NCBI GenBank assembly: GCA_021297895.1
Contig: JAJTHN010000010.1
Location: 62,001-126,000, forward strand
Direction: 5' to 3'
DNA: 64,000 nt
DNA from: Phycisphaeraceae bacterium
Lineage (GTDB): Bacteria; Planctomycetota; Phycisphaerae; Phycisphaerales; UBA1924
A program made the position numbers and the translations under genes. Shown here piece after piece: positions 1 to 64,000 of this stretch (position 1 is the stretch's first letter; each line of letters starts with the position of its first letter). Below the pieces are notes generated by a model. That model saw only the letters and a list, made by a program, of their open reading frames with translations, was not told where the DNA came from and ran no database searches.

Positions 1-708
1 GCCGGCGCTGCGAGCGCGTTCGGCGATGCCGGGCCAGATCGCCGCGAGCATGGGCAGGTTCTTCTCAACGCTGACGCGTCCGGCGTAGAGCACGCGAACG
101 GAGCCGGAGGGGCACCCAAGGCGCGACATGAGCGCATCGTCGCGCGGACCGGGTGAGAAGGTCGCGGTGTCGATGCCCGGGCGCAGGGTGACCACGCGAT
201 CCTCGGGCAGGCCAAGGGCCATGACCGGCGCGCGGTACGCGCCGGAGCGTGTGAGCACGAGGTCGAACGGGCGGTAGAACCACTTCATGACGCGTGTGCA
301 GATCCAGTCGAGCACGCGGTCGTCAAGCAGCATGTTGACGTACGCGGGAAAATCCGTGTGATACGTCGCGACCAGCGGGATGCCGAGTTGCCGGGCCAGG
401 CGCCGGCCCAGCACGCCGACGGGGCCGGGTGTCGAGATGTGGATCGCATCGGGCCTGAGCCATCGGCACCATCGGCCCAGCAGCACGCCGTCGGGCCAGG
501 CCAGTTCGAGGTTGGGATACCCGGGCATCGGCTGCGCGTATCGCGGGGGGATGTTGATGAGTGTTGGTCGATCGGGAATGGTCAGCCGCGTGCTGGTCAG
601 GACGTGGAGCGACTTGCCGGTCAGGTGGGCCTGCGTGTCCATGTTGCGGATGAAGCGGGAAACGCCGTTGACGTCGCCAAGCGTGTCGGTGAACAGGACG
701 ACGCGCAT
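1..708 (-). CDS. GT4-family glycosyltransferase, C-terminal part missing (window edge)
   Basis: The reading frame is open from an ATG at 708 to the window edge (236 codons), so only the N-terminal Rossmann domain and the start of the second domain are present. The N-terminus FTDTLGDVNGVSRFIR, then HISTPGPVG and TYHTDFPAYV, are typical of GT4 enzymes of the SqdX/PimB/DgdA type, which transfer a sugar from a nucleotide donor to a lipid or similar acceptor at the cytoplasmic membrane. The nucleotide-sugar binding E-x7-E motif would lie beyond the edge. It sits 48 nt downstream of the LptF/LptG-like gene on the same strand, so co-transcription is likely. Family call firm; acceptor unknown. Confidence 0.8.
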   Translation of the reverse strand, partial: MRVVLFTDTLGDVNGVSRFIRNMDTQAHLTGKSLHVLTSTRLTIPDRPTLINIPPRYAQPMPGYPNLELAWPDGVLLGRWCRWLRPDAIHISTPGPVGVLGRRLARQLGIPLVATYHTDFPAYVNMLLDDRVLDWICTRVMKWFYRPFDLVLTRSGAYRAPVMALGLPEDRVVTLRPGIDTATFSPGPRDDALMSRLGCPSGSVRVLYAGRVSVEKNLPMLAAIWPGIAERARSAG

Positions 709-756
709 CGAACGAGTGCTCCGGTCGGCGTGGTGTGCGGCGGGACGAGGCGGGGA

Positions 757-2478
757 TCAGCGTTGGGCGAGGATTCGATACTGATAGAAGCAGAAGAGCG
801 AGAGCCCGATGACGCCGGCGTACAGCACGGGCAGGCCGGCCAGGCCGTAGGTGTGCACCATGCGCTGCCCGCCGGAGATCGACAGCACGCAGACCAGCGC
901 GGGCAGGAACGCCCAGAGGTACACGGCCAGCGGGAGCGAGTCGCGCAGGCGCATGCCCAGCACCGCGCCGAGGACGACCATCACGCCGCAGGTCAGGCTC
1001 GCGGCCAGACGCTCGTGGGCCTTGGAGAGGATCTCGCGGCGGGCGTCATCGATCTGTGCCTGGAGGGAGTCGATGGTGCTGCGAAGGGGTGCATCGTCGG
1101 CGGTCGAAGCGCCGGAGGAGAGTTTGGCGCGGCCTTTGGCCAGCAGGACGGATGAGCGTTCGGCGAGCAGTTCGGGCAGCGGATCGGGCGAGGGAACGAG
1201 GTTGGTGACGGCGTATCGGGACACGATGCCCCCCATGCCGCGGGTGGGCTCCTGCTCGGCGGGCTGGCCGAGGGCTTCGCTGAGTGCGGGCGATGCGCCG
1301 GTGGTGCGGACATTCTCCATCAGCACGCTGGCGAGGCTTCGGCTGGCGTCGGGCATGATGGGCAGCGTGAGGAAGGCGCGTTCGGCGCGGTGGGTGCGGG
1401 TGCGGCTGTCCTCGGTGATGACGGAGACCTCGACCGGGCCGCCGCGTGTGCCGGGCGTGAGGATGAAGCCCGCGTCCCCATCCGGGGCGGCGGCGAGTCC
1501 CGCGGCGCGGACGACGATCAGGCGGTTGCCGGCGTCGCGCAGGGTCAGGCGGCCATCGCGATCGAGCGTGCGACGCCAGGCATCGAAGGCCTCGCGCTCG
1601 GCGATGCGTTGAGCCAGCACGCGGCGGGAACTGTCGATGATGTTGAGCCGTTCGGGCTCTTCGAGCGTCGCGAGCATTTCGCCAAGCGAGAGGTACTTGG
1701 GATCGTCGGTGAATGTCGAGGGAATGCGGTAGACGATGGAGGTTTCTTCGACCTGCGAGAGCCCGCGCTGCTCGCGTCCGCCGACGCTGTCGCGCAGGCG
1801 CATGACGATCGCGGTCTGGCCCTGGTCGCGTACGGCGGTGCTCTCGCGATAGAGCCAGACCTCAGCGAAGCGGGCGGAGGCTTCCCACGTGGGCTTGCCG
1901 TCGGAGTCCAGTTCCACCGCGAGCACGCCCGAGAGCAGGAACCGCTGGAAGGCGCGCGAGCCGGGCTCGGGCTCGAGGCGATTGAACGTGTCGGCGTACA
2001 GCAGGCGGTCGCCGAGGCGGATGGCCTGACCCCGACCAACGCTGGAGGAGATCAGACGCGAGGCGTCCTGAGCGACCAGTTCCTGCATGGCGCGGAGGAG
2101 GCGGGGCATGGCCTGATCGGCCAGCAGGCCGACGAAGATGGCCAGGATGAGGCCCGAGACCGCCGCCGGCACGAGCATGGTGCGGTACGCGATCCCGCCG
2201 GCGCTCGTGGCGACGACTTCGTTGTCCTGCGCCATTCGGTGATACACGAGTGTCGCGGCGAAGAGGGCGGCAAAGGGCAGGGCGTACTGCATCATGGGCA
2301 CGCTGGCCATGAGCATGAAGCGCACGGCGTCGGCCGGCCCGATGAGCCCGTCGGCCAGCGGCTTGATCGTGATCGCAAAGGCGATGACCACGACCAGCAC
2401 CGAGCCGGTCAGCAGCAGGAGTTTCCAGAACTCCCGGCTGATGAACCGCCACAGGATGGCCGGACGCACAAGCCTCAT
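757..2478 (-). CDS. LptF/LptG-family (YjgP/YjgQ) lipopolysaccharide export permease, enlarged
   Basis: 573 residues from the ATG at 2478. I chose this start because MRLVRPAILWRFISREFWKL runs directly into the first membrane helix, as in LptF/LptG; the upstream in-frame codons to 2622 look like leader. There are about three membrane helices in the first 110 residues, a long soluble middle region and three helices at the C-terminus, the layout of Lpt permeases that extract lipopolysaccharide from the inner membrane together with LptB. The family is usually about 360 residues, so the periplasmic region carries roughly 200 extra residues, including a predicted coiled-coil stretch just before the C-terminal helices. 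No lptB or lptC is nearby. It diverges from murE. Confidence 0.78.
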   Translation of the reverse strand: MRLVRPAILWRFISREFWKLLLLTGSVLVVVIAFAITIKPLADGLIGPADAVRFMLMASVPMMQYALPFAALFAATLVYHRMAQDNEVVATSAGGIAYRTMLVPAAVSGLILAIFVGLLADQAMPRLLRAMQELVAQDASRLISSSVGRGQAIRLGDRLLYADTFNRLEPEPGSRAFQRFLLSGVLAVELDSDGKPTWEASARFAEVWLYRESTAVRDQGQTAIVMRLRDSVGGREQRGLSQVEETSIVYRIPSTFTDDPKYLSLGEMLATLEEPERLNIIDSSRRVLAQRIAEREAFDAWRRTLDRDGRLTLRDAGNRLIVVRAAGLAAAPDGDAGFILTPGTRGGPVEVSVITEDSRTRTHRAERAFLTLPIMPDASRSLASVLMENVRTTGASPALSEALGQPAEQEPTRGMGGIVSRYAVTNLVPSPDPLPELLAERSSVLLAKGRAKLSSGASTADDAPLRSTIDSLQAQIDDARREILSKAHERLAASLTCGVMVVLGAVLGMRLRDSLPLAVYLWAFLPALVCVLSISGGQRMVHTYGLAGLPVLYAGVIGLSLFCFYQYRILAQR

Positions 2479-2663
2479 GCGAGTGAAGATAGGTTCATGT
2501 GCGGGTGCGAGCGCGGCGGGATTGATAGTTGAGCGGTCTGGCCATGCCGGCCCGAGCGAACACGGCGCGAAATGTGCGCTCGCGAGCGGGTGAGGGTCGA
2601 TACCAGCGATAATGGCGGACACGTGACCCCCGGCGGGCGGCCGGGCAGGAGGATCCTGCGCAC

Positions 2664-4421
2664 ATGCTTCTGGGGCAACTCATCTCTGGGCTGGCGATCA
2701 GCGTCGAAGCGCCGGGCGGCCCCGCCAGCGCGGCCGGAGACTGGTCGGCGATCCGCATCACCGACATTACCGAGGACTCCCGCACCGTCATGCCCGGCTC
2801 GCTGTTCATCGCCCGCAAGGGCGAGCGCAGCGATGGGCGGGCCTTTGCCTCCGGTGCGGCGCGGGCCGGCGCGGCGGCCGTTCTGAGCGAGACGCCCGCC
2901 CCGGCGCTCCACCTCGGTCCGCACGATGCCGCGCCGGTGATGCTCACGACCGACAATCTGCCGCTGATCACGGCCCAGTTGGCCGAGCGGTTCTACGGCT
3001 CGCCGGCATCGAAGTTGGCGATGGTGGGCGTGACAGGGACCAACGGCAAGACCACGATCGCGTTTCTGATCCATCGGCTGCTGAACGACCTGGGCGTTCG
3101 GACGGGGATGATGGGCACGGTGCTGATCGATGATGGGACGGAGGTCGCCGCGGCGCAGTTGACGACACCGATGGCGCTGGAGGTGAGCCTGACGCTCTCG
3201 CGGATGGTGGAAGCGGGGTGCTCGGCGTGCGTGATGGAGGCGTCGAGCCACGCGCTGGACCAGTGCCGCGTGGGGGCGCCGGGCGGCGCGCGGTTCCGAA
3301 TCGGCGTGTTCACGAACCTGACGCACGACCATCTGGACTATCACGGGACGATGGAGCGGTACGCCGATGCCAAGGCGGTGCTGTTCGCGGGGCTGCCGAC
3401 GGCCGAGCAGGGCGGGCTGGCGATTGTCAACGCCGATGATGAGTGGAGCGAGCGGATGATCCGCGACACGCGTGCGCGTGTGGTTCGCTGCACGATGCGT
3501 ACGCGTCACAGCGCGGGCGAGCCGGTCGCCGATTGGAGCGAGCGGATCATCGGCGGCGACCTGACCGGAACGCAGGTGGAGATCTTCGGCCCGTGGCGCT
3601 CGGCGGGGGGCGAGCCGTGGCGGGTGCGCCTGCCGCTGATCGGCGCGCACAACGTGATGAATGCGTTGCAGGCCGCGGCGGTGGTGGTTGGGTTGGGGAT
3701 TGATGAGGCCCGGGTGCGTGATGCGCTCGGGCGAGTGGCCGCGCCGCCGGGGCGTCTGGAGCCGGTTTCTCCGCCGGAGAGCCCGCTGGCGGTGTTCGTG
3801 GATTACGCCCATACGGACGATGCGTTGCGCCGGGTGCTCACGCTGATGCGGGCGACGGTCGCGGCGCGCGGCAAGGGGCGGCTGTGGTGCGTCTTCGGCT
3901 GCGGCGGGGATCGCGACCGCACCAAGCGGCCCAAGATGGGTGCGCTCGCCGCGGAACTGAGCGATGTGGCGATCATCACCAGCGACAACCCGCGGCGCGA
4001 GAACCCGCGGACGATCATCGATGAGATTCTCGCGGGCGTGCGGCCGGAGTGGCGCTCGCGCGTGATCATCGAGGAAGACCGGGCGCTGGCGATCGCGCGG
4101 GCCGTCGCGGGCGCGAGCGAGGGCGACATGGTGCTTATCGCCGGCAAAGGCCACGAGGAGTATCAGATCGTGCCCGACGGCAAGGGTTCCACGATCAAGA
4201 AGGACTTCAGCGATCGCCAGGAAGCACGCAAAGCACTGAGCGCTCGCGGCATCGAGCCCGGTGAGCATCCGACGGCGGTTTATGTCGCGGCCAGGCACTC
4301 CCTGGCGCAGACCGCGGCTCACGCGCGGGCTCACGCGCCGGTGCAGCGCACGCGCCCGTCGGGACACGGGCCGGGCGATGCGCACGGCCGCACGCCCGGA
4401 CAGGGCGGAGGCCCGGCGTGA
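2664..4421 (+). CDS. murE: UDP-MurNAc-L-Ala-D-Glu: meso-diaminopimelate ligase (MurE)
   Basis: 585 residues. Cytoplasmic ATP-dependent ligase that adds the third residue of the peptidoglycan stem peptide. The Mur ligase P-loop TGTNGKTT is at 124-131, the YADAKAVLF segment carrying the lysine expected to be carbamylated is near 237, and GKGHE is at 494-498. DNPRRE at 441-446 is the motif associated with meso-DAP rather than L-lysine specificity, so a DAP-type, Gram-negative wall is expected. About 50 residues of low-complexity Ala/Arg/Gly-rich sequence follow the normal end of the family. Its stop overlaps the GTG start of murF by 4 nt (GTGA at 4418-4421), implying translational coupling. Confidence 0.95.
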   Translation: MLLGQLISGLAISVEAPGGPASAAGDWSAIRITDITEDSRTVMPGSLFIARKGERSDGRAFASGAARAGAAAVLSETPAPALHLGPHDAAPVMLTTDNLPLITAQLAERFYGSPASKLAMVGVTGTNGKTTIAFLIHRLLNDLGVRTGMMGTVLIDDGTEVAAAQLTTPMALEVSLTLSRMVEAGCSACVMEASSHALDQCRVGAPGGARFRIGVFTNLTHDHLDYHGTMERYADAKAVLFAGLPTAEQGGLAIVNADDEWSERMIRDTRARVVRCTMRTRHSAGEPVADWSERIIGGDLTGTQVEIFGPWRSAGGEPWRVRLPLIGAHNVMNALQAAAVVVGLGIDEARVRDALGRVAAPPGRLEPVSPPESPLAVFVDYAHTDDALRRVLTLMRATVAARGKGRLWCVFGCGGDRDRTKRPKMGALAAELSDVAIITSDNPRRENPRTIIDEILAGVRPEWRSRVIIEEDRALAIARAVAGASEGDMVLIAGKGHEEYQIVPDGKGSTIKKDFSDRQEARKALSARGIEPGEHPTAVYVAARHSLAQTAAHARAHAPVQRTRPSGHGPGDAHGRTPGQGGGPA

Positions 4422-5959
4422 ACTTCTGGACACCCGACTCCCTGCGCAGCGCCTCCGGCGGCACCTTTGTGCTCAGGCCCGACCCGGGCGCGGGCGGAGC
4501 GCCGCCCGCTTTGCAGGGGCTCTCGATCGATTCGCGGTCCATCCTGCCGGGACAGGCGTTCATGGCCATCCGCGGCGAGCGGTTCGATGCACATGAGTTC
4601 GTCTACGAGGTCGCCGCGGCGGGCTGTCCGCTGATCTTCATCGAGCGCGATGTGGACCTGTCGCGCCTGCGCGAGGGTGTGCGTGTTCCGCCGGTGGTCA
4701 TCCGTGTTTCCGAGGCGCGGAAAGCTCTCGGGCGGCTCGCGCACGCGTATCGCCGATCGCTGACGCGCACGCGTGTGATCGCCGTCTGCGGCAGCAACGG
4801 CAAGACCACGACCGTCCGGCTCATCGATGCGGTGCTGGCCTCGCGCCTGAGCGGCAGCGCAAGCAAGAAGAGCTTCAACAACGACATCGGCGTGCCGCTG
4901 ACGATTCTGGGCGCATCGCCGACGGACCAGTACCTCATCTGCGAGGTCGGCACCAACGCGCCGGGCGAGATCGCGCATCTGGCCGGCATTGTCGAGCCCG
5001 ACGTGAGCGTGATCACGAGCATCGGGCGAGAACACCTTGAGTTGCTCGGCGGGCTCGATGGTGTGGCACAGGAAGAGTCCGCGATCGTTCGCGGCACGCG
5101 TTCTGGCGGGCTCGCGCTGGTCATCGGCGATTCGCCCGAACTTGCGCGGCAGGTCCGCGATGGGGTCGGCGGCGTGGCCGTCATGACCTTCGGGCTTGGT
5201 GAGGGCTGCATGCTCCGAGTGACCGAGCCGCGCGTGGAGGCCGATCCTGCCGCGGGTGTGTCGGCGGGTGCGCCGGTCGGAACCAGTTTCTCGCTCAACG
5301 GGCGCGGGCGGTACTTCGTGCCGCTGCCGGGCATGCACAACGCGACCAACGCGGCCGCGGCGATCGGCGTCGCGAGAAGACTGGGCGTGGATGAGCAGTC
5401 GATCGTCGAGGCGCTGCGAAACGCTCGCGGACCGGAGATGCGGTGGGACCGCTCGCGTGTGCTGCTGGCGAGCGATCCGTCGCGCCCCGTGGATGTGATC
5501 AACGACGCGTACAACGCCAACCCCGAATCCATGCTCGCGAGCCTGCGCACGCTCGCGGCGGTGCTCGCGAGCGCTCCGCGCGGGCGTCGCGTGATCATTC
5601 TTGGCGAGATGCGCGAGCTCGGTGCGGGCTCGGTCGCGCTGCACGAGGAAGTCGGGCGCGAGGTCGGGACACTCGGGCTGATCGGTCGCGATGATGCGCT
5701 GATCGTCGTCGGCGCGGGTGGGCCGCATTACGCGCGGGCGGCGGTCGCGGCGGGTGTTCCCGGTTCGAGCGTGGTCGAACTGGCCGATGCGAGCCCCGAG
5801 CGGGCGGCGGTGGCCGCGGCGATGGTCCGTCCGGGGGACACGGTGCTGCTCAAGGGCTCGCGGGCGGTGGGGCTGGAGCGGATCGTCAAGCACCTCAGCG
5901 GCGTGGTGCCGACGATTGCCGCGGGGCTGGGAGCGGGCGCAGCCGGTGCACCGGCGTAG
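4418..5959 (+). CDS. murF: UDP-MurNAc-tripeptide: D-Ala-D-Ala ligase (MurF)
   Basis: 513 residues from a GTG that overlaps the murE stop. It adds D-Ala-D-Ala to UDP-MurNAc-tripeptide, completing the pentapeptide in the cytoplasm. The P-loop CGSNGKTTT is at 124-132, FNNDIGVPLT at about 153-162 and DAYNANPES at 363-371, all Mur-ligase signatures with MurF-type spacing. Length is slightly above the usual 450 residues. It lies between murE and mraY, the classical dcw order, although the rest of dcw (ftsW, murG, murC, ftsZ) is not visible within the window. Confidence 0.95.
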   Translation: MNFWTPDSLRSASGGTFVLRPDPGAGGAPPALQGLSIDSRSILPGQAFMAIRGERFDAHEFVYEVAAAGCPLIFIERDVDLSRLREGVRVPPVVIRVSEARKALGRLAHAYRRSLTRTRVIAVCGSNGKTTTVRLIDAVLASRLSGSASKKSFNNDIGVPLTILGASPTDQYLICEVGTNAPGEIAHLAGIVEPDVSVITSIGREHLELLGGLDGVAQEESAIVRGTRSGGLALVIGDSPELARQVRDGVGGVAVMTFGLGEGCMLRVTEPRVEADPAAGVSAGAPVGTSFSLNGRGRYFVPLPGMHNATNAAAAIGVARRLGVDEQSIVEALRNARGPEMRWDRSRVLLASDPSRPVDVINDAYNANPESMLASLRTLAAVLASAPRGRRVIILGEMRELGAGSVALHEEVGREVGTLGLIGRDDALIVVGAGGPHYARAAVAAGVPGSSVVELADASPERAAVAAAMVRPGDTVLLKGSRAVGLERIVKHLSGVVPTIAAGLGAGAAGAPA

Positions 5960-6034
5960 CGCCGCGTCAGCCGCGGACCACCCGCCCGAGCAACCTTCCC
6001 GACGATCCTCCGACCGACAGGACGCACGCCAGAG

Positions 6035-7207
6035 ATGTACACGATCTACGACCAGTTCATCCGCGACGCAATTCAGGGCAACTGGCTGCTCTCGTACCTG
6101 CAGGTGCTCGACCAGGTGCAGTTTCGGGCGCTGGGCGCGGCGATCATGTCGTTCTTCGTCGTCGTCCTCGCGGGAAAGCCGGTGATCGCGTGGCTCCGCC
6201 GGAAGAAGATCGGCGATGCGGGCCTGAGTGATGCGGCGGCGCTGGCCGCGGCGGCGGGCAGCAAGAAGGATGTGCCCACGATGGGAGGCGTGCTCATCGT
6301 CGGCGCGATCGTGCTGTCAACGATTCTGTGGTGTGACCTGAGCAACCACTACGTGCTCTTTGCGATGGTTGTCGCCATCTGGCTCGCGGTTCTTGGCGGG
6401 TTTGATGACTGGCTGAAACTCACCGCGGCCCAGCGTCCCGGCGCGAGCCGTCAGGGCCTGTACGCGTGGGAGAAACTGGTCTTTCAGCTCGGGCTCGGCG
6501 CGCTCATCGGCTACTTCGCGTACAGCCACGGCAACACCGAGGCCCCGGGCGATCTGGCGCACGTGCTCAATCTGCCGTTCCAGAAGACGTTCGAGTCCAG
6601 CGATGGTCCGGTGAGTCCGAACCTGATTTACCTGAGCCTCGGCGCGTACATGCTGCTGTCAACGCTCATGATCGCGGGCCTGAGCAATGCGGTGAACATC
6701 ACCGACGGCATGGACGGACTGGCCGCGGGCATCAGTGCCGCGGTAGGGCTGGGCGTGCTGGTGATGGCGGTGGTCGCAGGTACGCGCGCTTGGTCGCAGT
6801 ACCTGCTGGTGCCGTACGTTGCCGGGAGCGATGAACTGGCGGTGGTGGCCGGCGCGCTCGCGGGGTCGTGCCTGGGCTTCCTGTGGTTCAATTGCCTGCC
6901 CGCGAGCGTTTTCATGGGCGATACGGGTTCGCTGGCGCTGGGCGGGCTGATCGGGTACTTCGCGGTGGTGGTGCGGCAGGAACTGCTGGTGCTGTTCATG
7001 TGCATCGTGTTCATCGCGGAGATCGCCAGCGTGGTGATCCAGGTCACGGTGTTCAAGCTGACCAAGGGCAAGCGCGTGTTCAAGTGCGCGCCGTACCACC
7101 ATCACCTGCACATACTGGGCTGGCGCGAGGGGCAGGTTGTCGCCCGGTTCTGGATCATCAGCATCCTGCTGGTTGTCACCGCGCTGGCGACGATCAAGCT
7201 GCGCTGA
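6035..7207 (+). CDS. mraY: Phospho-N-acetylmuramoyl-pentapeptide transferase (MraY)
   Basis: 390 residues with about ten hydrophobic segments. It transfers phospho-MurNAc-pentapeptide from UDP to undecaprenyl phosphate, making lipid I in the cytoplasmic membrane. The signatures are all present: PTMGG at 81-85, the metal-binding GGFDDWLK at 121-128, NAVNITDGMDGLA at 218-230, FMGDTGSLALGG at 293-304 and the histidine-rich HHHLHILGW at 355-363. It starts 75 nt after murF, so it probably shares that transcript. It ends 30 nt before a convergent gene. Confidence 0.95.
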   Translation: MYTIYDQFIRDAIQGNWLLSYLQVLDQVQFRALGAAIMSFFVVVLAGKPVIAWLRRKKIGDAGLSDAAALAAAAGSKKDVPTMGGVLIVGAIVLSTILWCDLSNHYVLFAMVVAIWLAVLGGFDDWLKLTAAQRPGASRQGLYAWEKLVFQLGLGALIGYFAYSHGNTEAPGDLAHVLNLPFQKTFESSDGPVSPNLIYLSLGAYMLLSTLMIAGLSNAVNITDGMDGLAAGISAAVGLGVLVMAVVAGTRAWSQYLLVPYVAGSDELAVVAGALAGSCLGFLWFNCLPASVFMGDTGSLALGGLIGYFAVVVRQELLVLFMCIVFIAEIASVVIQVTVFKLTKGKRVFKCAPYHHHLHILGWREGQVVARFWIISILLVVTALATIKLR

Positions 7208-7237
7208 CTTGCCGAGGCGACGGGGCGGCGCGATTGC

Positions 7238-8809
7238 TCAGCGGGCCCGCTCGCTCGGCCGCCACGATCTCGCGATCGTTCGCGCTCGTTCGGCACCGGC
7301 TTCCATTGCGCGGGCGTACGCCTGCACACCGGCGATCTTGGCCGCATCTTCCGGACTGATCTTCAGCGCCGCCGCGTCGGCGCTGGTGCGGATGCAGAAC
7401 CCGACCATGTCCGCGGGCAACCCGTCGCTCATGAAGGTCGTGCGCAGCGTCGAGATCACCGCGCGGTAGCGCATCTGCGGCGTCGCTTCGGAGTCTTCCC
7501 ACGCCTCGAGAATCGTGCCGGATGCCTCGGTGTGATTGACCAGATCGATCGCGAGGTCGGTGTCGCTCTCGAAAGTCGCCCATGAATCGGTGCCGAAGAG
7601 GGCATCGCGCACGGCGAGGATGTGCCCGGCCCATGGGCCGATGTTGTCAAGGGTGCGATCGGGCCGCTTCGGAAGGGTCGCGGCGATAGCGCGGATGTGC
7701 TCGCCCGCGTGGGCCTCGATCTCCACGGCCAGTGCGAACGCCTCCTCGCGCTGTTCCGGCTGGATGTCCTTGAGAGCCCGAATGCCGGACTTGGGGTCGA
7801 AGCGCCGAAGCACCTCACGCGCGGCGCCCAGGGCGCGGATTGTGCCCGCTTCATTGCTCGCACGGGCGAGCGCCCGGGCGGCGCGCAGCGCATCGGCCGC
7901 GCTCTCGGTGCCCATGCCCGCGATGAAGTCGATCGCATCGCTGGCCCCATCGAGCAGGCTTGCGTCCGGGCTGGCGGGGTCCGGCGGGGGCGCATCATCG
8001 AGCGGCGCGACACGCTGGAGCCTGACGGTGGACCAGCCGCCGATGGAGAGCAGGCTCTGGGCATCCTGAGATACGGAGTACGGCACGGACCGGTCGTCGA
8101 CCCGATGGACCATGACCACGGGGTGGATGAGATCGGGCAACTGGATCAGCGACTCGGGCCACACACCCCCGGAGACACTGGCGACCCCCGTGACCAGGCG
8201 TGGGAATGAGCGGAGAAACGCGATGGACATTCTTCCGCCGCCGCCGAAGCCGCAGAGGATGATCTGCCCGGTGGGGAACTGGCGCGCGACATCGAGGATG
8301 AAGTCGCGGAGCGCGGTCACGTCGCTGGTGCGCTGTCGCCAGGCGCGTGTGCCGTCGGTGACATCGAACTCTCCGCCCTCGCTGACGGCGTCGGGCACGA
8401 CGATGATGTTGCCGGAGCGGAACATCGCGTGCGGGAGCGAGCGCGTCGCCCACAAGCGATCGGTGCCGCTTGGGTGCATCACGATGATCAGATCGCCGGG
8501 TTTGGCGGGGTCGAGCCCCTTCGGCACGGACCAGAGATACCCAAGGTTGCCGCCTCGCTTGCCGTCGATGGTCAGGCCCTTGACGCGGCTGGTGGCCTGA
8601 TACCAGGTCATCGGCTGCGCGGTGTCGAGGCCCTCGCGCGGGCTGCGCTCGGAGATGTTCGGCGCGGCCGCGCTGGAGTCGGCTGGTGCCGTCGTTGGCG
8701 GCTGGGCCGCGAGCGGCGCAGCGGGGGTGAGTGCGATCGTCGCGGCGAGCATTCCGAGCGCGATTGCTCGGGGCGTGGCGGACCGGGACGAGTGGGGGGC
8801 GCGTGGCAT
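7238..8809 (-). CDS. Exported alpha/beta-hydrolase-fold protein of unknown substrate
   Basis: 523 residues from the ATG at 8809, which follows a good ribosome site (AAGGTGA) and begins a clear signal peptide (hydrophobic core ALGMLAATIAL, cleavage probably after PAAPLAAQ). An in-frame ATG at 8884 would bury that signal peptide. The first half looks like a polyhydroxybutyrate-depolymerase or dienelactone-hydrolase type fold: LIIVMHPSGTD at the start, CGFGGGGRMS in the position of the nucleophile elbow, and VVMVHRVDDRSVPY near the acid residue. The elbow reads G-F-G-G-G instead of G-x-S-x-G, so the catalytic serine appears to be missing. The second half is helical with no recognised domain. It is the gene downstream of the RRM-containing exported protein. 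Confidence 0.6.
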   Translation of the reverse strand: MPRAPHSSRSATPRAIALGMLAATIALTPAAPLAAQPPTTAPADSSAAAPNISERSPREGLDTAQPMTWYQATSRVKGLTIDGKRGGNLGYLWSVPKGLDPAKPGDLIIVMHPSGTDRLWATRSLPHAMFRSGNIIVVPDAVSEGGEFDVTDGTRAWRQRTSDVTALRDFILDVARQFPTGQIILCGFGGGGRMSIAFLRSFPRLVTGVASVSGGVWPESLIQLPDLIHPVVMVHRVDDRSVPYSVSQDAQSLLSIGGWSTVRLQRVAPLDDAPPPDPASPDASLLDGASDAIDFIAGMGTESAADALRAARALARASNEAGTIRALGAAREVLRRFDPKSGIRALKDIQPEQREEAFALAVEIEAHAGEHIRAIAATLPKRPDRTLDNIGPWAGHILAVRDALFGTDSWATFESDTDLAIDLVNHTEASGTILEAWEDSEATPQMRYRAVISTLRTTFMSDGLPADMVGFCIRTSADAAALKISPEDAAKIAGVQAYARAMEAGAERARTIARSWRPSERAR

Positions 8810-8848
8810 GTTCACCTTCTGCCGGGCCGCACGATTGCCAGCCCCTAT

Positions 8849-8882
8849 CCCTGGACCCGTTCCCCGGACCCGTTCCCTGGAC
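8849..8882. repeat. 13-nt tandem repeat, 2.6 copies
   Basis: Unit CCCTGGACCCGTT repeated with one mismatch and then a partial third copy. It lies between the stop of the toroid/RRM gene (8886) and the start of the downstream hydrolase-like gene (8809), inside the likely 5' leader of the latter. It could be simple slippage, or it could affect the spacing between the two genes. No known element is recognised. Confidence 0.7.
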
Positions 8883-8885
8883 ATG

Positions 8886-10469
8886 TTACTTGGACTCGGC
8901 GCTCGGCGCTGCGGCGCCGTCGCGCAGGGCTTCCTGCAGCGAGAGCAGCGCGTACGCCGTGATCAGCGACGGGTTGTTCTCCATCCATCGGTCATCGACC
9001 GAGCGGAATGAGCCGTCGGCGTTCTGCATGAGCTCGAGTTGGGCAATCAGGTCGGCGCGCCAGTTGCGGACCTGCGGCACATCGGGCGAGTTGGTCATGG
9101 ATGTGGTGATCGGAGTGCCGAGGACCTCGGCCCCGTTCATCGAGGCCGCGGCCTTGCGGGCCTCGTCCTCCGCGGCGAACTGCACGAACGCGTTGCCCGT
9201 CGGCTTGCCGGTGCGCGGGTCCGGCACGAGCGTGACGCCGGCGACCTTGCCATGAGCGGAGAAGGCGTTGCGAAGGTCGTTCGCTTCGGCACCATCGCGC
9301 AGCCCGCTGACCCAGATCGTCGAGCGGTACGGCGCAAAGCGAGTGACCTCGATGCTGTCGCGGCCCAGGGCCTTCATCGCCCGGCCGAAGAGCGCGATGT
9401 AGTAGTAGTACCCGTCGGTGCCCAGGCCCGGGTTCTCGGCGAGTGTGTAGTTGTCGCGTGTCCAGTTCACGGCCGCCTGAACACGAGGGTCTGTCGGCGT
9501 GAGCCCGGCGTAGATGTAGCTCTTGAATCCGCTGTAGGTCACGCTGCCATATGCGCGCAGGCGCGAGGCCTTGGTGCCGTCGCTGAGCGTTTCCTCGATC
9601 ATTCCGGCCCACGAGTTGCCCTGGCCGGTGGTTTGTTCGTTCTCACCGGTCGCGTAGATGAAGCCGCCCTGCGTGGAACCTTTGGCGTACGCCATTTCGT
9701 TGACCGGCGTGCCATCGGGCAGTTTCTCGAGCATCTGAACGCGCTGGAGGAACGTGATCGCGCGGGCGAAGGCGGGATCGTCCTTGGGCAGGCCGGCATC
9801 GTGCCAGGCCTGAATGGTGAAGGCGAGGTTGGACAGGTCGGGGCGTCCGCGGTTGCCGTAGCCAAGGCCGCCGAAGTTCGGGTTGTCGGCGGTGACGACG
9901 GCCGGGGTCTCCTTGCCGGTTCCGGCGATGCCGACGGGTTCGGGCGCGCCCCATTGTGATCGCCTGAGGAACTCGACCCCCGGGGCGATGCGAGCGAGCG
10001 CTTCGGCCGTGTTCAAGCGTGTGAGCATGGAGATGCTGATGGCGGTGTTGTAAACCGGCAGCATGCTGTCATAGATCCCGCCGTCATCGCGTGCGAAGGA
10101 GAGCACATACGCCGCGCCGCGGGCGATGTGGGCATCGCGATGGTCGAGGCCGGGCTGCATGAGCATGCCCGTGAGAACGAGGCTGCTGATGGCGGGCAGG
10201 TGGGGCCTGCCGGGCTCGGTGGGGACGCTCCAGCCGCCGGTGGCGGGGTCCTGTTGGGTGCGGAGGAAGTCGATGGCCTTGCGGGCGATGGCCTCGCCGC
10301 GCTGGCGCACATCCGCGCTCAGCGGGTCGGCGGTGCTGGCGGCCGCGGGCGCGGCGGCGGCGTTTTGGGGCCCGGTGGTCTGGGCGATCGACGCGGCGGC
10401 GATGGCCAGCAATCCCGAGGCGAACGCGAGTGCGGATCGAGAGCGCAGCGAGCCGGAGCGGGTGTTCAT
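8886..10469 (-). CDS. Exported alpha/alpha-toroid (prenyltransferase/squalene-oxidase-repeat-like) protein with an RRM domain
   Basis: 527 residues from the ATG at 10469, chosen because it starts a clear signal peptide (SALAFASGLLAIAAASIAQ). Residues about 50-380 contain repeats such as AIDFLRTQQDPATGGW and GGIYDSMLPVYNTAISISML, typical of the terpene-cyclase-like toroid found in many secreted planctomycete proteins of unknown role. Residues about 383-458 are a different fold: IWVSGL (RNP2-like, 385-390) and TGNAFVQF (RNP1-like, 424-431) frame an alpha-beta pattern that matches an RNA recognition motif. After it the toroid pattern resumes (NWRADLIAQLELMQNADGSF, then RWMENNPSLITAYALLSL). The RRM therefore appears inserted in the toroid. 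Function unknown; not a real terpene cyclase, since no DxDD catalytic motif is seen. Confidence 0.75.
   Translation of the reverse strand: MNTRSGSLRSRSALAFASGLLAIAAASIAQTTGPQNAAAAPAAASTADPLSADVRQRGEAIARKAIDFLRTQQDPATGGWSVPTEPGRPHLPAISSLVLTGMLMQPGLDHRDAHIARGAAYVLSFARDDGGIYDSMLPVYNTAISISMLTRLNTAEALARIAPGVEFLRRSQWGAPEPVGIAGTGKETPAVVTADNPNFGGLGYGNRGRPDLSNLAFTIQAWHDAGLPKDDPAFARAITFLQRVQMLEKLPDGTPVNEMAYAKGSTQGGFIYATGENEQTTGQGNSWAGMIEETLSDGTKASRLRAYGSVTYSGFKSYIYAGLTPTDPRVQAAVNWTRDNYTLAENPGLGTDGYYYYIALFGRAMKALGRDSIEVTRFAPYRSTIWVSGLRDGAEANDLRNAFSAHGKVAGVTLVPDPRTGKPTGNAFVQFAAEDEARKAAASMNGAEVLGTPITTSMTNSPDVPQVRNWRADLIAQLELMQNADGSFRSVDDRWMENNPSLITAYALLSLQEALRDGAAAPSAESK
9096..9323 (-). other. RRM (RNA recognition motif) domain inside the exported toroid protein
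   Basis: Residues 383-458 of the 8886-10469 protein. Order of elements: strand TIWVSGL, helix ANDLRNAFSAHG, strand VAGVTLVPDPRTGK, strand TGNAFVQF, helix EDEARKAAASMNG, closing strand PITTSM. RNP2 keeps an aromatic residue (Trp386). RNP1 keeps Phe428 and Phe431 but has Asn426 where the first aromatic or basic contact residue is usual. The alignment to small bacterial RRM proteins such as cyanobacterial Rbp is by eye. Confidence 0.8.
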
Positions 10470-10506
10470 GGTGATGAGTTTACTGTCTCGCCCCCTGCGC
10501 GGTTCA

Positions 10507-10521
10507 CAATCTCCGAGATTG
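10507..10521. promoter_or_regulatory. Perfect 7-bp inverted repeat upstream of the toroid/RRM gene
   Basis: CAATCTC-C-GAGATTG lies in the 87-nt gap between the rsmE stop (10557) and the start at 10469. The arms are perfect and separated by one base, which fits a dimeric regulator site better than a terminator (no T-run follows on the minus strand). No matching regulator is identified. Confidence 0.35.
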
Positions 10522-10556
10522 CGGGCGCGGGGCCGCACGAGAGGGCGGTCGGGCGG

Positions 10557-11357
10557 TCAACCGGAGTCCGTTCCCGCGCTCGCCCGCGAGGCCGAAAACA
10601 CCCCACGCACCAGCACCGCCGCGGCGACGCACGCGGTCTCCAGCCGCATGATGTTCGGCCCGAGCGAGACACCGATCGCCCCCGCGGCCAGCGCGCGGCC
10701 ACGTTCATCGTCGGTCCATCCGCCCTCCGGCCCGATGAGCACGCGCACGCGCGTGATCGTTCCCCCGCCGCGATCGGAGGCTTGAGCAGCCAGCGCCGGT
10801 CCGATCGGCAGGCCCGTCGCATCGGCAATCAGCACGCGGGTTCCCGGAGCGGGGCTCAGGGCTTCATCGAAGGACATCGGCGTCAGCGTCGCGCGCAACA
10901 GCCACGCGCGGCCGCTCTGCTTGAGCGATTCGATGCACACCCGCTGCACGCGCTCGCCGCGGCGCTCGCTGGGTTCGACGACGGCGCGCTGGGCCGCGAG
11001 AGTGCGCCACTCGCACGCGCCGCACTGGCTGAGTTGGTCGATCATGTCCTCGAGCCGACCACCTTTGGGAGCGGGCGAACATATGATGACGTCCGGCGCG
11101 GGCCGCGGCTCGTGCCGAACATCAGTCAGCCGCAGCAGCACGTTGCCCGGCTGCTTGCGTTGCGCCGGCGACAGCGACTCGACAAGGCTCATCGCCACCC
11201 CGCCCGCGCCATCGTGAACCTGAACTTGGTCGCCGATCCGGATGCGCTTGACATTCTGAGCGTGATGGGCCTCATCATCGACAAGGGCAACCATGCTCCC
11301 GGGCCCGGCAAGGGGCTGATCAACAAACACACGATGGGCCGCGCCGGGATGGTGCAT
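10557..11357 (-). CDS. rsmE: 16S rRNA (uracil-1498-N3)-methyltransferase (RsmE)
   Basis: 266 residues, the normal family size. SPOUT-fold enzyme that methylates N3 of U1498 in 16S rRNA using S-adenosylmethionine. Diagnostic motifs: a PUA-like N-terminal segment (residues about 15-80), PAPKGGRLEDMIDQLSQCG at 96-114, VLIGPEGGWTDDE at 206-218 and LGPNIMRLETA at 232-242, the knot region that binds the cofactor. The usual second arginine of LG-x-R-I-L-R has become Asn (LGPNIMR). It diverges from the gene at 11516. Confidence 0.92.
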   Translation of the reverse strand: MHHPGAAHRVFVDQPLAGPGSMVALVDDEAHHAQNVKRIRIGDQVQVHDGAGGVAMSLVESLSPAQRKQPGNVLLRLTDVRHEPRPAPDVIICSPAPKGGRLEDMIDQLSQCGACEWRTLAAQRAVVEPSERRGERVQRVCIESLKQSGRAWLLRATLTPMSFDEALSPAPGTRVLIADATGLPIGPALAAQASDRGGGTITRVRVLIGPEGGWTDDERGRALAAGAIGVSLGPNIMRLETACVAAAVLVRGVFSASRASAGTDSG

Positions 11358-11515
11358 AGCGTGACGATAACGCGCTCAAGGACCGGTAAGCCGGGCGAGG
11401 CCCGATGAGGCTGACAATTCGGTCCGTGCGCGCGGGCTGATCGGGTTCCGGTTGGCGGCCGGGCGTGGGCCGGGCTTGAGTTCGTCTCCGAGCCGGACGA
11501 TGATGGTGCACACCG

Positions 11516-12724
11516 ATGAGCGCCGCACAGGCACAAGCCGAGGACCTTGACAAGCGCGTGGGCGATCTGCTCACCCAGGTCGAGCAGACCACCGCGCGCG
11601 TTGAGGCCGAACTCGATGGCAAGCCTCAGGGTGTTGACAATCCCGACGCTGAGCCGGCGGAGGAGCCCGCGGCCGCGGAGCCCGCGCCCGCCGCACCGAG
11701 TCCGGAGGGCGTGCCGCTTTCTACGGAATCTGGCGTGCCATCAACGCCGGTCGACCTTGAGCAGGGTGTCGCGTCGGCGATCGAGCAGGCGCAGGCGAAT
11801 GCCGAGTCTCCGCTGGACTCGCAGGTGGATGCCGCGGTGGCTCAGGCCCAAACGCAGGTTCCCGCCCCCGCGAGCGAAGCCGGCGTTGAGCCCGCGAACG
11901 CGGAGCCGCCAGTCGCCGATGCGCCCGGCACCGACGCGGTCGAGGAGATTGAACCACCCTCGTCGGCGGCACCCGCGGCCGGCGAGGCCTCCGCGTCAAC
12001 GCCAGCCTCTTCCGCTCCGGTGCCGCGGCCCGCTGCCGAGGCTATTGCGACACTCGACGAGCAATTGGCATCCGCGGCGGGCAGCGCGCTCGACGACGAG
12101 TTCGTCGATCCGACACAGATTCTCGGAGCGGCCGCCGCGGCGGGTACGCCCGCGCTCACGACCGTGCCCGTCTCCCCGTCTGGCGCTGCCGCGAGTGTGC
12201 CGTCGTCTGCACAGTCCGCTGCGCCGTCCCCGGCGGCGGCTCCGATGCCGTCTCCGGCGGCGGTGCCAACTCCTGCCCCATCAGCGGCGCCGGCGCCGGC
12301 TGCCCCACCCGCGGCCGCGCCGAGCGTCGAGGTCACCCCGAAGCCCAAGCGGAAGGTGAGCATCGCGCTCCCGTTGAACCTGATCGTCGCACCGATCACG
12401 CCTTATCTGCTCAAGCTCGGCGCGGTACCGGAAAAGACCCGCCAGACCATCGGTTGGGCCGCGCTGGTCACGCTGTTCAACGCCGGCGTGCTCTGGGGCT
12501 GGGTGCTGATGCAGGGGCCGCCCGATCTCGCCGCGGCGAGCACCGATCAGCCCGGGCTCGTTGGCGAAGATGGCACGGCACACGGTGCGGTGAAGGGCAC
12601 GGGTAAGCCCACCGCTGCGGGCCACGACGAGCACGGCGCCAAGAGCGAAGCCAAAGCGGCCAAGAAGGACAAGACGAAGAAGGACGAGAAGGCCGCCAAG
12701 AAAGATGATCACGGCGGCCATTGA
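11516..12724 (+). CDS. Ala/Pro-rich protein with one membrane helix and Lys/His-rich tail, unknown function
   Basis: 402 residues, not recognised. Residues about 5-35 form a likely amphipathic helix (EDLDKRVGDLLTQVEQTTAR). Residues 40-275 are a long disordered Ala/Pro/Glu/Ser stretch. Residues about 278-335 look conserved and folded: a basic KPKRK, a hydrophobic SIALPLNLIVAPITPYLL and a membrane helix TIGWAALVTLFNAGVLWGWV. The last 45 residues are dominated by Lys, Asp, Ala and His. Codon use and GC match the neighbours. It could be a membrane-anchored linker or envelope protein with a long disordered arm; this is only a description. Its stop is 7 nt from the convergent kinase gene. Confidence 0.7.
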   Translation: MSAAQAQAEDLDKRVGDLLTQVEQTTARVEAELDGKPQGVDNPDAEPAEEPAAAEPAPAAPSPEGVPLSTESGVPSTPVDLEQGVASAIEQAQANAESPLDSQVDAAVAQAQTQVPAPASEAGVEPANAEPPVADAPGTDAVEEIEPPSSAAPAAGEASASTPASSAPVPRPAAEAIATLDEQLASAAGSALDDEFVDPTQILGAAAAAGTPALTTVPVSPSGAAASVPSSAQSAAPSPAAAPMPSPAAVPTPAPSAAPAPAAPPAAAPSVEVTPKPKRKVSIALPLNLIVAPITPYLLKLGAVPEKTRQTIGWAALVTLFNAGVLWGWVLMQGPPDLAAASTDQPGLVGEDGTAHGAVKGTGKPTAAGHDEHGAKSEAKAAKKDKTKKDEKAAKKDDHGGH

Positions 12725-12731
12725 CCGGCTC

Positions 12732-13964
12732 TCAGCCGACCGCGCCCGACCGGGTGGCCAGCGCTGCGCTCAACGCTACCCGCAATTCCGCCGCGAACTC
12801 TGACGCCGTCGCGATGCGTTGTCGCGGGTCGAGTTCCATGGCCCGATCGACCACGCTCGCCAGTTCGGTCGGCACCCACGGCGCGGCCTGGTGCAACGCG
12901 ACGCGCTGCCCGCGAGCCACCTGCAGGAGAATCTGCATCGGCCCCGGCCCTGCATACGGCAGACGCAGCGCCAGTGTGTGATAGAGCGTCGCGCCGAGCG
13001 AGTACACATCGCTCCATGTGCCGATGCGGGCGGTCTCGCCGGAGAGTTGTTCGGGCGACGCGTATGCCGCCGTGCCAGCAAATCCGCCTTCGCTGCCGAC
13101 CATCGTGGTCATGTCCAGATCCTCGTCGCGCATGAGACCGAAGTCGGTCAGATACGCGTGCGATGCGCGCGACAGCAGGATGTTCGCCGGCTTGATGTCC
13201 CTGTGCAGCAGGCCCTGGCTGTGTGCCAGTTCCAGCGCCCCGGCCACATCGATCACGCGCCGGGTCACGAACGCCACATACGCGAGCGTTGCATCGCTCG
13301 AGCGGACCGGGCCGTCGCGCTGCACGTCTGCCGCGGGCACATCCAGCACGCGGGCGACATCGTCGATCGTGGGCCTGGGGGGCGCCGCATCGGGATCGCC
13401 TCCGCCGCGGCGGACGATTCCCTGCACCAGACCCATGAGCGTCACACCGTCGATGTGGTCCATCGCGTAGGCGAGTGTCCGACCGTCGCGGACGACCTCG
13501 TGCACCTGAACGATGTGCGGATGGCGGAGCCTCGCCAGCGCGTTGGCCTCCGCGAGAAACCGCTCGCGGGTGCGGGCGGAGTAGCCCATCGCCGGCGGCA
13601 GCACCTTGAGCGCGACATAGCGGCCGTCGCCCTGTTGCCGGCGCGCCAGAAAGACCGAGCCCATTCCGCCGTGCCCCAGTTCCGCGAGGATCGCGAACGG
13701 GCCGACCCCCGATGGCCGTCGCCGCGCGGGCGTGGCGATCGCGACCTGCTCGGCGAGGTCGATCATCGACAGCACGCGATCTCGCAGGTCCGGGCGATCG
13801 ATTCCGGCGAGCAGTTCATCCGCCGTCACGTCGCCGCGTTCCTCGATCGCCGCCAGCGCGCGGTCGAAGATCTCGTCAAGCAGAGCCTCGTCCGCCGCGT
13901 AGCTTCTCGCCGGATCACGATCCGGTGACATCGGCCTGCCGTCGTGTTCGGGTGCGGTTGACAT
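12732..13964 (-). CDS. Soluble Hanks-type Ser/Thr protein kinase
   Basis: 410 residues. Kinase domain about 90-395: glycine loop GHGGMGSVF at 97-105, ATP-binding Lys120 in YVALK, catalytic HRDIKPAN at 254-261, DFG at 274-276 and GTAAYASPEQL as the activation and APE segment. An extra 45-residue loop (about 183-228, rich in Pro and Asp) interrupts the C-lobe. The N-terminal 90 residues are helical and acidic and may bind a partner. No membrane helix or PASTA/TPR/WD tail is seen, so it should act in the cytoplasm. It starts 57 nt after the ECF sigma gene on the same strand; such sigma-kinase pairs are common in Planctomycetes, so the kinase may control that sigma factor (inference). Confidence 0.9.
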   Translation of the reverse strand: MSTAPEHDGRPMSPDRDPARSYAADEALLDEIFDRALAAIEERGDVTADELLAGIDRPDLRDRVLSMIDLAEQVAIATPARRRPSGVGPFAILAELGHGGMGSVFLARRQQGDGRYVALKVLPPAMGYSARTRERFLAEANALARLRHPHIVQVHEVVRDGRTLAYAMDHIDGVTLMGLVQGIVRRGGGDPDAAPPRPTIDDVARVLDVPAADVQRDGPVRSSDATLAYVAFVTRRVIDVAGALELAHSQGLLHRDIKPANILLSRASHAYLTDFGLMRDEDLDMTTMVGSEGGFAGTAAYASPEQLSGETARIGTWSDVYSLGATLYHTLALRLPYAGPGPMQILLQVARGQRVALHQAAPWVPTELASVVDRAMELDPRQRIATASEFAAELRVALSAALATRSGAVG

Positions 13965-14021
13965 GGGCCGGGCTCGCTTGGCGTGTGCGCAGAGGACAGC
14001 GGCGGCGCATTGCGCCGTTGC

Positions 14022-14771
14022 TCAGGTCGACTTCTTCCGCCGTCCGAGGCCCGGAGAGGAATCGGCGCGGCGGGCTGTCGGCCCATCGGCGCTTTCGGCT
14101 GCAGAATCCAGTGCCGAGGTCAGTTGGTCCGCCGGCGTCAGCGCGACCGACCGGCCGCTCAGGTGCTTCATCACGAGGCGCTGATACTCCTGTGCACCCT
14201 TGACCAGCCGGCGCCGCACCGCGGAGATGTGCATGCCCAGTTGGTCGGCGACCTGCTCGAGCGTCCGCTGCTCGACCACGCGAAGGCGGACCACATCGCG
14301 CACGTCCGGGTGCAGACTCTCCAGCGCGGTGCGGATCGCCACGGCCTGCTCGCGCATGACGGCCATGCGGCTGGGCGTGGTCGTCGCGACCAGCCACTGG
14401 GGCCGCTGACCGTCGGATGATGCGTTGCCGCGCGACGGGGCATCGATGGAAATGGGCGAGCGGCCCCCGCCGCGTTTCTGGGCGTGTTCGTAGTCGGCAA
14501 GATCACGCAGTCGGTTGTCGATGACCGTCAGCAGCCACGCGCGGAAGGGACGCACGCCCCGCCACTCGACCTTGGCGCGGTCGCGCCAGGCGTTCATGAG
14601 CGCATCCTGCAGCACGTCTTCGGGCGTTGACCGTCGGAGCAGATCCGGGCCCATGCGCGACTGGATGAGCACCAGCAGCGAGGCGGGATTCATCGCATCG
14701 ACGAGCTCCTGCCACGCGCCGTCGCTGTCGCTGATGAGCGGGTTGTCCTGGATTTCCCGTTCATCGAACAC
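14022..14771 (-). CDS. ECF-type RNA polymerase sigma factor
   Basis: 249 residues. Region 2 is at about 25-95: STPEDVLQDALMNAWR resembles the sigma-2 core, followed by FRAWLLTVIDNRLRD. Region 4 is at about 160-215, with VVRLRVVEQRTLEQVADQLG and HISAVRRRLVKGAQEY forming the helix-turn-helix. The linker between them is long and Gly/Ser-rich, and a 35-residue Ala/Asp/Ser tail ending in RRKKST follows region 4. No anti-sigma factor is adjacent; instead a Ser/Thr kinase follows. The layout resembles planctomycete ECF groups linked to kinases, but group membership was not tested. Confidence 0.88.
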   Translation of the reverse strand: MFDEREIQDNPLISDSDGAWQELVDAMNPASLLVLIQSRMGPDLLRRSTPEDVLQDALMNAWRDRAKVEWRGVRPFRAWLLTVIDNRLRDLADYEHAQKRGGGRSPISIDAPSRGNASSDGQRPQWLVATTTPSRMAVMREQAVAIRTALESLHPDVRDVVRLRVVEQRTLEQVADQLGMHISAVRRRLVKGAQEYQRLVMKHLSGRSVALTPADQLTSALDSAAESADGPTARRADSSPGLGRRKKST

Positions 14772-14810
14772 GGCGGGTCTCCCAAGATCCGCGGCCTTTG
14801 ACGCGGCGCG

Positions 14811-14816
14811 AGTATA
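14811..14816 (-). promoter_or_regulatory. Possible -10 box (TATACT) for the sigma-kinase pair
   Basis: On the minus strand TATACT lies 40 nt before the ATG at 14771, in the 77-nt gap after gmk. It is one of the few AT-rich hexamers in the area. No convincing -35 box is seen 16-18 nt upstream, so this is tentative. Confidence 0.3.
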
Positions 14817-14848
14817 CGCACCGGCGCTCGCGAGCCCCCGAGATCCGC

Positions 14849-15499
14849 TCAGCGGGTGCCGCTCGCGTCGCGCATGCGGGCCTTCTCGCGCCGCCGGGCG
14901 CGCTCGCTGCGCACCTGTGTGATCGCCTCGTTGATCGCCGACTCGAGGTTGTCGTTGACAATGAAGCGGTCGTACACGCCGCAGGTCTGTGCCGCGGCGA
15001 TTTCATTGCGCGCCTGGCTGAAGCGTGCCTGGATGCGAGCCTCATCCTCGCGCCGCCGATCCCGCAGCCGACGGAGAAGCTCTTCCTCGCTCGGCGGGAG
15101 GACGAAGATCGAGAACGCCTCGGGCAGCGAGCGCTTGACGTTGATCGCACCCTGCACATCGATCTCGAGAATCACCAGCCGCCCGCGCCGCAGTTGCTCC
15201 ATCACCCACCCGCGCGGCGTGCCGTAGCGCTTGCCGTACACCCCCGCGTGCTCGAGGAACTCATCACCCTCGACCATCCGCGAGAACTCTTCCTCGCTGA
15301 CAAAGTGGTAATCCACGCCCTCGACATCCGCCGGTGTGCGCGCCCGTGTTGTCGCGCTGACGCTGAAGACCGCATCGCCGAAGGCCCGCTCCACCGCCCG
15401 CGTGATCGTCGTCTTTCCCGCGCCGCTGGGCCCGGAAATGACCAACACCATTCCATCATCAGTGTCCGTCGGCAGTCGATTGAGCGCATCCGGGGCCAT
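14849..15499 (-). CDS. gmk: Guanylate kinase (Gmk)
   Basis: 216 residues from the ATG at 15499; an upstream in-frame extension to 15937 would overlap pyrB and is non-homologous. It phosphorylates GMP to GDP with ATP in the cytoplasm. P-loop GPSGAGKT at 23-30, then SVSATTRARTPADVEGVDYH (GMP-binding region) and GKRYGTPRGWV, LEIDVQGA and the C-terminal lid region RLRDRRREDE. Length and motifs match the family. It follows pyrB by 71 nt on the same strand, so both nucleotide genes may be co-transcribed. Confidence 0.95.
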   Translation of the reverse strand: MAPDALNRLPTDTDDGMVLVISGPSGAGKTTITRAVERAFGDAVFSVSATTRARTPADVEGVDYHFVSEEEFSRMVEGDEFLEHAGVYGKRYGTPRGWVMEQLRRGRLVILEIDVQGAINVKRSLPEAFSIFVLPPSEEELLRRLRDRRREDEARIQARFSQARNEIAAAQTCGVYDRFIVNDNLESAINEAITQVRSERARRREKARMRDASGTR

Positions 15500-15570
15500 G
15501 GTCGGGCAGTGTACCAGCCCAATCCATCGCCAGCGACACCGGAACGGTTTCCGCCCGCGCGCCGTGCGAT

Positions 15571-16752
15571 TCAGCTCACCGGGGCGTTCAGGCACAGGCT
15601 CATCACGGCCATCCGCACCGCCACCCCGTGAGTCACCTGCCGAAGAACCATCGAGCGCCTGCTGTCGGCGACCTCCGCCGTCAGCTCCACGCCGCGGTTG
15701 ATCGGTCCCGGGTGCATCACGATCGCGTGCGGCCTCATGCGCTGCACCCGCGGCGCGTTCACCGCGTACAGCTCGGCGTACTCCCGCACGCTGGCGATGA
15801 TGTTGCTGCTGGCGGTGCGGGGCTGGTTCTCCTTCGCCTCGCCCGGCTTGACCTCGTGGCGCTCGAACTGAATACGCAGCACGTTCAGCGCGTCGAGTTC
15901 CGGCAGCACCGCGTCCAGATCGTGGCTCACTTCGCACCCGAGGGCCGTCAGCGACCTAGGCGCAAGAGCGGGCGGACCGATGCAGATCACGCGCGCGCCC
16001 AGCGCGGTCATGCCCGCGATATCCGATCTGGCGACGCGCGATGAACCAACATCGCCGACGATGCCGACCGTAAGCCCGCTCAGATCGAACGTCCCCAGCC
16101 GCTCGAACGACTCGGCGAGGGTGAAGATGTCCAGCAACCCCTGCGTCGGATGCTCGTGCCGGCCGTCGCCCGCGTTGATCACGCTGCAGATCCGCCGGCC
16201 CGGGTCGCGCCGACGCTCGGGCATGGCCTCCGAGTCGCCCGCGAGTGTGCGGACGACAAGGTGGCACGCGCCGCTGGAGCGGTGGCGGATGACGAGCCCG
16301 TCAACACCCATCGCCGACACGTTCGCGGCGGTGTCGCCGACCGTTTCACCCTTGCTCACGCTGCTTCCGACGCTCGTCAGATCGATGACCTCCGCACCGA
16401 GCCTTCGCGCCGCGACGGTGAAACTCACGCGCGTGCGCGTCGAGTCCTCGAAGAACAGGTTGGCGATCACGCGCCCGCGCAGCTCGCTGGACACCGCTTC
16501 GAGCGGACCGACGCTCCCGGTCTGCTCCACGCCGATCATCGGCCGGACGACCCGGTCGGCTTCCCGCAGCAGCCCGGCATACTGCCGTGCGCGAAAGAGC
16601 ACCGTGCGCAGTTCCGCGTCGCTCAGCCCGCCCAGTTGCAGCAGGTGCGCGTGCCGCCACGCGGCGGAAGTCAGGCTCCCCGCGCCGAGCGGGCCCGGCC
16701 CGCCCGCCGCGTTTACGTCCGCCACCGTCGAGCTGCTCGTGCGTGCTGGCAT
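15571..16752 (-). CDS. pyrB: Aspartate carbamoyltransferase catalytic chain (PyrB)
   Basis: 393 residues. It condenses carbamoyl phosphate and aspartate in pyrimidine synthesis. Carbamoyl-phosphate site FFEDSTRTRVSF (STRTR at 104-108), HPTQGLLDIF at 201-210 and MHPGPINRGVE near 346-356 are all intact. The protein is about 80 residues longer than the E. coli chain: a 35-residue Ala/Gly/Ser-rich N-terminus and insertions around 70-90 and 170-188. No pyrI or pyrC is adjacent. It lies between a 5-formyl-THF cyclo-ligase and gmk, all leftward, suggesting a nucleotide/one-carbon block. Confidence 0.93.
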   Translation of the reverse strand: MPARTSSSTVADVNAAGGPGPLGAGSLTSAAWRHAHLLQLGGLSDAELRTVLFRARQYAGLLREADRVVRPMIGVEQTGSVGPLEAVSSELRGRVIANLFFEDSTRTRVSFTVAARRLGAEVIDLTSVGSSVSKGETVGDTAANVSAMGVDGLVIRHRSSGACHLVVRTLAGDSEAMPERRRDPGRRICSVINAGDGRHEHPTQGLLDIFTLAESFERLGTFDLSGLTVGIVGDVGSSRVARSDIAGMTALGARVICIGPPALAPRSLTALGCEVSHDLDAVLPELDALNVLRIQFERHEVKPGEAKENQPRTASSNIIASVREYAELYAVNAPRVQRMRPHAIVMHPGPINRGVELTAEVADSRRSMVLRQVTHGVAVRMAVMSLCLNAPVS

Positions 16753-16775
16753 GGACGCAGTTTACTCCGCCTCAC

Positions 16776-17387
16776 TCAAGGCAGGCAGCGCGAAAGCCCG
16801 CTCTCGGTGCACAGCATCGCCACGCGCCGGTCATGCGGCCCGATCGGAACACTCGGCACACGCTGGACCTCGAACCCCACGCCGATGGTCAGTGCTTTGG
16901 GGTTGGCGATCGCAAGTTCCGAAAGAAACCGGTCGTAGAACCCGCCGCCGCGCCCGAGCCGATGCCCGCGATGATCGAACGCAACCCCCGGCACGATCAC
17001 CGCGGCGAGAGATTCGATCGACACCTCGGCGCAATGCTCAGCCGGAACCGCCACGCCGTGCCGCCCGCGAACCAGGTCGATCAGCAGACTCGAGATGGCC
17101 GCGGGCCGCATCGTCGAACGATCCCAGTCGACCTTCGGCATCGCAACGACCACGCCGCGGGACATCAGCAGCGCGATAAGCGTGAGCACGTCGGGCTCGT
17201 CGCTCATCGGGCCGTAGGCCATGACCGCGGCGGTGCCCGGCTCGAGCAGCCGCCGGCCAAGATGCTCGCAGATCCGTGTCGATCTCGCCGCCCGATCCGC
17301 GGGCGAGAGCCGGCCGAGCGATGCACGAATCTGCGCGCGGAGCGCGCTCTTTGGATCCACCGGCGTCGGCCCGCGCGTCCGGCTCAT
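16776..17387 (-). CDS. 5-formyltetrahydrofolate cyclo-ligase
   Basis: 203 residues, normal family length. ATP-dependent conversion of 5-formyl-THF to 5,10-methenyl-THF in folate metabolism. The diagnostic C-terminal block VIVPGVAFDHRGHRLGRGGG followed by FYDRFL is intact, and the N-terminal KSALRAQIRASLGRLS helix matches the family. Its ATG overlaps the rarA stop by 4 nt (ATGA on the minus strand, 17384-17387), so it is translationally coupled to rarA. The coupling of a folate enzyme to a recombination ATPase seems to be positional rather than functional. Confidence 0.92.
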   Translation of the reverse strand: MSRTRGPTPVDPKSALRAQIRASLGRLSPADRAARSTRICEHLGRRLLEPGTAAVMAYGPMSDEPDVLTLIALLMSRGVVVAMPKVDWDRSTMRPAAISSLLIDLVRGRHGVAVPAEHCAEVSIESLAAVIVPGVAFDHRGHRLGRGGGFYDRFLSELAIANPKALTIGVGFEVQRVPSVPIGPHDRRVAMLCTESGLSRCLP

Positions 17388-18766
17388 GGCTGCTCCCCTC
17401 GCGCTCCGGCACGCAGAGCGCGGGCCTGCGCCAGCCGCGCCGCCAACTGGGCCTCGTGCCCGTTCTGCGTCGGCTGGTAGTACTCCACGCTCACACCCAT
17501 GTAGTCCTGCGTTCCGACGCGCCCGAGCAGATCGCTCTGTGCGCCCGTTTCGTGCGTGTATTCGTACCGCTGCGCGTTCTCGTCGCGCGACCCCGCGCTC
17601 ATCTGCCCGGCTTTGCGCACGCGCCGGTCCTTGATGTGCGTCGGCACGGCACGGGTCGGGTTGTTCCGCACGTCATTCAAAGCCGCCTCGATCCCCTCGT
17701 ACGACGCGTTGCTCTTGGGGCTCAGCGCCAGGTACGTGCAGCACTGCGCCAGCGTGATGCGCGCCTCGGGCATGCCGATGCGCTCGACCAGCTCCCACGT
17801 TGCCTGCGCGACCATGATCGCGCGCGGATCGGCGTTCCCGATGTCCTCGCTGGCCAGGATCGCCATGCGGCGAGCGATGAATCGCGGATCCTCCCCCGCG
17901 TCGAGCATCCGCGCCAGCCAGTACAGCCCCGCGTCAGGATCGCTGGCACGCAGACTCTTGATGAACGCGCTGGCGCAGTCGTAGTGCTCGTCGCCCGTCT
18001 GGTCGTACGCCGCGGCCTTGAGTTGAATCGAGTCCTGCGCCGCGGCAAGATCGATCTCGATCATCCCGCCATCGGCGTGCGCCGGGTGCGAGAGCACCGC
18101 GACCTCTAGCGCTGTCAGAGCACGCCGCGCATCACCGTCGCTGAGTTTCGCCCACGCGCTCAGAGCATCATCGCTGACGCGCACATCGCGCTGGCCATAG
18201 CCGCGCTCCTTGTCCGCCAAGGCGCGGCGGAGCACCGCGATGATGTCCTCGGTGCTCAGCGGTTCGAGGCGCAGCAGTGTCGATCGCGACACCAGCGCGC
18301 TGTTGACGCTGAGCAGCGGGTTCTCCGTCGTCGCGCCGATGAGCGTCAGTGTTCCACGCTCGACCGCCGCCAGCAGCACGTCCTGCTGCGCCCGGCTGAA
18401 GCGGTGCACCTCATCGAGAAAGAGCACGGTGCGCTCCGCCGGGTCGCCCTCCAGCGCCCGTTCGGCCTCGTCGATGACCTCGCGCACGCGTGCGACACCC
18501 ACCCCCGCGGCGTTCTCGCTGATGAAGCGACGCTTCGTGCTCGCCGCGATCACTCCCGCGAGCGTCGTCTTGCCCGTCCCGGGCGGCCCGTGCAGGATGA
18601 TCGATCCGAGCGTGCCGGCCGTCACCAGCCGCCGCAGCAACTTGCCCGGCCCGAGGATGTGCCGCTGCCCGGCGATCTCGTCGAGCGTCGTGGGCCTCAT
18701 GCGCACCGCCAGCGCTTGGACCCGCGCCCGCCGCTCCTCCCGCCGCGCTCGCCAGAGGTCGCTCAT
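17384..18766 (-). CDS. rarA: Replication-associated recombination protein A (RarA/MgsA), AAA+ ATPase
   Basis: 460 residues from the ATG at 18766 (MSDLWRARREERR); 17 upstream in-frame residues are unlike the family. It is a clamp-loader-like ATPase acting at stalled replication forks. Features: MRPTTLDEIAGQRHILGPG at the start of the AAA+ domain, Walker A GPPGTGKTT at 60-68, Walker B FLDEVHRF at about 116-123, sensor 1 IGATTENP, then SDGDARRALTALE and the C-terminal tetramer domain with ASEDIGNADPRA and CCTYLALSPKSNASYEGIEA. All motifs intact. First gene of a leftward run that includes the folate enzyme. Confidence 0.94.
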   Translation of the reverse strand: MSDLWRARREERRARVQALAVRMRPTTLDEIAGQRHILGPGKLLRRLVTAGTLGSIILHGPPGTGKTTLAGVIAASTKRRFISENAAGVGVARVREVIDEAERALEGDPAERTVLFLDEVHRFSRAQQDVLLAAVERGTLTLIGATTENPLLSVNSALVSRSTLLRLEPLSTEDIIAVLRRALADKERGYGQRDVRVSDDALSAWAKLSDGDARRALTALEVAVLSHPAHADGGMIEIDLAAAQDSIQLKAAAYDQTGDEHYDCASAFIKSLRASDPDAGLYWLARMLDAGEDPRFIARRMAILASEDIGNADPRAIMVAQATWELVERIGMPEARITLAQCCTYLALSPKSNASYEGIEAALNDVRNNPTRAVPTHIKDRRVRKAGQMSAGSRDENAQRYEYTHETGAQSDLLGRVGTQDYMGVSVEYYQPTQNGHEAQLAARLAQARALRAGARGEQP

Positions 18767-18906
18767 AGGGACGAGGGTACGGCCCATCCGCACCGTACTC
18801 AGCCCGATCGCGAGCACTCGCGGTGCCGCAAGTGCCCTCGCGGCTCAAAACGAGCCGACGGCTTTGGTTTCCCCATAGGTTTGCACGTGCTAACATCCGG
18901 CCCCGC

Positions 18907-19695
18907 ATGATCCCCCTCTTGGCCAGTCTGTCGACCTTCGCGCTGCCTGTCGGCGCGGCCGCGCTCTGGCTGGTCTTCTGCTGGTGGTCTCAGCGCGTCG
19001 TTCACAACCCGCGCCGCGCGGGCGACATCGCCTCGGGGCTGGCTTGGCGGCTGGTCATCGTCTACGCGCGGCTGTTCCACTGGATGCGAATCGTCCACCG
19101 CAAGAACATCCCATCCGGCCCGGTCGTCAACGGGCGACCGATCGTCGTCGTCGCCAATCACACCGCCGGCGTCGACCCGCTGCTGATCCAGGCCGCGCTG
19201 CCGTTCTATGTGCGATGGATGATGGCGGCGGACATGCGGGCGGAGTCGCTCGAGGGTCTGTGGTCATTTCTCGAGGTCATCAGTATCGACCGCTCGGGCA
19301 AGGCGGACATGGCGGGCGTCCGTGCCGCGCTGGACACACTCGCCAACGGCAAGGCCCTGGGGATCTTTCCAGAAGGCCGCCTGCGCACCGCGCGGCATCA
19401 GTTGCACGAGTTCCTTCCCGGCGTAGGGCTCATCGTGTCGCGATCCGATGCGCTGGTGCTGCCCATCGTCATCACGGGCACGCCGATGATGGAGTCGTCG
19501 TGGGCAAGCCTCTGGACACCTTCGCCGGCGCGGGTGCGGGTCATGCCGTTGATCGACTTCAAGGCTGAAGGCATCCGCGCCGGGGGGATCGCCCCGGAGT
19601 TGCGCAAGCGTTATGTCCAGTGGCTCGCGGAAGATGGCGAGGCTGTGATTGATCCACCGCTTTTGGTGGGTGACAGTGGGCGGCCGTCGGTTTGA
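18907..19695 (+). CDS. PlsC-type 1-acyl-glycerophosphate acyltransferase family protein
   Basis: 262 residues from the ATG at 18907 (MIPLLASL), which begins an N-terminal membrane helix; an in-frame start at 18823 would add a basic, non-hydrophobic leader. Catalytic block I NHTAGVD (the H-x4-D pair, near 85-90) and block III FPEGRLRT (154-161) are present, as in enzymes that acylate lysophosphatidic acid from acyl-ACP or acyl-CoA at the membrane. Block III has EGR instead of the commoner EGT, also seen in the family. The exact acceptor (lysophosphatidate or another lipid) cannot be told from sequence. Confidence 0.87.
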   Translation: MIPLLASLSTFALPVGAAALWLVFCWWSQRVVHNPRRAGDIASGLAWRLVIVYARLFHWMRIVHRKNIPSGPVVNGRPIVVVANHTAGVDPLLIQAALPFYVRWMMAADMRAESLEGLWSFLEVISIDRSGKADMAGVRAALDTLANGKALGIFPEGRLRTARHQLHEFLPGVGLIVSRSDALVLPIVITGTPMMESSWASLWTPSPARVRVMPLIDFKAEGIRAGGIAPELRKRYVQWLAEDGEAVIDPPLLVGDSGRPSV

Positions 19696-19892
19696 GCCTG
19701 GCAGGCTCCTTTTGAGGTTGTCTGTGACCTCGGGCCTTGCGGGCGGGAAAACCCGTGTGGCGGATCGCCCGGTTGGGCTCGGTGCCGAGTGGCCGATCGT
19801 CAGGGGTGGTGTAGATTTCGAACCTCAAAGGGGTCTTCGGGCGCGAAGCGTTCGAAGCGTGTTTCCGGACCTTCTCCAGACTGTGAGCGCTG

Positions 19893-21650
19893 ATGTCCGA
19901 GTTGTTTGCCGGTATCTCATCGCGGGTACTCGCTTGTGTCGCTGGTGCCGCGGCGGCGGTTGGGGGGCTCTGCGCGTCGGTGGCGTCCGCGTCGGGGCTG
20001 ACGCGTGAGCAAGTGCTTGTGGTCTACGACAGCCGAATTCCCGATTCGCGCGCCGTCGCCGAGTACTACGCCGGGTCGGCGGCGGTACCCGGGGGTTCGG
20101 GGACGTTTGCCGGCACGCGCCGCGGGGTGCGGGTGATGAACCTCGCCACCGCGCCGGGCAGTCCGGCGGTCGTGCCCGGGCCGGATGTGGACTACAACGA
20201 GTTCACGACGCGGCTGCGCAATCCGATCCGTGCGTGGCTGTCGGCCAACGACCCGCAGCGCACGATCCGCTGCATCGTGCTGACCAAGGGTCTTTCGCAC
20301 CGGATCTGGGAGACGAACTACCCGGGAGAGGTTCCCACGCAGGCCGCGTCGCGGTTCAACGGCGGGATCTACTGCTCGGCGAGCGTGGATAGCGAACTGG
20401 TGTTTCTGACGCAGGACCTGGGCGGCACGACCAACACCGCCGCGGGGACGCGTTCGACTGGCGGAATCGTCAATCCGTACTACCGGCAGACGCTGCCGAT
20501 CAACTCGTGGTCGACGGTGGCCATCGCCACCACGAAGAACTTCGGCGTGCCGACATCGAGTCTGCAGGTCGGCTCTGGGCAGATCTGGTCGGGCGTGGCG
20601 AACAACTTTGACGTCAACGGGTTTGCGCAGACGCAGACCTCGCCGGGGGACATGTACCTGGTTGTGCGGCTGGATGCGCCAACGGTCGCGGACGTGTACG
20701 CGATGCTCGACCGCGCGGTGCTGTCGCCCGGCGGCACGCCGGTGGATACCGATACCGTCGGCGTGATTCTGGATGAGAGCACCTCCAACGGCGTGATCGA
20801 CACCGCGAGCAACAGCGAGTTTGACAACCGCAACATCGCGTTTACGTTCGGGCTGCTGAACATCCGCGGCGGCGATGACTACGAGCAGACGCGGTATCTG
20901 CTCGCGGGTGTGAACGGCACGGGCACGTCTGCGCCGGCCGATGGCAACCCGGGTGCGCCGGAGCGCCGATACGCCCCGAGCAGCGTGCGCTACAACGCGG
21001 TGGGTGCCGCGGTGACGGACTTCCTCGTCGGCCCGCGGATCACGTATCCGGGGACGAGCCTGAGCCAGATCATCTCCGCGCCGATCATCCTGCTCGCGAC
21101 GCTCGGGGCCAATCACGGCAACACGCCCGGCAACTCGGGCACGACGTACGCGGGGAGTTTCAATTACGCCGATGGTGCGGTGTTCAACTCCATCGAGAGT
21201 TACAACGGGCGGCAGTTCGGCACCGTTCCGGCGCCGACGGCGATCCAGGGGCAACTCCAGCAGGAGCAGGTTGCGGACTTCATCGCCGCGGGCGGGACGT
21301 TCGGCGTGGGCACGGTGTGGGAGCCCTTCGCGGAGTTTGCGACCGACAATCTGCCGATCGCGCGGAGCTTCCTGTCCGGCAACCTGACATGGGCCGAGGC
21401 GGCGTACACGGCGATTCCGCTGGTGAGCTGGCAGCAGGTGGTCATCGGCGACCCGCTGGGCCGACACATCCGCTCGCGCGAGGACGCCAACAGCGACGGT
21501 GCGATCGGGATCGAGGACATGTACGTCTGGCGGACCGCCACGAGCGACATCACGCGCGACGGCACGGTGACTGTCGCGGATGCGAATGCGCTGGAGGCGG
21601 GTGTGCGGGCGTCGCGCGATACGGACATGCGCGGCCGCCAGCGACGCTGA
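19893..21650 (+). CDS. TIGR03790-family secreted protein with C-terminal dockerin-like repeats
   Basis: 585 residues. Signal peptide at about 1-34 (VLACVAGAAAAVGGLCASVASA). The body LVVYDSRIPDSRAVAEYYA, CIVLTKGLSHRIWE and FIAAGGTFGVGTVWEPFAEF matches what I know as TIGR03790, an uncharacterised family reported mainly in species with an exosortase sorting system. Residues about 528-571 hold two calcium-loop-like repeats (DANSDGAIGIEDM and DITRDGTVTVADA), the pattern of type I dockerins. Mature protein is presumably extracellular or periplasmic. No exosortase gene is in the window. It converges with the metallophosphoesterase gene. Confidence 0.8.
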   Translation: MSELFAGISSRVLACVAGAAAAVGGLCASVASASGLTREQVLVVYDSRIPDSRAVAEYYAGSAAVPGGSGTFAGTRRGVRVMNLATAPGSPAVVPGPDVDYNEFTTRLRNPIRAWLSANDPQRTIRCIVLTKGLSHRIWETNYPGEVPTQAASRFNGGIYCSASVDSELVFLTQDLGGTTNTAAGTRSTGGIVNPYYRQTLPINSWSTVAIATTKNFGVPTSSLQVGSGQIWSGVANNFDVNGFAQTQTSPGDMYLVVRLDAPTVADVYAMLDRAVLSPGGTPVDTDTVGVILDESTSNGVIDTASNSEFDNRNIAFTFGLLNIRGGDDYEQTRYLLAGVNGTGTSAPADGNPGAPERRYAPSSVRYNAVGAAVTDFLVGPRITYPGTSLSQIISAPIILLATLGANHGNTPGNSGTTYAGSFNYADGAVFNSIESYNGRQFGTVPAPTAIQGQLQQEQVADFIAAGGTFGVGTVWEPFAEFATDNLPIARSFLSGNLTWAEAAYTAIPLVSWQQVVIGDPLGRHIRSREDANSDGAIGIEDMYVWRTATSDITRDGTVTVADANALEAGVRASRDTDMRGRQRR

Positions 21651-21696
21651 TCGCCGCGAGGAGCATGTTCGAGCCGCACGGGCGATCGTCAGACCG
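21649..21696. terminator. Possible bidirectional hairpin between convergent genes
   Basis: CTGATCGCC near 21648-21656 and GGCGATCGTCAG near 21682-21693 form an imperfect inverted repeat across the 38-nt gap between the two stop codons. No T-run on either side, so intrinsic termination is uncertain. Confidence 0.25.
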
Positions 21697-22804
21697 GCTT
21701 CCAGCCGAAGGGGCGGTAGGTGTTCTCGAACGTGCCATCGTCGAAGAGATCAATGAGCGTGTAGCCGCTCTGGGCCCGAGCCGGGCGCGTGGCGGGGTCC
21801 GGGTCGCCGGGCTGCATCCGGCCGCGTGAGCGTTCGATGTTCGCCTCGCGCGTGCGCCACCATCCGCCGCTGACCGCGCCGTTGCAGACGTAGGTCACGC
21901 CCTCGTACTCGATGCGGTCCAGGGTGTGGATGTGACCGCTGACGCAGAGGCGGACATTCGGGTGCGCGCGGAGCAGTTCGAGGATCCTCAGCACATCCAT
22001 CATCATCGCGCCGCGGCCAAGGACCAGGCCCTCGGCGCGATGACGCGCATCGACCGCGACCATCGAGATCGAAAGGATCGGGATGTGCGTGACGATCATC
22101 ACGTGCGAACCTTCGGCACCTGAGGCCTTGAGCTCGCCCGCGAACCACTCGAACTGCTCGTCATCGAGCCGGCCTTCGTACGTGTTCTCGCGGGGCGAGA
22201 TGGTGTCAAGCAGCACGACGCGCCAGGATGGCGTGCCTCGGGGCGTGCGGCCGAGCGTGAATGAGGAGTAGGTGCGAGAGGCCTGTTGAATGTCCAGCGC
22301 CCAGCGCTTGCCCCAGAGAGGCTCGTTGCCCGTGCTCTTGCTGGCGGCCTTGTCCCAGCCCCAGATGTCATGGTTGCCCAGGCAGTAGTGCGTGGGGATG
22401 GGGCCGAGCGCGGCGGTGGCCTTGGTCCAGAGGCTCCAGAGTTCGCGCGTGCGCTGCTCGGTCTGGTCCATCGAGTGCATGATCATGTCGCCGCCGAAGA
22501 TCACGCGATCCGGGCGATCACGCTCGGCGTTGACCGCGGCCATCGCGGCGGCGACGCCCTCGACGGCGTTGAACTCCGGCCGGATGTGCGAGTCGGTGAA
22601 GTGACAGAGGCGCGAGACGCGACGGCGTGCGCTGGGGGGGGCGGAACCTTGGGCCGAAGCGCTGGCGCCCGTGGCCGCACAACCACCAAGCCCCAGCCCG
22701 CCCGCGGCGAGGGCCGCGGCACCGAGCCCGGCACCGAGCAGCACGCCGCGGCGGGAGATGTTCGCGGCGTTCTCGAGGGCCTGACGGTGGAGGGTGTCGC
22801 TCAT
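21689..22804 (-). CDS. Tat-exported lipoprotein, calcineurin-like metallophosphoesterase
   Basis: 371 residues from the ATG at 22804. The N-terminus carries a twin-arginine signal (ISRRGVLLGAGLGAAALAAG, Arg18-Arg19) ending in a lipobox-like LGLGGC with Cys42, so a folded, probably metal-loaded lipoprotein is expected. Metal-ligand motifs of the calcineurin-like fold are present in order: FTDSHI, FGGDMI, YCLGNHDIWG, VTHIPIL and CVSGHIHTLD. Substrate unknown; similar enzymes include purple-acid-phosphatase-like and 3',5'-cyclic nucleotide phosphodiesterase-like proteins. Upstream in-frame sequence to 23080 has no homology. Confidence 0.88.
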   Translation of the reverse strand: MSDTLHRQALENAANISRRGVLLGAGLGAAALAAGGLGLGGCAATGASASAQGSAPPSARRRVSRLCHFTDSHIRPEFNAVEGVAAAMAAVNAERDRPDRVIFGGDMIMHSMDQTEQRTRELWSLWTKATAALGPIPTHYCLGNHDIWGWDKAASKSTGNEPLWGKRWALDIQQASRTYSSFTLGRTPRGTPSWRVVLLDTISPRENTYEGRLDDEQFEWFAGELKASGAEGSHVMIVTHIPILSISMVAVDARHRAEGLVLGRGAMMMDVLRILELLRAHPNVRLCVSGHIHTLDRIEYEGVTYVCNGAVSGGWWRTREANIERSRGRMQPGDPDPATRPARAQSGYTLIDLFDDGTFENTYRPFGWKPV

Positions 22805-22981
22805 GGTGGGTGCTCCGAACGGTGGGAGGGTTGGGCGGCGGGAAGTGGACGGAGATGGTGAGATCAACGCTGGTACAGAGAGCGTACAGCATGATTCGGT
22901 CGTCGTGATGCGCAGGGCGGATCTGAACACGATCTTGAGCGAGACGGTGAACAGACGCGGCGACACGGGGTAGCATCGAGC

Positions 22982-23941
22982 ATGGGGCCAGCCGAGGTGA
23001 ACCCGGGTTCGAACGATGATCCGCGACCGCGGGCCAAGTCCGGGGTGACTCAGGACGATGGGTTGTCTGCCGCACGACACCTGCTCGATCGCAAGGGCAC
23101 GATTGTTGAGACACTCGAGTGTGTGAAGTGTCGCTATGAGTTGCGCGGATTACCGAGCGACGGGCATTGCCCCGAGTGCGGGCTGCCCATCGCGACGACG
23201 ATTGCGAATCTGGAGTTCGGTGAGCGGCCGATGTTCCATCGTGGGCAGCCGCTGAGTGGGCATGAGCGACGCCGCGCGATCCGAGCGCTCACCGTGCTGA
23301 CAGCGTTTATGGCGGGAACGTGGATATCGGCGATTGTTTCGACAGGCGTCCTGATTCTGGCCGCGGCCGAGTCGCGGCACTCTGGCTTTCAGTGGGTGGT
23401 CATGGTTGTGGTGCCGACGCTCGCGGCGCTGCGGACGGGACGGCTGATGGGCAGTTGGATGCTCAGCGGCACCGCGGGCCGCGGCGAGACCGGTGCTGCC
23501 CGGACGTTCGCGTGCAGGAGTCTGCGGGCGAGTGTGATCGCGCAGGCCATCGCGATGTGGCTGCCGATCGGCGTGTGGCTCTGGAGTTCGATCAGCAGTA
23601 TGCGTGCGGGGGCGATGCTGTCGGACGGGGGATATGTGCTGTCGAGTGCGCTAGTTGCGGCGGCGATCGGCGTGACCATGATCGCGGTGTGCTTTGACTT
23701 CTTCGCGACGATGAACCTTGTCGGCCCAATCGCGGCGTGCGTGCCGGCACCGGAGCTGGCGAGGCGCGCCGGGCAGTACATCTATCTTCTGCCGACCATG
23801 GCGGTGGTCTTTACGGCGATTCCGATCGGCGGTCCGCTGATCGCGATGATTTTGTATTGGATTCTGCTTGTGGATGTGCGGTCGGCGCTGAAGGACGAGA
23901 GAATCGCTGACAGACTCGAGCGCAGTTTCATTCAGATCTGA
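22982..23941 (+). CDS. Zinc-ribbon membrane protein, array member 1
   Basis: 319 residues, function unknown. A CX2C-X12-CX2C zinc-ribbon (Cys47, 50, 63, 66; CVKCRYELRGLPSDGHCPEC) is followed by about six hydrophobic segments. The C-terminal part (LPTMAVVFTAIPIGGPLIAM then a short basic tail) resembles that of the following genes, so this is the first of four tandem relatives up to 27556. The short ribbon motif C-x-Y-x-L-x-G-L-P is frequent in planctomycete membrane proteins of unknown role. No catalytic residues are seen. Start at 22982 is the only good ATG; the ribosome site is weak. Confidence 0.78.
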   Translation: MGPAEVNPGSNDDPRPRAKSGVTQDDGLSAARHLLDRKGTIVETLECVKCRYELRGLPSDGHCPECGLPIATTIANLEFGERPMFHRGQPLSGHERRRAIRALTVLTAFMAGTWISAIVSTGVLILAAAESRHSGFQWVVMVVVPTLAALRTGRLMGSWMLSGTAGRGETGAARTFACRSLRASVIAQAIAMWLPIGVWLWSSISSMRAGAMLSDGGYVLSSALVAAAIGVTMIAVCFDFFATMNLVGPIAACVPAPELARRAGQYIYLLPTMAVVFTAIPIGGPLIAMILYWILLVDVRSALKDERIADRLERSFIQI

Positions 23942-24067
23942 TCCATGCCGCTGTGACACGAACATTGGCTCCGGATACTGTCAAGCTGCGAGATGCGCTC
24001 GCGCAGTCGAGGCCTGTCAGGCTTGCGATCGGCTCAGGACACTCATGATGTGTTGCACGGAGGAATG

Positions 24068-24949
24068 ATGATCGAGAGCAGCCCATCAGTATCGATCAAT
24101 GCTGTGTCCGAGGCCAAGCTCTGCATCCGGTGCGCGTACAGCCTCGTCGGCCTGCCGCTTGAGGGTAAGTGCCCCGAGTGCGGCTTGCCCGTGCAGGATT
24201 CGCTGCGCGGAATCTTGCTGCGCTTCGCTTCCTTGAGGTACCGCGAGGGGATTGCTTTCGGTTCGAGCCTGTTTCGGAGTGCGCTGGTCCTCGATGGTGT
24301 TCTCGTGATCGCCACGGTCGTCTGGCTTGTGCCCGGGCTCGGGAGCATCTTGAACTTCGATCATCAGCAGATCGTCTGGGCATTGGTTCGGCTCATCGCG
24401 GCGGTTCTGGCGGCGGTCGGGTGTCTCGCCCTGACCACTCGCGATCCCGGGCTTGCCATGCGCGAGAGCCGCTGGTGCGCCCGCCGCGTCCTGCGAGTCG
24501 CGGCTGTGGCGCTGCTGGCGACTGAGGTGCTGATCTTCGCACAATCGCTGCTGCTCCTGAGCGGCATGATGATGGACGTGTTCAACACGAACCCCGGTCT
24601 CTATTTCGCGATCGCCTATGGGATGAACGCTCTGTTTGCTGTGAGCACGATCGTCGTTCTCGCGGCCAGCCTGCGCTATATCGGCTGGCTATTCGAGCGT
24701 GTGCCCGATCAGGCTCGGCAGATGGCTTCGCGGCGTCTTGCGTGGGTGCTGCCGGTGGTTCTTGTTATCGGGGCGATTGTCGGCGTGTTCGGGCCTGGGC
24801 TCGTGCTTCGAGGCCTTGGAAGCGTCAGGTTCGAGGAGTGGCAGCTGGCCCAGTTCATCGGGAGGGCGTTGCTCGGTTCTGTGCAGGTGGCGATCGCCTT
24901 TCTACAGTGGCGGCTTCTGGGCAGCATTCGCCGCGAGCTTGAGGCGTAG
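24068..24949 (+). CDS. Zinc-ribbon membrane protein, array member 2
   Basis: 293 residues from 24068; adjacent ATGs at 24065 and 24068 follow a strong GGAGG (24059-24063), and the later one has the more usable spacing. An upstream in-frame start at 23993 is less likely. Zinc ribbon CIRCAYSLVGLPLEGKCPEC with Cys19, 22, 35 and 38 (X12 spacing as in member 1), then about six hydrophobic segments and an RRELEA C-terminus. GWLFERVPDQ and LPVVLVIGAI align by eye with member 3. Unknown role; the ribbon may bind a partner or metal at the inner face. Confidence 0.75.
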   Translation: MIESSPSVSINAVSEAKLCIRCAYSLVGLPLEGKCPECGLPVQDSLRGILLRFASLRYREGIAFGSSLFRSALVLDGVLVIATVVWLVPGLGSILNFDHQQIVWALVRLIAAVLAAVGCLALTTRDPGLAMRESRWCARRVLRVAAVALLATEVLIFAQSLLLLSGMMMDVFNTNPGLYFAIAYGMNALFAVSTIVVLAASLRYIGWLFERVPDQARQMASRRLAWVLPVVLVIGAIVGVFGPGLVLRGLGSVRFEEWQLAQFIGRALLGSVQVAIAFLQWRLLGSIRRELEA

Positions 24950-25045
24950 CCCGTTGCCGGGACCGGCGGGCTTCAAGGGGGCGTAGGCGGCGGTGGGGCA
25001 TGACGCCGTGGGGCATTGTTCGTTCATCACTTTTCCGGGACACCC

Positions 25046-25982
25046 ATGTTTACTCCGGTTGCTTCCGAACGAACGAACGGTGATTCTTCGACAGACGTTC
25101 TCGCCGCGTCGCATCGCTGCCACCGGTGCACGTACGACCTTGTCGGGCTGCCCCTTGGGGGCAAGTGTCCCGAGTGCGGCACGGAGATCGCCGAGTCTGT
25201 CCGCTCTGGTTTGCTGGTCGATTCGTCGCGTAAGTATGTTCGTACGATCGCTGGCGGCATTCTTTGCTTGCAGTTCTCGGCATTGGCGGGAATTGTCGTC
25301 TTCGGGTTGATGGCCGTCGGCATTGTTTTTGCGATCATGTTGGGGATCGCCCAACTGCTCGACCGCTTCCTCGCTTCGCCGAGGGCTACCGGTAATTCGT
25401 CCGTTTCGATCGAGGCGTTGCTTGCGGTCGGACTTGTGGTAATGGCCGCTCTCTCCGTCGCGAGCTGCTTTGGCTCGTTCCTGTTTACGACTCGCGATTC
25501 GGATGGAGTCGAGACGCGGTCCAGCGCTCGGGATCGCATCATCGTTCGAGTGATCGCGAGCGTGCAGTGTGCCGTCAACCTGTTGGTCCTGAGCACTCCG
25601 ATTCTTGGGGAAAGTGCTCTGGAGTCACTCGGCGGCTTCTTCGTCTATCTGATGGCGCTCTCGCTGCTGCTTCAGCCGGTACAGGTCATCGCTGCAACCT
25701 CCCGGGCTGGCTGGCTGTTCTCGCGTATTCAGAGTTCTCGCGGGGTCGCTCGCGCGGACGTATGTTGTGCTTTTGCCGGTCGTGATGATCTTCGGCAGCA
25801 TCGTGCTCATCGGGCCGCTGGTGGCGATGTTCATGCACTTCAGGCTGCTTTCGCGTCTGCGCTATGAGCTTGAGAGCGTCCTGGACCGCCGCGATGAGCC
25901 AACCGCCGACAGGGCAACTCGGCCCGCCTCGCCGTCGCGAGTCGACTTCCTGCCGCCGATGGAACAGGACCGGACCCCATGA
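25046..25982 (+). pseudogene. Zinc-ribbon membrane protein, array member 3, with +1 frameshift
   Basis: From the ATG at 25046 the frame has the same ribbon (CHRCTYDLVGLPLGGKCPEC) and membrane pattern as member 2 through GWLFSRI. It then reads into unrelated sequence and stops at 25867. Removing one G from the run GGGG at 25742-25745 restores S-R-G-S-L-A-R-T-Y-V-V-L-L-P-V-V, which matches the LPVV(L/M) segment of the relatives, and continues to a TGA at 25980-25982. That stop would overlap the ATG of member 4 by 4 nt (ATGA at 25979). The intact layout strongly implies an originally coupled gene. Either a recent loss of function, a sequencing error in a G-run, or programmed slippage. Confidence 0.7.
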
Positions 25983-27556
25983 CGACCAGCCAGCCGCTAC
26001 TCACCAACGACTTCTGTCTCGCATGCGGCAAGAGCATCGTTGGCCTCTCGCTCTCGAGCGTGTGTTCCGATTGCGGGCAGAGCGTCGAGGTGTCGGTGCG
26101 GACGCCGCTGCTGGCCCGCGGGTCTCCGTGCTATCGGCGGAGCGTGCTGCACGGGTGCGTGCTGCTGATCGCCACGTCCGTCGGTGCCGCGCTCGCGTGG
26201 GTGCTCTCGCCGAGCCTTCCGCCGCTGATCGCGTCGTTCATCTGCCCTGTGCTCGCGGTGCTCGGGCTGCTGGGCGTGCTCTCGCTCATGGCCGCCGACG
26301 GGGCCGCGCCCTTGCCTCGCGGGTTTGCGCGCCTGCGCCGACTCGCGGTCTCTCTCGGGTGGACGCATGTTGTCGTCGGCGTCGCGTGGGCGCTCGGGCA
26401 CCTGGCGTTCGACGTGAGGAACGTCGGCACGCCGCGCGGCCCGAGGCTGTCGGAGATCGAGATCGCGGTTGAGTTCCTGCCGATCGTTTCGTTTGTGTTC
26501 ACGTGCGTGCAGGGAGCGATCACGCTTGTGTGGGCGCGGTGGCTTGCGCGGCGGGTTCCCGATCGCGCGCTGGACATCAGCGCTCCGCGAATGGCCGCGA
26601 TCATGGTGATTCTCGCCGTCGCGGGGGCGGGGTTGTCGTTCCTGGGTGTGTTCGCGATGATGACCTATGGGTCATGGCTCGCCGCGCTGCGACGGAGCAT
26701 CATCAGCGGCCCGAGAAGTCTGGATCCTGGGTTGGGCGTCGCGCGTGCGGCGGCGCCACGGGCCGCGGGCAATATCTCTTGCCGGAAGTGTGGTTACAGC
26801 CTCGTGGGCCTGACATCGCATGATGTGTGCCCGGAGTGCGCGGAGCCCGTCGCGACATCGATGAGTGCCGCGTGGGCGTTCCGGGCGACACCTCGGGTGA
26901 TCCGTCAGCTTCATCGCGGGCTTGGCATGATGAGGATCGCGGTCATGATGACGCCGCTGGTTCTGATCTTCTCGGTGTGTTTGGGGTTGATGGTGGAGGA
27001 CTCATTCGGCTTGAATGGCTCCGGCTTTGCGGCCTTCTGGCTCACGCTTCTGGTGTTCGACGCCTTCTGCTTCGCGAGCGTTTCGATCATGAACGTCACT
27101 TCGCCGGGTGCTCCGGATCGAGATTCGCCCGCGGGGCACCTCGGCACCGCGCTCTTTGGCACCGCGTGGAACATGGCCGCGAGTGTGCTGATGTTCATTC
27201 TGGCATTCTTTACGAGCTTCGAGCCGAACGTGGGATTTATCCCGCCCGTTTTCTTTGTGGCGGTCTTCTCGGTTCTTGCCGTTCCGTTCTGGGTGATCGG
27301 TCTGCTGATCCAGTTTCTGGCTATGCAGAAGGTACTGGCCAAGATCGCGACCGCGTTTGGGTCCGAGGCGCTGGCCACGCAGGTTCGGTGGCAGCGGGTG
27401 CGGCTGCCGATCATCTTTGTAGTGGGCGCGCCGCTGGCGGGCATCGGGCCGATCTTCGCGTGTCTGAGGTACGCGTCGTCGTTGGGCCTGGCGCGTTCGG
27501 TGCTCGCCGAGGCGCTGTCCGGAACGCGGGGCAGGGCGACTGGCACGAGCGCTTGA
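25979..27556 (+). CDS. Zinc-ribbon membrane protein, array member 4: fused double unit
   Basis: 525 residues. It holds two copies of the family plan in one frame: a ribbon at Cys13, 16, 29, 32 (CLACGKSIVGLSLSSVCSDC) with helices to about residue 255, then a second ribbon at Cys268, 271, 284, 287 (CRKCGYSLVGLTSHDVCPEC) with a second helix set. Unit 1 is divergent (lacks the P before CSDC) while unit 2 is canonical. The double structure suggests fusion of two tandem genes, in keeping with the array context. About ten to twelve membrane helices in total. Unknown function. Confidence 0.78.
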   Translation: MTTSQPLLTNDFCLACGKSIVGLSLSSVCSDCGQSVEVSVRTPLLARGSPCYRRSVLHGCVLLIATSVGAALAWVLSPSLPPLIASFICPVLAVLGLLGVLSLMAADGAAPLPRGFARLRRLAVSLGWTHVVVGVAWALGHLAFDVRNVGTPRGPRLSEIEIAVEFLPIVSFVFTCVQGAITLVWARWLARRVPDRALDISAPRMAAIMVILAVAGAGLSFLGVFAMMTYGSWLAALRRSIISGPRSLDPGLGVARAAAPRAAGNISCRKCGYSLVGLTSHDVCPECAEPVATSMSAAWAFRATPRVIRQLHRGLGMMRIAVMMTPLVLIFSVCLGLMVEDSFGLNGSGFAAFWLTLLVFDAFCFASVSIMNVTSPGAPDRDSPAGHLGTALFGTAWNMAASVLMFILAFFTSFEPNVGFIPPVFFVAVFSVLAVPFWVIGLLIQFLAMQKVLAKIATAFGSEALATQVRWQRVRLPIIFVVGAPLAGIGPIFACLRYASSLGLARSVLAEALSGTRGRATGTSA

Positions 27557-27880
27557 GTGCGGCCGCGACTCGCCGCGCGAATCCGTCCGCGTCGGCGCTT
27601 GCATGACGCTCGCACCGCACTACACTTGATCCGGGGAACCAACGCCCCTCGGCGCGCGGCCGGCCTGACAAGCGCAGCACTCAGGCTCGGCACACTGAAT
27701 CCGCTCAGCAATCGCGACGATCTTCCTGTTGTTCCTCACCCCCCGAGCGCACCTCGGCCGGGGCCGCTTGATTGCTCGCGTTTGTTCAGGCCTCCGTCAT
27801 CGATTCACGTCTGTGCCCGCCTGGTTTGTCGTTGCCCTTCGCGTCCTCGCACACTCGCCTTTCGTCCGGAACTCCGATCC
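27557..27880 (+). other. 324-nt leader region upstream of speA
   Basis: Between the stop of array member 4 and the speA ATG. I see a promoter-like pair near its start (27599-27626) and otherwise GC-rich, unstructured sequence with several short C-runs. I saw no tRNA, riboswitch or terminator signature. An in-frame continuation of speA upstream to 27557 lacks homology. Confidence 0.5.
27599..27626 (+). promoter_or_regulatory. Candidate sigma-70-like promoter for speA
   Basis: TTGCAT (27599-27604) and TACACT (27621-27626) are separated by 16 nt, close to the housekeeping consensus and unusual in this GC-rich gap. It would give a 5' leader of about 250 nt before speA. Read by eye only. Confidence 0.4.
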
Positions 27881-29899
27881 ATGGCCACCATTTCCTCGGT
27901 TAAGAACGCCTTCCTGCAGGGTCGCTGGACGCCCGAGGACGCCTCACGTCTCTACGGCATTGCCGACTGGGGCAAGGGCTACATCGGCGTGAACAACGCC
28001 GGGCACGTCACCGTGCTGCCAACCAAGGACCCCGCCCGCCAGATCGACCTGCACGAGGTCATTCAGGGTCTGAAGGAGCGCGGGATTCATACCCCCGTCC
28101 TGCTCCGCTTCAACGACATCCTCGAGCACCGCCTGCGCGAGATCCGCAAGGCCTTTGACGACGCCATGGCCGATCAGGCGTATGTCGGCGGCTACTCCTG
28201 CGTGTACCCGATCAAGGTCAATCAGCAGCGCCATGTCTGCGAGCAGATCGCCAATCTGGCTGTCGAGCTCAACTTCGGGCTTGAGGCCGGCAGCAAGCCC
28301 GAGCTCCTGGCCGTGCTGGGCCTCTCGGCCACCGCGGGCGGGCCCGGTGTCAACGGGATGCCGATCATCTGCAACGGGTTCAAGGACTCGGAGTTCATCG
28401 AGACCTGCGTGCTGGCCACCAAGCTCGGGCGCAACATCCTGCCCGTGGTCGAGAAGTTCAGCGAGCTCGAACTCATCGTCAAGCACGCCAAGCAGTACAA
28501 CGTTCGCCCCCGCATCGGCATCCGCGTGAAGCTCTCCAGCCGCGGGGCGGGGCGGTGGGAGTCCTCCGCGGGTGTTCGCAGCAAGTTCGGCCTGTTCGTG
28601 TCGGAGGTTCTCCAGGCCGTGGAGTACCTCAAGGCCCACGACATGCTCGATTGCCTGAATCTGCTGCACTGCCACGTGGGCAGCCAGTTGTACGACATCC
28701 GCGTGCTGAAGAACGCGATCAACGAGCTCACGCACATCTACTGCGAACTGCACCGCCTCGGGGCGGGCGTGACGATGCTCGACATCGGCGGCGGCATGGG
28801 CGTCGACTACGACGGTTCTCAGTCGGCCTGGTCCAGCAGCATCAACTACTCGGTGCAGGAGTACGCCGCGGACGTGGTCTATCGCGTCAAGAGCGTCTGC
28901 GACGACGCGAAGGTGCCGCACCCGCTGATCGTCAGCGAGTCGGGGCGTGCGATGGTCGCGTACTCGTCGATTCTCGTGCTGGATGTGCTGGGCACGAGCC
29001 GGTTCGAGGCCAACCCCGACATGCCGGCGATCGAGAAGGCCATGAAGGCCGAGACCGAGGTGCCCCAGCCCGTGCTCGACCTGTTGGATACGTATCGCTC
29101 GATGACCGACCGCAATCTGCTGGAGGCCTACCACGACTCGACGCAGGCCCGCGATGAAGCCATGAGCCTGTTCAGCCTGGGATACATGAGCCTGCCGATG
29201 CGTGCCGCGGTGGAGCAACTCTTCTGGGCCATCAGCCACAAACTCCTGGAGCGCGCCGCCAAGAAGGGCGAGTTGCCGGAGGAGTTCGAGTCCCTGCCCG
29301 AGAGCCTCAGCGACATCTACTTCTGCAACTTCTCGCTCTTTCAGTCCATGCCGGACTCGTGGGCCATCGACCAGCTCTTCCCCATCGCGCCGATCCACCG
29401 GCTGAACGAAGAGCCGCAGCGTCGCGGCATTCTCTCGGACATCACGTGCGATTCCGACGGCAAGGTCGACCACTTTGTCGACAAGCGCGTGGACAAGAAG
29501 TCTCTGGAGCTTCACGAACTCCGCGAGGCGGCGCCCGATCCGCTGGCCGCCAGCAGTCTTCCCAAGGGCCACGGCCACGAGCCGTACTACCTGGGCGTGT
29601 TCCTGCTTGGCGCGTACCAGGAGATTCTGGGCGATCTGCACAACCTCCTCGGCGACACGCACGCCGTGCACATCTCGCTGGACTCCAGCAACCACTGGGA
29701 GATCGACGAGGTCATCGAGGGCGACACGGTCGAAGAGGTGCTCTCGTATGTTCAGTACGACGTCGCGGACCTCAAGCGCGCGATGCGCCAGGACATCGAG
29801 GCCGCATGCCGCCAGGGTCGACTGACCTTCGCCGAGGGCAAGAGCCTGCTCAAGTACTACGACGATGGGCTTGAGGGGTACACGTACCTCGAGGAGTAA
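27881..29899 (+). CDS. speA: Biosynthetic arginine decarboxylase (SpeA)
   Basis: 672 residues from the ATG at 27881 (MATISSVKNAFLQG), close to the 650-residue family norm. PLP-dependent fold-III enzyme that makes agmatine from arginine for polyamine synthesis. The PLP lysine lies in YPIKVNQQ (Lys112), followed by FGLEAGSKPELL, LHCHVGSQL, MLDIGGGMGVDYDG and ISESGRAMVA-type (here VSESGRAM) segments of the SpeA family. No speB (agmatinase) is adjacent; a YcxB-like gene follows by 7 nt on the same strand. Confidence 0.94.
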   Translation: MATISSVKNAFLQGRWTPEDASRLYGIADWGKGYIGVNNAGHVTVLPTKDPARQIDLHEVIQGLKERGIHTPVLLRFNDILEHRLREIRKAFDDAMADQAYVGGYSCVYPIKVNQQRHVCEQIANLAVELNFGLEAGSKPELLAVLGLSATAGGPGVNGMPIICNGFKDSEFIETCVLATKLGRNILPVVEKFSELELIVKHAKQYNVRPRIGIRVKLSSRGAGRWESSAGVRSKFGLFVSEVLQAVEYLKAHDMLDCLNLLHCHVGSQLYDIRVLKNAINELTHIYCELHRLGAGVTMLDIGGGMGVDYDGSQSAWSSSINYSVQEYAADVVYRVKSVCDDAKVPHPLIVSESGRAMVAYSSILVLDVLGTSRFEANPDMPAIEKAMKAETEVPQPVLDLLDTYRSMTDRNLLEAYHDSTQARDEAMSLFSLGYMSLPMRAAVEQLFWAISHKLLERAAKKGELPEEFESLPESLSDIYFCNFSLFQSMPDSWAIDQLFPIAPIHRLNEEPQRRGILSDITCDSDGKVDHFVDKRVDKKSLELHELREAAPDPLAASSLPKGHGHEPYYLGVFLLGAYQEILGDLHNLLGDTHAVHISLDSSNHWEIDEVIEGDTVEEVLSYVQYDVADLKRAMRQDIEAACRQGRLTFAEGKSLLKYYDDGLEGYTYLEE

Positions 29900-29906
29900 A
29901 GCGCGA

Positions 29907-30671
29907 ATGTCCGAGGGAGAGGGAAGGGCGATGGAGCCGAAGCAGGACTCGGGAAGGCCGGAGTATCGCTTCTCCTGGACGTATTCGCGCGAGGAGATCG
30001 CCGCTATCTGGTGGGAACTCCACGATGGCAGCCCGGAGGTCCGATCCCAGCGGCGGCAGGCTCGCTCGGATGTGCTGATGGGCTCTCTCGGCGCGGTGTT
30101 CTTTCTGTGTTCCGCGGGCGTGATCGGTGTGTCGGCATACTCGGGTGGCTCTCGCCAGGTCGCCGACTACTGGCCCAGCGTCGCGGGCGTGATCATGTTC
30201 GTGGTGCTGATCCATCTGGTCATGAAGCGGTGGCGACCGTTCTCGAAGTCGCGGCTGCGTCTGAGGGCCGACGCGTTCACAAGCGACTTCCAGGCCACCA
30301 TCGGCGCCGGCGAGGTTGTCGCGGCGATCACCCCGGCGGATGTATGGGTTCGGACGAACGACAGCGAGCGCAGGGTGACGTGGTCCGGTGTTGCGCACGT
30401 CTTCCATACACCCTCGGCGGTGCTGCTTTTCAGTCCGCTCAATGAGTGGCTTATTTGTCTGCCGCGGCGGGTGATCGACCCGCAGAAGGACAGGCTCATC
30501 GAGTCTGACCTCGCGCGCTGGCAAGCTCTCGCCCGTCACCATCGCATCGTCAAGCACCTAGTCGGCTCAACGCTGCGATGCCTGCGCTGCGGATACGACC
30601 TCAAGGGCGTCGCGAAGCCCGTCTGCCCCGAGTGCGGCAAGGAAGTTCGCCACGAAGAGTACTTCCGCTGA
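29907..30671 (+). CDS. YcxB-like membrane protein with C-terminal zinc ribbon
   Basis: 254 residues from the ATG at 29907, 7 nt after speA; a second ATG at 29931 with a GGAAGGG site is also possible. FSWTYSREEIAAIWWELH, two membrane helices (about 55-110), then a WSGVAHVFHTPSAVLLF segment match the YcxB-like pattern. The last 30 residues are CLRCGYDLKGVAKPVCPEC (CX2C-X11-CX2C), the same type of ribbon found at the N-termini of the array at 22982-27556. Function unknown; the domain swap of the ribbon to the C-terminus is notable. Confidence 0.7.
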   Translation: MSEGEGRAMEPKQDSGRPEYRFSWTYSREEIAAIWWELHDGSPEVRSQRRQARSDVLMGSLGAVFFLCSAGVIGVSAYSGGSRQVADYWPSVAGVIMFVVLIHLVMKRWRPFSKSRLRLRADAFTSDFQATIGAGEVVAAITPADVWVRTNDSERRVTWSGVAHVFHTPSAVLLFSPLNEWLICLPRRVIDPQKDRLIESDLARWQALARHHRIVKHLVGSTLRCLRCGYDLKGVAKPVCPECGKEVRHEEYFR

Positions 30672-30742
30672 TGCGATCCGCGCTCCGGCGATCGGCGTGA
30701 CACGCGCCGGTCGACCGAGTACCGCGCGCTCGCCTCCGCGGG

Positions 30743-32137
30743 TCACTCCGGCTTGACCATGTTCTTGCCGTCGCGAGCATCTTCGGGCATGGGCTGCTCC
30801 GGCGCGGGCTTGGCCTGAGCCATGGCCACGAGCCGCTCCGCCGCGGCCTTGACGACCGGATCCTCCGTGACCTCCGCGGCACGCGAGAAGCGGCGCGTGC
30901 GCACCGCGACATCGGGCTCCAGCGGGTTGCCCTCGAGCCGCACGCCCTTGATGGTGACGTAGTCGCTCATGGGCACCTTCATCTGGAAGCCGCTTTCCAG
31001 CCGCATGTAGCTGCTGACCAGCACCGCGCCGGCGGTGGGGGTGCCCACCAGCGGCGCATCGCGCAGCTCGCGCATGGCCGCGGCGAAGATCTCGCTGGCG
31101 CTGGCCGAACCGCCGTTGATGAGCACGGCCACGCGGCCCTCATACGGCTTGAACGCCCCGCGCCGAGCGGTCATCTTGCGGCCGCCGCCCCATTCGACGA
31201 TCGCGTTCAGATCCGTCGTGTCCTTTCCCGTTTCCTGCGCAAAGCGCTCGGCTGTGCGCGACGAGATGCTCGTCCCGACAACCGTGCCGCCCGGGAGCAG
31301 GCAGCCGAGGAAGTGCGTGAGGTTCGTCACCGCGCCGCCGCCGTTGCTGCGCAGGTCGATGATCAGGTTCTCGTACCCCTTGGCCCGCGTGATGAGCCGC
31401 TCAACGGCGCGCGGGTCATACCCGGCGCTGAAGGTCGGGATGTACAGCACGGCGGTCTTGCTGTCGAGTTCCTTGAGCGTGTCGGGCTCACGCGTGGAGA
31501 TCGTCGCGCGTGTCACCTCGATGTCCTCTTCCTTGCCGGCGTTTTCGTGCCCCTCGCCGCGGAGCACGGTGAGCTTCACCACGCTGCCCTCTTCGCCGCG
31601 GATCTGCGACGGGTCGGTCAACTGCTGGCCATCGACCTTGACGATCGTGTCACCGGCCTTGAGCCCCGCGGCCTGCGCGGGCGAGCCTTCGATCACCTCG
31701 TTGACCCGCAGCCCCTGCTCGTACCCGTCGCCGCGATGGCGGATCCCGATGCCCACGAAACTCGTGCGGTTGATCTGCTCGGCCTGCCGCGGGGTGACCA
31801 GATCGATGTGCGAGATCCCGAACTCGTTGAGCGCCCGATTGACGACCATCGTGAACTCGGGCACCGTCGCGGCGCGGTCGATCCGCTCGCGATACTTGTC
31901 GAGCATCACCGGCCACTTCTTGAAGTCCACACCCGCGGCGAAGGCGCGCTGCTCGATGAGCCGTTCGGCGCCTCGCAGAATCGACTCCTTCTCCTCGGCG
32001 CTGATGGGCTGGGCCAGCGTGCGACCCGCGAAGGTCATCACCGCGAGGACCGCCAGAAGCAGCGTCGCCGCCCGAGCTGCACTCAAGATGCGAGTCAGCA
32101 GGGCGTTCCCAAACACCACGGAGTTTCTCGGGTTCAT
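30743..32137 (-). CDS. Exported S41-family (C-terminal processing type) protease with PDZ domain
   Basis: 464 residues from the ATG at 32137, which begins a signal peptide (ATLLLAVLAVMTFAGRTLAQ). PDZ-like part at about 120-215 (GLRVNEVIEGSPAQAAGLKAGDTIVKVDG). Peptidase core: LIIDLRSNGGGAVTNL and AVLINGGSASASEIFAAAM, with the serine expected near residue 346. The CtpA-type lysine motif (G-K-G after the serine helix) is not seen; instead GTPTAGAVLVS, more like S41B or tricorn-type enzymes. Periplasmic protease or protein-processing role inferred. It is divergent from pabB. Confidence 0.86.
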   Translation of the reverse strand: MNPRNSVVFGNALLTRILSAARAATLLLAVLAVMTFAGRTLAQPISAEEKESILRGAERLIEQRAFAAGVDFKKWPVMLDKYRERIDRAATVPEFTMVVNRALNEFGISHIDLVTPRQAEQINRTSFVGIGIRHRGDGYEQGLRVNEVIEGSPAQAAGLKAGDTIVKVDGQQLTDPSQIRGEEGSVVKLTVLRGEGHENAGKEEDIEVTRATISTREPDTLKELDSKTAVLYIPTFSAGYDPRAVERLITRAKGYENLIIDLRSNGGGAVTNLTHFLGCLLPGGTVVGTSISSRTAERFAQETGKDTTDLNAIVEWGGGRKMTARRGAFKPYEGRVAVLINGGSASASEIFAAAMRELRDAPLVGTPTAGAVLVSSYMRLESGFQMKVPMSDYVTIKGVRLEGNPLEPDVAVRTRRFSRAAEVTEDPVVKAAAERLVAMAQAKPAPEQPMPEDARDGKNMVKPE

Positions 32138-32348
32138 GGTCAGATGTACGCCCGCCACGCCCGCCAGTTGCGGCCGGATGCCCTCGAACACGCCACGCCG
32201 ACCCCAAGGAGGCCGCCGGTGGCTCCCGAGGGGCCCTCGGTGTGCGAATGAACGCCGAACAGGCGTCACGGGTAGAAGATGCGGCGGCTGGGCATCTGCT
32301 TTGGGTGTCGGGCGGGATTGGCCATCTCTGACGCGTAACCTCCCGTGT

Positions 32349-33872
32349 ATGCCGAACTTCGTCGAGCGCTGGCGTGCCGAGCCGCTCGCGCCCCCTCCCG
32401 GCGCGGCGGCGGCTCCCGCGCCGCTGGAGGCCCTGACATTCTGGCCCTCGGATGTGCCCTTGGCCGCGTGGCTCAGTCGCGATGCGATCGCCCCGCCATC
32501 GAACGCGGATGCTGATGAGCTGGCTACCTGGCTCGGTCCGTGGTCGTTCTTCGCCCCCTCATCGCCGGATGCTTGGATCGTCGGCGAGCCGGCGCTCGGT
32601 CGACTGCGCGATCAGATCGTCGCGCCGGTGCGCGCGGACGTGCCCGCGACAGGGCGGCAGACCGGTGTTTATCGCGCGGCGATGATTCCCCCCGCGCCGA
32701 TGTTCCTCGTGTGCGCGTACACCGTCGGCGGGCACTTTGAGCCCCGCGCCGCGAGCCCGACCACGAGCGAGCCGCTCCGCGGCGTCTCGCTGCTGAGCCC
32801 GCCCTGGTTGCTGGCCCATCGCGCCGGCCCATCGCCGTCATGGTGGTGTCTTGGCCCTGGCGCGGGAGCGATCGAGGCGGCGCGCAGCGCGTTTGCGCGT
32901 CTCTGCACGCCGTCGACCGATGCCGCGACGCGATTCGAGCTCTCGCCCCTTTGTCCCGAGCCCGATCGCGCGCACGCGCAGCGTCGGTACATCAACGCCG
33001 TGCGCGCCGCGCTCGCACGGATCGACGCGGGCGACGTCTATCAGGTCAACCTCGCGCACCGCCTGACCGCATCACTCTCCGGCTCGCCCCGAGCGCTGGC
33101 CCGCGCCTGGTTCGCCGCGGCAACGCCCCGATACCCGGCGTACGCCGACCTGCCCGATCGCACGCTGATCTCCGCGAGCCCGGAGCTTTTCCTGCACATC
33201 GACGCGACAACCGCCCGTGCCCGCACGCGACCGATGAAGGGCACGCGGCCGCGCTCGCGTGCCGAGGATGCGGCGTCCGCCGAACTGCGCGCTAGCGAAA
33301 AGGAGAACGCCGAGCTGAACATGATCGTGGACCTCATGCGCAACGACCTTGGCAGGCTGAGCATTCCGGGATCGGTTGTCGTTGAGCGCCCGCGCGATAT
33401 CGAGGCTCACGGCTCCGCGCACGCCGGGGGCGTTCTGCAAGCCACGGCCACCGTCGCGTCAACACTCGAGCCCGGGACATCGCTCGAGCGTGTTCTCGCG
33501 TCGACGTTTCCGCCCGGCAGCGTGACCGGTGCGCCGAAGATCAGCGCCATGCGAATCATCGCCGAACTCGAGACCGCATCGCGGGAGCAGTACTGCGGCT
33601 GCATGGGTCTGTTGTTGCCCGATGGCTCCGCGACGCTCAGCGTGGCCATCCGCACCGCGATCCTTCCGAGTGAGCCCGCCGCGGCGGTGGCCGGCCCGCG
33701 CGTGCTGCACTATTCGGTCGGCGCGGGCATCGTCGCCGACAGCGAACCTCATACCGAGTGGGCCGAGACGCTCGTCAAGGCCGCGACGCTACGGTCGCTC
33801 TCGGGTGGAGCGGACGAATTGGCCGAACCATCCACCCTCACGCCGAAGAAGCCGTCTGCCGCTCACGCATGA
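32349..33872 (+). CDS. pabB: Aminodeoxychorismate synthase component I (PabB)
   Basis: 507 residues from the ATG at 32349 (MPNFVERWRAEPL); a long in-frame region upstream overlaps the protease and is not homologous. It converts chorismate and ammonia to 4-amino-4-deoxychorismate for folate. The lysine-containing RPMKGTRPR (Lys297) separates PabB from TrpE, which has P-I-A-G-T. Other signatures are ELNMIVDLMRNDLGR and PPGSVTGAPKISAMRII. No pabA or pabC is in the window. Its TGA overlaps the Nudix gene ATG by 4 nt, implying coupling. Confidence 0.92.
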   Translation: MPNFVERWRAEPLAPPPGAAAAPAPLEALTFWPSDVPLAAWLSRDAIAPPSNADADELATWLGPWSFFAPSSPDAWIVGEPALGRLRDQIVAPVRADVPATGRQTGVYRAAMIPPAPMFLVCAYTVGGHFEPRAASPTTSEPLRGVSLLSPPWLLAHRAGPSPSWWCLGPGAGAIEAARSAFARLCTPSTDAATRFELSPLCPEPDRAHAQRRYINAVRAALARIDAGDVYQVNLAHRLTASLSGSPRALARAWFAAATPRYPAYADLPDRTLISASPELFLHIDATTARARTRPMKGTRPRSRAEDAASAELRASEKENAELNMIVDLMRNDLGRLSIPGSVVVERPRDIEAHGSAHAGGVLQATATVASTLEPGTSLERVLASTFPPGSVTGAPKISAMRIIAELETASREQYCGCMGLLLPDGSATLSVAIRTAILPSEPAAAVAGPRVLHYSVGAGIVADSEPHTEWAETLVKAATLRSLSGGADELAEPSTLTPKKPSAAHA

Positions 33873-34495
33873 ACACACCGAACCAACCGGAAAGCCCCGC
33901 GTCCTCCAGCCCAGCGGCCACCGATCGTGCGGATCGCGACGCCCGCGGCTACCGCCCCGATGCCGCGGGACGCGGCGCCCGCCTGCGCGCAGATGTGATC
34001 GACGTGACCATCGCGCGCCCGACAAGATCGCCCGCGAGTGCCGAGGTTGGCGATCGGTTCGAGGTGCTTCAACTCCAGCGCACGCGAGATCCGCTCAAGG
34101 GCACGTGGCAGCCGGTCATGGGCCACATCGATGGCCAGGAGTCCGCCACCGCCGCCGCGATGCGCGAGGCTCGAGAGGAGGTCGGCCTGAACATCGCCGA
34201 CCCGGCCGCGTGCGCCGCGTTCTGGGCGCTGGAGCAGGTGCACCCGTACTTCATCTCGGCGATCGATTGCGTGGTTCTCTCGCCCCGATTCCTGGCGCTG
34301 GTCGCGCCGGACTGGACGCCGTCGTTGAACCATGAGCACGCCGCGCACCGCTGGGTGCTTCTGCGTGATGCATCGCGGTCGAGCACATGGCCCGGTCAGC
34401 GCGCATCGCTGGCGGAGGTCGCGACCCTGCTGGCCGGCGACTCGATCGAGGGCCCGTGGCTCAGGATCGATCCTGCGAAAATCACGATCGCCTGA
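33869..34495 (+). CDS. Nudix hydrolase coupled to pabB
   Basis: 208 residues from the ATG at 33869 (ATGA overlap with pabB). The Nudix box G-x5-E-x7-R-E-U-x-E-E-x-G-U is complete: GHIDGQESATAAAMREAREE then VGL. The pairing with pabB suggests a dihydroneopterin-triphosphate pyrophosphatase-like role in folate synthesis (NudB-like), which would complement pabB, but the substrate cannot be read from sequence. A 40-residue Pro/Ser-rich N-terminus precedes the domain. Confidence 0.88.
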   Translation: MNTPNQPESPASSSPAATDRADRDARGYRPDAAGRGARLRADVIDVTIARPTRSPASAEVGDRFEVLQLQRTRDPLKGTWQPVMGHIDGQESATAAAMREAREEVGLNIADPAACAAFWALEQVHPYFISAIDCVVLSPRFLALVAPDWTPSLNHEHAAHRWVLLRDASRSSTWPGQRASLAEVATLLAGDSIEGPWLRIDPAKITIA

Positions 34496-34531
34496 CCGTC
34501 CGCCAGTTCACGTCGTGCTGCGTCCTTCGGC

Positions 34532-35365
34532 TTACTGAGGATCGACCGCGCGCGGTTCAACCGGCGCGGGATCCACCGCACGCGGCTCGGCCGGCACTTC
34601 GTTCACCGCCGGCTGCGCGGTCGACGGCGTGCTGTGCCGCGTTCCAGCGCCGGGCAACTGATCGCGCAGCCGCTGCTCGCGTGCCCGGCGCTCCTCGGGG
34701 CTGAAGCCCGACGCATCGGCACGGTTCTCCATCAGCGTCACCGGCGGCACGCTGGCCTGCCCCACCGCCAGCGACTGATGGCCGGTGACCCGCCACGGCG
34801 AGAAACCGCCCAGCAGGTCCAGCCGGACCGCCTGATACAGCCGCGTGCCCCCGGCGTTGGACCCGATCGTGAGCACCGGGCGGATGATCTCCACCTCGGC
34901 GTTGGCCCCGCGGATGAGCACGCGCGAAACGTGATAAGTCGGCAGCGTCGAATCGGGCCCGCTGTTGCTCGCCGTCGCCAACTGCGCACGGCCGCCGACG
35001 CGGCGCAACACGTCCTCCGCGACGTTCTGGCGGAGCATCGGCGGCAGATTGATCACCAGCGGCTCGTCGTACTCGCGTCCGAGTTCCGGGTTCGCAACGG
35101 GTGGGAATCGCCGGATCGTCCATCGCAGCGCCGTCGCCATCGCCTCGGGCGATGGGGCGACGTTCATGTCATCGCCCGCGCTGTCCCAGTTGTTGACCTC
35201 GGGCCAACTGCTGTAGCCGTGCCCCGCGCAGGCGGTCAGGAGCCCCGCGCCGATCATCAGCGCGCCCGCCGTCGCGAGCGAGAATGCCCGGGACACCGCC
35301 GCCCGACCGCGGCCGGGGCGATGCTGACGCGTGGTGGACGATCCGATGTTGAGCTCGCTGGTCAT
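34532..35365 (-). CDS. Putative lipoprotein of unknown function
   Basis: 277 residues from the ATG at 35365. The N-terminus runs to a lipobox LLTAC with Cys46, so it is likely an outer-membrane or periplasmic lipoprotein. The body (residues 60-220) shows alternating beta segments with no domain I recognise. The C-terminus ends in a duplicated short motif (AEPRAVDP, VEPRAVDP). The open frame continues upstream to 36211, but that part is antisense to ubiX and is rejected. It is divergent from ubiX. Confidence 0.7.
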   Translation of the reverse strand: MTSELNIGSSTTRQHRPGRGRAAVSRAFSLATAGALMIGAGLLTACAGHGYSSWPEVNNWDSAGDDMNVAPSPEAMATALRWTIRRFPPVANPELGREYDEPLVINLPPMLRQNVAEDVLRRVGGRAQLATASNSGPDSTLPTYHVSRVLIRGANAEVEIIRPVLTIGSNAGGTRLYQAVRLDLLGGFSPWRVTGHQSLAVGQASVPPVTLMENRADASGFSPEERRAREQRLRDQLPGAGTRHSTPSTAQPAVNEVPAEPRAVDPAPVEPRAVDPQ

Positions 35366-35569
35366 GGTTCTTTCCATCTTCGAGTCCGTTCGAACTTCGT
35401 CGGTCGCCGATGTCCTTTCGCTCGCCCGCACGACGCGCTCTGTCCGAGAACCGCGTTCGGGCCGTCGCTCATGCGACCGACCGCACTCAAGACTGTATGA
35501 ACGGATACGCCTCCGCGTGAACCTACCATCGACTCCTGCCTCAGACTCTCTCCACGAAAGCCGAACGAA

Positions 35570-36283
35570 ATGGCCAAACGGTCCTCCTCTCGTCCACGAT
35601 CCTCGCCCGCTCCCGGCCCGATCGCGGCCCCCGCGGCCCGTAAGCGGGTCGTTGTTGGCATCAGCGGAGCATCCGGTGCTCAGTACGCGACGAGGCTCAT
35701 CGAGCAACTGCTGACCCTCGGCCACGAGGTTCACCTTGTCGTCACCGAGTACGGCCGGCAACTGCTCTTTGACGAGCTCGATATCCGCACCCTGGCGCTG
35801 AAGGATCTCGTCCCGTCCCTTGCCGGCAAGGCGAAGGAGATCGAGAACGTTCGCCTGTTCATTCACCCGCACAAAGACGTCGGCGCGGTTATCGCCAGCG
35901 GCTCGTTCATGCACGACGGCATGGTCGTCGTTCCGTGCTCCAGCACGGCGCTCGGCTACATCGCCACCGGCTCGGGCTCCAACCTGCTCGCGCGAGCCGC
36001 GATGGTGACGCTCAAGGAGCGACGCCCCCTCATTATTGTTCACCGCGAGAGCCCGCTGAGTCTCATTGATATTCGCAATATGGAAGCGATCACCCTCTCC
36101 GGCGGCATCATCGCCCCGGCGAACCCCGGCTTCTATCTGCTCCCCGAAACGATCGACGATATCGTGGACTTCATCGTGGCCAAGTGTCTTGACCTGCTCA
36201 AGATCGAGCACACCCTCAAAAACCGCTGGGAAAGCCGAAGGAAGTCGATGACCCGATCCATGTCCACGCCGCCCGAGCAGTGA
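35570..36283 (+). CDS. ubiX: UbiX-family flavin prenyltransferase
   Basis: 237 residues. It makes prenylated FMN, the cofactor of UbiD decarboxylases. SGASGAQYATRLI at 32-44 binds FMN phosphate; PCSSTALGYIATGSGSNLL and LKERRPLIIVHRESPLS follow the family pattern. A 25-residue Ser/Pro-rich N-terminus precedes the domain. No ubiD homologue is visible in the window. Possible roles are quinone synthesis or another UbiD pathway. Confidence 0.92.
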   Translation: MAKRSSSRPRSSPAPGPIAAPAARKRVVVGISGASGAQYATRLIEQLLTLGHEVHLVVTEYGRQLLFDELDIRTLALKDLVPSLAGKAKEIENVRLFIHPHKDVGAVIASGSFMHDGMVVVPCSSTALGYIATGSGSNLLARAAMVTLKERRPLIIVHRESPLSLIDIRNMEAITLSGGIIAPANPGFYLLPETIDDIVDFIVAKCLDLLKIEHTLKNRWESRRKSMTRSMSTPPEQ

Positions 36284-36395
36284 TCGTGTCGGCTACCGCA
36301 TCGCAGGGAAGCAATGCATTGAAAGGACGTCGCCGGACTCGGATGCCCGCGCCGTGCATCCTCTCCGTCATTCCTCTATTGATCTGACGATTCCT

Positions 36396-37655
36396 ATGGA
36401 TGTTATTACGCAGGTTGTTCTTGGCTCCGCGGCCGCTCAGGCCGCCTTCGGCCGCCGGCTTCCACGGTCGGCGTGGCTCATCGGCGGACTGGCCGGCTAT
36501 CTCCCCGATGCCGACATCTTCATTCAGCCCCCGGGCGATCCGCTCGAAGGCTGGTTCTGGCACAGGCACTTCACGCACGGCATCGGCTTTGTCCCGCTTG
36601 GCGCACTTCTGGTCACGCTGCTGTTCATGCTCATCCCCTCGCTGCGCCGCGAGAAGGCGGCGGTCTTCGCCGCCGCAGGGGTGGGTATCCTCACCCACGC
36701 CCCGCTCGACGCCGCGACGACCTTTGGCACGCTCATCTACTGGCCGTTCTCCCTCGAGCGGATCAGTTGGGATCTCGTGGGCATCATCGATCCACTGGTC
36801 ACTTTTCCGCTCATGCTGGGTCTGATCTGGTCCATCAAGCGATCGCGGTCCCGCGCCACGCCCCGCGCGATCGCCTCCACCCCCGAATCTGCTTCCCGGG
36901 CTCCGAGATCCATCCGCACCCCCGCCATCCTCGCCGTCGCGTGGGCGGTGTTCTACATCGGCGTTATCGGGTCCATCCAGCATGCCCGTGTCATGAGCGT
37001 TCAGGCCCAACTCGCGCAGGCCCGGGGCCACGTTTTCAGTGCCGACACGCCGCGACGTGCACTGCCTACACCGATCAACCTTGTGCTCTACCGCAGCGTG
37101 TACGTTCACAACGGGCGCGTGTACGCCGACCAGATCCGCGTTCCGTTCTTCGGCCAGCCGACAGTCTGGACCGGTTCGAGCACCCCGCTGCTCACCCGCG
37201 AGGATGCCCGTACCGACGGCCTGACCGACGCCCAGTTGGACTACTTCGAGAAGTGGATCTGGTTCAGCCAGAACTGGGTCGTCCGTCCCTCAAGCCTCGG
37301 CGACCCCGTTGGCACGCCCCGCGTTTACGCCGATGCCCGCTACGGCATGGTCCCCAACGAGTTCATGTCCATTTTCGCCCTTGAACTCCCTTCCGAGGAG
37401 ATCCCGGTCGTCGCCCGGCTGGTCCGCAACATCAGCCTGCGGACGAGCCGATCGGGCGAACTGATCGACCTCATCCTGGGGCGAGATACCCGTCTGGTCC
37501 CGCTGGCACAGGCACTCGACGCGAGCCGTGCCGAGGCAACACCCCCTGAGGCCACCAAAGGCCCGACCCGAGGCGCCCCATGGCGACCTCTCCACATCCG
37601 GTCCCCAATCGTGGCCGGCCCCACCCGGGCTCGAATTCTGCCCGTCACGCCCTGA
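36396..37655 (+). CDS. DUF457/YdjM-like membrane protein (metal-dependent hydrolase-like)
   Basis: 419 residues from the ATG at 36396 (MDVITQVVLGSAAAQ), which starts the first membrane helix; the start at 36354 would add a leader. Conserved His/Asp clusters YLPDADIF, WHRHFTHGIGF and THAPLDAATTFG are the likely metal ligands, the hallmark of the YdjM-type integral membrane family, distantly related to phospholipase-C zinc enzymes. About four to five helices, then a soluble C-terminal part of about 220 residues with no recognised domain. Substrate unknown. Confidence 0.82.
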   Translation: MDVITQVVLGSAAAQAAFGRRLPRSAWLIGGLAGYLPDADIFIQPPGDPLEGWFWHRHFTHGIGFVPLGALLVTLLFMLIPSLRREKAAVFAAAGVGILTHAPLDAATTFGTLIYWPFSLERISWDLVGIIDPLVTFPLMLGLIWSIKRSRSRATPRAIASTPESASRAPRSIRTPAILAVAWAVFYIGVIGSIQHARVMSVQAQLAQARGHVFSADTPRRALPTPINLVLYRSVYVHNGRVYADQIRVPFFGQPTVWTGSSTPLLTREDARTDGLTDAQLDYFEKWIWFSQNWVVRPSSLGDPVGTPRVYADARYGMVPNEFMSIFALELPSEEIPVVARLVRNISLRTSRSGELIDLILGRDTRLVPLAQALDASRAEATPPEATKGPTRGAPWRPLHIRSPIVAGPTRARILPVTP

Positions 37656-37722
37656 CACGCCCGCGCCGGGCCGGGTATCCTTCCTCCCGACCTCGAATCC
37701 GGATCGAATCAGGAGTCCCGCC

Positions 37723-38547
37723 ATGGCCAAGATGTTCTACACCCTCGAAGAGACCGCCGACAAGCTCGGCGTTACCGCCCAGCGTGTCAAGGAAATGGCC
37801 GCGTCCGGACAGCTCCAGGAGTTCCGCGACCGCGACAAGCTCGTCTTCAAGCGCGAGCAGGTCGACACGCTCTCCGGCGGCGGCGATGATGGCGGCGTGA
37901 TCCCGCTGGCCGACTCGGGTGGCCCCATCGGCCTGGCCGACGACGCCCGCTCCGGCTCGGGCTCCAGCCCCGGCCTCGGCTCGCTCACCGACCCCGCCGC
38001 GAAGGAGCGTTCGGGGATCTCCATCTTCGAGGCCGATGAACTCGACGACACCGACCCCTCCGCACAGACCCAGGTCTCCAACACCCAGGTGCCGACGACG
38101 GGCATGGGGGATCTCGGCGGCTCCGGGTCCGGCCTGCTGGATCTGACCCGCCAGGGCGACGACACCGCCGCGGGTGCGAACCTGCTGGGGAACGTGTACG
38201 GCGATCAGGCCGGCGACTCGGGCGGCACCGGTCAGGGCCAGGCCCTCTTCGAGCCCGCGGGCGTCGCGAGCGATGTGGCGTCCGGCGGCGGCTCCGGCGG
38301 TGCGCCGGTCTTCTACGCGATGGGCGAGCAGGTTGACCCCACGTGGTCCGGCATCACCGGCGGTCTGGCCCTTGCGCTGGTCCTGGTCCTGGGCACGATG
38401 GTTGCCGTTACGACCATGGCGCTCTCCGGCGCCAGCGCCAGCCTGATCAACTCACTGGCCGGCAACCTCTGGATCATCGTCGGTGCGTTCGCCGCCGCGG
38501 CCGCGGTCTTTGCGGTTATCGGCATGCTCATCGGCAAGAAGAGCTGA
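37723..38547 (+). CDS. Membrane-anchored helix-turn-helix (excisionase/MerR-like) protein
   Basis: 274 residues; the ATG at 37723 follows AGGAG by 7 nt. Residues 5-52 are a MerR/excisionase-type helix-turn-helix (FYTLEETADKLGVTAQRVKE then LVFKREQVDTL). A Gly/Ser/Asp-rich linker of about 150 residues follows, then two membrane helices (about 210-232 and 247-270). It would place a DNA-binding head on a long tether at the inner membrane. Related proteins occur in planctomycetes. The DNA target is unknown. It lies between a DUF457 gene and dxr. Confidence 0.78.
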   Translation: MAKMFYTLEETADKLGVTAQRVKEMAASGQLQEFRDRDKLVFKREQVDTLSGGGDDGGVIPLADSGGPIGLADDARSGSGSSPGLGSLTDPAAKERSGISIFEADELDDTDPSAQTQVSNTQVPTTGMGDLGGSGSGLLDLTRQGDDTAAGANLLGNVYGDQAGDSGGTGQGQALFEPAGVASDVASGGGSGGAPVFYAMGEQVDPTWSGITGGLALALVLVLGTMVAVTTMALSGASASLINSLAGNLWIIVGAFAAAAAVFAVIGMLIGKKS

Positions 38548-38592
38548 GCAAACTCTGATCCGATCTCCCGCCCGACCGGCCCACCACCCGTC

Positions 38593-39891
38593 ATGAGCCG
38601 CCCGATCAACGCCCATTCCGCGCTCGTCGATTCCCTGCGCCGGGTCATCATCCTCGGCTCGACGGGGTCGATCGGCACCCAGACGCTCGAAGTCCTCGAG
38701 CACCTCAACGCCCTTCACGCACAGGGCAAGTATCCGCACCGCTATCAGGTCGTGGGCCTTGCCGCTCGCAAGAACGCCGGCATGCTCATGCAGCAGGCCG
38801 AGCGGTGGCAGGTCAAGGACCTGGCCCTTGCCGAGTCCGGCACGGACGCTTCCAGCCCGCCGGGGACGTGGATCGGCCTCTCCCGTGTGAGTCTCCGCAC
38901 CGGCCCCTCCGCCGCGGAGACCCTCGTCCGCGAGGTCCACTCGGACATCGTCGTGTCCTCGATGGTCGGCGCCTCGGGCCTTCCCGCGACGCTCGCGGCG
39001 GTGCAGTTGGGGCGCGACATCGCTCTGGCGAACAAGGAATCCCTCGTTGCCGCCGGAGCGCTGGTCATTCCCGCGGCCCGGGCCAGCGGGTCGCGGCTGC
39101 TCCCGGTCGACAGCGAGCACGCCGCCATCTGGCAGTGTCTCCAGGGCCTCACCAGCCCGGCCTCGGCCGCGAATCCGCTCTGCCCGCCGTGCCGGGTCGA
39201 TTCGCAGGTCCGCCGCGTGATCCTCACGGCCTCCGGCGGCCCATTCCGCACGTGGAATCTCCAGCAGGCCTACGACGCGACTCCGGAGCAGGCCCTCAAG
39301 CACCCGACCTGGTCGATGGGCGCGAAGGTCACGATCGACTCGGCCAACCTGACGAACAAGGCCTTTGAAGTTCTCGAGGCCCACTGGCTCTTCGGCCTCG
39401 AGCCCGATCGCATCGGCGTGCTCATTCATCCGCAGAGCATCGTCCATTCGCTCGTCGAGTACGCCGATGGGTCGCTGATCGCCCAGCTCGGCCCGCCGGA
39501 CATGCGCAGCCCGATTCAGTACGCCTTCACGTTCCCCGCGCGACCTGAGGGCTGCTCCCGCAGGCTGGACCTGATGAGCATGTCCAAACTCGAGTTCGAA
39601 ACGCCCAGCCACGAGCGATTCCCGGCGCTCGCGCACGCCCAGCGCGTCATGACCCATGGCGGCACGGCGGGCAGCACCTTCAACGCCGCCAGCGAGGCGG
39701 CGGTCGAAGCGTTTCTCCAGCGGCAGATCCCCTTCGGACGGATCACCGAACTGGCCGGCGAGGCGCTGGACGCGCACCCCGCACGGGACGTCTTGTCGCT
39801 CGATGATGTTCTCCACGCCGATGCCGAGGCCCGCCGCTTCGTCCGCTCGCGCATCACGCGAAGCGTTGTCGGCGTCGCGGGGACGGCGTGA
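38593..39891 (+). CDS. dxr: 1-deoxy-D-xylulose-5-phosphate reductoisomerase (Dxr/IspC)
   Basis: 432 residues. NADPH-dependent second step of the MEP isoprenoid pathway. NADPH loop GSTGSIGTQT at 22-31; metal-binding VDSEHAAIWQ (Asp173, Glu175) and the glutamate of NKAFEVLEAHWLF correspond to the E. coli ligands; LANKESLVAAG at about 145-155; IHPQSIVHS and FGRITELA follow. Slightly longer than usual. Its stop overlaps the next gene start by 4 nt (GTGA at 39888), making it the first gene of a four-gene coupled run with three GT41 glycosyltransferases. Confidence 0.95.
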   Translation: MSRPINAHSALVDSLRRVIILGSTGSIGTQTLEVLEHLNALHAQGKYPHRYQVVGLAARKNAGMLMQQAERWQVKDLALAESGTDASSPPGTWIGLSRVSLRTGPSAAETLVREVHSDIVVSSMVGASGLPATLAAVQLGRDIALANKESLVAAGALVIPAARASGSRLLPVDSEHAAIWQCLQGLTSPASAANPLCPPCRVDSQVRRVILTASGGPFRTWNLQQAYDATPEQALKHPTWSMGAKVTIDSANLTNKAFEVLEAHWLFGLEPDRIGVLIHPQSIVHSLVEYADGSLIAQLGPPDMRSPIQYAFTFPARPEGCSRRLDLMSMSKLEFETPSHERFPALAHAQRVMTHGGTAGSTFNAASEAAVEAFLQRQIPFGRITELAGEALDAHPARDVLSLDDVLHADAEARRFVRSRITRSVVGVAGTA

Positions 39892-41654
39892 GCGCCCGCC
39901 CCGGCCCGGCCGATGCGCGACTGGCCCTTCTCCGCCGCGCCGTCGCCGCCCGCCCCACCGATCACAACGCCGCGTTCGAATTGGCCCTGCTCCTGATGGA
40001 CGCGGGCCTGCCCGATCAGGCGGTCTTCCACCTCGACCGTGCGCGCTCGCTCGACCCGGCGAACATTCAGTACCGCGGCGAGTACACGCGTGCCCTGCTC
40101 GCCGCCGGCAAGTGGCAACTCGCGCTGCCGGAACTCGAGCGCCTGGCGATCGAGTGCCCGAACCTCCCGCCCGCATGGACGAACCTCTCGTTCGCGCTGC
40201 TCAGCGCCGGGCGAGTTGGCGAAGCCGAGAAAGCCTGCCGGCGAGCGCTGGAGCTCGATCCCGATTCGCCCACAGCCGCGGGCAACCTCGCGAACCTGCT
40301 GTGCCAGATGGCCCGCGCCGGCGAGGGCCTGCACGTCATCGACACGTTCCTATCGCGTCACCCGGGCGATGACTTCGCGCACGGTGCGCGGGCGTTCGTG
40401 AGCAATTACGCCGAGGATCTCTCGCCGGCGATCGTTCGCGCTGCGCACGAATCCCTCGCCCATGCCCGCCGCGGCGTGCTCGCGTCACGGGGCCTCGCGC
40501 CGACGCCGGCGCAATCGCCGCGGCCCCAGCGTCGCCCCGACTCGCCGCTGCGTGTCGGGATCGTCTCGCCCGATCTGCACGACCATCCCGTCGCGACGTT
40601 CCTTGCCGGCTTCCTGCGTGAGCACGACCGGGCCGCGCTGCACGTGACGCTCTATCACACGGGCGATCGCGCCGATCACATCACCGCCGCGCTCCGTGAG
40701 CTTGTGCCCTCGTGGGTTCAGGCTTCGGCGATGAGCGACCGCGACCTGGCCCAGCGAATCGCCCGCGACCGCATCGATGTGCTGCTGGATCTGGCCGGCA
40801 ACACCGCCGCCAATCGTCTGAGCGTCTTCGCCCTGCGTCCGGCGCCGGTGCAGGTCACGGCCATCGGATATCCATCGACAACCGGCGAGCCCGCGATGGA
40901 CTACCGCCTGGTCGATAGCATCACCGACCCGCCCGCGCACGACCATCACATCACCGAGCGTCCGCTTCGCGTCGATCCCTGTTTCCTCTGCTACACCCCG
41001 CCGCCGGACACGCATCCCGACGCCCCGCCGGTCTCCGCTGCGCCGATGCTTGCGACCGGCGCGCCGACCTTCGGCTCGTTCAACAACGTCGCCAAACTCT
41101 CGCGCCGATGCGTGCGCACCTGGGCGCAGGTTCTGCAGCGCGTTCCCCGCTCGCGCTTGCTGCTCAAGGCCCAGCGTCTGAGCGACCCGGGCGTGTCGGC
41201 TTCGGTCAACGCGCTCCTCGCCGAGGCCGGGATCGACCCCGCCCGCGTCGAACTTCTGCCGCCGACCGCCACGACGCGCGAGCATCTGGCCTCGTATGCG
41301 CTGATCGACATCGCGCTGGACACGTTCCCGTACAACGGCACGACAACGACCTGTGAAGCGTTGTTCATGGGTGTTCCCGTTGTCGCGCTGCTCGGCGATC
41401 GTCACGCCGCACGAGTCAGCGCCAGTCTGCTCAGCGCGGCGAATCAGCAGGATCTTGTCGCCGAGTCGCCAGAGCGCTTTGTCGAAATCGCCGTCTCCCT
41501 CGCGGCAGACGCCGCCGCGCTCGCGCATCGCCGCGCGTCGCTGCGATCGGCGCTTCTTGCCTCGCCGCTGTGCGATGCCCGTGCATACGCCCGCCGCCTC
41601 GGCGAGGCCCTCCGCCGCATCGCCGACGATGTTTCCAAGGATTCCTCCTCATGA
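39888..41654 (+). CDS. O-GlcNAc-transferase-like (GT41/SPINDLY-type) protein with TPR repeats, copy 1
   Basis: 588 residues from a GTG in the GTGA overlap with dxr. N-terminal TPR-like helices at about 10-150 (for example AVFHLDRARSLDPANIQY), then the two-lobed GT-B catalytic domain. The key GT41 residues appear conserved: SPDLHDHPVATF (catalytic-type His233) and FGSFNNVAKL (Lys403), plus DTFPYNGTTTTCEALFMGVP. It should transfer a sugar from a UDP-sugar to protein Ser/Thr or another acceptor; acceptor unknown. Ends with an ATGA overlap onto copy 2. Confidence 0.88.
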   Translation: MSARPGPADARLALLRRAVAARPTDHNAAFELALLLMDAGLPDQAVFHLDRARSLDPANIQYRGEYTRALLAAGKWQLALPELERLAIECPNLPPAWTNLSFALLSAGRVGEAEKACRRALELDPDSPTAAGNLANLLCQMARAGEGLHVIDTFLSRHPGDDFAHGARAFVSNYAEDLSPAIVRAAHESLAHARRGVLASRGLAPTPAQSPRPQRRPDSPLRVGIVSPDLHDHPVATFLAGFLREHDRAALHVTLYHTGDRADHITAALRELVPSWVQASAMSDRDLAQRIARDRIDVLLDLAGNTAANRLSVFALRPAPVQVTAIGYPSTTGEPAMDYRLVDSITDPPAHDHHITERPLRVDPCFLCYTPPPDTHPDAPPVSAAPMLATGAPTFGSFNNVAKLSRRCVRTWAQVLQRVPRSRLLLKAQRLSDPGVSASVNALLAEAGIDPARVELLPPTATTREHLASYALIDIALDTFPYNGTTTTCEALFMGVPVVALLGDRHAARVSASLLSAANQQDLVAESPERFVEIAVSLAADAAALAHRRASLRSALLASPLCDARAYARRLGEALRRIADDVSKDSSS

Positions 41655-43570
41655 GCGACGCCCAGCATCCATCCAGGGAGGCCATTGACCTTCTCACCGC
41701 GGGCCGTCCGCAAGCCGCCCGCGACCTGGCGCTGTCCATCGTCGCAACGATGCCCGACGACCCATTTGCCAACCTCGTCGCGGCGACAACGCTCTATACC
41801 AACAGCCAGTTCAGCACCGCCCTTCCCCATGCCCGACTGGCCGCCGAGGCCCGCCCGCGAGATGGAGACGCACTGGAGTGCTACTGCGCGACGCTCCGCG
41901 CCGTCGGCAGGCACGCCGATGCGCTCACCGTCGCACGCCAGTGGCGCGAGGCGGACCCCTCGTCGCGCCAGGCCGTGCAGGACATCATCGAGTGCCTTCA
42001 GCGGCTGGAGCGTCCATCGGAGATCATCTTCATCGTGCGCGAGGCGATGAAACAGTTCCCCGCCGATCTGCGTCTGGAGATCGCTCTGGCCGGCGCACTC
42101 ATCGATCAGGGCCGCGCAAACGAGGGTGCGCGCATCCTCGATCAGGCCGTGCGTCGCGAGCCTCTGGCCGACAAGGTCGTCGGCTTCGCCGCGACGACCA
42201 GCAACTTCATCCATCCGGCCGATAAGCGCACCATCATCGCCGCCCACCGGCGTTTCGGCGAACTGCTGGATCGCCACGCGCCGCCGCCGAAGTTCGTCCA
42301 CCTGCCGCCGCCGGAGAGCGAGCGAATCGACGCCGCCCGCTTCAAGGGCTCTGGCCGCGACGGTCGGCTGCGGATCGCGTTTCTTTCGGCGGACCTCCGC
42401 GACCATTCCGTGGCGTTCTTTCTCCGACCGATCCTCGAGCATCTCAGTCCCGACCGCTTCGAGACCCTGTGCTTCTACAACCATCTGGTCCGCGACGAGA
42501 CCAACAAGCGCATCCGGGAACTGGTCCGCCCCGGCCCCGGTCGCGACGGCTTCTTCGACATCTACGGCATGCACTTCAACGAGCTCGCCACGCTCATCCA
42601 CGCCGAGAGCCCCGACATTCTCTTCGATCTCAACGGCCTCTTCGAGGGCTGCCGCAGCGATGTGTTTCACCTCGCTCCCGCGCCGGTGCAGGCGACGTTC
42701 TGCGGCTATCCCAACACCACCGGCATGTCCCGCATCAACTGGCGCATCGTCGACTCGATCACCGATCCGCCCGGCACCGATGACCGCGCGCGCGAGCGAC
42801 TGCTCCGACTGGACCCCTGCTTCCTCTGCTACCGCCCGCCCGAAGAGGCTCCCGACATCGCGCCGGAGCGTGATCCGCAGCAGCCCATCACGTTCGGCTC
42901 GTTCAATCGCGTGGTCAAGCTCAACGACGCCGTCATCCGCGTCTGGAGCGCCATCCTCAAGCGCGTTCCATCCTCGCGATTGCTGATCAAGTCCGGCGTG
43001 CTCGACGACCCGGCGACGCGGAGCGACTTTGCCGCCCGGTTCACCGCCGCGGGCGCGCCGCCGGGCAGCGTCGAGCTCGTCGGCCGGATCGCCGACCGCG
43101 CGGGTCACATGGGTCTGTACCGCCGCGTGGACATCGGGCTGGACACGTTCCCGTACGCCGGAACGACGACGACCTGCGAAGCGCTGTACATGGGCGTTCC
43201 GGTCGTCACACTCGCCGAGCCGCAGGCCATGCACGCGGCGCGTGTCGGCGCTTCGCTGCTCTCGGCGCTCAACCTGCCCGATCTCATCGCCACCAGCGAG
43301 AAGAAGTACATCGATGCCGCCGTCGCGCTGGCCGGCGATCGCCCGCGGCTGGCCGAGCTCCGCGCCGGCCTGCGACAGCGACTTCTGGCAAGTCCGCTCT
43401 GCGACGCCGCGGCGTACACGCGCCGCTTCGAGGCCGCGCTCGAGTCGATGTGGACCGACTGGTGTCACAGCGACAAGCCGCAAGGGCTGTCATCCTCGGG
43501 CGCACGCCGAGTCTGGCGCGGCTGGGGCGTCTACGAGAACCAGCGTCCGCGCCCCGGAGCATCCGCGTGA
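41651..43570 (+). CDS. O-GlcNAc-transferase-like (GT41) protein with TPR repeats, copy 2
   Basis: 639 residues from the ATG at 41651 (ATGA overlap with copy 1). TPR-type helices in about 5-190, then the GT41 core: FLSADLRDHSVAFF (His252) and FGSFNRVVKL (Lys423), DTFPYAGTTTTCEALYMGVP. It also has the DPCFLCYRPP segment shared by all three copies, with two Cys that may be structural. Possible protein glycosyltransferase. The sequence is clearly paralogous to copies 1 and 3 but divergent enough that the duplications are not recent. Confidence 0.88.
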   Translation: MSDAQHPSREAIDLLTAGRPQAARDLALSIVATMPDDPFANLVAATTLYTNSQFSTALPHARLAAEARPRDGDALECYCATLRAVGRHADALTVARQWREADPSSRQAVQDIIECLQRLERPSEIIFIVREAMKQFPADLRLEIALAGALIDQGRANEGARILDQAVRREPLADKVVGFAATTSNFIHPADKRTIIAAHRRFGELLDRHAPPPKFVHLPPPESERIDAARFKGSGRDGRLRIAFLSADLRDHSVAFFLRPILEHLSPDRFETLCFYNHLVRDETNKRIRELVRPGPGRDGFFDIYGMHFNELATLIHAESPDILFDLNGLFEGCRSDVFHLAPAPVQATFCGYPNTTGMSRINWRIVDSITDPPGTDDRARERLLRLDPCFLCYRPPEEAPDIAPERDPQQPITFGSFNRVVKLNDAVIRVWSAILKRVPSSRLLIKSGVLDDPATRSDFAARFTAAGAPPGSVELVGRIADRAGHMGLYRRVDIGLDTFPYAGTTTTCEALYMGVPVVTLAEPQAMHAARVGASLLSALNLPDLIATSEKKYIDAAVALAGDRPRLAELRAGLRQRLLASPLCDAAAYTRRFEAALESMWTDWCHSDKPQGLSSSGARRVWRGWGVYENQRPRPGASA

Positions 43571-45492
43571 TCCCGCACGATCATCACGCGCATTCCGCGA
43601 TGCCCCCGGCTGCCGAGCCGCTCCCCGCGGGCGTGGCCAAGCTTCTCGACGACGCCCAGAGAGCGCTCGCACGCAAGCAGCCCGCCGTCGCCCGTGCCGC
43701 AGCGGAGCGCGCCGTTGCCATGCTCCCCGCGCGTGCCGAAACGCACGACACGCTCCGCAGCGTGTACCTCGCGCTTGGGCAACCCGACAAGGCACTTCCC
43801 GCCGCGCTCCGCGCCGCGGAACTCGCTCCCGATCATCCAGGCGTGCTCTCGTGCCTTGGGGATGTCCTTCTCGAACTCGGCCGCAAGGACGAGTCGCTCG
43901 ACGCGTTCCGAAAGGCACTGGCACTCGAAGAGGCGAACCCGGACCGCTGGATCGATCTTGCCGCGGTCCTGCTCCGCCTCAATCGCCTCATCGATGCGCA
44001 GGAACTCCTCGAACGCGCGATCGCCAGGCACCCCGACAACCGCGCTCTGCCCTTCCGGCTCGCCGCGGCGTACATGGAGCAGGGCCGCAGCGACCTTGCC
44101 GCACGCCTTCTGGCTGATGCTCTGCTCACCGACCTGAGCGATCCGCAACTGGCCGGCTTCCTGTGCACCGTCAGCAACTACATGGACCCGCCCGACCGAG
44201 CGCAGATCATCGCGCGGCACCGCAACTTCGGCCGCATCGTCGACCTTCTGGACCGTCAGCCGAGACTGACCCACACGCTCCCTCCCGCTCGATCCGACGG
44301 CACCTTCCCGGGCCGCGGCCGCGATGGCCGCATTCGCGTCGGCTTCCTCTCGTCCGACCTTCGTTCGCACTCGGTGGCCTTCTTCGCCGAACCACTGCTC
44401 ACCGCCTTGCCGGCCAATCGCTTCGAGGTCGCCGTCTTTGCGACCTCGCCCATCGAGGACGACACCACGCGTCGCCTCCGCGCCGCGATGCGCCGGCGAG
44501 ATCCGCAGGCGCTCTGGGCCGGCGTCGCGCGGCACGATGGCGACGCGCTCGCCCGCGCCATCGCCGACGCGAAGATCGACATCCTGATCGAACTCAACGG
44601 TCTGACCGCCGGCAACCGCTACGACGCCCTGCGCTTCAAGCCCGCGCCGCTGATCATCACGTACCTCGGGTATCCCAACACCACAGGCCTCTCGGCGGTG
44701 GATCTGCGGATCGTCGACTCGATCACCGATCCGCCCGCGCCGCACGTGCCATCGAGCGATGCCGCCAGCACCGAGCGACTCGTGCGCATCGATCCGTGCT
44801 TCCTGTGCTACCACCCGCCGGCGATCGACGCGAACGCTCCGGACCTCGGCCTGCCCGATGCAGCACGCGACTCGGAAGATCCATCACTGCCCGCTGTCAC
44901 ATTCGCCTCCTTCAACACGCTGACCAAACTCGGCCAGACCTGCGTCGCGACGTGGAGCCGGGTGCTGCACGAAGTCCCCGGCTCGCGCCTGCTCATCAAG
45001 TCCGGCCCGCTCGGCGATGACCGCACCCGCGCCGCCACCGCCCAGCGCTTCGCCCAGCACGGCATCGATCCGTCGCGCCTCGTGCTCCGCGGGTTCAACA
45101 CGACCACGCGCGATCACCTTTCCGAGTATCGCCGCGTCGATATCGCGCTGGACACCTTTCCGTACGCCGGCACCACGACCACGTGCGAAGCGCTGCTCAT
45201 GGGCGTGCCCGTCGTGTCCCTCTGCCCGCCCGATGCCCTCCACGCCACGCGCGTCGGCGGCTCGCTGCTGGCGCAGGTCAACCTCTCCGACCTTGCCGCG
45301 CCAACCCCTGACGCCTTCGTCCGCACCGCCGTCGCCCTCGCGGCCGACGGTGCCCGTCGGGCCGCGCTGCGCACAACCCTCCGAGACACACTCCTGACCG
45401 GCCCGCTCTGCGACGTCCCCGCATTCACCGCTCGCTTCGCCGATACCCTGTCCTCCGCTTGGCACGCCCTCCGCACCAAGTCCCGCCCCTGA
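43567..45492 (+). CDS. O-GlcNAc-transferase-like (GT41) protein with TPR repeats, copy 3
   Basis: 641 residues from a GTG at 43567 that overlaps the stop of copy 2 (GTGA); an ATG at 43600 is the alternative. Several TPR repeats at about 20-190 (GVLSCLGDVLLELGRKDESL is typical), then the catalytic domain: FLSSDLRSHSVAFF (His268), FASFNTLTKL (Lys454), DTFPYAGTTTTCEALLMGVP. All three copies keep the expected active-site His and Lys, so all may be active and could differ in TPR-determined targets. Confidence 0.88.
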   Translation: MIPHDHHAHSAMPPAAEPLPAGVAKLLDDAQRALARKQPAVARAAAERAVAMLPARAETHDTLRSVYLALGQPDKALPAALRAAELAPDHPGVLSCLGDVLLELGRKDESLDAFRKALALEEANPDRWIDLAAVLLRLNRLIDAQELLERAIARHPDNRALPFRLAAAYMEQGRSDLAARLLADALLTDLSDPQLAGFLCTVSNYMDPPDRAQIIARHRNFGRIVDLLDRQPRLTHTLPPARSDGTFPGRGRDGRIRVGFLSSDLRSHSVAFFAEPLLTALPANRFEVAVFATSPIEDDTTRRLRAAMRRRDPQALWAGVARHDGDALARAIADAKIDILIELNGLTAGNRYDALRFKPAPLIITYLGYPNTTGLSAVDLRIVDSITDPPAPHVPSSDAASTERLVRIDPCFLCYHPPAIDANAPDLGLPDAARDSEDPSLPAVTFASFNTLTKLGQTCVATWSRVLHEVPGSRLLIKSGPLGDDRTRAATAQRFAQHGIDPSRLVLRGFNTTTRDHLSEYRRVDIALDTFPYAGTTTTCEALLMGVPVVSLCPPDALHATRVGGSLLAQVNLSDLAAPTPDAFVRTAVALAADGARRAALRTTLRDTLLTGPLCDVPAFTARFADTLSSAWHALRTKSRP

Positions 45493-45563
45493 CTCCCCTC
45501 CCGGCTCGTTTATCCGCGGTCTTCGATCGGCCAGTTGATCACCCGCCCATCTGGAAACTCCCT

Positions 45564-46811
45564 TTGCCCAGCATCTCTTCCCAAACACTCTCCTGCGGCA
45601 TGCCGCTCATCATCGAGCACATCCCCGGGGTTCGCTCCGCGGCGCTTTGCTGGCTCATCCCGATCGGCTGCGCTCACGACCCCGCGGACAAACTCGGCAT
45701 GGCCAGCATGCTCGCCGAACTCGTCCTCCGAGGCGCGGGCAGCCGCGACTCGCGTCAGGCCGCCGACGCTCTTGATGCGCTCGGCCTGGTCCGCTCCGTT
45801 GATGTCGGTCCGGTGTACCTCCGCATCAGCGCGACGATGATCGCCGATCAACTCCCCGCCGCGCTCCCGCTGCTGGCCGACATCGTCCTCCGCCCGCGCT
45901 TTGATGCCGAGCACATCGAGCCTACCCGCGAACTCCAACTCCAGGCGCTCGCCGGCCTGAAGGACAACCCGCAGGAACGCGCCGGTGTTCTTCTCTCGCG
46001 CCTGCACAACCCCGCGCCGTTCAACCGCTCATCCCTCGGCACCGAAGAGGGCCTCCGTGCCATCTCTCGGGACGTTGTCATCAGCCACTGGCAACGCAAC
46101 GTACGTCCCGTCGGCAGCATCCTGTCCATCGCGGGAGATGTTCACGCCGACACCGTCGCGGCACAGCTCAACACCCTTCTGGCATCCTGGTCCGGCAGCG
46201 CCCCGGTGATCTCCGCCGCGCCGAACCCCGCCGCGGGCTCGCACCACCACGAGCACGACGAGAGCAACCAGACCCACATCTTCCTCGCCCACAACGCCCC
46301 GGCCGAGCCCGACCCGCGCAGCATCCTCGAGAAGATCACCGCCGCCGTCCTCTCGGGCGGCTCCTCCTCGCGGCTGTTCACCGAGGTCCGCGAGAAGCGC
46401 GGCCTCTGCTACGCCGTCAGCGCTATGTACGGCGCGGACAAACTCTTCGGACGGCTCATCGCCTATGTCGGCACCACCCCCGAACGCGCGCAGCAGTCCC
46501 TCGATGTGCTCATGAGCGAGCTCCGCCGCGTCAACTCGCCCGACACCGGCGCTGTCACGCAGGAAGAGTTCGACCATGCCATCATCGGGTACCGCTCCCG
46601 CCTTGTTTTCTCGGGCGAAAGCACCGGCGCCCGCGCGGTTCAACTGGCCATGGACCAGCACCGCCTCGGCAGGCCCCGCTCGCTGGACGAACTCAAGCGG
46701 CAGGTCGAGTCGATTACCCTGAACGACGTCAACGCCTACCTCCGCTCCCGCACTCTCGGCACGACCACCCTGGTCACCCTTGGCCCCAAGCCCCTGACGT
46801 TCCCGGCCTGA
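45564..46811 (+). CDS. M16-family (insulinase-like) protein lacking the zinc motif
   Basis: 415 residues using the TTG at 45564, the first start that includes the conserved N-terminal strand SQTLSCGMPLIIEHIPG; an ATG at 45600 is too late for the fold. The M16 zinc motif H-x-x-E-H should fall at about 48-52 but reads GMASMLAEL (Ser, Ala, Glu in place of His, Glu, His). The C-terminal half keeps the SSRLFTEVREKRGLCYAV Arg/Tyr segment. So it looks like the non-catalytic subunit type of an M16 pair. No active partner is adjacent. A protease-inactive chaperone or subunit role is inferred. Confidence 0.8.
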   Translation: MPSISSQTLSCGMPLIIEHIPGVRSAALCWLIPIGCAHDPADKLGMASMLAELVLRGAGSRDSRQAADALDALGLVRSVDVGPVYLRISATMIADQLPAALPLLADIVLRPRFDAEHIEPTRELQLQALAGLKDNPQERAGVLLSRLHNPAPFNRSSLGTEEGLRAISRDVVISHWQRNVRPVGSILSIAGDVHADTVAAQLNTLLASWSGSAPVISAAPNPAAGSHHHEHDESNQTHIFLAHNAPAEPDPRSILEKITAAVLSGGSSSRLFTEVREKRGLCYAVSAMYGADKLFGRLIAYVGTTPERAQQSLDVLMSELRRVNSPDTGAVTQEEFDHAIIGYRSRLVFSGESTGARAVQLAMDQHRLGRPRSLDELKRQVESITLNDVNAYLRSRTLGTTTLVTLGPKPLTFPA

Positions 46812-46882
46812 CGCTGCTGATCCCCGGTTTCTCTCCGCTCCCTCGCCTTCGCGTCTTTGTGCCTTCGTGCAACAGGTACCCC

Positions 46883-48604
46883 ATGCGACTGCCACGCAAC
46901 TTCACCAATTACGTTCTTCTCACGGGCATCCTGGGGCTGCTCAGCATCTTCCTGCTCTACCCGATCTACCTCACGCTCCGCGGCGCGTTCTATCAGGACC
47001 TCTCCGCTCGCTCCGGCTTCACACTCGAGAACGTCGCGCGGGTCTTCGAAGACCCGATGCTCGTTCAGGGTCTGCTCAACTCCTTCGCCATCGCCGCGGG
47101 AACGACCTTTCTGGCCATGTGCATCGGCGTTCCGCTGGCGATCCTCTCCGTCCGTTACAAGTTCCCGCTCAAGACCGCCTTCAACGCCCTGATTCTCGTC
47201 CCGCTGATTCTCCCGCCGTTCGTCGGCGCGATCGGCGTGAAGATGCTCCTGGGGCGCGAGGGCGCGCTCAACTCGCTGCTCGGCACAGAGTGGGACATCC
47301 TCGCCCACGCGAAGTTCTTCGGCGTGATCGTCGTTCAGGCCCTTTCGCTCTACCCCATCATCTACCTCAACGCCTCCGCCGCGCTGGCCAACCTCGACCC
47401 CGCCCTGGATGAAGCCGCGCAGAACGTCGGCGCGGGGTTCTGGAAGCGGTTGCTCACGATTACCCTCCCGCTCATCCGCCCGGGCCTCTTCGCCGGCGGC
47501 ACGATCGTCTTCATCTGGGCCTTCACCGAGCTCGGCACGCCGCTGGTCTTTGACTACTCCGTCGCCACGCCCGTGCAGATCTTCAAGGGTCTCAAGGAGG
47601 TCGAGACCTCCGCGACGCCGTACGCCCTGACCCTGATCATGCTCATCGCCGCCGTGAGCATCTATGCCCTGGGCAAACTCATCTTCGGTGGCCGCGCATA
47701 CGCGATGCAGGCCAAGGCCTCCCGTGCCAGCAGCGAGGCTCCCATGTCCCCCGTGGCCGGCATCCTCGCCACGCTCGTCTTCGGCTCGGTCATCCTCGCC
47801 GCAACGCTGCCGCACGTCGGCGTCATCCTCACGGCCTTCAGCCAGCCCGGCGCGTGGTACCAGTCGGTCCTGCCCACCGCCTTTACCACGAGCCACTTCG
47901 AGCAGGCCCTCACCAGCGATCTGGCCTCGCGCTCGATCAACAACTCCCTCCTCCTGGCCTCCTGCGCTGTCCTGCTCGACGTCGTGCTGGGCATCGTCGT
48001 CGGCTATCTCATCGTCCGCACGAACATCAAGGGCCGAGGAGTGCTCGATGCGCTCTGCATGCTCCCGCTGGCCGTGCCCGGCCTGGTTATGGCCTTCGGC
48101 TACGTCGCGCTCAGCCTGGGCTGGCCGTTCGGCAAGGGCGATCCGCTCGAGGGGTTTGTGTCCGTGCTCGGCGCCGAGCCCAACCCCATTCCGTTGCTCA
48201 TCATCGCGTATGCCGTCCGCCGCCTGCCGTACATCGTCCGCGCGACGGTCGCCGGTCTCGAACAGACCAGCGGCCAGATGGAAGAGGCCGCGCTCAATCT
48301 CGGCGCATCGAAGTTCACCGCGGTCCGGCGGATCATCGTCCCGCTCATCGCCGCGAACCTCATCGCCGGCGCCCTGCTGGCCTTCTCCTTCGCGATGCTC
48401 GAAGTCTCCGACTCGCTCATTCTCGCCCAGCAGCAGCAGCACTTCCCGATCACCAAGGCCATCTTCGAGTTCACCGGCCGCCTGGCCGATGGCCCGTACA
48501 TCGCCTCGGCCATGGGTGTCTGGGGTATGGCCCTGCTCACCGTCACGCTGGTCGGCGCGAGCGTCCTGATGGGCCGAAAACTCGGCGCGATCTTCCGCGT
48601 CTGA
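46883..48604 (+). CDS. Two-domain ABC transporter permease, iron(III)-type (FbpB/SfuB-like)
   Basis: 573 residues from the ATG at 46883. About twelve membrane helices in two homologous halves, each with a permease EAA loop: EAAQNVGAGFWKRLLTITLP and EAALNLGASKFTAVRRIIVP. This is the layout of ferric-iron and related binding-protein-dependent importers. No ATPase or substrate-binding protein gene is adjacent on either side, so it must work with components encoded elsewhere. Substrate is inferred only from the family architecture. Confidence 0.87.
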   Translation: MRLPRNFTNYVLLTGILGLLSIFLLYPIYLTLRGAFYQDLSARSGFTLENVARVFEDPMLVQGLLNSFAIAAGTTFLAMCIGVPLAILSVRYKFPLKTAFNALILVPLILPPFVGAIGVKMLLGREGALNSLLGTEWDILAHAKFFGVIVVQALSLYPIIYLNASAALANLDPALDEAAQNVGAGFWKRLLTITLPLIRPGLFAGGTIVFIWAFTELGTPLVFDYSVATPVQIFKGLKEVETSATPYALTLIMLIAAVSIYALGKLIFGGRAYAMQAKASRASSEAPMSPVAGILATLVFGSVILAATLPHVGVILTAFSQPGAWYQSVLPTAFTTSHFEQALTSDLASRSINNSLLLASCAVLLDVVLGIVVGYLIVRTNIKGRGVLDALCMLPLAVPGLVMAFGYVALSLGWPFGKGDPLEGFVSVLGAEPNPIPLLIIAYAVRRLPYIVRATVAGLEQTSGQMEEAALNLGASKFTAVRRIIVPLIAANLIAGALLAFSFAMLEVSDSLILAQQQQHFPITKAIFEFTGRLADGPYIASAMGVWGMALLTVTLVGASVLMGRKLGAIFRV

Positions 48605-48629
48605 GCGATGGCCGCGGGTTGCGCCCGGC

Positions 48630-50105
48630 TCAGCTCACCACCACCCCGACCACCGCCAGACCCACCCCGAGCATCAGCGGCCCCGCAACCTCCGCGATCA
48701 CCTCCCACCGCGGCCGCGTCGTCCGCCCGCTCCACGCGCGCTCCGCAAGCAGTGCACACATCACGGCCATCAGCATCAGCAGCATCGGCTCGAGGTACCG
48801 CTGCCAACTCTCCTTGCTCGCGCTCTGCGCCACCGCGAAAGCGACCAGCGTCCCCAGCATGATCCAACGCTCCCGATGCCGCAGCCCGTGCGTCATCGCC
48901 GCGATCACCGCCGCGCCGATCGGCGCGAGCAGGAGCAGCAGAATGCTGGAATGCCCCATCACCGTCGGCAGCCGCGCCGCCAGGTTCCACAACCCTGTCC
49001 ACCGCCCCGCCTCCACGCTGTACGTCGTCGCCGGCACCGCCGCCGCGACCAGCCCGATCAGAGCCGCGGCGATCATCACCCACCACCCGCGCCGACACAG
49101 ATCCGCCGCACTCCGCCACCAGTACGCCGCCAGCAGTGGGGCATACAGCGCCACGAGCGAAAGGATCAGCGCCGGGGTCGCACCGTTCCCGCCATGCAGC
49201 CGCCCGTGAAAGTTCGCCGGCGCGTCTTCGCCGACCGGGTTGATGTTCCCCGGCGGGGTCAATCCGCCCCAAAGAGCCACGAATCCTGCCAGCATCGCCA
49301 GCGCGGGCAGGCTCGCCATCACCGCTCCGCCAACCCGCGCGATCCGATCACCGAGACCCGCGCCACCGCTGAAAAGGCCGTCAAGATCATCGAGCGAGAG
49401 CAGCGCCGGCTCGGTCTGGTCCGCGCCCACCGCCGGGCCGCGACGCCGCGAGCCTGCATCTCCCAGCCATGCTGCGCACAGCGCCACACCCATCGCCCAG
49501 ACGTGCACCTGCCGAACGAAAACGAGCAGGACGAACAGGCCGACGTACCCCGTCACCGCGACCATATCCAGCCGTCCGCGCAGAGCCAGCAGCACGATCC
49601 CCAGAACCGCCCACCACGCCGCGTTGTCCGGCAGCACCCAGGCCGTCGGCCCGAACACGTAGATCGACCCTGCGATTGGCAGGCAGAGCGCCAGTCCGCC
49701 GACCCCCGGTGCGCGCCCGCTGACCCACCATCCCAGCGTCCCGATCAGCCCGAGCCCGAACACCATCCCGCTCAGCCGCAGCGTGGTCAACGAGTCATCA
49801 ATCTGCCGCGCGATGACCGCCAGCGCCAGGTGGTACCCCGGCGTCGTCGCCGACAGATAGTCCTTCAGGTTCGGTGTCGGCATCTCCGCCGCGAACGTCC
49901 GGATCGCCGGCACGTGATACCGATCCTGGTCGTACGCGATCCGCTCCGGCGTCGAGCCGAACAGAATCACGCCGACCGCGGTCACACCCACCATCACCAT
50001 CAGCACGACCGACACGAGCACCCGCCCGCGCAGGCCCGGCGCTGCTCCGGGCATCCTCGCCGGGTCGCTCAGCAGCGTCGCCATGCGTTCGCGCAGCGTG
50101 CTCAC
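48630..50105 (-). CDS. Polytopic membrane protein, possibly GT-C glycosyltransferase (ALG10/DIE2-like)
   Basis: 491 residues with about eleven or twelve membrane helices. The luminal/periplasmic loop after helix 1 has YDQDRYHVPA and LSATTPGYHLAL, resembling the acidic plus TTPG-Y pattern of eukaryotic ALG10/DIE2 and other GT-C enzymes that use polyprenyl-phosphate sugars. The call is tentative because the rest is not recognised. Its ATG overlaps the methyltransferase stop (ATGA), implying coupling of the two genes. Confidence 0.5.
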   Translation of the reverse strand: MSTLRERMATLLSDPARMPGAAPGLRGRVLVSVVLMVMVGVTAVGVILFGSTPERIAYDQDRYHVPAIRTFAAEMPTPNLKDYLSATTPGYHLALAVIARQIDDSLTTLRLSGMVFGLGLIGTLGWWVSGRAPGVGGLALCLPIAGSIYVFGPTAWVLPDNAAWWAVLGIVLLALRGRLDMVAVTGYVGLFVLLVFVRQVHVWAMGVALCAAWLGDAGSRRRGPAVGADQTEPALLSLDDLDGLFSGGAGLGDRIARVGGAVMASLPALAMLAGFVALWGGLTPPGNINPVGEDAPANFHGRLHGGNGATPALILSLVALYAPLLAAYWWRSAADLCRRGWWVMIAAALIGLVAAAVPATTYSVEAGRWTGLWNLAARLPTVMGHSSILLLLLAPIGAAVIAAMTHGLRHRERWIMLGTLVAFAVAQSASKESWQRYLEPMLLMLMAVMCALLAERAWSGRTTRPRWEVIAEVAGPLMLGVGLAVVGVVVS

Positions 50106-50854
50106 GACCGCAGCGCCTCCCGATCCAGTTCGCCCATTCCGGTCCGCGACATCTTCACAAACACGCGCAGTTCATGGCCGTACCAGAGCCGCTGCGACTC
50201 CCGGCTGTGGACCAGCTTGAGCCCGTGTTCGCCCGCCCAGCGCTCGACCTGAGCCACCGGCGCGTATCGAATCCACTGCCGCGCCAGCACCAGATCGTGA
50301 ACCCGATTCGCCGCGGCCCGCCAGAGAGGCCGCGAGCACATGTCCTTGTAGATCAGCACCCCGCCGGCGCGCAGCCGCGTCGCCGCCAGCCGGATCACCT
50401 CCATCTGGCTGGCCCGCGGCACATGGTGCATCACATCGATCACGCTGACGACATCAAACGGACCCTCGGGCCACGGCTCCTCCACCGGCACACACCGGAA
50501 CTCCAGTTGCCCGGCCTCCGGCCCATCGCTCACCCGCGTGGGTGCCGACATGTGCCTGGCCAGTTCGATCGCCTTGCTCGAACTGTCGAACCCCACCCCG
50601 CGACGAATCCGTCCCGAAGCCCACAGCAGGCCCAGCCACAGGCCACCGCCGCAGCCGACATCCAGCACACTCGAGCCCGTCGGCACGTGCCCGATCATTT
50701 CCTCAAAGGGGCAGATGAACGGCCTGTAGTGCTGCAAACTCCGCAGCATCCTCGGCCCGGTCATGAACAGCCGACGCGCCACGGCCGAGATCGCTCCCGG
50801 CGTCCCGAACTCCGCCTCACGATCCGCAATGGTCTGGTCGGTTGCCTCGCTCAC
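50102..50854 (-). CDS. Class I SAM-dependent methyltransferase
   Basis: 250 residues. Motif I LDVGCGGG at 64-71 and FDSSSKAIELA (motif II region) give the Rossmann SAM site; VVSVIDVMHHVPRA is the typical motif IV region. C-terminal VERWAGEHGLKLVHS matches the usual post-motif strand. Substrate unknown; being coupled to a GT-C-like membrane protein suggests a lipid-linked or glycan acceptor (inference). Confidence 0.83.
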   Translation of the reverse strand: MSEATDQTIADREAEFGTPGAISAVARRLFMTGPRMLRSLQHYRPFICPFEEMIGHVPTGSSVLDVGCGGGLWLGLLWASGRIRRGVGFDSSSKAIELARHMSAPTRVSDGPEAGQLEFRCVPVEEPWPEGPFDVVSVIDVMHHVPRASQMEVIRLAATRLRAGGVLIYKDMCSRPLWRAAANRVHDLVLARQWIRYAPVAQVERWAGEHGLKLVHSRESQRLWYGHELRVFVKMSRTGMGELDREALRS

Positions 50855-51311
50855 AGTCCCGGTCCTGCTCCTTGCCGCATGCCCCCCGGATCACCCGCTC
50901 CCGGGGGCCGCTGGGTCCACCCCTTGCTGTCGGTCACTTCCGAAGCGGGCATCGATCATTCCCACTTCCGGCGGACTCCGCCCGCCGGCCTCACATTGGA
51001 CCACGTTCGGCTCTGCGTGTCCCCCTTCCCACACGAACCCCCAAACGGCCCCAATTGCACCACCATATCAGGTGATGCCTCGTCCGATATCCGCCAAAGA
51101 AGCCCTAAGTATCTCTTCCAGAGACTCCTCCACCCCACTCCGGGAGCGTTCGTGGGGAATACTTGAGACCCGTTCGCCCGCAATGTTCCGTTGAACTGCC
51201 GCGGCCACCTTGCTCCGCAAGGGGACCCGACACCAGCGGTCATCCTGCCGACGTTTCGCGGCCCGGGCCTTGTCGGCTTCGGTGGATAATTGTCCTCTTT
51301 GGAGACTTGAG
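50855..51311. other. 457-nt divergent intergenic region
   Basis: Lies between the methyltransferase (leftward) and the GH15-like gene (rightward). The right end has a usable ribosome site (GGAG, 7 nt before the ATG at 51312) and a short hairpin CCTTGC-TCC-GCAAGG at 51208-51222 in the leader. No clear sigma-70 pair was found. No other feature seen. Confidence 0.45.
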
Positions 51312-54300
51312 ATGACGTTTGATCGCGATTTTTTCCTTCCCTTTGCCGCCGCCGCGGCACTGGTCGCCTCCGCCGCGCATGCGCAGCCGACCAGCATCGA
51401 CCACAATCCCTTCGGCTCCTTGCCGACGAGCAACCTCAACCCCGCCAACCCCTTCGGCGGTGCGCCGACCCAGCGTTCGCCGCTGAGCCCGCGCGAGGAT
51501 GAGGCCGTCACGGTCTTCTTCCGCGTCGGCTGCCAGTTCACCTACTCCAACGCCGCGATCTACCTGACCACCGACGGCACCGACCCCAACGGTAATCGCA
51601 GCACCGCCTTCGGCACCACCCAGATCATCCCCGCCACGTTCGTCGCCAACGAGTTCGGCGGCAGCTGCACCCGCGACTGGTGGCGTGTCACCATCCCCGC
51701 CTCCGCACGTGCGTACGGCCAGAATGTCCGCTACCGCGTCGTCGCCTGGAACAACAGCCCCGTCGGTCAGGCCACCGGGCTGGTCCAGTCGTACGACGTG
51801 AAGCTCGCCTGGCCCGGCCAGGGCTCGAACTTCGGCGGCGCTCACGCCATCGGCTATCCCCCCTTCCACGCGTGGAAGGAAGAGGGCGTCGTCGGCAACA
51901 ACTTCATCAACGCCATGCTCGATCAGAATGGCAACATCTTCGACGTGTACTTCCCCGGCGCGGGCGGCGTCTCGGGCGTCGGCACGAAGAACGAAGGCTA
52001 CGTCAACGGTCTTGACACCTTCCCCGCGGGCCTGCCCCTGGACAACCGTGGGCAGATGCACTTCAACCAGATCATCACCGGCATCCGCGCCGGCGGCGTG
52101 ACCAGCTGGCTGTCGAACCAGAACGGCACCGACTTCACCAACGTCACGCAGGCCTACGTGACCGATACCCAGACCATCCGCACCACCTCCCGCCTGGTCC
52201 GCGGCGGCCAGAACATCGACATCACGCAGTACGACTTCTCCCCCAAGGGCGTCTTCACACCCCCCAACGCCACACAGGGCATCCTCCTCAAGCGGATGAT
52301 CCTCCGCAACAACAACCCCGCTACCGAGACCGTGAACGTGTACATGTACATGGACCCGGCCATCAACGGCGGTGACCAGTACGACTTCATGCTCGCCGAC
52401 TCGGCCACCGGCGCGATGATCGCCGGCGACAACACCTATCGCGTTGTCACCAACACCGGTTCCATCGGCTTCGGTCAGGAGTACAACCCGACCACGTTCA
52501 GCGGCTACGAGAAGAACATCTCGCTGTTCTTCGCGGCTTCCATGAAGACCGCTCCCGCCGTCGGCGCCGCCGGCGGTGCTCGCAGCACCGACACCTGGCG
52601 CGACTCCTCCGGCGATAACGGCCAGGGCTGGATCGGCCAGAAGGTCACCCTGCCCCCGGGTCAGGATGTCGAGGTCTCGTTCGTCATCGTCGGCGGCTTT
52701 GAGCGTCCGGCCGGTCGTGATGCCTTCGCCGGCATGAACGGGCCCGGCGTCTTCAACACCCAGATGCGTCAGGCCATCGAGTGGTTCCACAACGGCAACC
52801 CCTCGGATTGGCAGGCCCAGACCGACACGTACTGGCAGAACTTCCTGAACTCGGGTGTCCTTGTCAACACCCCCGATGCCTCGATCAACGCCCTGTTCCG
52901 CCGCGGCCTGCTGGCCACCATGCTGCACTTTGATGAGCGCAACGGCGGTCTGATCGCCGGCTTCCGCAACGGCGCGTATCCGTACGTCTGGCCGCGTGAC
53001 ATGGCGTGGGCGGGCGTGACCCTTGCCCGCACGGGCCACAACGAAGTGGTCCGCTCCATGACCCGCTTCCTGCGCGACATCACCTACCGCGACTTTGAGA
53101 ACTGGACCGGCGCCAACACGCCGGGCTTCGCCGCCGCCGGCGGCTCGCCGTTCTTCGGTTCGCGCAAGGGCTTCTGGAAGCAGAAGTACACGACCGACGG
53201 GTACACCGTCTGGGGCGCGCCGCAGGTCGACGAGACCGCGGTCATCCCGTGGATGGTCTACTACAACTTCCTCGTTGAGGGCGACACGTCATACCTGACC
53301 GAGTCCCACCCCGCCAACCCGGCCAACTCCACCTACGCGATCGTCTTCGACGCGGCCATCGCGATGAGCCAGACCTCCACCATCGACGGCAGCCGTCTGA
53401 ACCACCGCGCCGCCTACCCCGGTTCGTCCGCCTTCCTGATGTACTCCAACAACATCTGGGAGGACCAGTACGACACCTTCATCTACTCCAACGCCAACAT
53501 CGTCCGCGGCCTTCGCGACGCGGCGAACATCGCCAACGTCCTGGGTCTGCCCGGCGATGCCGCCAACTTCACCAACCGTGCCAACGGCATCCTCGCCGGC
53601 CTCAACGCCAAGCTCGACTGGAACGGCGAGAACACCGACATCTCCCTGCTCGGCATCGTCTATCCCTTCGAGACCCACAGCCCCGTCGACGCCCGCGCTG
53701 TCCGCGTCATGGACCGCATCAACGGCGTTGCTCCCGACCGCTTCGGCGCCTTTGAGCCCCTGGTCCGCTTTGCCAATCAGCACATCAACAACGCGTCGGA
53801 CTGGGTCGACCTCATCGACCGGTACTGGGGCGACTCGTACTGGGGCAACTCCGCCGCCGGCCCGACGACCGCTGGCCCCTGGTTCCTGACGACCCTCTGG
53901 TACGGCGTCTATTACGCCATGCGTCAGGACTACAACCCCGGCTCGGTCGAGATCGACAACCACTACTACCGCATCAACCGCACCAAGGACCACAACGGCC
54001 CCATCGGTTTCGGTGCCGAGCAGATGGCCCCCAGCAACTCGCTGCTGTACCCCGGCCAGTCTGACTTCACGCTCCAGACCGCCTGGCCGAACGCCTGGGA
54101 GTCGATGTCCTTCTATGTCGACGCGATCATGATGTTCCTGGACTTCACCCCCGATGCGCCGGGCAACACCCTCCGCATCGAGCCGAAGCTCCCCACCGCA
54201 TGGAACACCATGACGTTCCAGAACCTGCACGTGGGCTCCAAGCGCATCGATGCCACCATCAGCAAGGGCGCGATCCACACCCACACCTTCACCAACCGCA

Positions 54301-54713
54301 CCGGCGAGCCGGTCAACGTTGACACCGTCATCCGCATCGATGCCGGCGTCACGCCCTGCCTGGTTCTGGTCAACGGCCAGCCCGTCGCGCCCACCAGCGT
54401 CGACACGAACACCGGCCGCGTCCGTGTTCAGGCCGCCCTGGCCGACGGCTTCCCCAACGCCGTGACCACCATCCGCGTTTACCGCTTCAGCCCCGCCGAC
54501 ATCGCCAACACCGACGGCGACCCGGGCGCCGACGGCGCGGTTGACAACGGCGACTTCACGCTCTTCTTCGCGGCCTTCTTCTCTGACCCGACCGATCCTC
54601 TGTCCGCCTTTGCCGACATCGCCGATACCGACGGCAACCCCGGCAGCGACGCGACCGTTGACAACGGTGACTTCACGGCCTTCTTCACCTACTTCTTCGG
54701 CTCCTGCCAGTAA
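51312..54713 (+). CDS. Secreted GH15-like glucoamylase-family enzyme with C-terminal dockerin-like module
   Basis: 1133 residues; signal peptide 1-22 (FFLPFAAAAALVASAAHAQ). A beta-rich N-terminal half (about 30-530) precedes an alpha/alpha-barrel. YPYVWPRDMAWAG (556-568), NNIWEDQYDTF with general-acid candidate Glu717, and FGAEQMAPSN with general-base candidate Glu903 match the GH15 glucoamylase arrangement, so it probably releases glucose from alpha-glucans outside the cell. The end (from 54489) has two copies of SPADIANTDG...VDNGDF, a dockerin-like calcium module also found on other secreted proteins here. Substrate within GH15 is not certain. Confidence 0.82.
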   Translation: MTFDRDFFLPFAAAAALVASAAHAQPTSIDHNPFGSLPTSNLNPANPFGGAPTQRSPLSPREDEAVTVFFRVGCQFTYSNAAIYLTTDGTDPNGNRSTAFGTTQIIPATFVANEFGGSCTRDWWRVTIPASARAYGQNVRYRVVAWNNSPVGQATGLVQSYDVKLAWPGQGSNFGGAHAIGYPPFHAWKEEGVVGNNFINAMLDQNGNIFDVYFPGAGGVSGVGTKNEGYVNGLDTFPAGLPLDNRGQMHFNQIITGIRAGGVTSWLSNQNGTDFTNVTQAYVTDTQTIRTTSRLVRGGQNIDITQYDFSPKGVFTPPNATQGILLKRMILRNNNPATETVNVYMYMDPAINGGDQYDFMLADSATGAMIAGDNTYRVVTNTGSIGFGQEYNPTTFSGYEKNISLFFAASMKTAPAVGAAGGARSTDTWRDSSGDNGQGWIGQKVTLPPGQDVEVSFVIVGGFERPAGRDAFAGMNGPGVFNTQMRQAIEWFHNGNPSDWQAQTDTYWQNFLNSGVLVNTPDASINALFRRGLLATMLHFDERNGGLIAGFRNGAYPYVWPRDMAWAGVTLARTGHNEVVRSMTRFLRDITYRDFENWTGANTPGFAAAGGSPFFGSRKGFWKQKYTTDGYTVWGAPQVDETAVIPWMVYYNFLVEGDTSYLTESHPANPANSTYAIVFDAAIAMSQTSTIDGSRLNHRAAYPGSSAFLMYSNNIWEDQYDTFIYSNANIVRGLRDAANIANVLGLPGDAANFTNRANGILAGLNAKLDWNGENTDISLLGIVYPFETHSPVDARAVRVMDRINGVAPDRFGAFEPLVRFANQHINNASDWVDLIDRYWGDSYWGNSAAGPTTAGPWFLTTLWYGVYYAMRQDYNPGSVEIDNHYYRINRTKDHNGPIGFGAEQMAPSNSLLYPGQSDFTLQTAWPNAWESMSFYVDAIMMFLDFTPDAPGNTLRIEPKLPTAWNTMTFQNLHVGSKRIDATISKGAIHTHTFTNRTGEPVNVDTVIRIDAGVTPCLVLVNGQPVAPTSVDTNTGRVRVQAALADGFPNAVTTIRVYRFSPADIANTDGDPGADGAVDNGDFTLFFAAFFSDPTDPLSAFADIADTDGNPGSDATVDNGDFTAFFTYFFGSCQ

Positions 54714-55117
54714 GCGAGCCATCCACAGAAGTTCCATTCTCCGCCGCCGCCGACAGATCTGTCGGCGGCGGCTTTCATTTGTCCGTTGCGCGGGCACGAT
54801 GGGCGATCGGGCCCGGAAGCCCGCGGCTCGGGATTGCTCCGCACCGGAGCCCGGTCACCCCGCAAGCTACGCCACGCCCATAACCGCCGCGAGCCGGGAG
54901 CCCCCGCCAGAATTCGGGCTCAACTTCCCCAGCTTCTCTTGGCGTTCCTGCCGATATCGTCTACCCTTCACTCGTCGTCAGTCTCACCTGACGCGACCTC
55001 CTCGTGGGATCTCGTCTGCGCATGCCGACGAGCGGCGAAGCCTGCGCTCGGCCCCGCTCCCGGTCTGACGCCCACCGCTCGCGCCGATTGCCCGCCTCTC
55101 ACGCCCAAGGACCCGCC
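54714..55117 (+). other. 404-nt intergenic region with terminator and leader
   Basis: Begins with the terminator listed below and ends at the ribosome site AAGGA before the ATG at 55118. The middle is GC-rich with no gene-like reading frame supported by homology. No promoter was called with confidence. Confidence 0.5.
54743..54772 (+). terminator. Rho-independent terminator after the GH15-like gene
   Basis: A perfect 15-bp inverted repeat centred on AGATCT (left arm 54743-54757, right arm 54758-54772) is followed by TTTCATTT. In RNA this makes a stem of about 13 bp with a small loop and a U-rich tail, 30 nt after the stop codon. Confidence 0.85.
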
Positions 55118-58100
55118 ATGTACCAGCCCCTGCTCCGCGCGGCCCGACTGCTGCCCCTGCTCTGCACCCTGCTGGCCCTTGTGCCCGCGGCGCGCGTCCA
55201 CGCTCAGTACACATTCCCCGCCTTTCCGCCGGTGGCGGGGACGCTCAGCGCGTCGAGTTCCTTCCAGACCTTCACGCTCGATACCGGCGCCGTCCCGGCG
55301 GGCACGACCTACTTCGCGTATCAACTCAGTTTTGAGTGGGAGTTGATCTCCAACGCGCTGCCCGCGAACTGCCGCGTGTTGCTCTCGAGCACCGCGGTGA
55401 CCTCCGGCACCTCCGCTCCGGCACTGCCGAACTTCGCGTACGCCAACATCACCTCGTTTTCCGTCAACACCGCCGGCGGCATCACCACGGTCTCATCGAA
55501 TCAGAACTTCACGGTTCCGTACACCTCGGGCAACCCGCTGCACTTTGTCTTCCGCCAGACAGCCGGGTCCGCCCGCTGGCGCAACGTCGTCCTGACGCTC
55601 AGCTCGGGGCTTCCGGCGCCGACCAACGACCGCTGTTCGGGCGCGCTGGTGCTGGATCCGAGCACGTTCCCGCTCGTGACCTCGCCGCAGGCTGTCCGCA
55701 CCGCGGATGTCGCACAGAACTTCGATCCGGCCATCGGCTCCAGTTGTCAGCCGGCATCGCGCCGCACGCTCTGGTACACCTTTATCGCGCCGGATGCCGC
55801 CTCGTACACCGTCAGCACCTGCACCGGCGATGCGCCGCTGGGCACCGTCAGCGACACGATCATCGAGGTTTTCGTCACCGATCCCCTTTTGGGCTGCGCG
55901 GCGATCAACAACGAATCGCGCGTGTCATGCGTCGATGACACCTCCGGCTGCGCCCAGCGCACACGCGCTTCGTTCTTTACGATCCCAGGGGCTCGCTACT
56001 TCATCCAGATCGGTCGCCTCGGCCTCTCCACGCCCTCGACCAGCGAGGTGATGCAGTTCCGTATCGAGCGCACCCAGGCCGCGCCACCGCCGCCGGTCAA
56101 TCAGGTGTGCTCCGGCGCCGTGGTCATCAACCCCGCGTCGCTGCCCTTTGTGACCGCGCCGGTTGCGCTCGTGAGTTCCAACATGAACGCCACGCCCGGC
56201 ATCTCGTGCGAGGGCTCCAACGAGCGTCCTGTCTGGTTTGCCTTCACGCCCACTGTCACGTCCTACTACGAGTTCTCCACCTGCCAGTCCGATGCGCCGT
56301 CGACCACGATCATCGACACGGTCATGGGTGTCTTCCGGGCCGAGGAGCCGTGCGACCCCGGCATGGTCCTCGTCGGCTGCAACGACGATTCCTGCGGCCA
56401 GCAGGCCCGCGTCCGCGTCCCGCTCCAGGCCGGGAAGCTGCACTACATCATCATCGCCCGATACGCGCTGACGCCGATAGACGCCACCGAGATCAATGTC
56501 CAACTCCGCGTTTCGCAGTACACACCACCCGCGCCGACCAACGACACGTGCGCGAACGCCATCAGCCTCACCGGGTTCATCCTGCCCATCACCCCTAGCG
56601 CGGTGAACCCGTTCAACGCTTCGCTCTCGACCGCCGGCGATCCGCCGTTCCCCTGCGCACCGAATGTTGCGCAGACCGTCTGGTACACCTTCGCGCCCGA
56701 TACGACGGGTCAGTATGAGGTCTCCTCCTGCCCCGCCGTCGCGCCCGCGGCCAACATCGCCGACACCGCCATCGCGATCGTTTCCGGCCCGTGCGCCGGA
56801 CCCTTCACCATCATCGCCTGCAACGACAACGACTCGACCAACGATCCGGTGACCAACTGCGGCACCCGGGCCCGTGCACGCGCCACGCTCATCGCCGGCG
56901 TGACCTATCGCATCGTCATCGGCCGCGCCAACAGCAACATTCCCCCCTCGCCGTTCGAGAACGCGACGCAGATCCGCATCACCCGTGTCGGCAATGCACT
57001 CGAAACGCCATTTGGCGAAACCGAGCCCAACGACTCTCGCGCGCAGGCCACGCCCGTCACACTCTCGGGCACGCAGGCCATTCAGGGCACGTGCCTCGGA
57101 TCGGATACCTCCGGCCTGACGACCAGCCAGGACATCTTCCTGCTCTCGCAACCCGCCGCCGCGCCCGTCGACTCGATCACGCGCGTGCGGGTCACCATCT
57201 CCTCGCTCACCCCGGGTCACACGCTCGAACTGCTCGGCCGCTCGCAACTCGACGGAGTCATCGGCGCGGATCCGACGAGCAACCCCGCGCTCGATGAGGT
57301 CGTGCTGGCCGCGTCCTCGACCGGCGTTATGACTTACTACCAACTGCCGGGAGGCGCCTCCCCCGCGTACCTCCGGGTCCGCGGCAATACGACCACCAGT
57401 CTGCCCTACACACTGACCATCTCCCGCACCGACTTGCCCGCCCCCGCGCTGAGCGCCAACCTCCGCTCGGGTACCGTGATCTTCTCGACGCAGGGCCGCA
57501 CGGGTGCCGACACCGAACTCTGGCTCTTTGACACGAACTTCGTCCCGCTCGTCGGCATGGGCAACGACGATGAGTCTCCGCTCTCCGGCGGCAGCGGCAC
57601 CACCGGCCAGTCGCGCCTGGTCCGCACGCTCGACCCGGGCCAGTACATCCTCGTCGTCGCCCCGGCAAATCTGGCCCACACCCTGCCCTCGCCCAGCGAC
57701 GACGATCAGCGGTCCCGTCCTGTCCTTGATGTTCCCGGTGTGCTGGCGGTCGGCGGTGGCAACTCCGGCCCCGGCCCGTTCGTCCTGAACACGGCGATCA
57801 CCGACAGCATCGCAACGACCGAATTGACCGCGACCGCGAGCAGCGCCACGGACCTTGCGATGTTCCGCATCGTCGTTGATACCCCGACGCTCCCGGGCTG
57901 CTCGCCCGCCGATATCGCCAACACCGACGGCGACCCGGTCTCGGACAACGTTCTGGACAACGGCGACTTCATCCTGTTCTTCCAGGCCTTCTTCGCCGAT
58001 CCAACCGATCCGCTCAGCCCTCGCGCCGACATCGCCAACACCGATGCGGAGGTCGCTCCCGTCTGGCCCGCCGGCACCCCTTCGGGCGGCCCCGATGGTG

Positions 58101-58159
58101 TGATCGACAACGGCGACTTCATCGCCTTCTTCACCTTCTTCTTCCAGGCCTGCTTCTGA
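55118..58159 (+). CDS. Secreted multi-module protein with three repeated Cys-containing domains and dockerin-like C-terminus
   Basis: 1013 residues from the ATG at 55118, 6 nt after AAGGA; signal peptide at about 1-30. Residues about 165-640 are three copies of a module starting P-x-N-D-x-C-x-x-A, with the conserved core WYTF (WFAF in the second), an STC or SSC segment, and a CNDD- or CVDD-like loop before IGR or similar. This module is common in planctomycete secreted proteins and its function is unknown. A beta-rich region follows. The C-terminus carries the GCSPADIANTDG...LDNGDF module twice. Extracellular structural or binding role inferred. Confidence 0.8.
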   Translation: MYQPLLRAARLLPLLCTLLALVPAARVHAQYTFPAFPPVAGTLSASSSFQTFTLDTGAVPAGTTYFAYQLSFEWELISNALPANCRVLLSSTAVTSGTSAPALPNFAYANITSFSVNTAGGITTVSSNQNFTVPYTSGNPLHFVFRQTAGSARWRNVVLTLSSGLPAPTNDRCSGALVLDPSTFPLVTSPQAVRTADVAQNFDPAIGSSCQPASRRTLWYTFIAPDAASYTVSTCTGDAPLGTVSDTIIEVFVTDPLLGCAAINNESRVSCVDDTSGCAQRTRASFFTIPGARYFIQIGRLGLSTPSTSEVMQFRIERTQAAPPPPVNQVCSGAVVINPASLPFVTAPVALVSSNMNATPGISCEGSNERPVWFAFTPTVTSYYEFSTCQSDAPSTTIIDTVMGVFRAEEPCDPGMVLVGCNDDSCGQQARVRVPLQAGKLHYIIIARYALTPIDATEINVQLRVSQYTPPAPTNDTCANAISLTGFILPITPSAVNPFNASLSTAGDPPFPCAPNVAQTVWYTFAPDTTGQYEVSSCPAVAPAANIADTAIAIVSGPCAGPFTIIACNDNDSTNDPVTNCGTRARARATLIAGVTYRIVIGRANSNIPPSPFENATQIRITRVGNALETPFGETEPNDSRAQATPVTLSGTQAIQGTCLGSDTSGLTTSQDIFLLSQPAAAPVDSITRVRVTISSLTPGHTLELLGRSQLDGVIGADPTSNPALDEVVLAASSTGVMTYYQLPGGASPAYLRVRGNTTTSLPYTLTISRTDLPAPALSANLRSGTVIFSTQGRTGADTELWLFDTNFVPLVGMGNDDESPLSGGSGTTGQSRLVRTLDPGQYILVVAPANLAHTLPSPSDDDQRSRPVLDVPGVLAVGGGNSGPGPFVLNTAITDSIATTELTATASSATDLAMFRIVVDTPTLPGCSPADIANTDGDPVSDNVLDNGDFILFFQAFFADPTDPLSPRADIANTDAEVAPVWPAGTPSGGPDGVIDNGDFIAFFTFFFQACF

Positions 58160-58174
58160 GTCCTTCGCCGCCGA

Positions 58175-60955
<2,781 letters not shown>

Positions 60956-61242
60956 AAGGACTCCTGACTTCCCGGCAACATTTACACACCGGGCGTGATG
61001 GACAAGGGGCAAGGGGCGCGCCAGCCCTGCAAGCGAAGGAGGAAGTGATCTCGACAGGAGAAGCCCGCATGATCGTCGCACAATCGCAGCAAATGACATT
61101 GATATCGCGATCAGTCTGTATGTTTGTGCTGTGTTTGGTTTGGGGTCGTTGGTTGTTGATTCGTGTGTACAGCGTCGTGGAGCCGCCCGGCCTGCCGGGA
61201 TGACAGCCCGCCGCGGCTTGGCGCCCCGGTAGGCTCCGCGGC
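60956..61242. other. 287-nt divergent region, clpB and a secreted protein
   Basis: AT-richer than most of the window near 61090-61170 (runs such as TTTGTGCTGTGTTTGG), so it probably holds both promoters. Only a weak -35/-10-like pair (TTGTCC, TAAATG in minus-strand sense) was noticed near clpB. A direct repeat AAGGGGC is present at 61003-61017. Confidence 0.35.
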
Positions 61243-64000
61243 ATGGCTGAACTCGCAAGCGATCGGATCGCGGCGATGGTCCGCCGGGCGGCGGGCTTGG
61301 CGGTCGCATTGGTGACCTCCGCCGCGCCCGCGCAGGTCGTCACTTTCGAAGCCGAACCCAACGAGACACGATCACGGGCGACGCTCATCGCCTCGATGTC
61401 GCCCGGTGATGAACTCCGCGGCTCATCGGGAGGTGCCAGCGACAGCCCCGGAGCCGCATCGCTCGATCTCTTCCGCGTACTCACTACGCCGGGGCCAGCG
61501 GGCAGCGCGGTGTACCGCTATCGCCTCGAGCCCGTCTCAACGCCGGGGGGCAACGTGTCCATCCGCGGCCTCAATCAGTCCGGCGGCAACGGCGCGCCCG
61601 GCGTGATTTCGACCGCCGACCGCGTCGCGCAGACCGCCAACGCCGCTGCGACCGGCACACTCCCCGCACGCACCGTTCAGTGGTTCGGCTTCGGCGCAGC
61701 CAGCGAGGTGTATGTGCAGGTCACTGGCACCTCGACCTCTCCCGGCGCGTACGCGCTGGTTCTCCGGCGCGAGCCCGTCGCGCTGGCGGATGCCGGTACC
61801 GTCGCCCCGGGAAGTGTGCGACTGCGTGTACTCCCCGGCACCGCGACGCAGGTCGCCGATACCGCCGTCTGGGTGCTCGACACTTCGGGTCAGGCCGTCG
61901 CGGCGATGGGCAACGATGACCCTTGGCCCGTTCCGAGCGTCTCGCCGAGGCTCGCATCGGTCACGCGCACGATGGCGGCGGGCGAGTACCTTGTCGCCGT
62001 CGCCCCCGGGCCGGTCCGCCACTCGTCGGCCGGCGCGGCTGACGATGCGTTCGTCACCGCCAATGCGCGGCTGGACTTCCCACGCACGGTCGTTGGTGGC
62101 GCGAGCACGCCCGGGCCGACCTTTGGTACCGGCGGCGAACTCACCCTCGAGATCACGCACGCCGGCGGTGTGCGGACCGTACCCATCAACATCCCAGGTG
62201 CGTTCGAGGTGGGGTTTGCGCGCTTGACCGTCGGCGGCGCGGTCTCGGTTCCGCCCAGTGTCGCACAGGTCGGAGACGCGTGGACGTTGCCCGAGCCCGC
62301 AGCGCAGGCCGCGACGCTGAGTGTCCGCGTCACACCGGGCGCATCGCCCGCCAGCAGCGGGGCGTTCGGCGTAGTTGCGGATCTCTCCGGCATCGGGCTC
62401 GGCACGGTCGAAATGCTCCCGCGAGCCGACGGCGTGACGTTCGATCTCCCCGCCGGACTTATCCCGCCGAGTGGCCAGGCCCCCGGCACGCGGAGCGTGG
62501 GGCTGGTCGTGCGAGAACTCGATTCGCCGTGGCGAACCGGCGCGGCGTCGGCCGTGCTGAATGTTGGAGATGTCCGCTCGCGCTGCGCCGGCGCGGGAAG
62601 CATCGACGGTTCGTCGTTGACCGACGGCTCGGGAACCGTCATTTCCATGGGGAGCATGGCTCACGTTCCGCCGGGAGGCGAGCGTCAACTCTGGCAGCGG
62701 ATCATCGCCAACGCCTGCGGCACATGGACCCTCCGCACTTGCCCGAGTCTGACGAGCACGCAACTGGCCGCGGTGGGCCTGCGCGTGCTCGAGCACGTGC
62801 CGGGCTGCTCCTCCGCCGGGAGATTGATCGCGCAGTTCGACCCATCGCGCGACTCTTCGGACAGTTCGTGCGCCGGTCATGGCACCGTGCGCGTCGCCTT
62901 TGAGCCCGGGCGCGAGTACAGCATCGTTGCGTTCGTGCCTGAAGGCAGCCCCACACCGGCGAACGCGTCCGCGGTCTCCGTGCGACTCGACTTTGCCGCC
63001 GACGGGTCGCCGCAGGAGTTGCCCGAGCCGCCGCCCGGAGATTGGAGCGAGTGGGAGCCCAACGGCCAATCGTGGAACGCCAACAGCGTGCTGCTGTTCG
63101 ATGGAGCAGGGGTCATCGGTCGCACCACCGGTGGTGATGAAGGCCCGTGCGCGGGGCCGACAACGATCGACCGATTCCGCGTGCAGGTTCAGGTCGCGGC
63201 CCCGATCGCGCGCGTGCGAGCGATGCGCACGAGCACCGGGCCGCAGGTGCTCCGCCTTCTCGGCGCTCGCCGCGTCGATGGCCAGCAGAGCACAGACCCC
63301 GCGACGCTCGGCGAGAGCGCCAATGACGGCGTGGTGTGGTACACCCTTGGTCAGTTCGCCGGCGCGGCGATGGACCTCGCCGTGAGCGGGCCGCCGGGCG
63401 GGCCGGGAGCTGTGATCGGCGTGGACAACGAGGTTTATCGCTTCGGTGTGAACATCGCCCCCGTGACGATGATCGATGGGCCGACGGTTGGGCCGGGGGC
63501 GCTGCGACTTCGCACCGAGGCGCCGGCAGGCGCGGTCGGCGGCATTGATGCCGCTATCGCGGTCCTGAATCCCGACGGCACGCTCATCACGGGCTGGACC
63601 AACGAGGACGCGATCGGCGCGACTGATGGCCGCAGCGCGATCGAGCGACAGGCTTCTGTCGGTCAGTACATCGTCGCCGTGGCCCTTGGTGGGCTCGCCC
63701 ACGGCGACCTCTCCGCGGTTGATGAAGGGCGACGCGACGGCACGATGGCCCTCTCCAGCGCGCTGCTCATCCCGCGTCAGAACGCGGCACAAGTCCCCGC
63801 TGAAGTCGTGCTCTGCGTGGGCGACCGCCCGACTGATCGGTTCGCGCTGACGCTCGGGCCGGGGCAGGAGATTGCGTTTGTCCGCGTGAGCGTCGATGAG
63901 CGGGGCCCGGGCTCTGAGGGCTGCTCGCCCGCGGACATCGCCAATACCGACGGCGAGGTCCCGCCCGATGGCCGGGTCGACAACGGCGACTTCGCGCTGT
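61243..64000 (+). CDS. Large secreted protein with dockerin-like module, 3' end cut by window
   Basis: Open frame from the ATG at 61243 to the window edge (919 codons, no stop). An ATG at 61276 would start a cleaner signal peptide (RRAAGLAVALVTSAAPAQ). It contains repeated beta-sandwich-like stretches such as the EPNETRSRAT start and PSVSPRLASVTRTMAAGEYL, which resemble bacterial pre-peptidase C-terminal (PPC) domains. GCSPADIANTDG at the far end shows the same C-terminal module as the two large secreted proteins upstream. Function unknown. Confidence 0.75.
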   Translation, partial: MAELASDRIAAMVRRAAGLAVALVTSAAPAQVVTFEAEPNETRSRATLIASMSPGDELRGSSGGASDSPGAASLDLFRVLTTPGPAGSAVYRYRLEPVSTPGGNVSIRGLNQSGGNGAPGVISTADRVAQTANAAATGTLPARTVQWFGFGAASEVYVQVTGTSTSPGAYALVLRREPVALADAGTVAPGSVRLRVLPGTATQVADTAVWVLDTSGQAVAAMGNDDPWPVPSVSPRLASVTRTMAAGEYLVAVAPGPVRHSSAGAADDAFVTANARLDFPRTVVGGASTPGPTFGTGGELTLEITHAGGVRTVPINIPGAFEVGFARLTVGGAVSVPPSVAQVGDAWTLPEPAAQAATLSVRVTPGASPASSGAFGVVADLSGIGLGTVEMLPRADGVTFDLPAGLIPPSGQAPGTRSVGLVVRELDSPWRTGAASAVLNVGDVRSRCAGAGSIDGSSLTDGSGTVISMGSMAHVPPGGERQLWQRIIANACGTWTLRTCPSLTSTQLAAVGLRVLEHVPGCSSAGRLIAQFDPSRDSSDSSCAGHGTVRVAFEPGREYSIVAFVPEGSPTPANASAVSVRLDFAADGSPQELPEPPPGDWSEWEPNGQSWNANSVLLFDGAGVIGRTTGGDEGPCAGPTTIDRFRVQVQVAAPIARVRAMRTSTGPQVLRLLGARRVDGQQSTDPATLGESANDGVVWYTLGQFAGAAMDLAVSGPPGGPGAVIGVDNEVYRFGVNIAPVTMIDGPTVGPGALRLRTEAPAGAVGGIDAAIAVLNPDGTLITGWTNEDAIGATDGRSAIERQASVGQYIVAVALGGLAHGDLSAVDEGRRDGTMALSSALLIPRQNAAQVPAEVVLCVGDRPTDRFALTLGPGQEIAFVRVSVDERGPGSEGCSPADIANTDGEVPPDGRVDNGDFAL

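Follow-up and report, generated by a model that had tools for sequence, protein, structure and literature searches.

The two folds that meet in the protein described here are both known. One is the RNA recognition motif (RRM), carried by small single-RRM bacterial proteins of the Rbp/RbpB type; the segment discussed below shares their RRM_1 match, at 52.2 bits, and reaches 41.1 bits on the profile NF058537 (Rbp_regulator), below its curated cut-off of 100. The residues of the RRM family that stack on RNA are aromatics at RNP2-2, RNP1-3 and RNP1-5, which are typical of the family and not required. Nine small RRMs from these genomes are separate open reading frames with LYVGNL- and RGFGFVEF-like motifs, mostly Y-F-F at the three aromatic positions, and a net negative charge. 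The other fold is the toroid of squalene-hopene cyclases and class II terpene cyclases (2sqc, 8pak, MstE), enzymes with DxDD as their catalytic acid motif. A third point of comparison is the planctomycetal family of apparently exported toroids to which the protein belongs, whose members have the same toroid and conserved stretches, whereas a short linker of 16–37 residues takes the place of the RRM in 57 of the 69 sequences compared. As a functional idea, the nearest is Zea, a secreted Listeria protein reported to bind RNA, which is not known to have an RRM or a toroid. In the titles and abstract openings of the open-licence literature, no RRM inside an exported toroid was found, and nothing about such an architecture came up for exported bacterial RRMs or for a planctomycete toroid family; on this weak evidence, the combination, together with the natural loss series described below, may be new to the literature so covered.

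The gene lies on the minus strand of the window, that is, the whole stretch of 64,000 nucleotides from a Phycisphaeraceae bacterium that was analysed. Its coding sequence (8886..10469, 527 aa) begins with ATG at 10469 and ends with the stop codon at 8888–8886, and an alternative GTG start at 10538 would add 23 residues. From its N-terminus, the protein consists of a signal-peptide-like stretch (residues 1–29, 10383..10469, from the sequence and a heuristic with controls), the N-terminal part of the toroid (residues 52–375, 9345..10316, from alignment, AlphaFold and VIA-align), the core of the RRM insert (residues 385–454, 9108..9317, from Pfam, AlphaFold, Foldseek and the RNP motifs) and the last two toroid helices (residues 466–515, 8925..9074, from alignment and AlphaFold), which include the motif QNADGSF...RWMENNP. 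In the structural model, whose numbering is brought to that of the ATG start by adding 40, the N-terminal part of the toroid runs from helix 12–32 to helix 314–328.

An initial annotation of this DNA had read residues 383–458 (window 9323–9096, exactly) as an RRM set between two toroid helices of a protein with a signal peptide, and profile, model and heuristic agree with that reading, the start of the protein being signal-peptide-like. RRM_1 (PF00076) matches residues 385–454 with 52.2 bits, against a gathering cut-off of 20.7 (E = 5.7e-14). In the AlphaFold model (alignment of 26 sequences; pLDDT 88.3, pTM 0.83), the segment is predicted to form an RRM in the full beta-alpha-beta-beta-alpha-beta order: by DSSP and in model numbering, a strand at 344–348, a helix at 356–366, strands at 369–376 and 383–391, a helix at 394–404 and a strand at 415–418. 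Toroid helices border it on both sides (314–328 and 430–441). The RNP2-like IWVSGL and the RNP1-like TGNAFVQF pointed out earlier are both present, with Asn rather than Phe or Tyr at RNP1 position 3. Foldseek places the RRM of hnRNP A18 first (5tbx_A, 78 columns, 1.2 Å, 31% identity), and the best 50 rows for the model are a mix of RRMs and squalene-hopene cyclases. When the insert is compared by phmmer with solved structures, 141 distinct sequences are matched at E≤0.001, with poly(A)-binding protein and nucleolin at the top. A chance match is ruled out by the RRM_1 score, by the Foldseek result and by an HMM of the small RRMs with shuffled controls, described below. The window insert is an RRM by its profile and its predicted fold, and the missing third aromatic lowers only canonical RNA binding. 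It differs from the small RRMs in its place within a toroid that looks exported, in its neutral charge and in the loss of one RNP aromatic out of three; its identity to the genome's two further RRMs is 38% and 30%.

Could the junction of the two folds be an artefact? An assembly or gene-model chimera is ruled out, as the homologues of other genomes carry the insert in a single open frame; it is also unlikely because a relative from another genome aligns with residues 39–516 of the window protein, with 60% identity in the best segment. A recent arrival of a foreign gene piece was considered as well and has left no sign, the GC3 being 0.90 in the insert versus 0.87 and 0.88 in the flanks.

As for the toroid, it superposes on squalene-hopene cyclase 2sqc with a VIA Z of 28.1 (2.6 Å over 289 residues, 17% identity) and on the single-domain 8pak with a Z of 26.0 over 294 residues. 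These Z scores, obtained over model residues 11–478, fit a ring that would close with the RRM looped out. SQHop_cyclase_C is found at E≤1 in all 26 family members searched; the window protein stays below the cut-off (14.6–15.1 versus 26.1 bits), and several homologues rise above it, such as L037 with 37.2 bits. Unlike a squalene-hopene cyclase, the window protein has a signal-peptide-like start and no DxDD. Cyclase activity is not implied by the shared fold, and an active terpene cyclase is ruled out by the missing DxDD. The string DxDD does occur in 18 of the 69 sequences, within loop stretches that by eye are not conserved. Among the 26 members, the stretches GGxGYG..RPDxSN, RLRxYGS and RWMEN are invariant or nearly so, and many other toroid residues are invariant too; therefore, the toroid is under the constraint of a function.

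Toroids of this family are widespread among planctomycetes. Homologues were found in all 61 genomes searched first (E≤0.001, at which some matches may be to the RRM alone), in 155 of 163 genomes of the family (E≤1e-30), in 350 of 400 of the order (E≤1e-40) and in 236 of 294 sampled Planctomycetota genomes (E≤1e-20). Of 31 homologous contigs, 29 are labelled as Planctomycetota groups, mostly Phycisphaerales, and the other two as an uncultured bacterium and as Leptolyngbya sp. PLA1.

Export of this protein is predicted from its N-terminus, where a basic n-region is followed by a 17-residue hydrophobic core and by A-S-I-A before a Gln; cleavage after A-S-I-A would make a plausible type I signal peptide. 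An ad hoc test, which asks for a basic start or a very hydrophobic core, a hydrophobic 11-mer and a small-x-small site, is passed by 68 of the 69 family N-termini, the window protein included, and by 151 of 1380 shuffled N-termini; none of the nine small RRM proteins passes, these being taken as stop-to-stop frames and regarded as cytosolic by inference. The sole family member that fails (L071) looks signal-like by eye and has no basic residue ahead of its hydrophobic stretch.

How common is the insert? The census of the family's genomes gave matches in 155 of 163; 150 rows were listed and 131 full-length ones used, the 19 left out being incomplete, lying at the end of a contig or divided at a second site. 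The extra length over the profile has two peaks, with 56–109 extra residues in 12 of the 131 and at most 24 in all the others. Nine of the 12 long inserts are of the RRM type by position, clade and sequence: that of the window (G000) and those of G018, G088, G089, G068, G069, G032, G127 and G035. Eight of these keep the insert in an open frame, in loops of 94–121 residues, and that of G035 is a short remnant, in a loop of 74 residues with the linkers included. The remaining 119 toroids have no long insert, and none was seen by eye among the matches listed for toroids of the phylum outside this family. In three genomes, the loop of the toroid that carries the RRM elsewhere is occupied by unrelated inserts, with loops of 71–124 residues: G027 (L007:1381–2934), G016 (L024:579–2261) and G019 (L031). 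Pfam found no inserted domain at E≤0.1 in L059, L060, L062, L061, L007 and L024, which had odd match patterns or other inserts. Insertions also occur at a second place, close to profile position 246, where the match to the toroid is divided in at least 13 of the family's genomes, all among the 19 rows left out (G003, G012, G020, G029, G061, G062, G082, G083, G084, G141, G144, G145 and G146).

On a tree of 69 sequences, computed with the insert columns excluded and drawn with a midpoint root, all nine RRM-type sequences fall inside one clade of 11 with support of 100/99. This leaves repeated independent insertions of an RRM unsupported. The other two members of the clade, L113 and L042, have no insert and are nested within it as sisters of the insert-bearing L070. 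The presence and absence of the insert takes two changes on this tree, and forcing the nine insert-bearers into a clade without L113 and L042 is rejected (p-AU 0.012, in a test chosen after the tree was seen); for these reasons, the most likely history of the insert is a single gain and a single loss. A gain, rather than many losses, is indicated by its absence from the rest of the family. The linker of L113 and L042 has 21 residues, like that of many outgroups, and the excision was apparently clean. Inner nodes of the insert clade are weak (84/20 and 83/79), and the data do not reject (p-AU 0.132) a tree on which the other nine members group together to the exclusion of the window protein and G018; given this alternative and the weak inner branches, the number of losses of the RNA-contact face would range from one to three.

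The inserts themselves have drifted far apart. They are 23–41% identical, versus 52–68% for the toroids, the low end being unsure in global alignments of such short, divergent stretches. RRM_1 is above its cut-off in only two of the nine, the window (52.2 bits) and G088 (27.3 bits); G018 (18.2 bits) and G089 (16.7 bits) match at E<0.01 below the cut-off, and the other five give no match at E≤10. An HMM was also built from the nine small RRMs; these had been chosen, from the loci retrieved, for matching the window insert best, so that the score of the latter is favoured. RRM_1, independent of that choice, shows much the same. The HMM gives 58.8 bits for the window, 26.8 for G088, 18.8 for G018, 8.4 for G089, 5.9 for G127, 3.9 for G035, 3.5 for G032, 0.9 for G068 and 0.0 for G069, and −0.3 to −0.9 for the three unrelated inserts. 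Out of 500 shuffles made per insert, 362–492 were reported by hmmsearch, and the counts refer to these: the score of the real insert is equalled or exceeded by none for G000, G018, G088, G089 and G035, and by 4 for G127, 5 for G032, 28 for G068 and 43 for G069. Since shuffles reach the real scores of these last four, it is position and clade, with a predicted fold in one case, that point to an RRM origin.

The fold in question is that of G069, which at 0.0 bits and with no RRM_1 match at E≤10 is nevertheless modelled as beta-alpha-beta-beta-alpha-beta with a mean pLDDT of 90.4. Among its best 50 Foldseek rows there is no RRM, toroid proteins filling them, and the window protein and further sequences with inserts were in the alignment behind the model, a possible source of bias; for these two reasons the model is taken as support and not as proof.

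At the RNP aromatic positions, the window insert reads W-N-F (two of three) and that of G018 W-F-F (three of three), and all three aromatics are gone in six of the eight inserts that could be read, with positions in the divergent ones taken from a multiple alignment and possibly off. The window insert also has Thr in place of the basic Arg at RNP1-1. Net charge has moved too: the small RRM cores, nine in all, carry −3 to −8, and the nine inserts carry −2 to +4 (L065, L109, L123, L069, L071, L121, L068, L070 and L072); such a shift would suit a changed environment but proves nothing.

What, then, may have happened in this clade? The account that we favour, and hold to be somewhat probable, is a single insertion of an RRM into an exported toroid, whose fold outlived its RNA-binding face and which now would serve as a peripheral module for structure or contacts. 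In what is also the simplest history, one copy of a small single-RRM gene would have entered the toroid gene in the common ancestor of a small group of bacteria of Phycisphaerales type, at a tolerant loop of the rim just ahead of the final two helices. Its source would be the small single-RRM type present in these genomes, presumably cytosolic. Afterward, the RRM fold would have been kept in several descendants and the RNA-contact face lost in most, with the insert reduced to a remnant in one descendant and excised in one sub-lineage. At present the insert would most likely decorate the rim of the toroid as a folded domain and make contacts outside the cytoplasm, be they structural or with proteins or ligands. 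The main function of the family would be carried by the highly conserved residues of the toroid and not by the RRM, possibly together with a hydrolase encoded downstream. The RRM fold of the window protein, by model and sequence, the loss of the RNP aromatics, and one gain with one nested loss on the tree, are observed; export, the source of the insert, the closure of the ring, the decoration role and the partnership with the hydrolase are what we infer from them and from the models. The series is graded within a single family, from an RNA-binding domain inserted into an exported ring protein to the loss of the RNA face, to shrinkage and to excision, and it offers a test of what becomes of a domain's function once the domain has left the cytoplasm: kept, changed or dropped. 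It also carries a warning, as an RRM match in an exported protein need not imply RNA binding.

The initial annotation had suggested that the exported RRM could bind extracellular nucleic acid. Taken generally, this finds no support, in view of the aromatics lost in six of eight readable inserts, the one remnant and the sub-lineage without an insert; in most relatives the RRM is probably no RNA binder any more, and a structural or contact role fits the clade better. To judge from the residues kept, extracellular RNA binding is credible only for the window protein and G018, its nearest insert-bearing relative. In these two, a working RRM for RNA or single-stranded DNA might tether the toroid to nucleic acid in the periplasm or outside the cell, and have been lost elsewhere. 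Of all the inserts, that of the window resembles an RRM most closely, by a wide margin (58.8 bits, and 52.2 with RRM_1), and keeps two of the three aromatics, G018 keeps all three, and both inserts are neutral and not acidic. Pure neglect would not favour the keeping of aromatics in these two, which counts against the account preferred above. Against a working RRM stand the Asn at RNP1-3 and the Thr at RNP1-1 of the window insert, the score of G018 below the RRM_1 cut-off (18.2 bits), the disappearance of all three aromatics from six related inserts and the fact that we know of no nucleic-acid ligand for such a toroid. Tethering of this kind is in our judgement quite improbable, and the fuller proposal, in which the exported toroids of the window and G018 would hold RNA or single-stranded DNA outside the cytoplasm through a working RRM while the other lineages serve as natural loss-of-function comparisons, is a long shot. 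RNA binding by the window copy, if real, would give bacteria an uncommon means of handling nucleic acid outside the cytoplasm, through an RRM-based extracytoplasmic binder.

A different possibility is that the insert is near-neutral baggage in a tolerant loop, a harmless fold without function in every lineage and on its way to being lost. Its absence from a nested sub-lineage, its reduction to a 74-residue loop in another sequence, the fast divergence of the inserts and the unrelated inserts in the same loop of three other genomes all speak for it; yet open-frame loops of 94–121 residues persist in eight sequences across deep divergence, and a divergent copy still models confidently as beta-alpha-beta-beta-alpha-beta, which would be unlikely for a functionless insert, so that we regard this view as unlikely. 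One could also suppose that the protein stays in the cytoplasm, its hydrophobic N-terminal stretch not being a cleaved signal and its RRM being an ordinary cytosolic RNA chaperone domain. To our knowledge, bacterial RRMs are otherwise known from cytosolic proteins, which would favour this supposition, but signal-peptide-like N-termini in 68 of 69 family members versus none of nine small RRM proteins, and an RNA face gone in most relatives, make it hardly credible.

The neighbouring genes were surveyed at 31 loci, with flanks of at most 4 kb and some contigs that end early. Immediately downstream of the toroid gene, on the same minus strand, lies an alpha/beta hydrolase (7238..8884; DLH/Abhydrolase_2, from the open reading frames and Pfam) whose N-terminus, judged by eye, resembles a signal. 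The longest frame of the hydrolase opens 1 bp past the toroid stop; translation may really begin at a later ATG of the same frame, 75 bp further on and directly ahead of the signal-like stretch. A homologue of the hydrolase is near the toroid in four of the 31 loci, and an operon partnership between the two would be possible. Upstream, again on the minus strand, is a gene for an RsmE-type rRNA methyltransferase (10557..11357; Pfam Methyltrans_RNA, 2.6e-29), found near the toroid in 11 of the 31 loci, a recurrent neighbour that probably has no functional link. Beyond the RsmE gene and on the opposite strand, a protein of 402 residues rich in Ala and Pro is encoded at 11516–12724; it has no Pfam match at E≤0.1, and a similar frame, on the strand opposite the toroid, occurs in four of the 31 loci.
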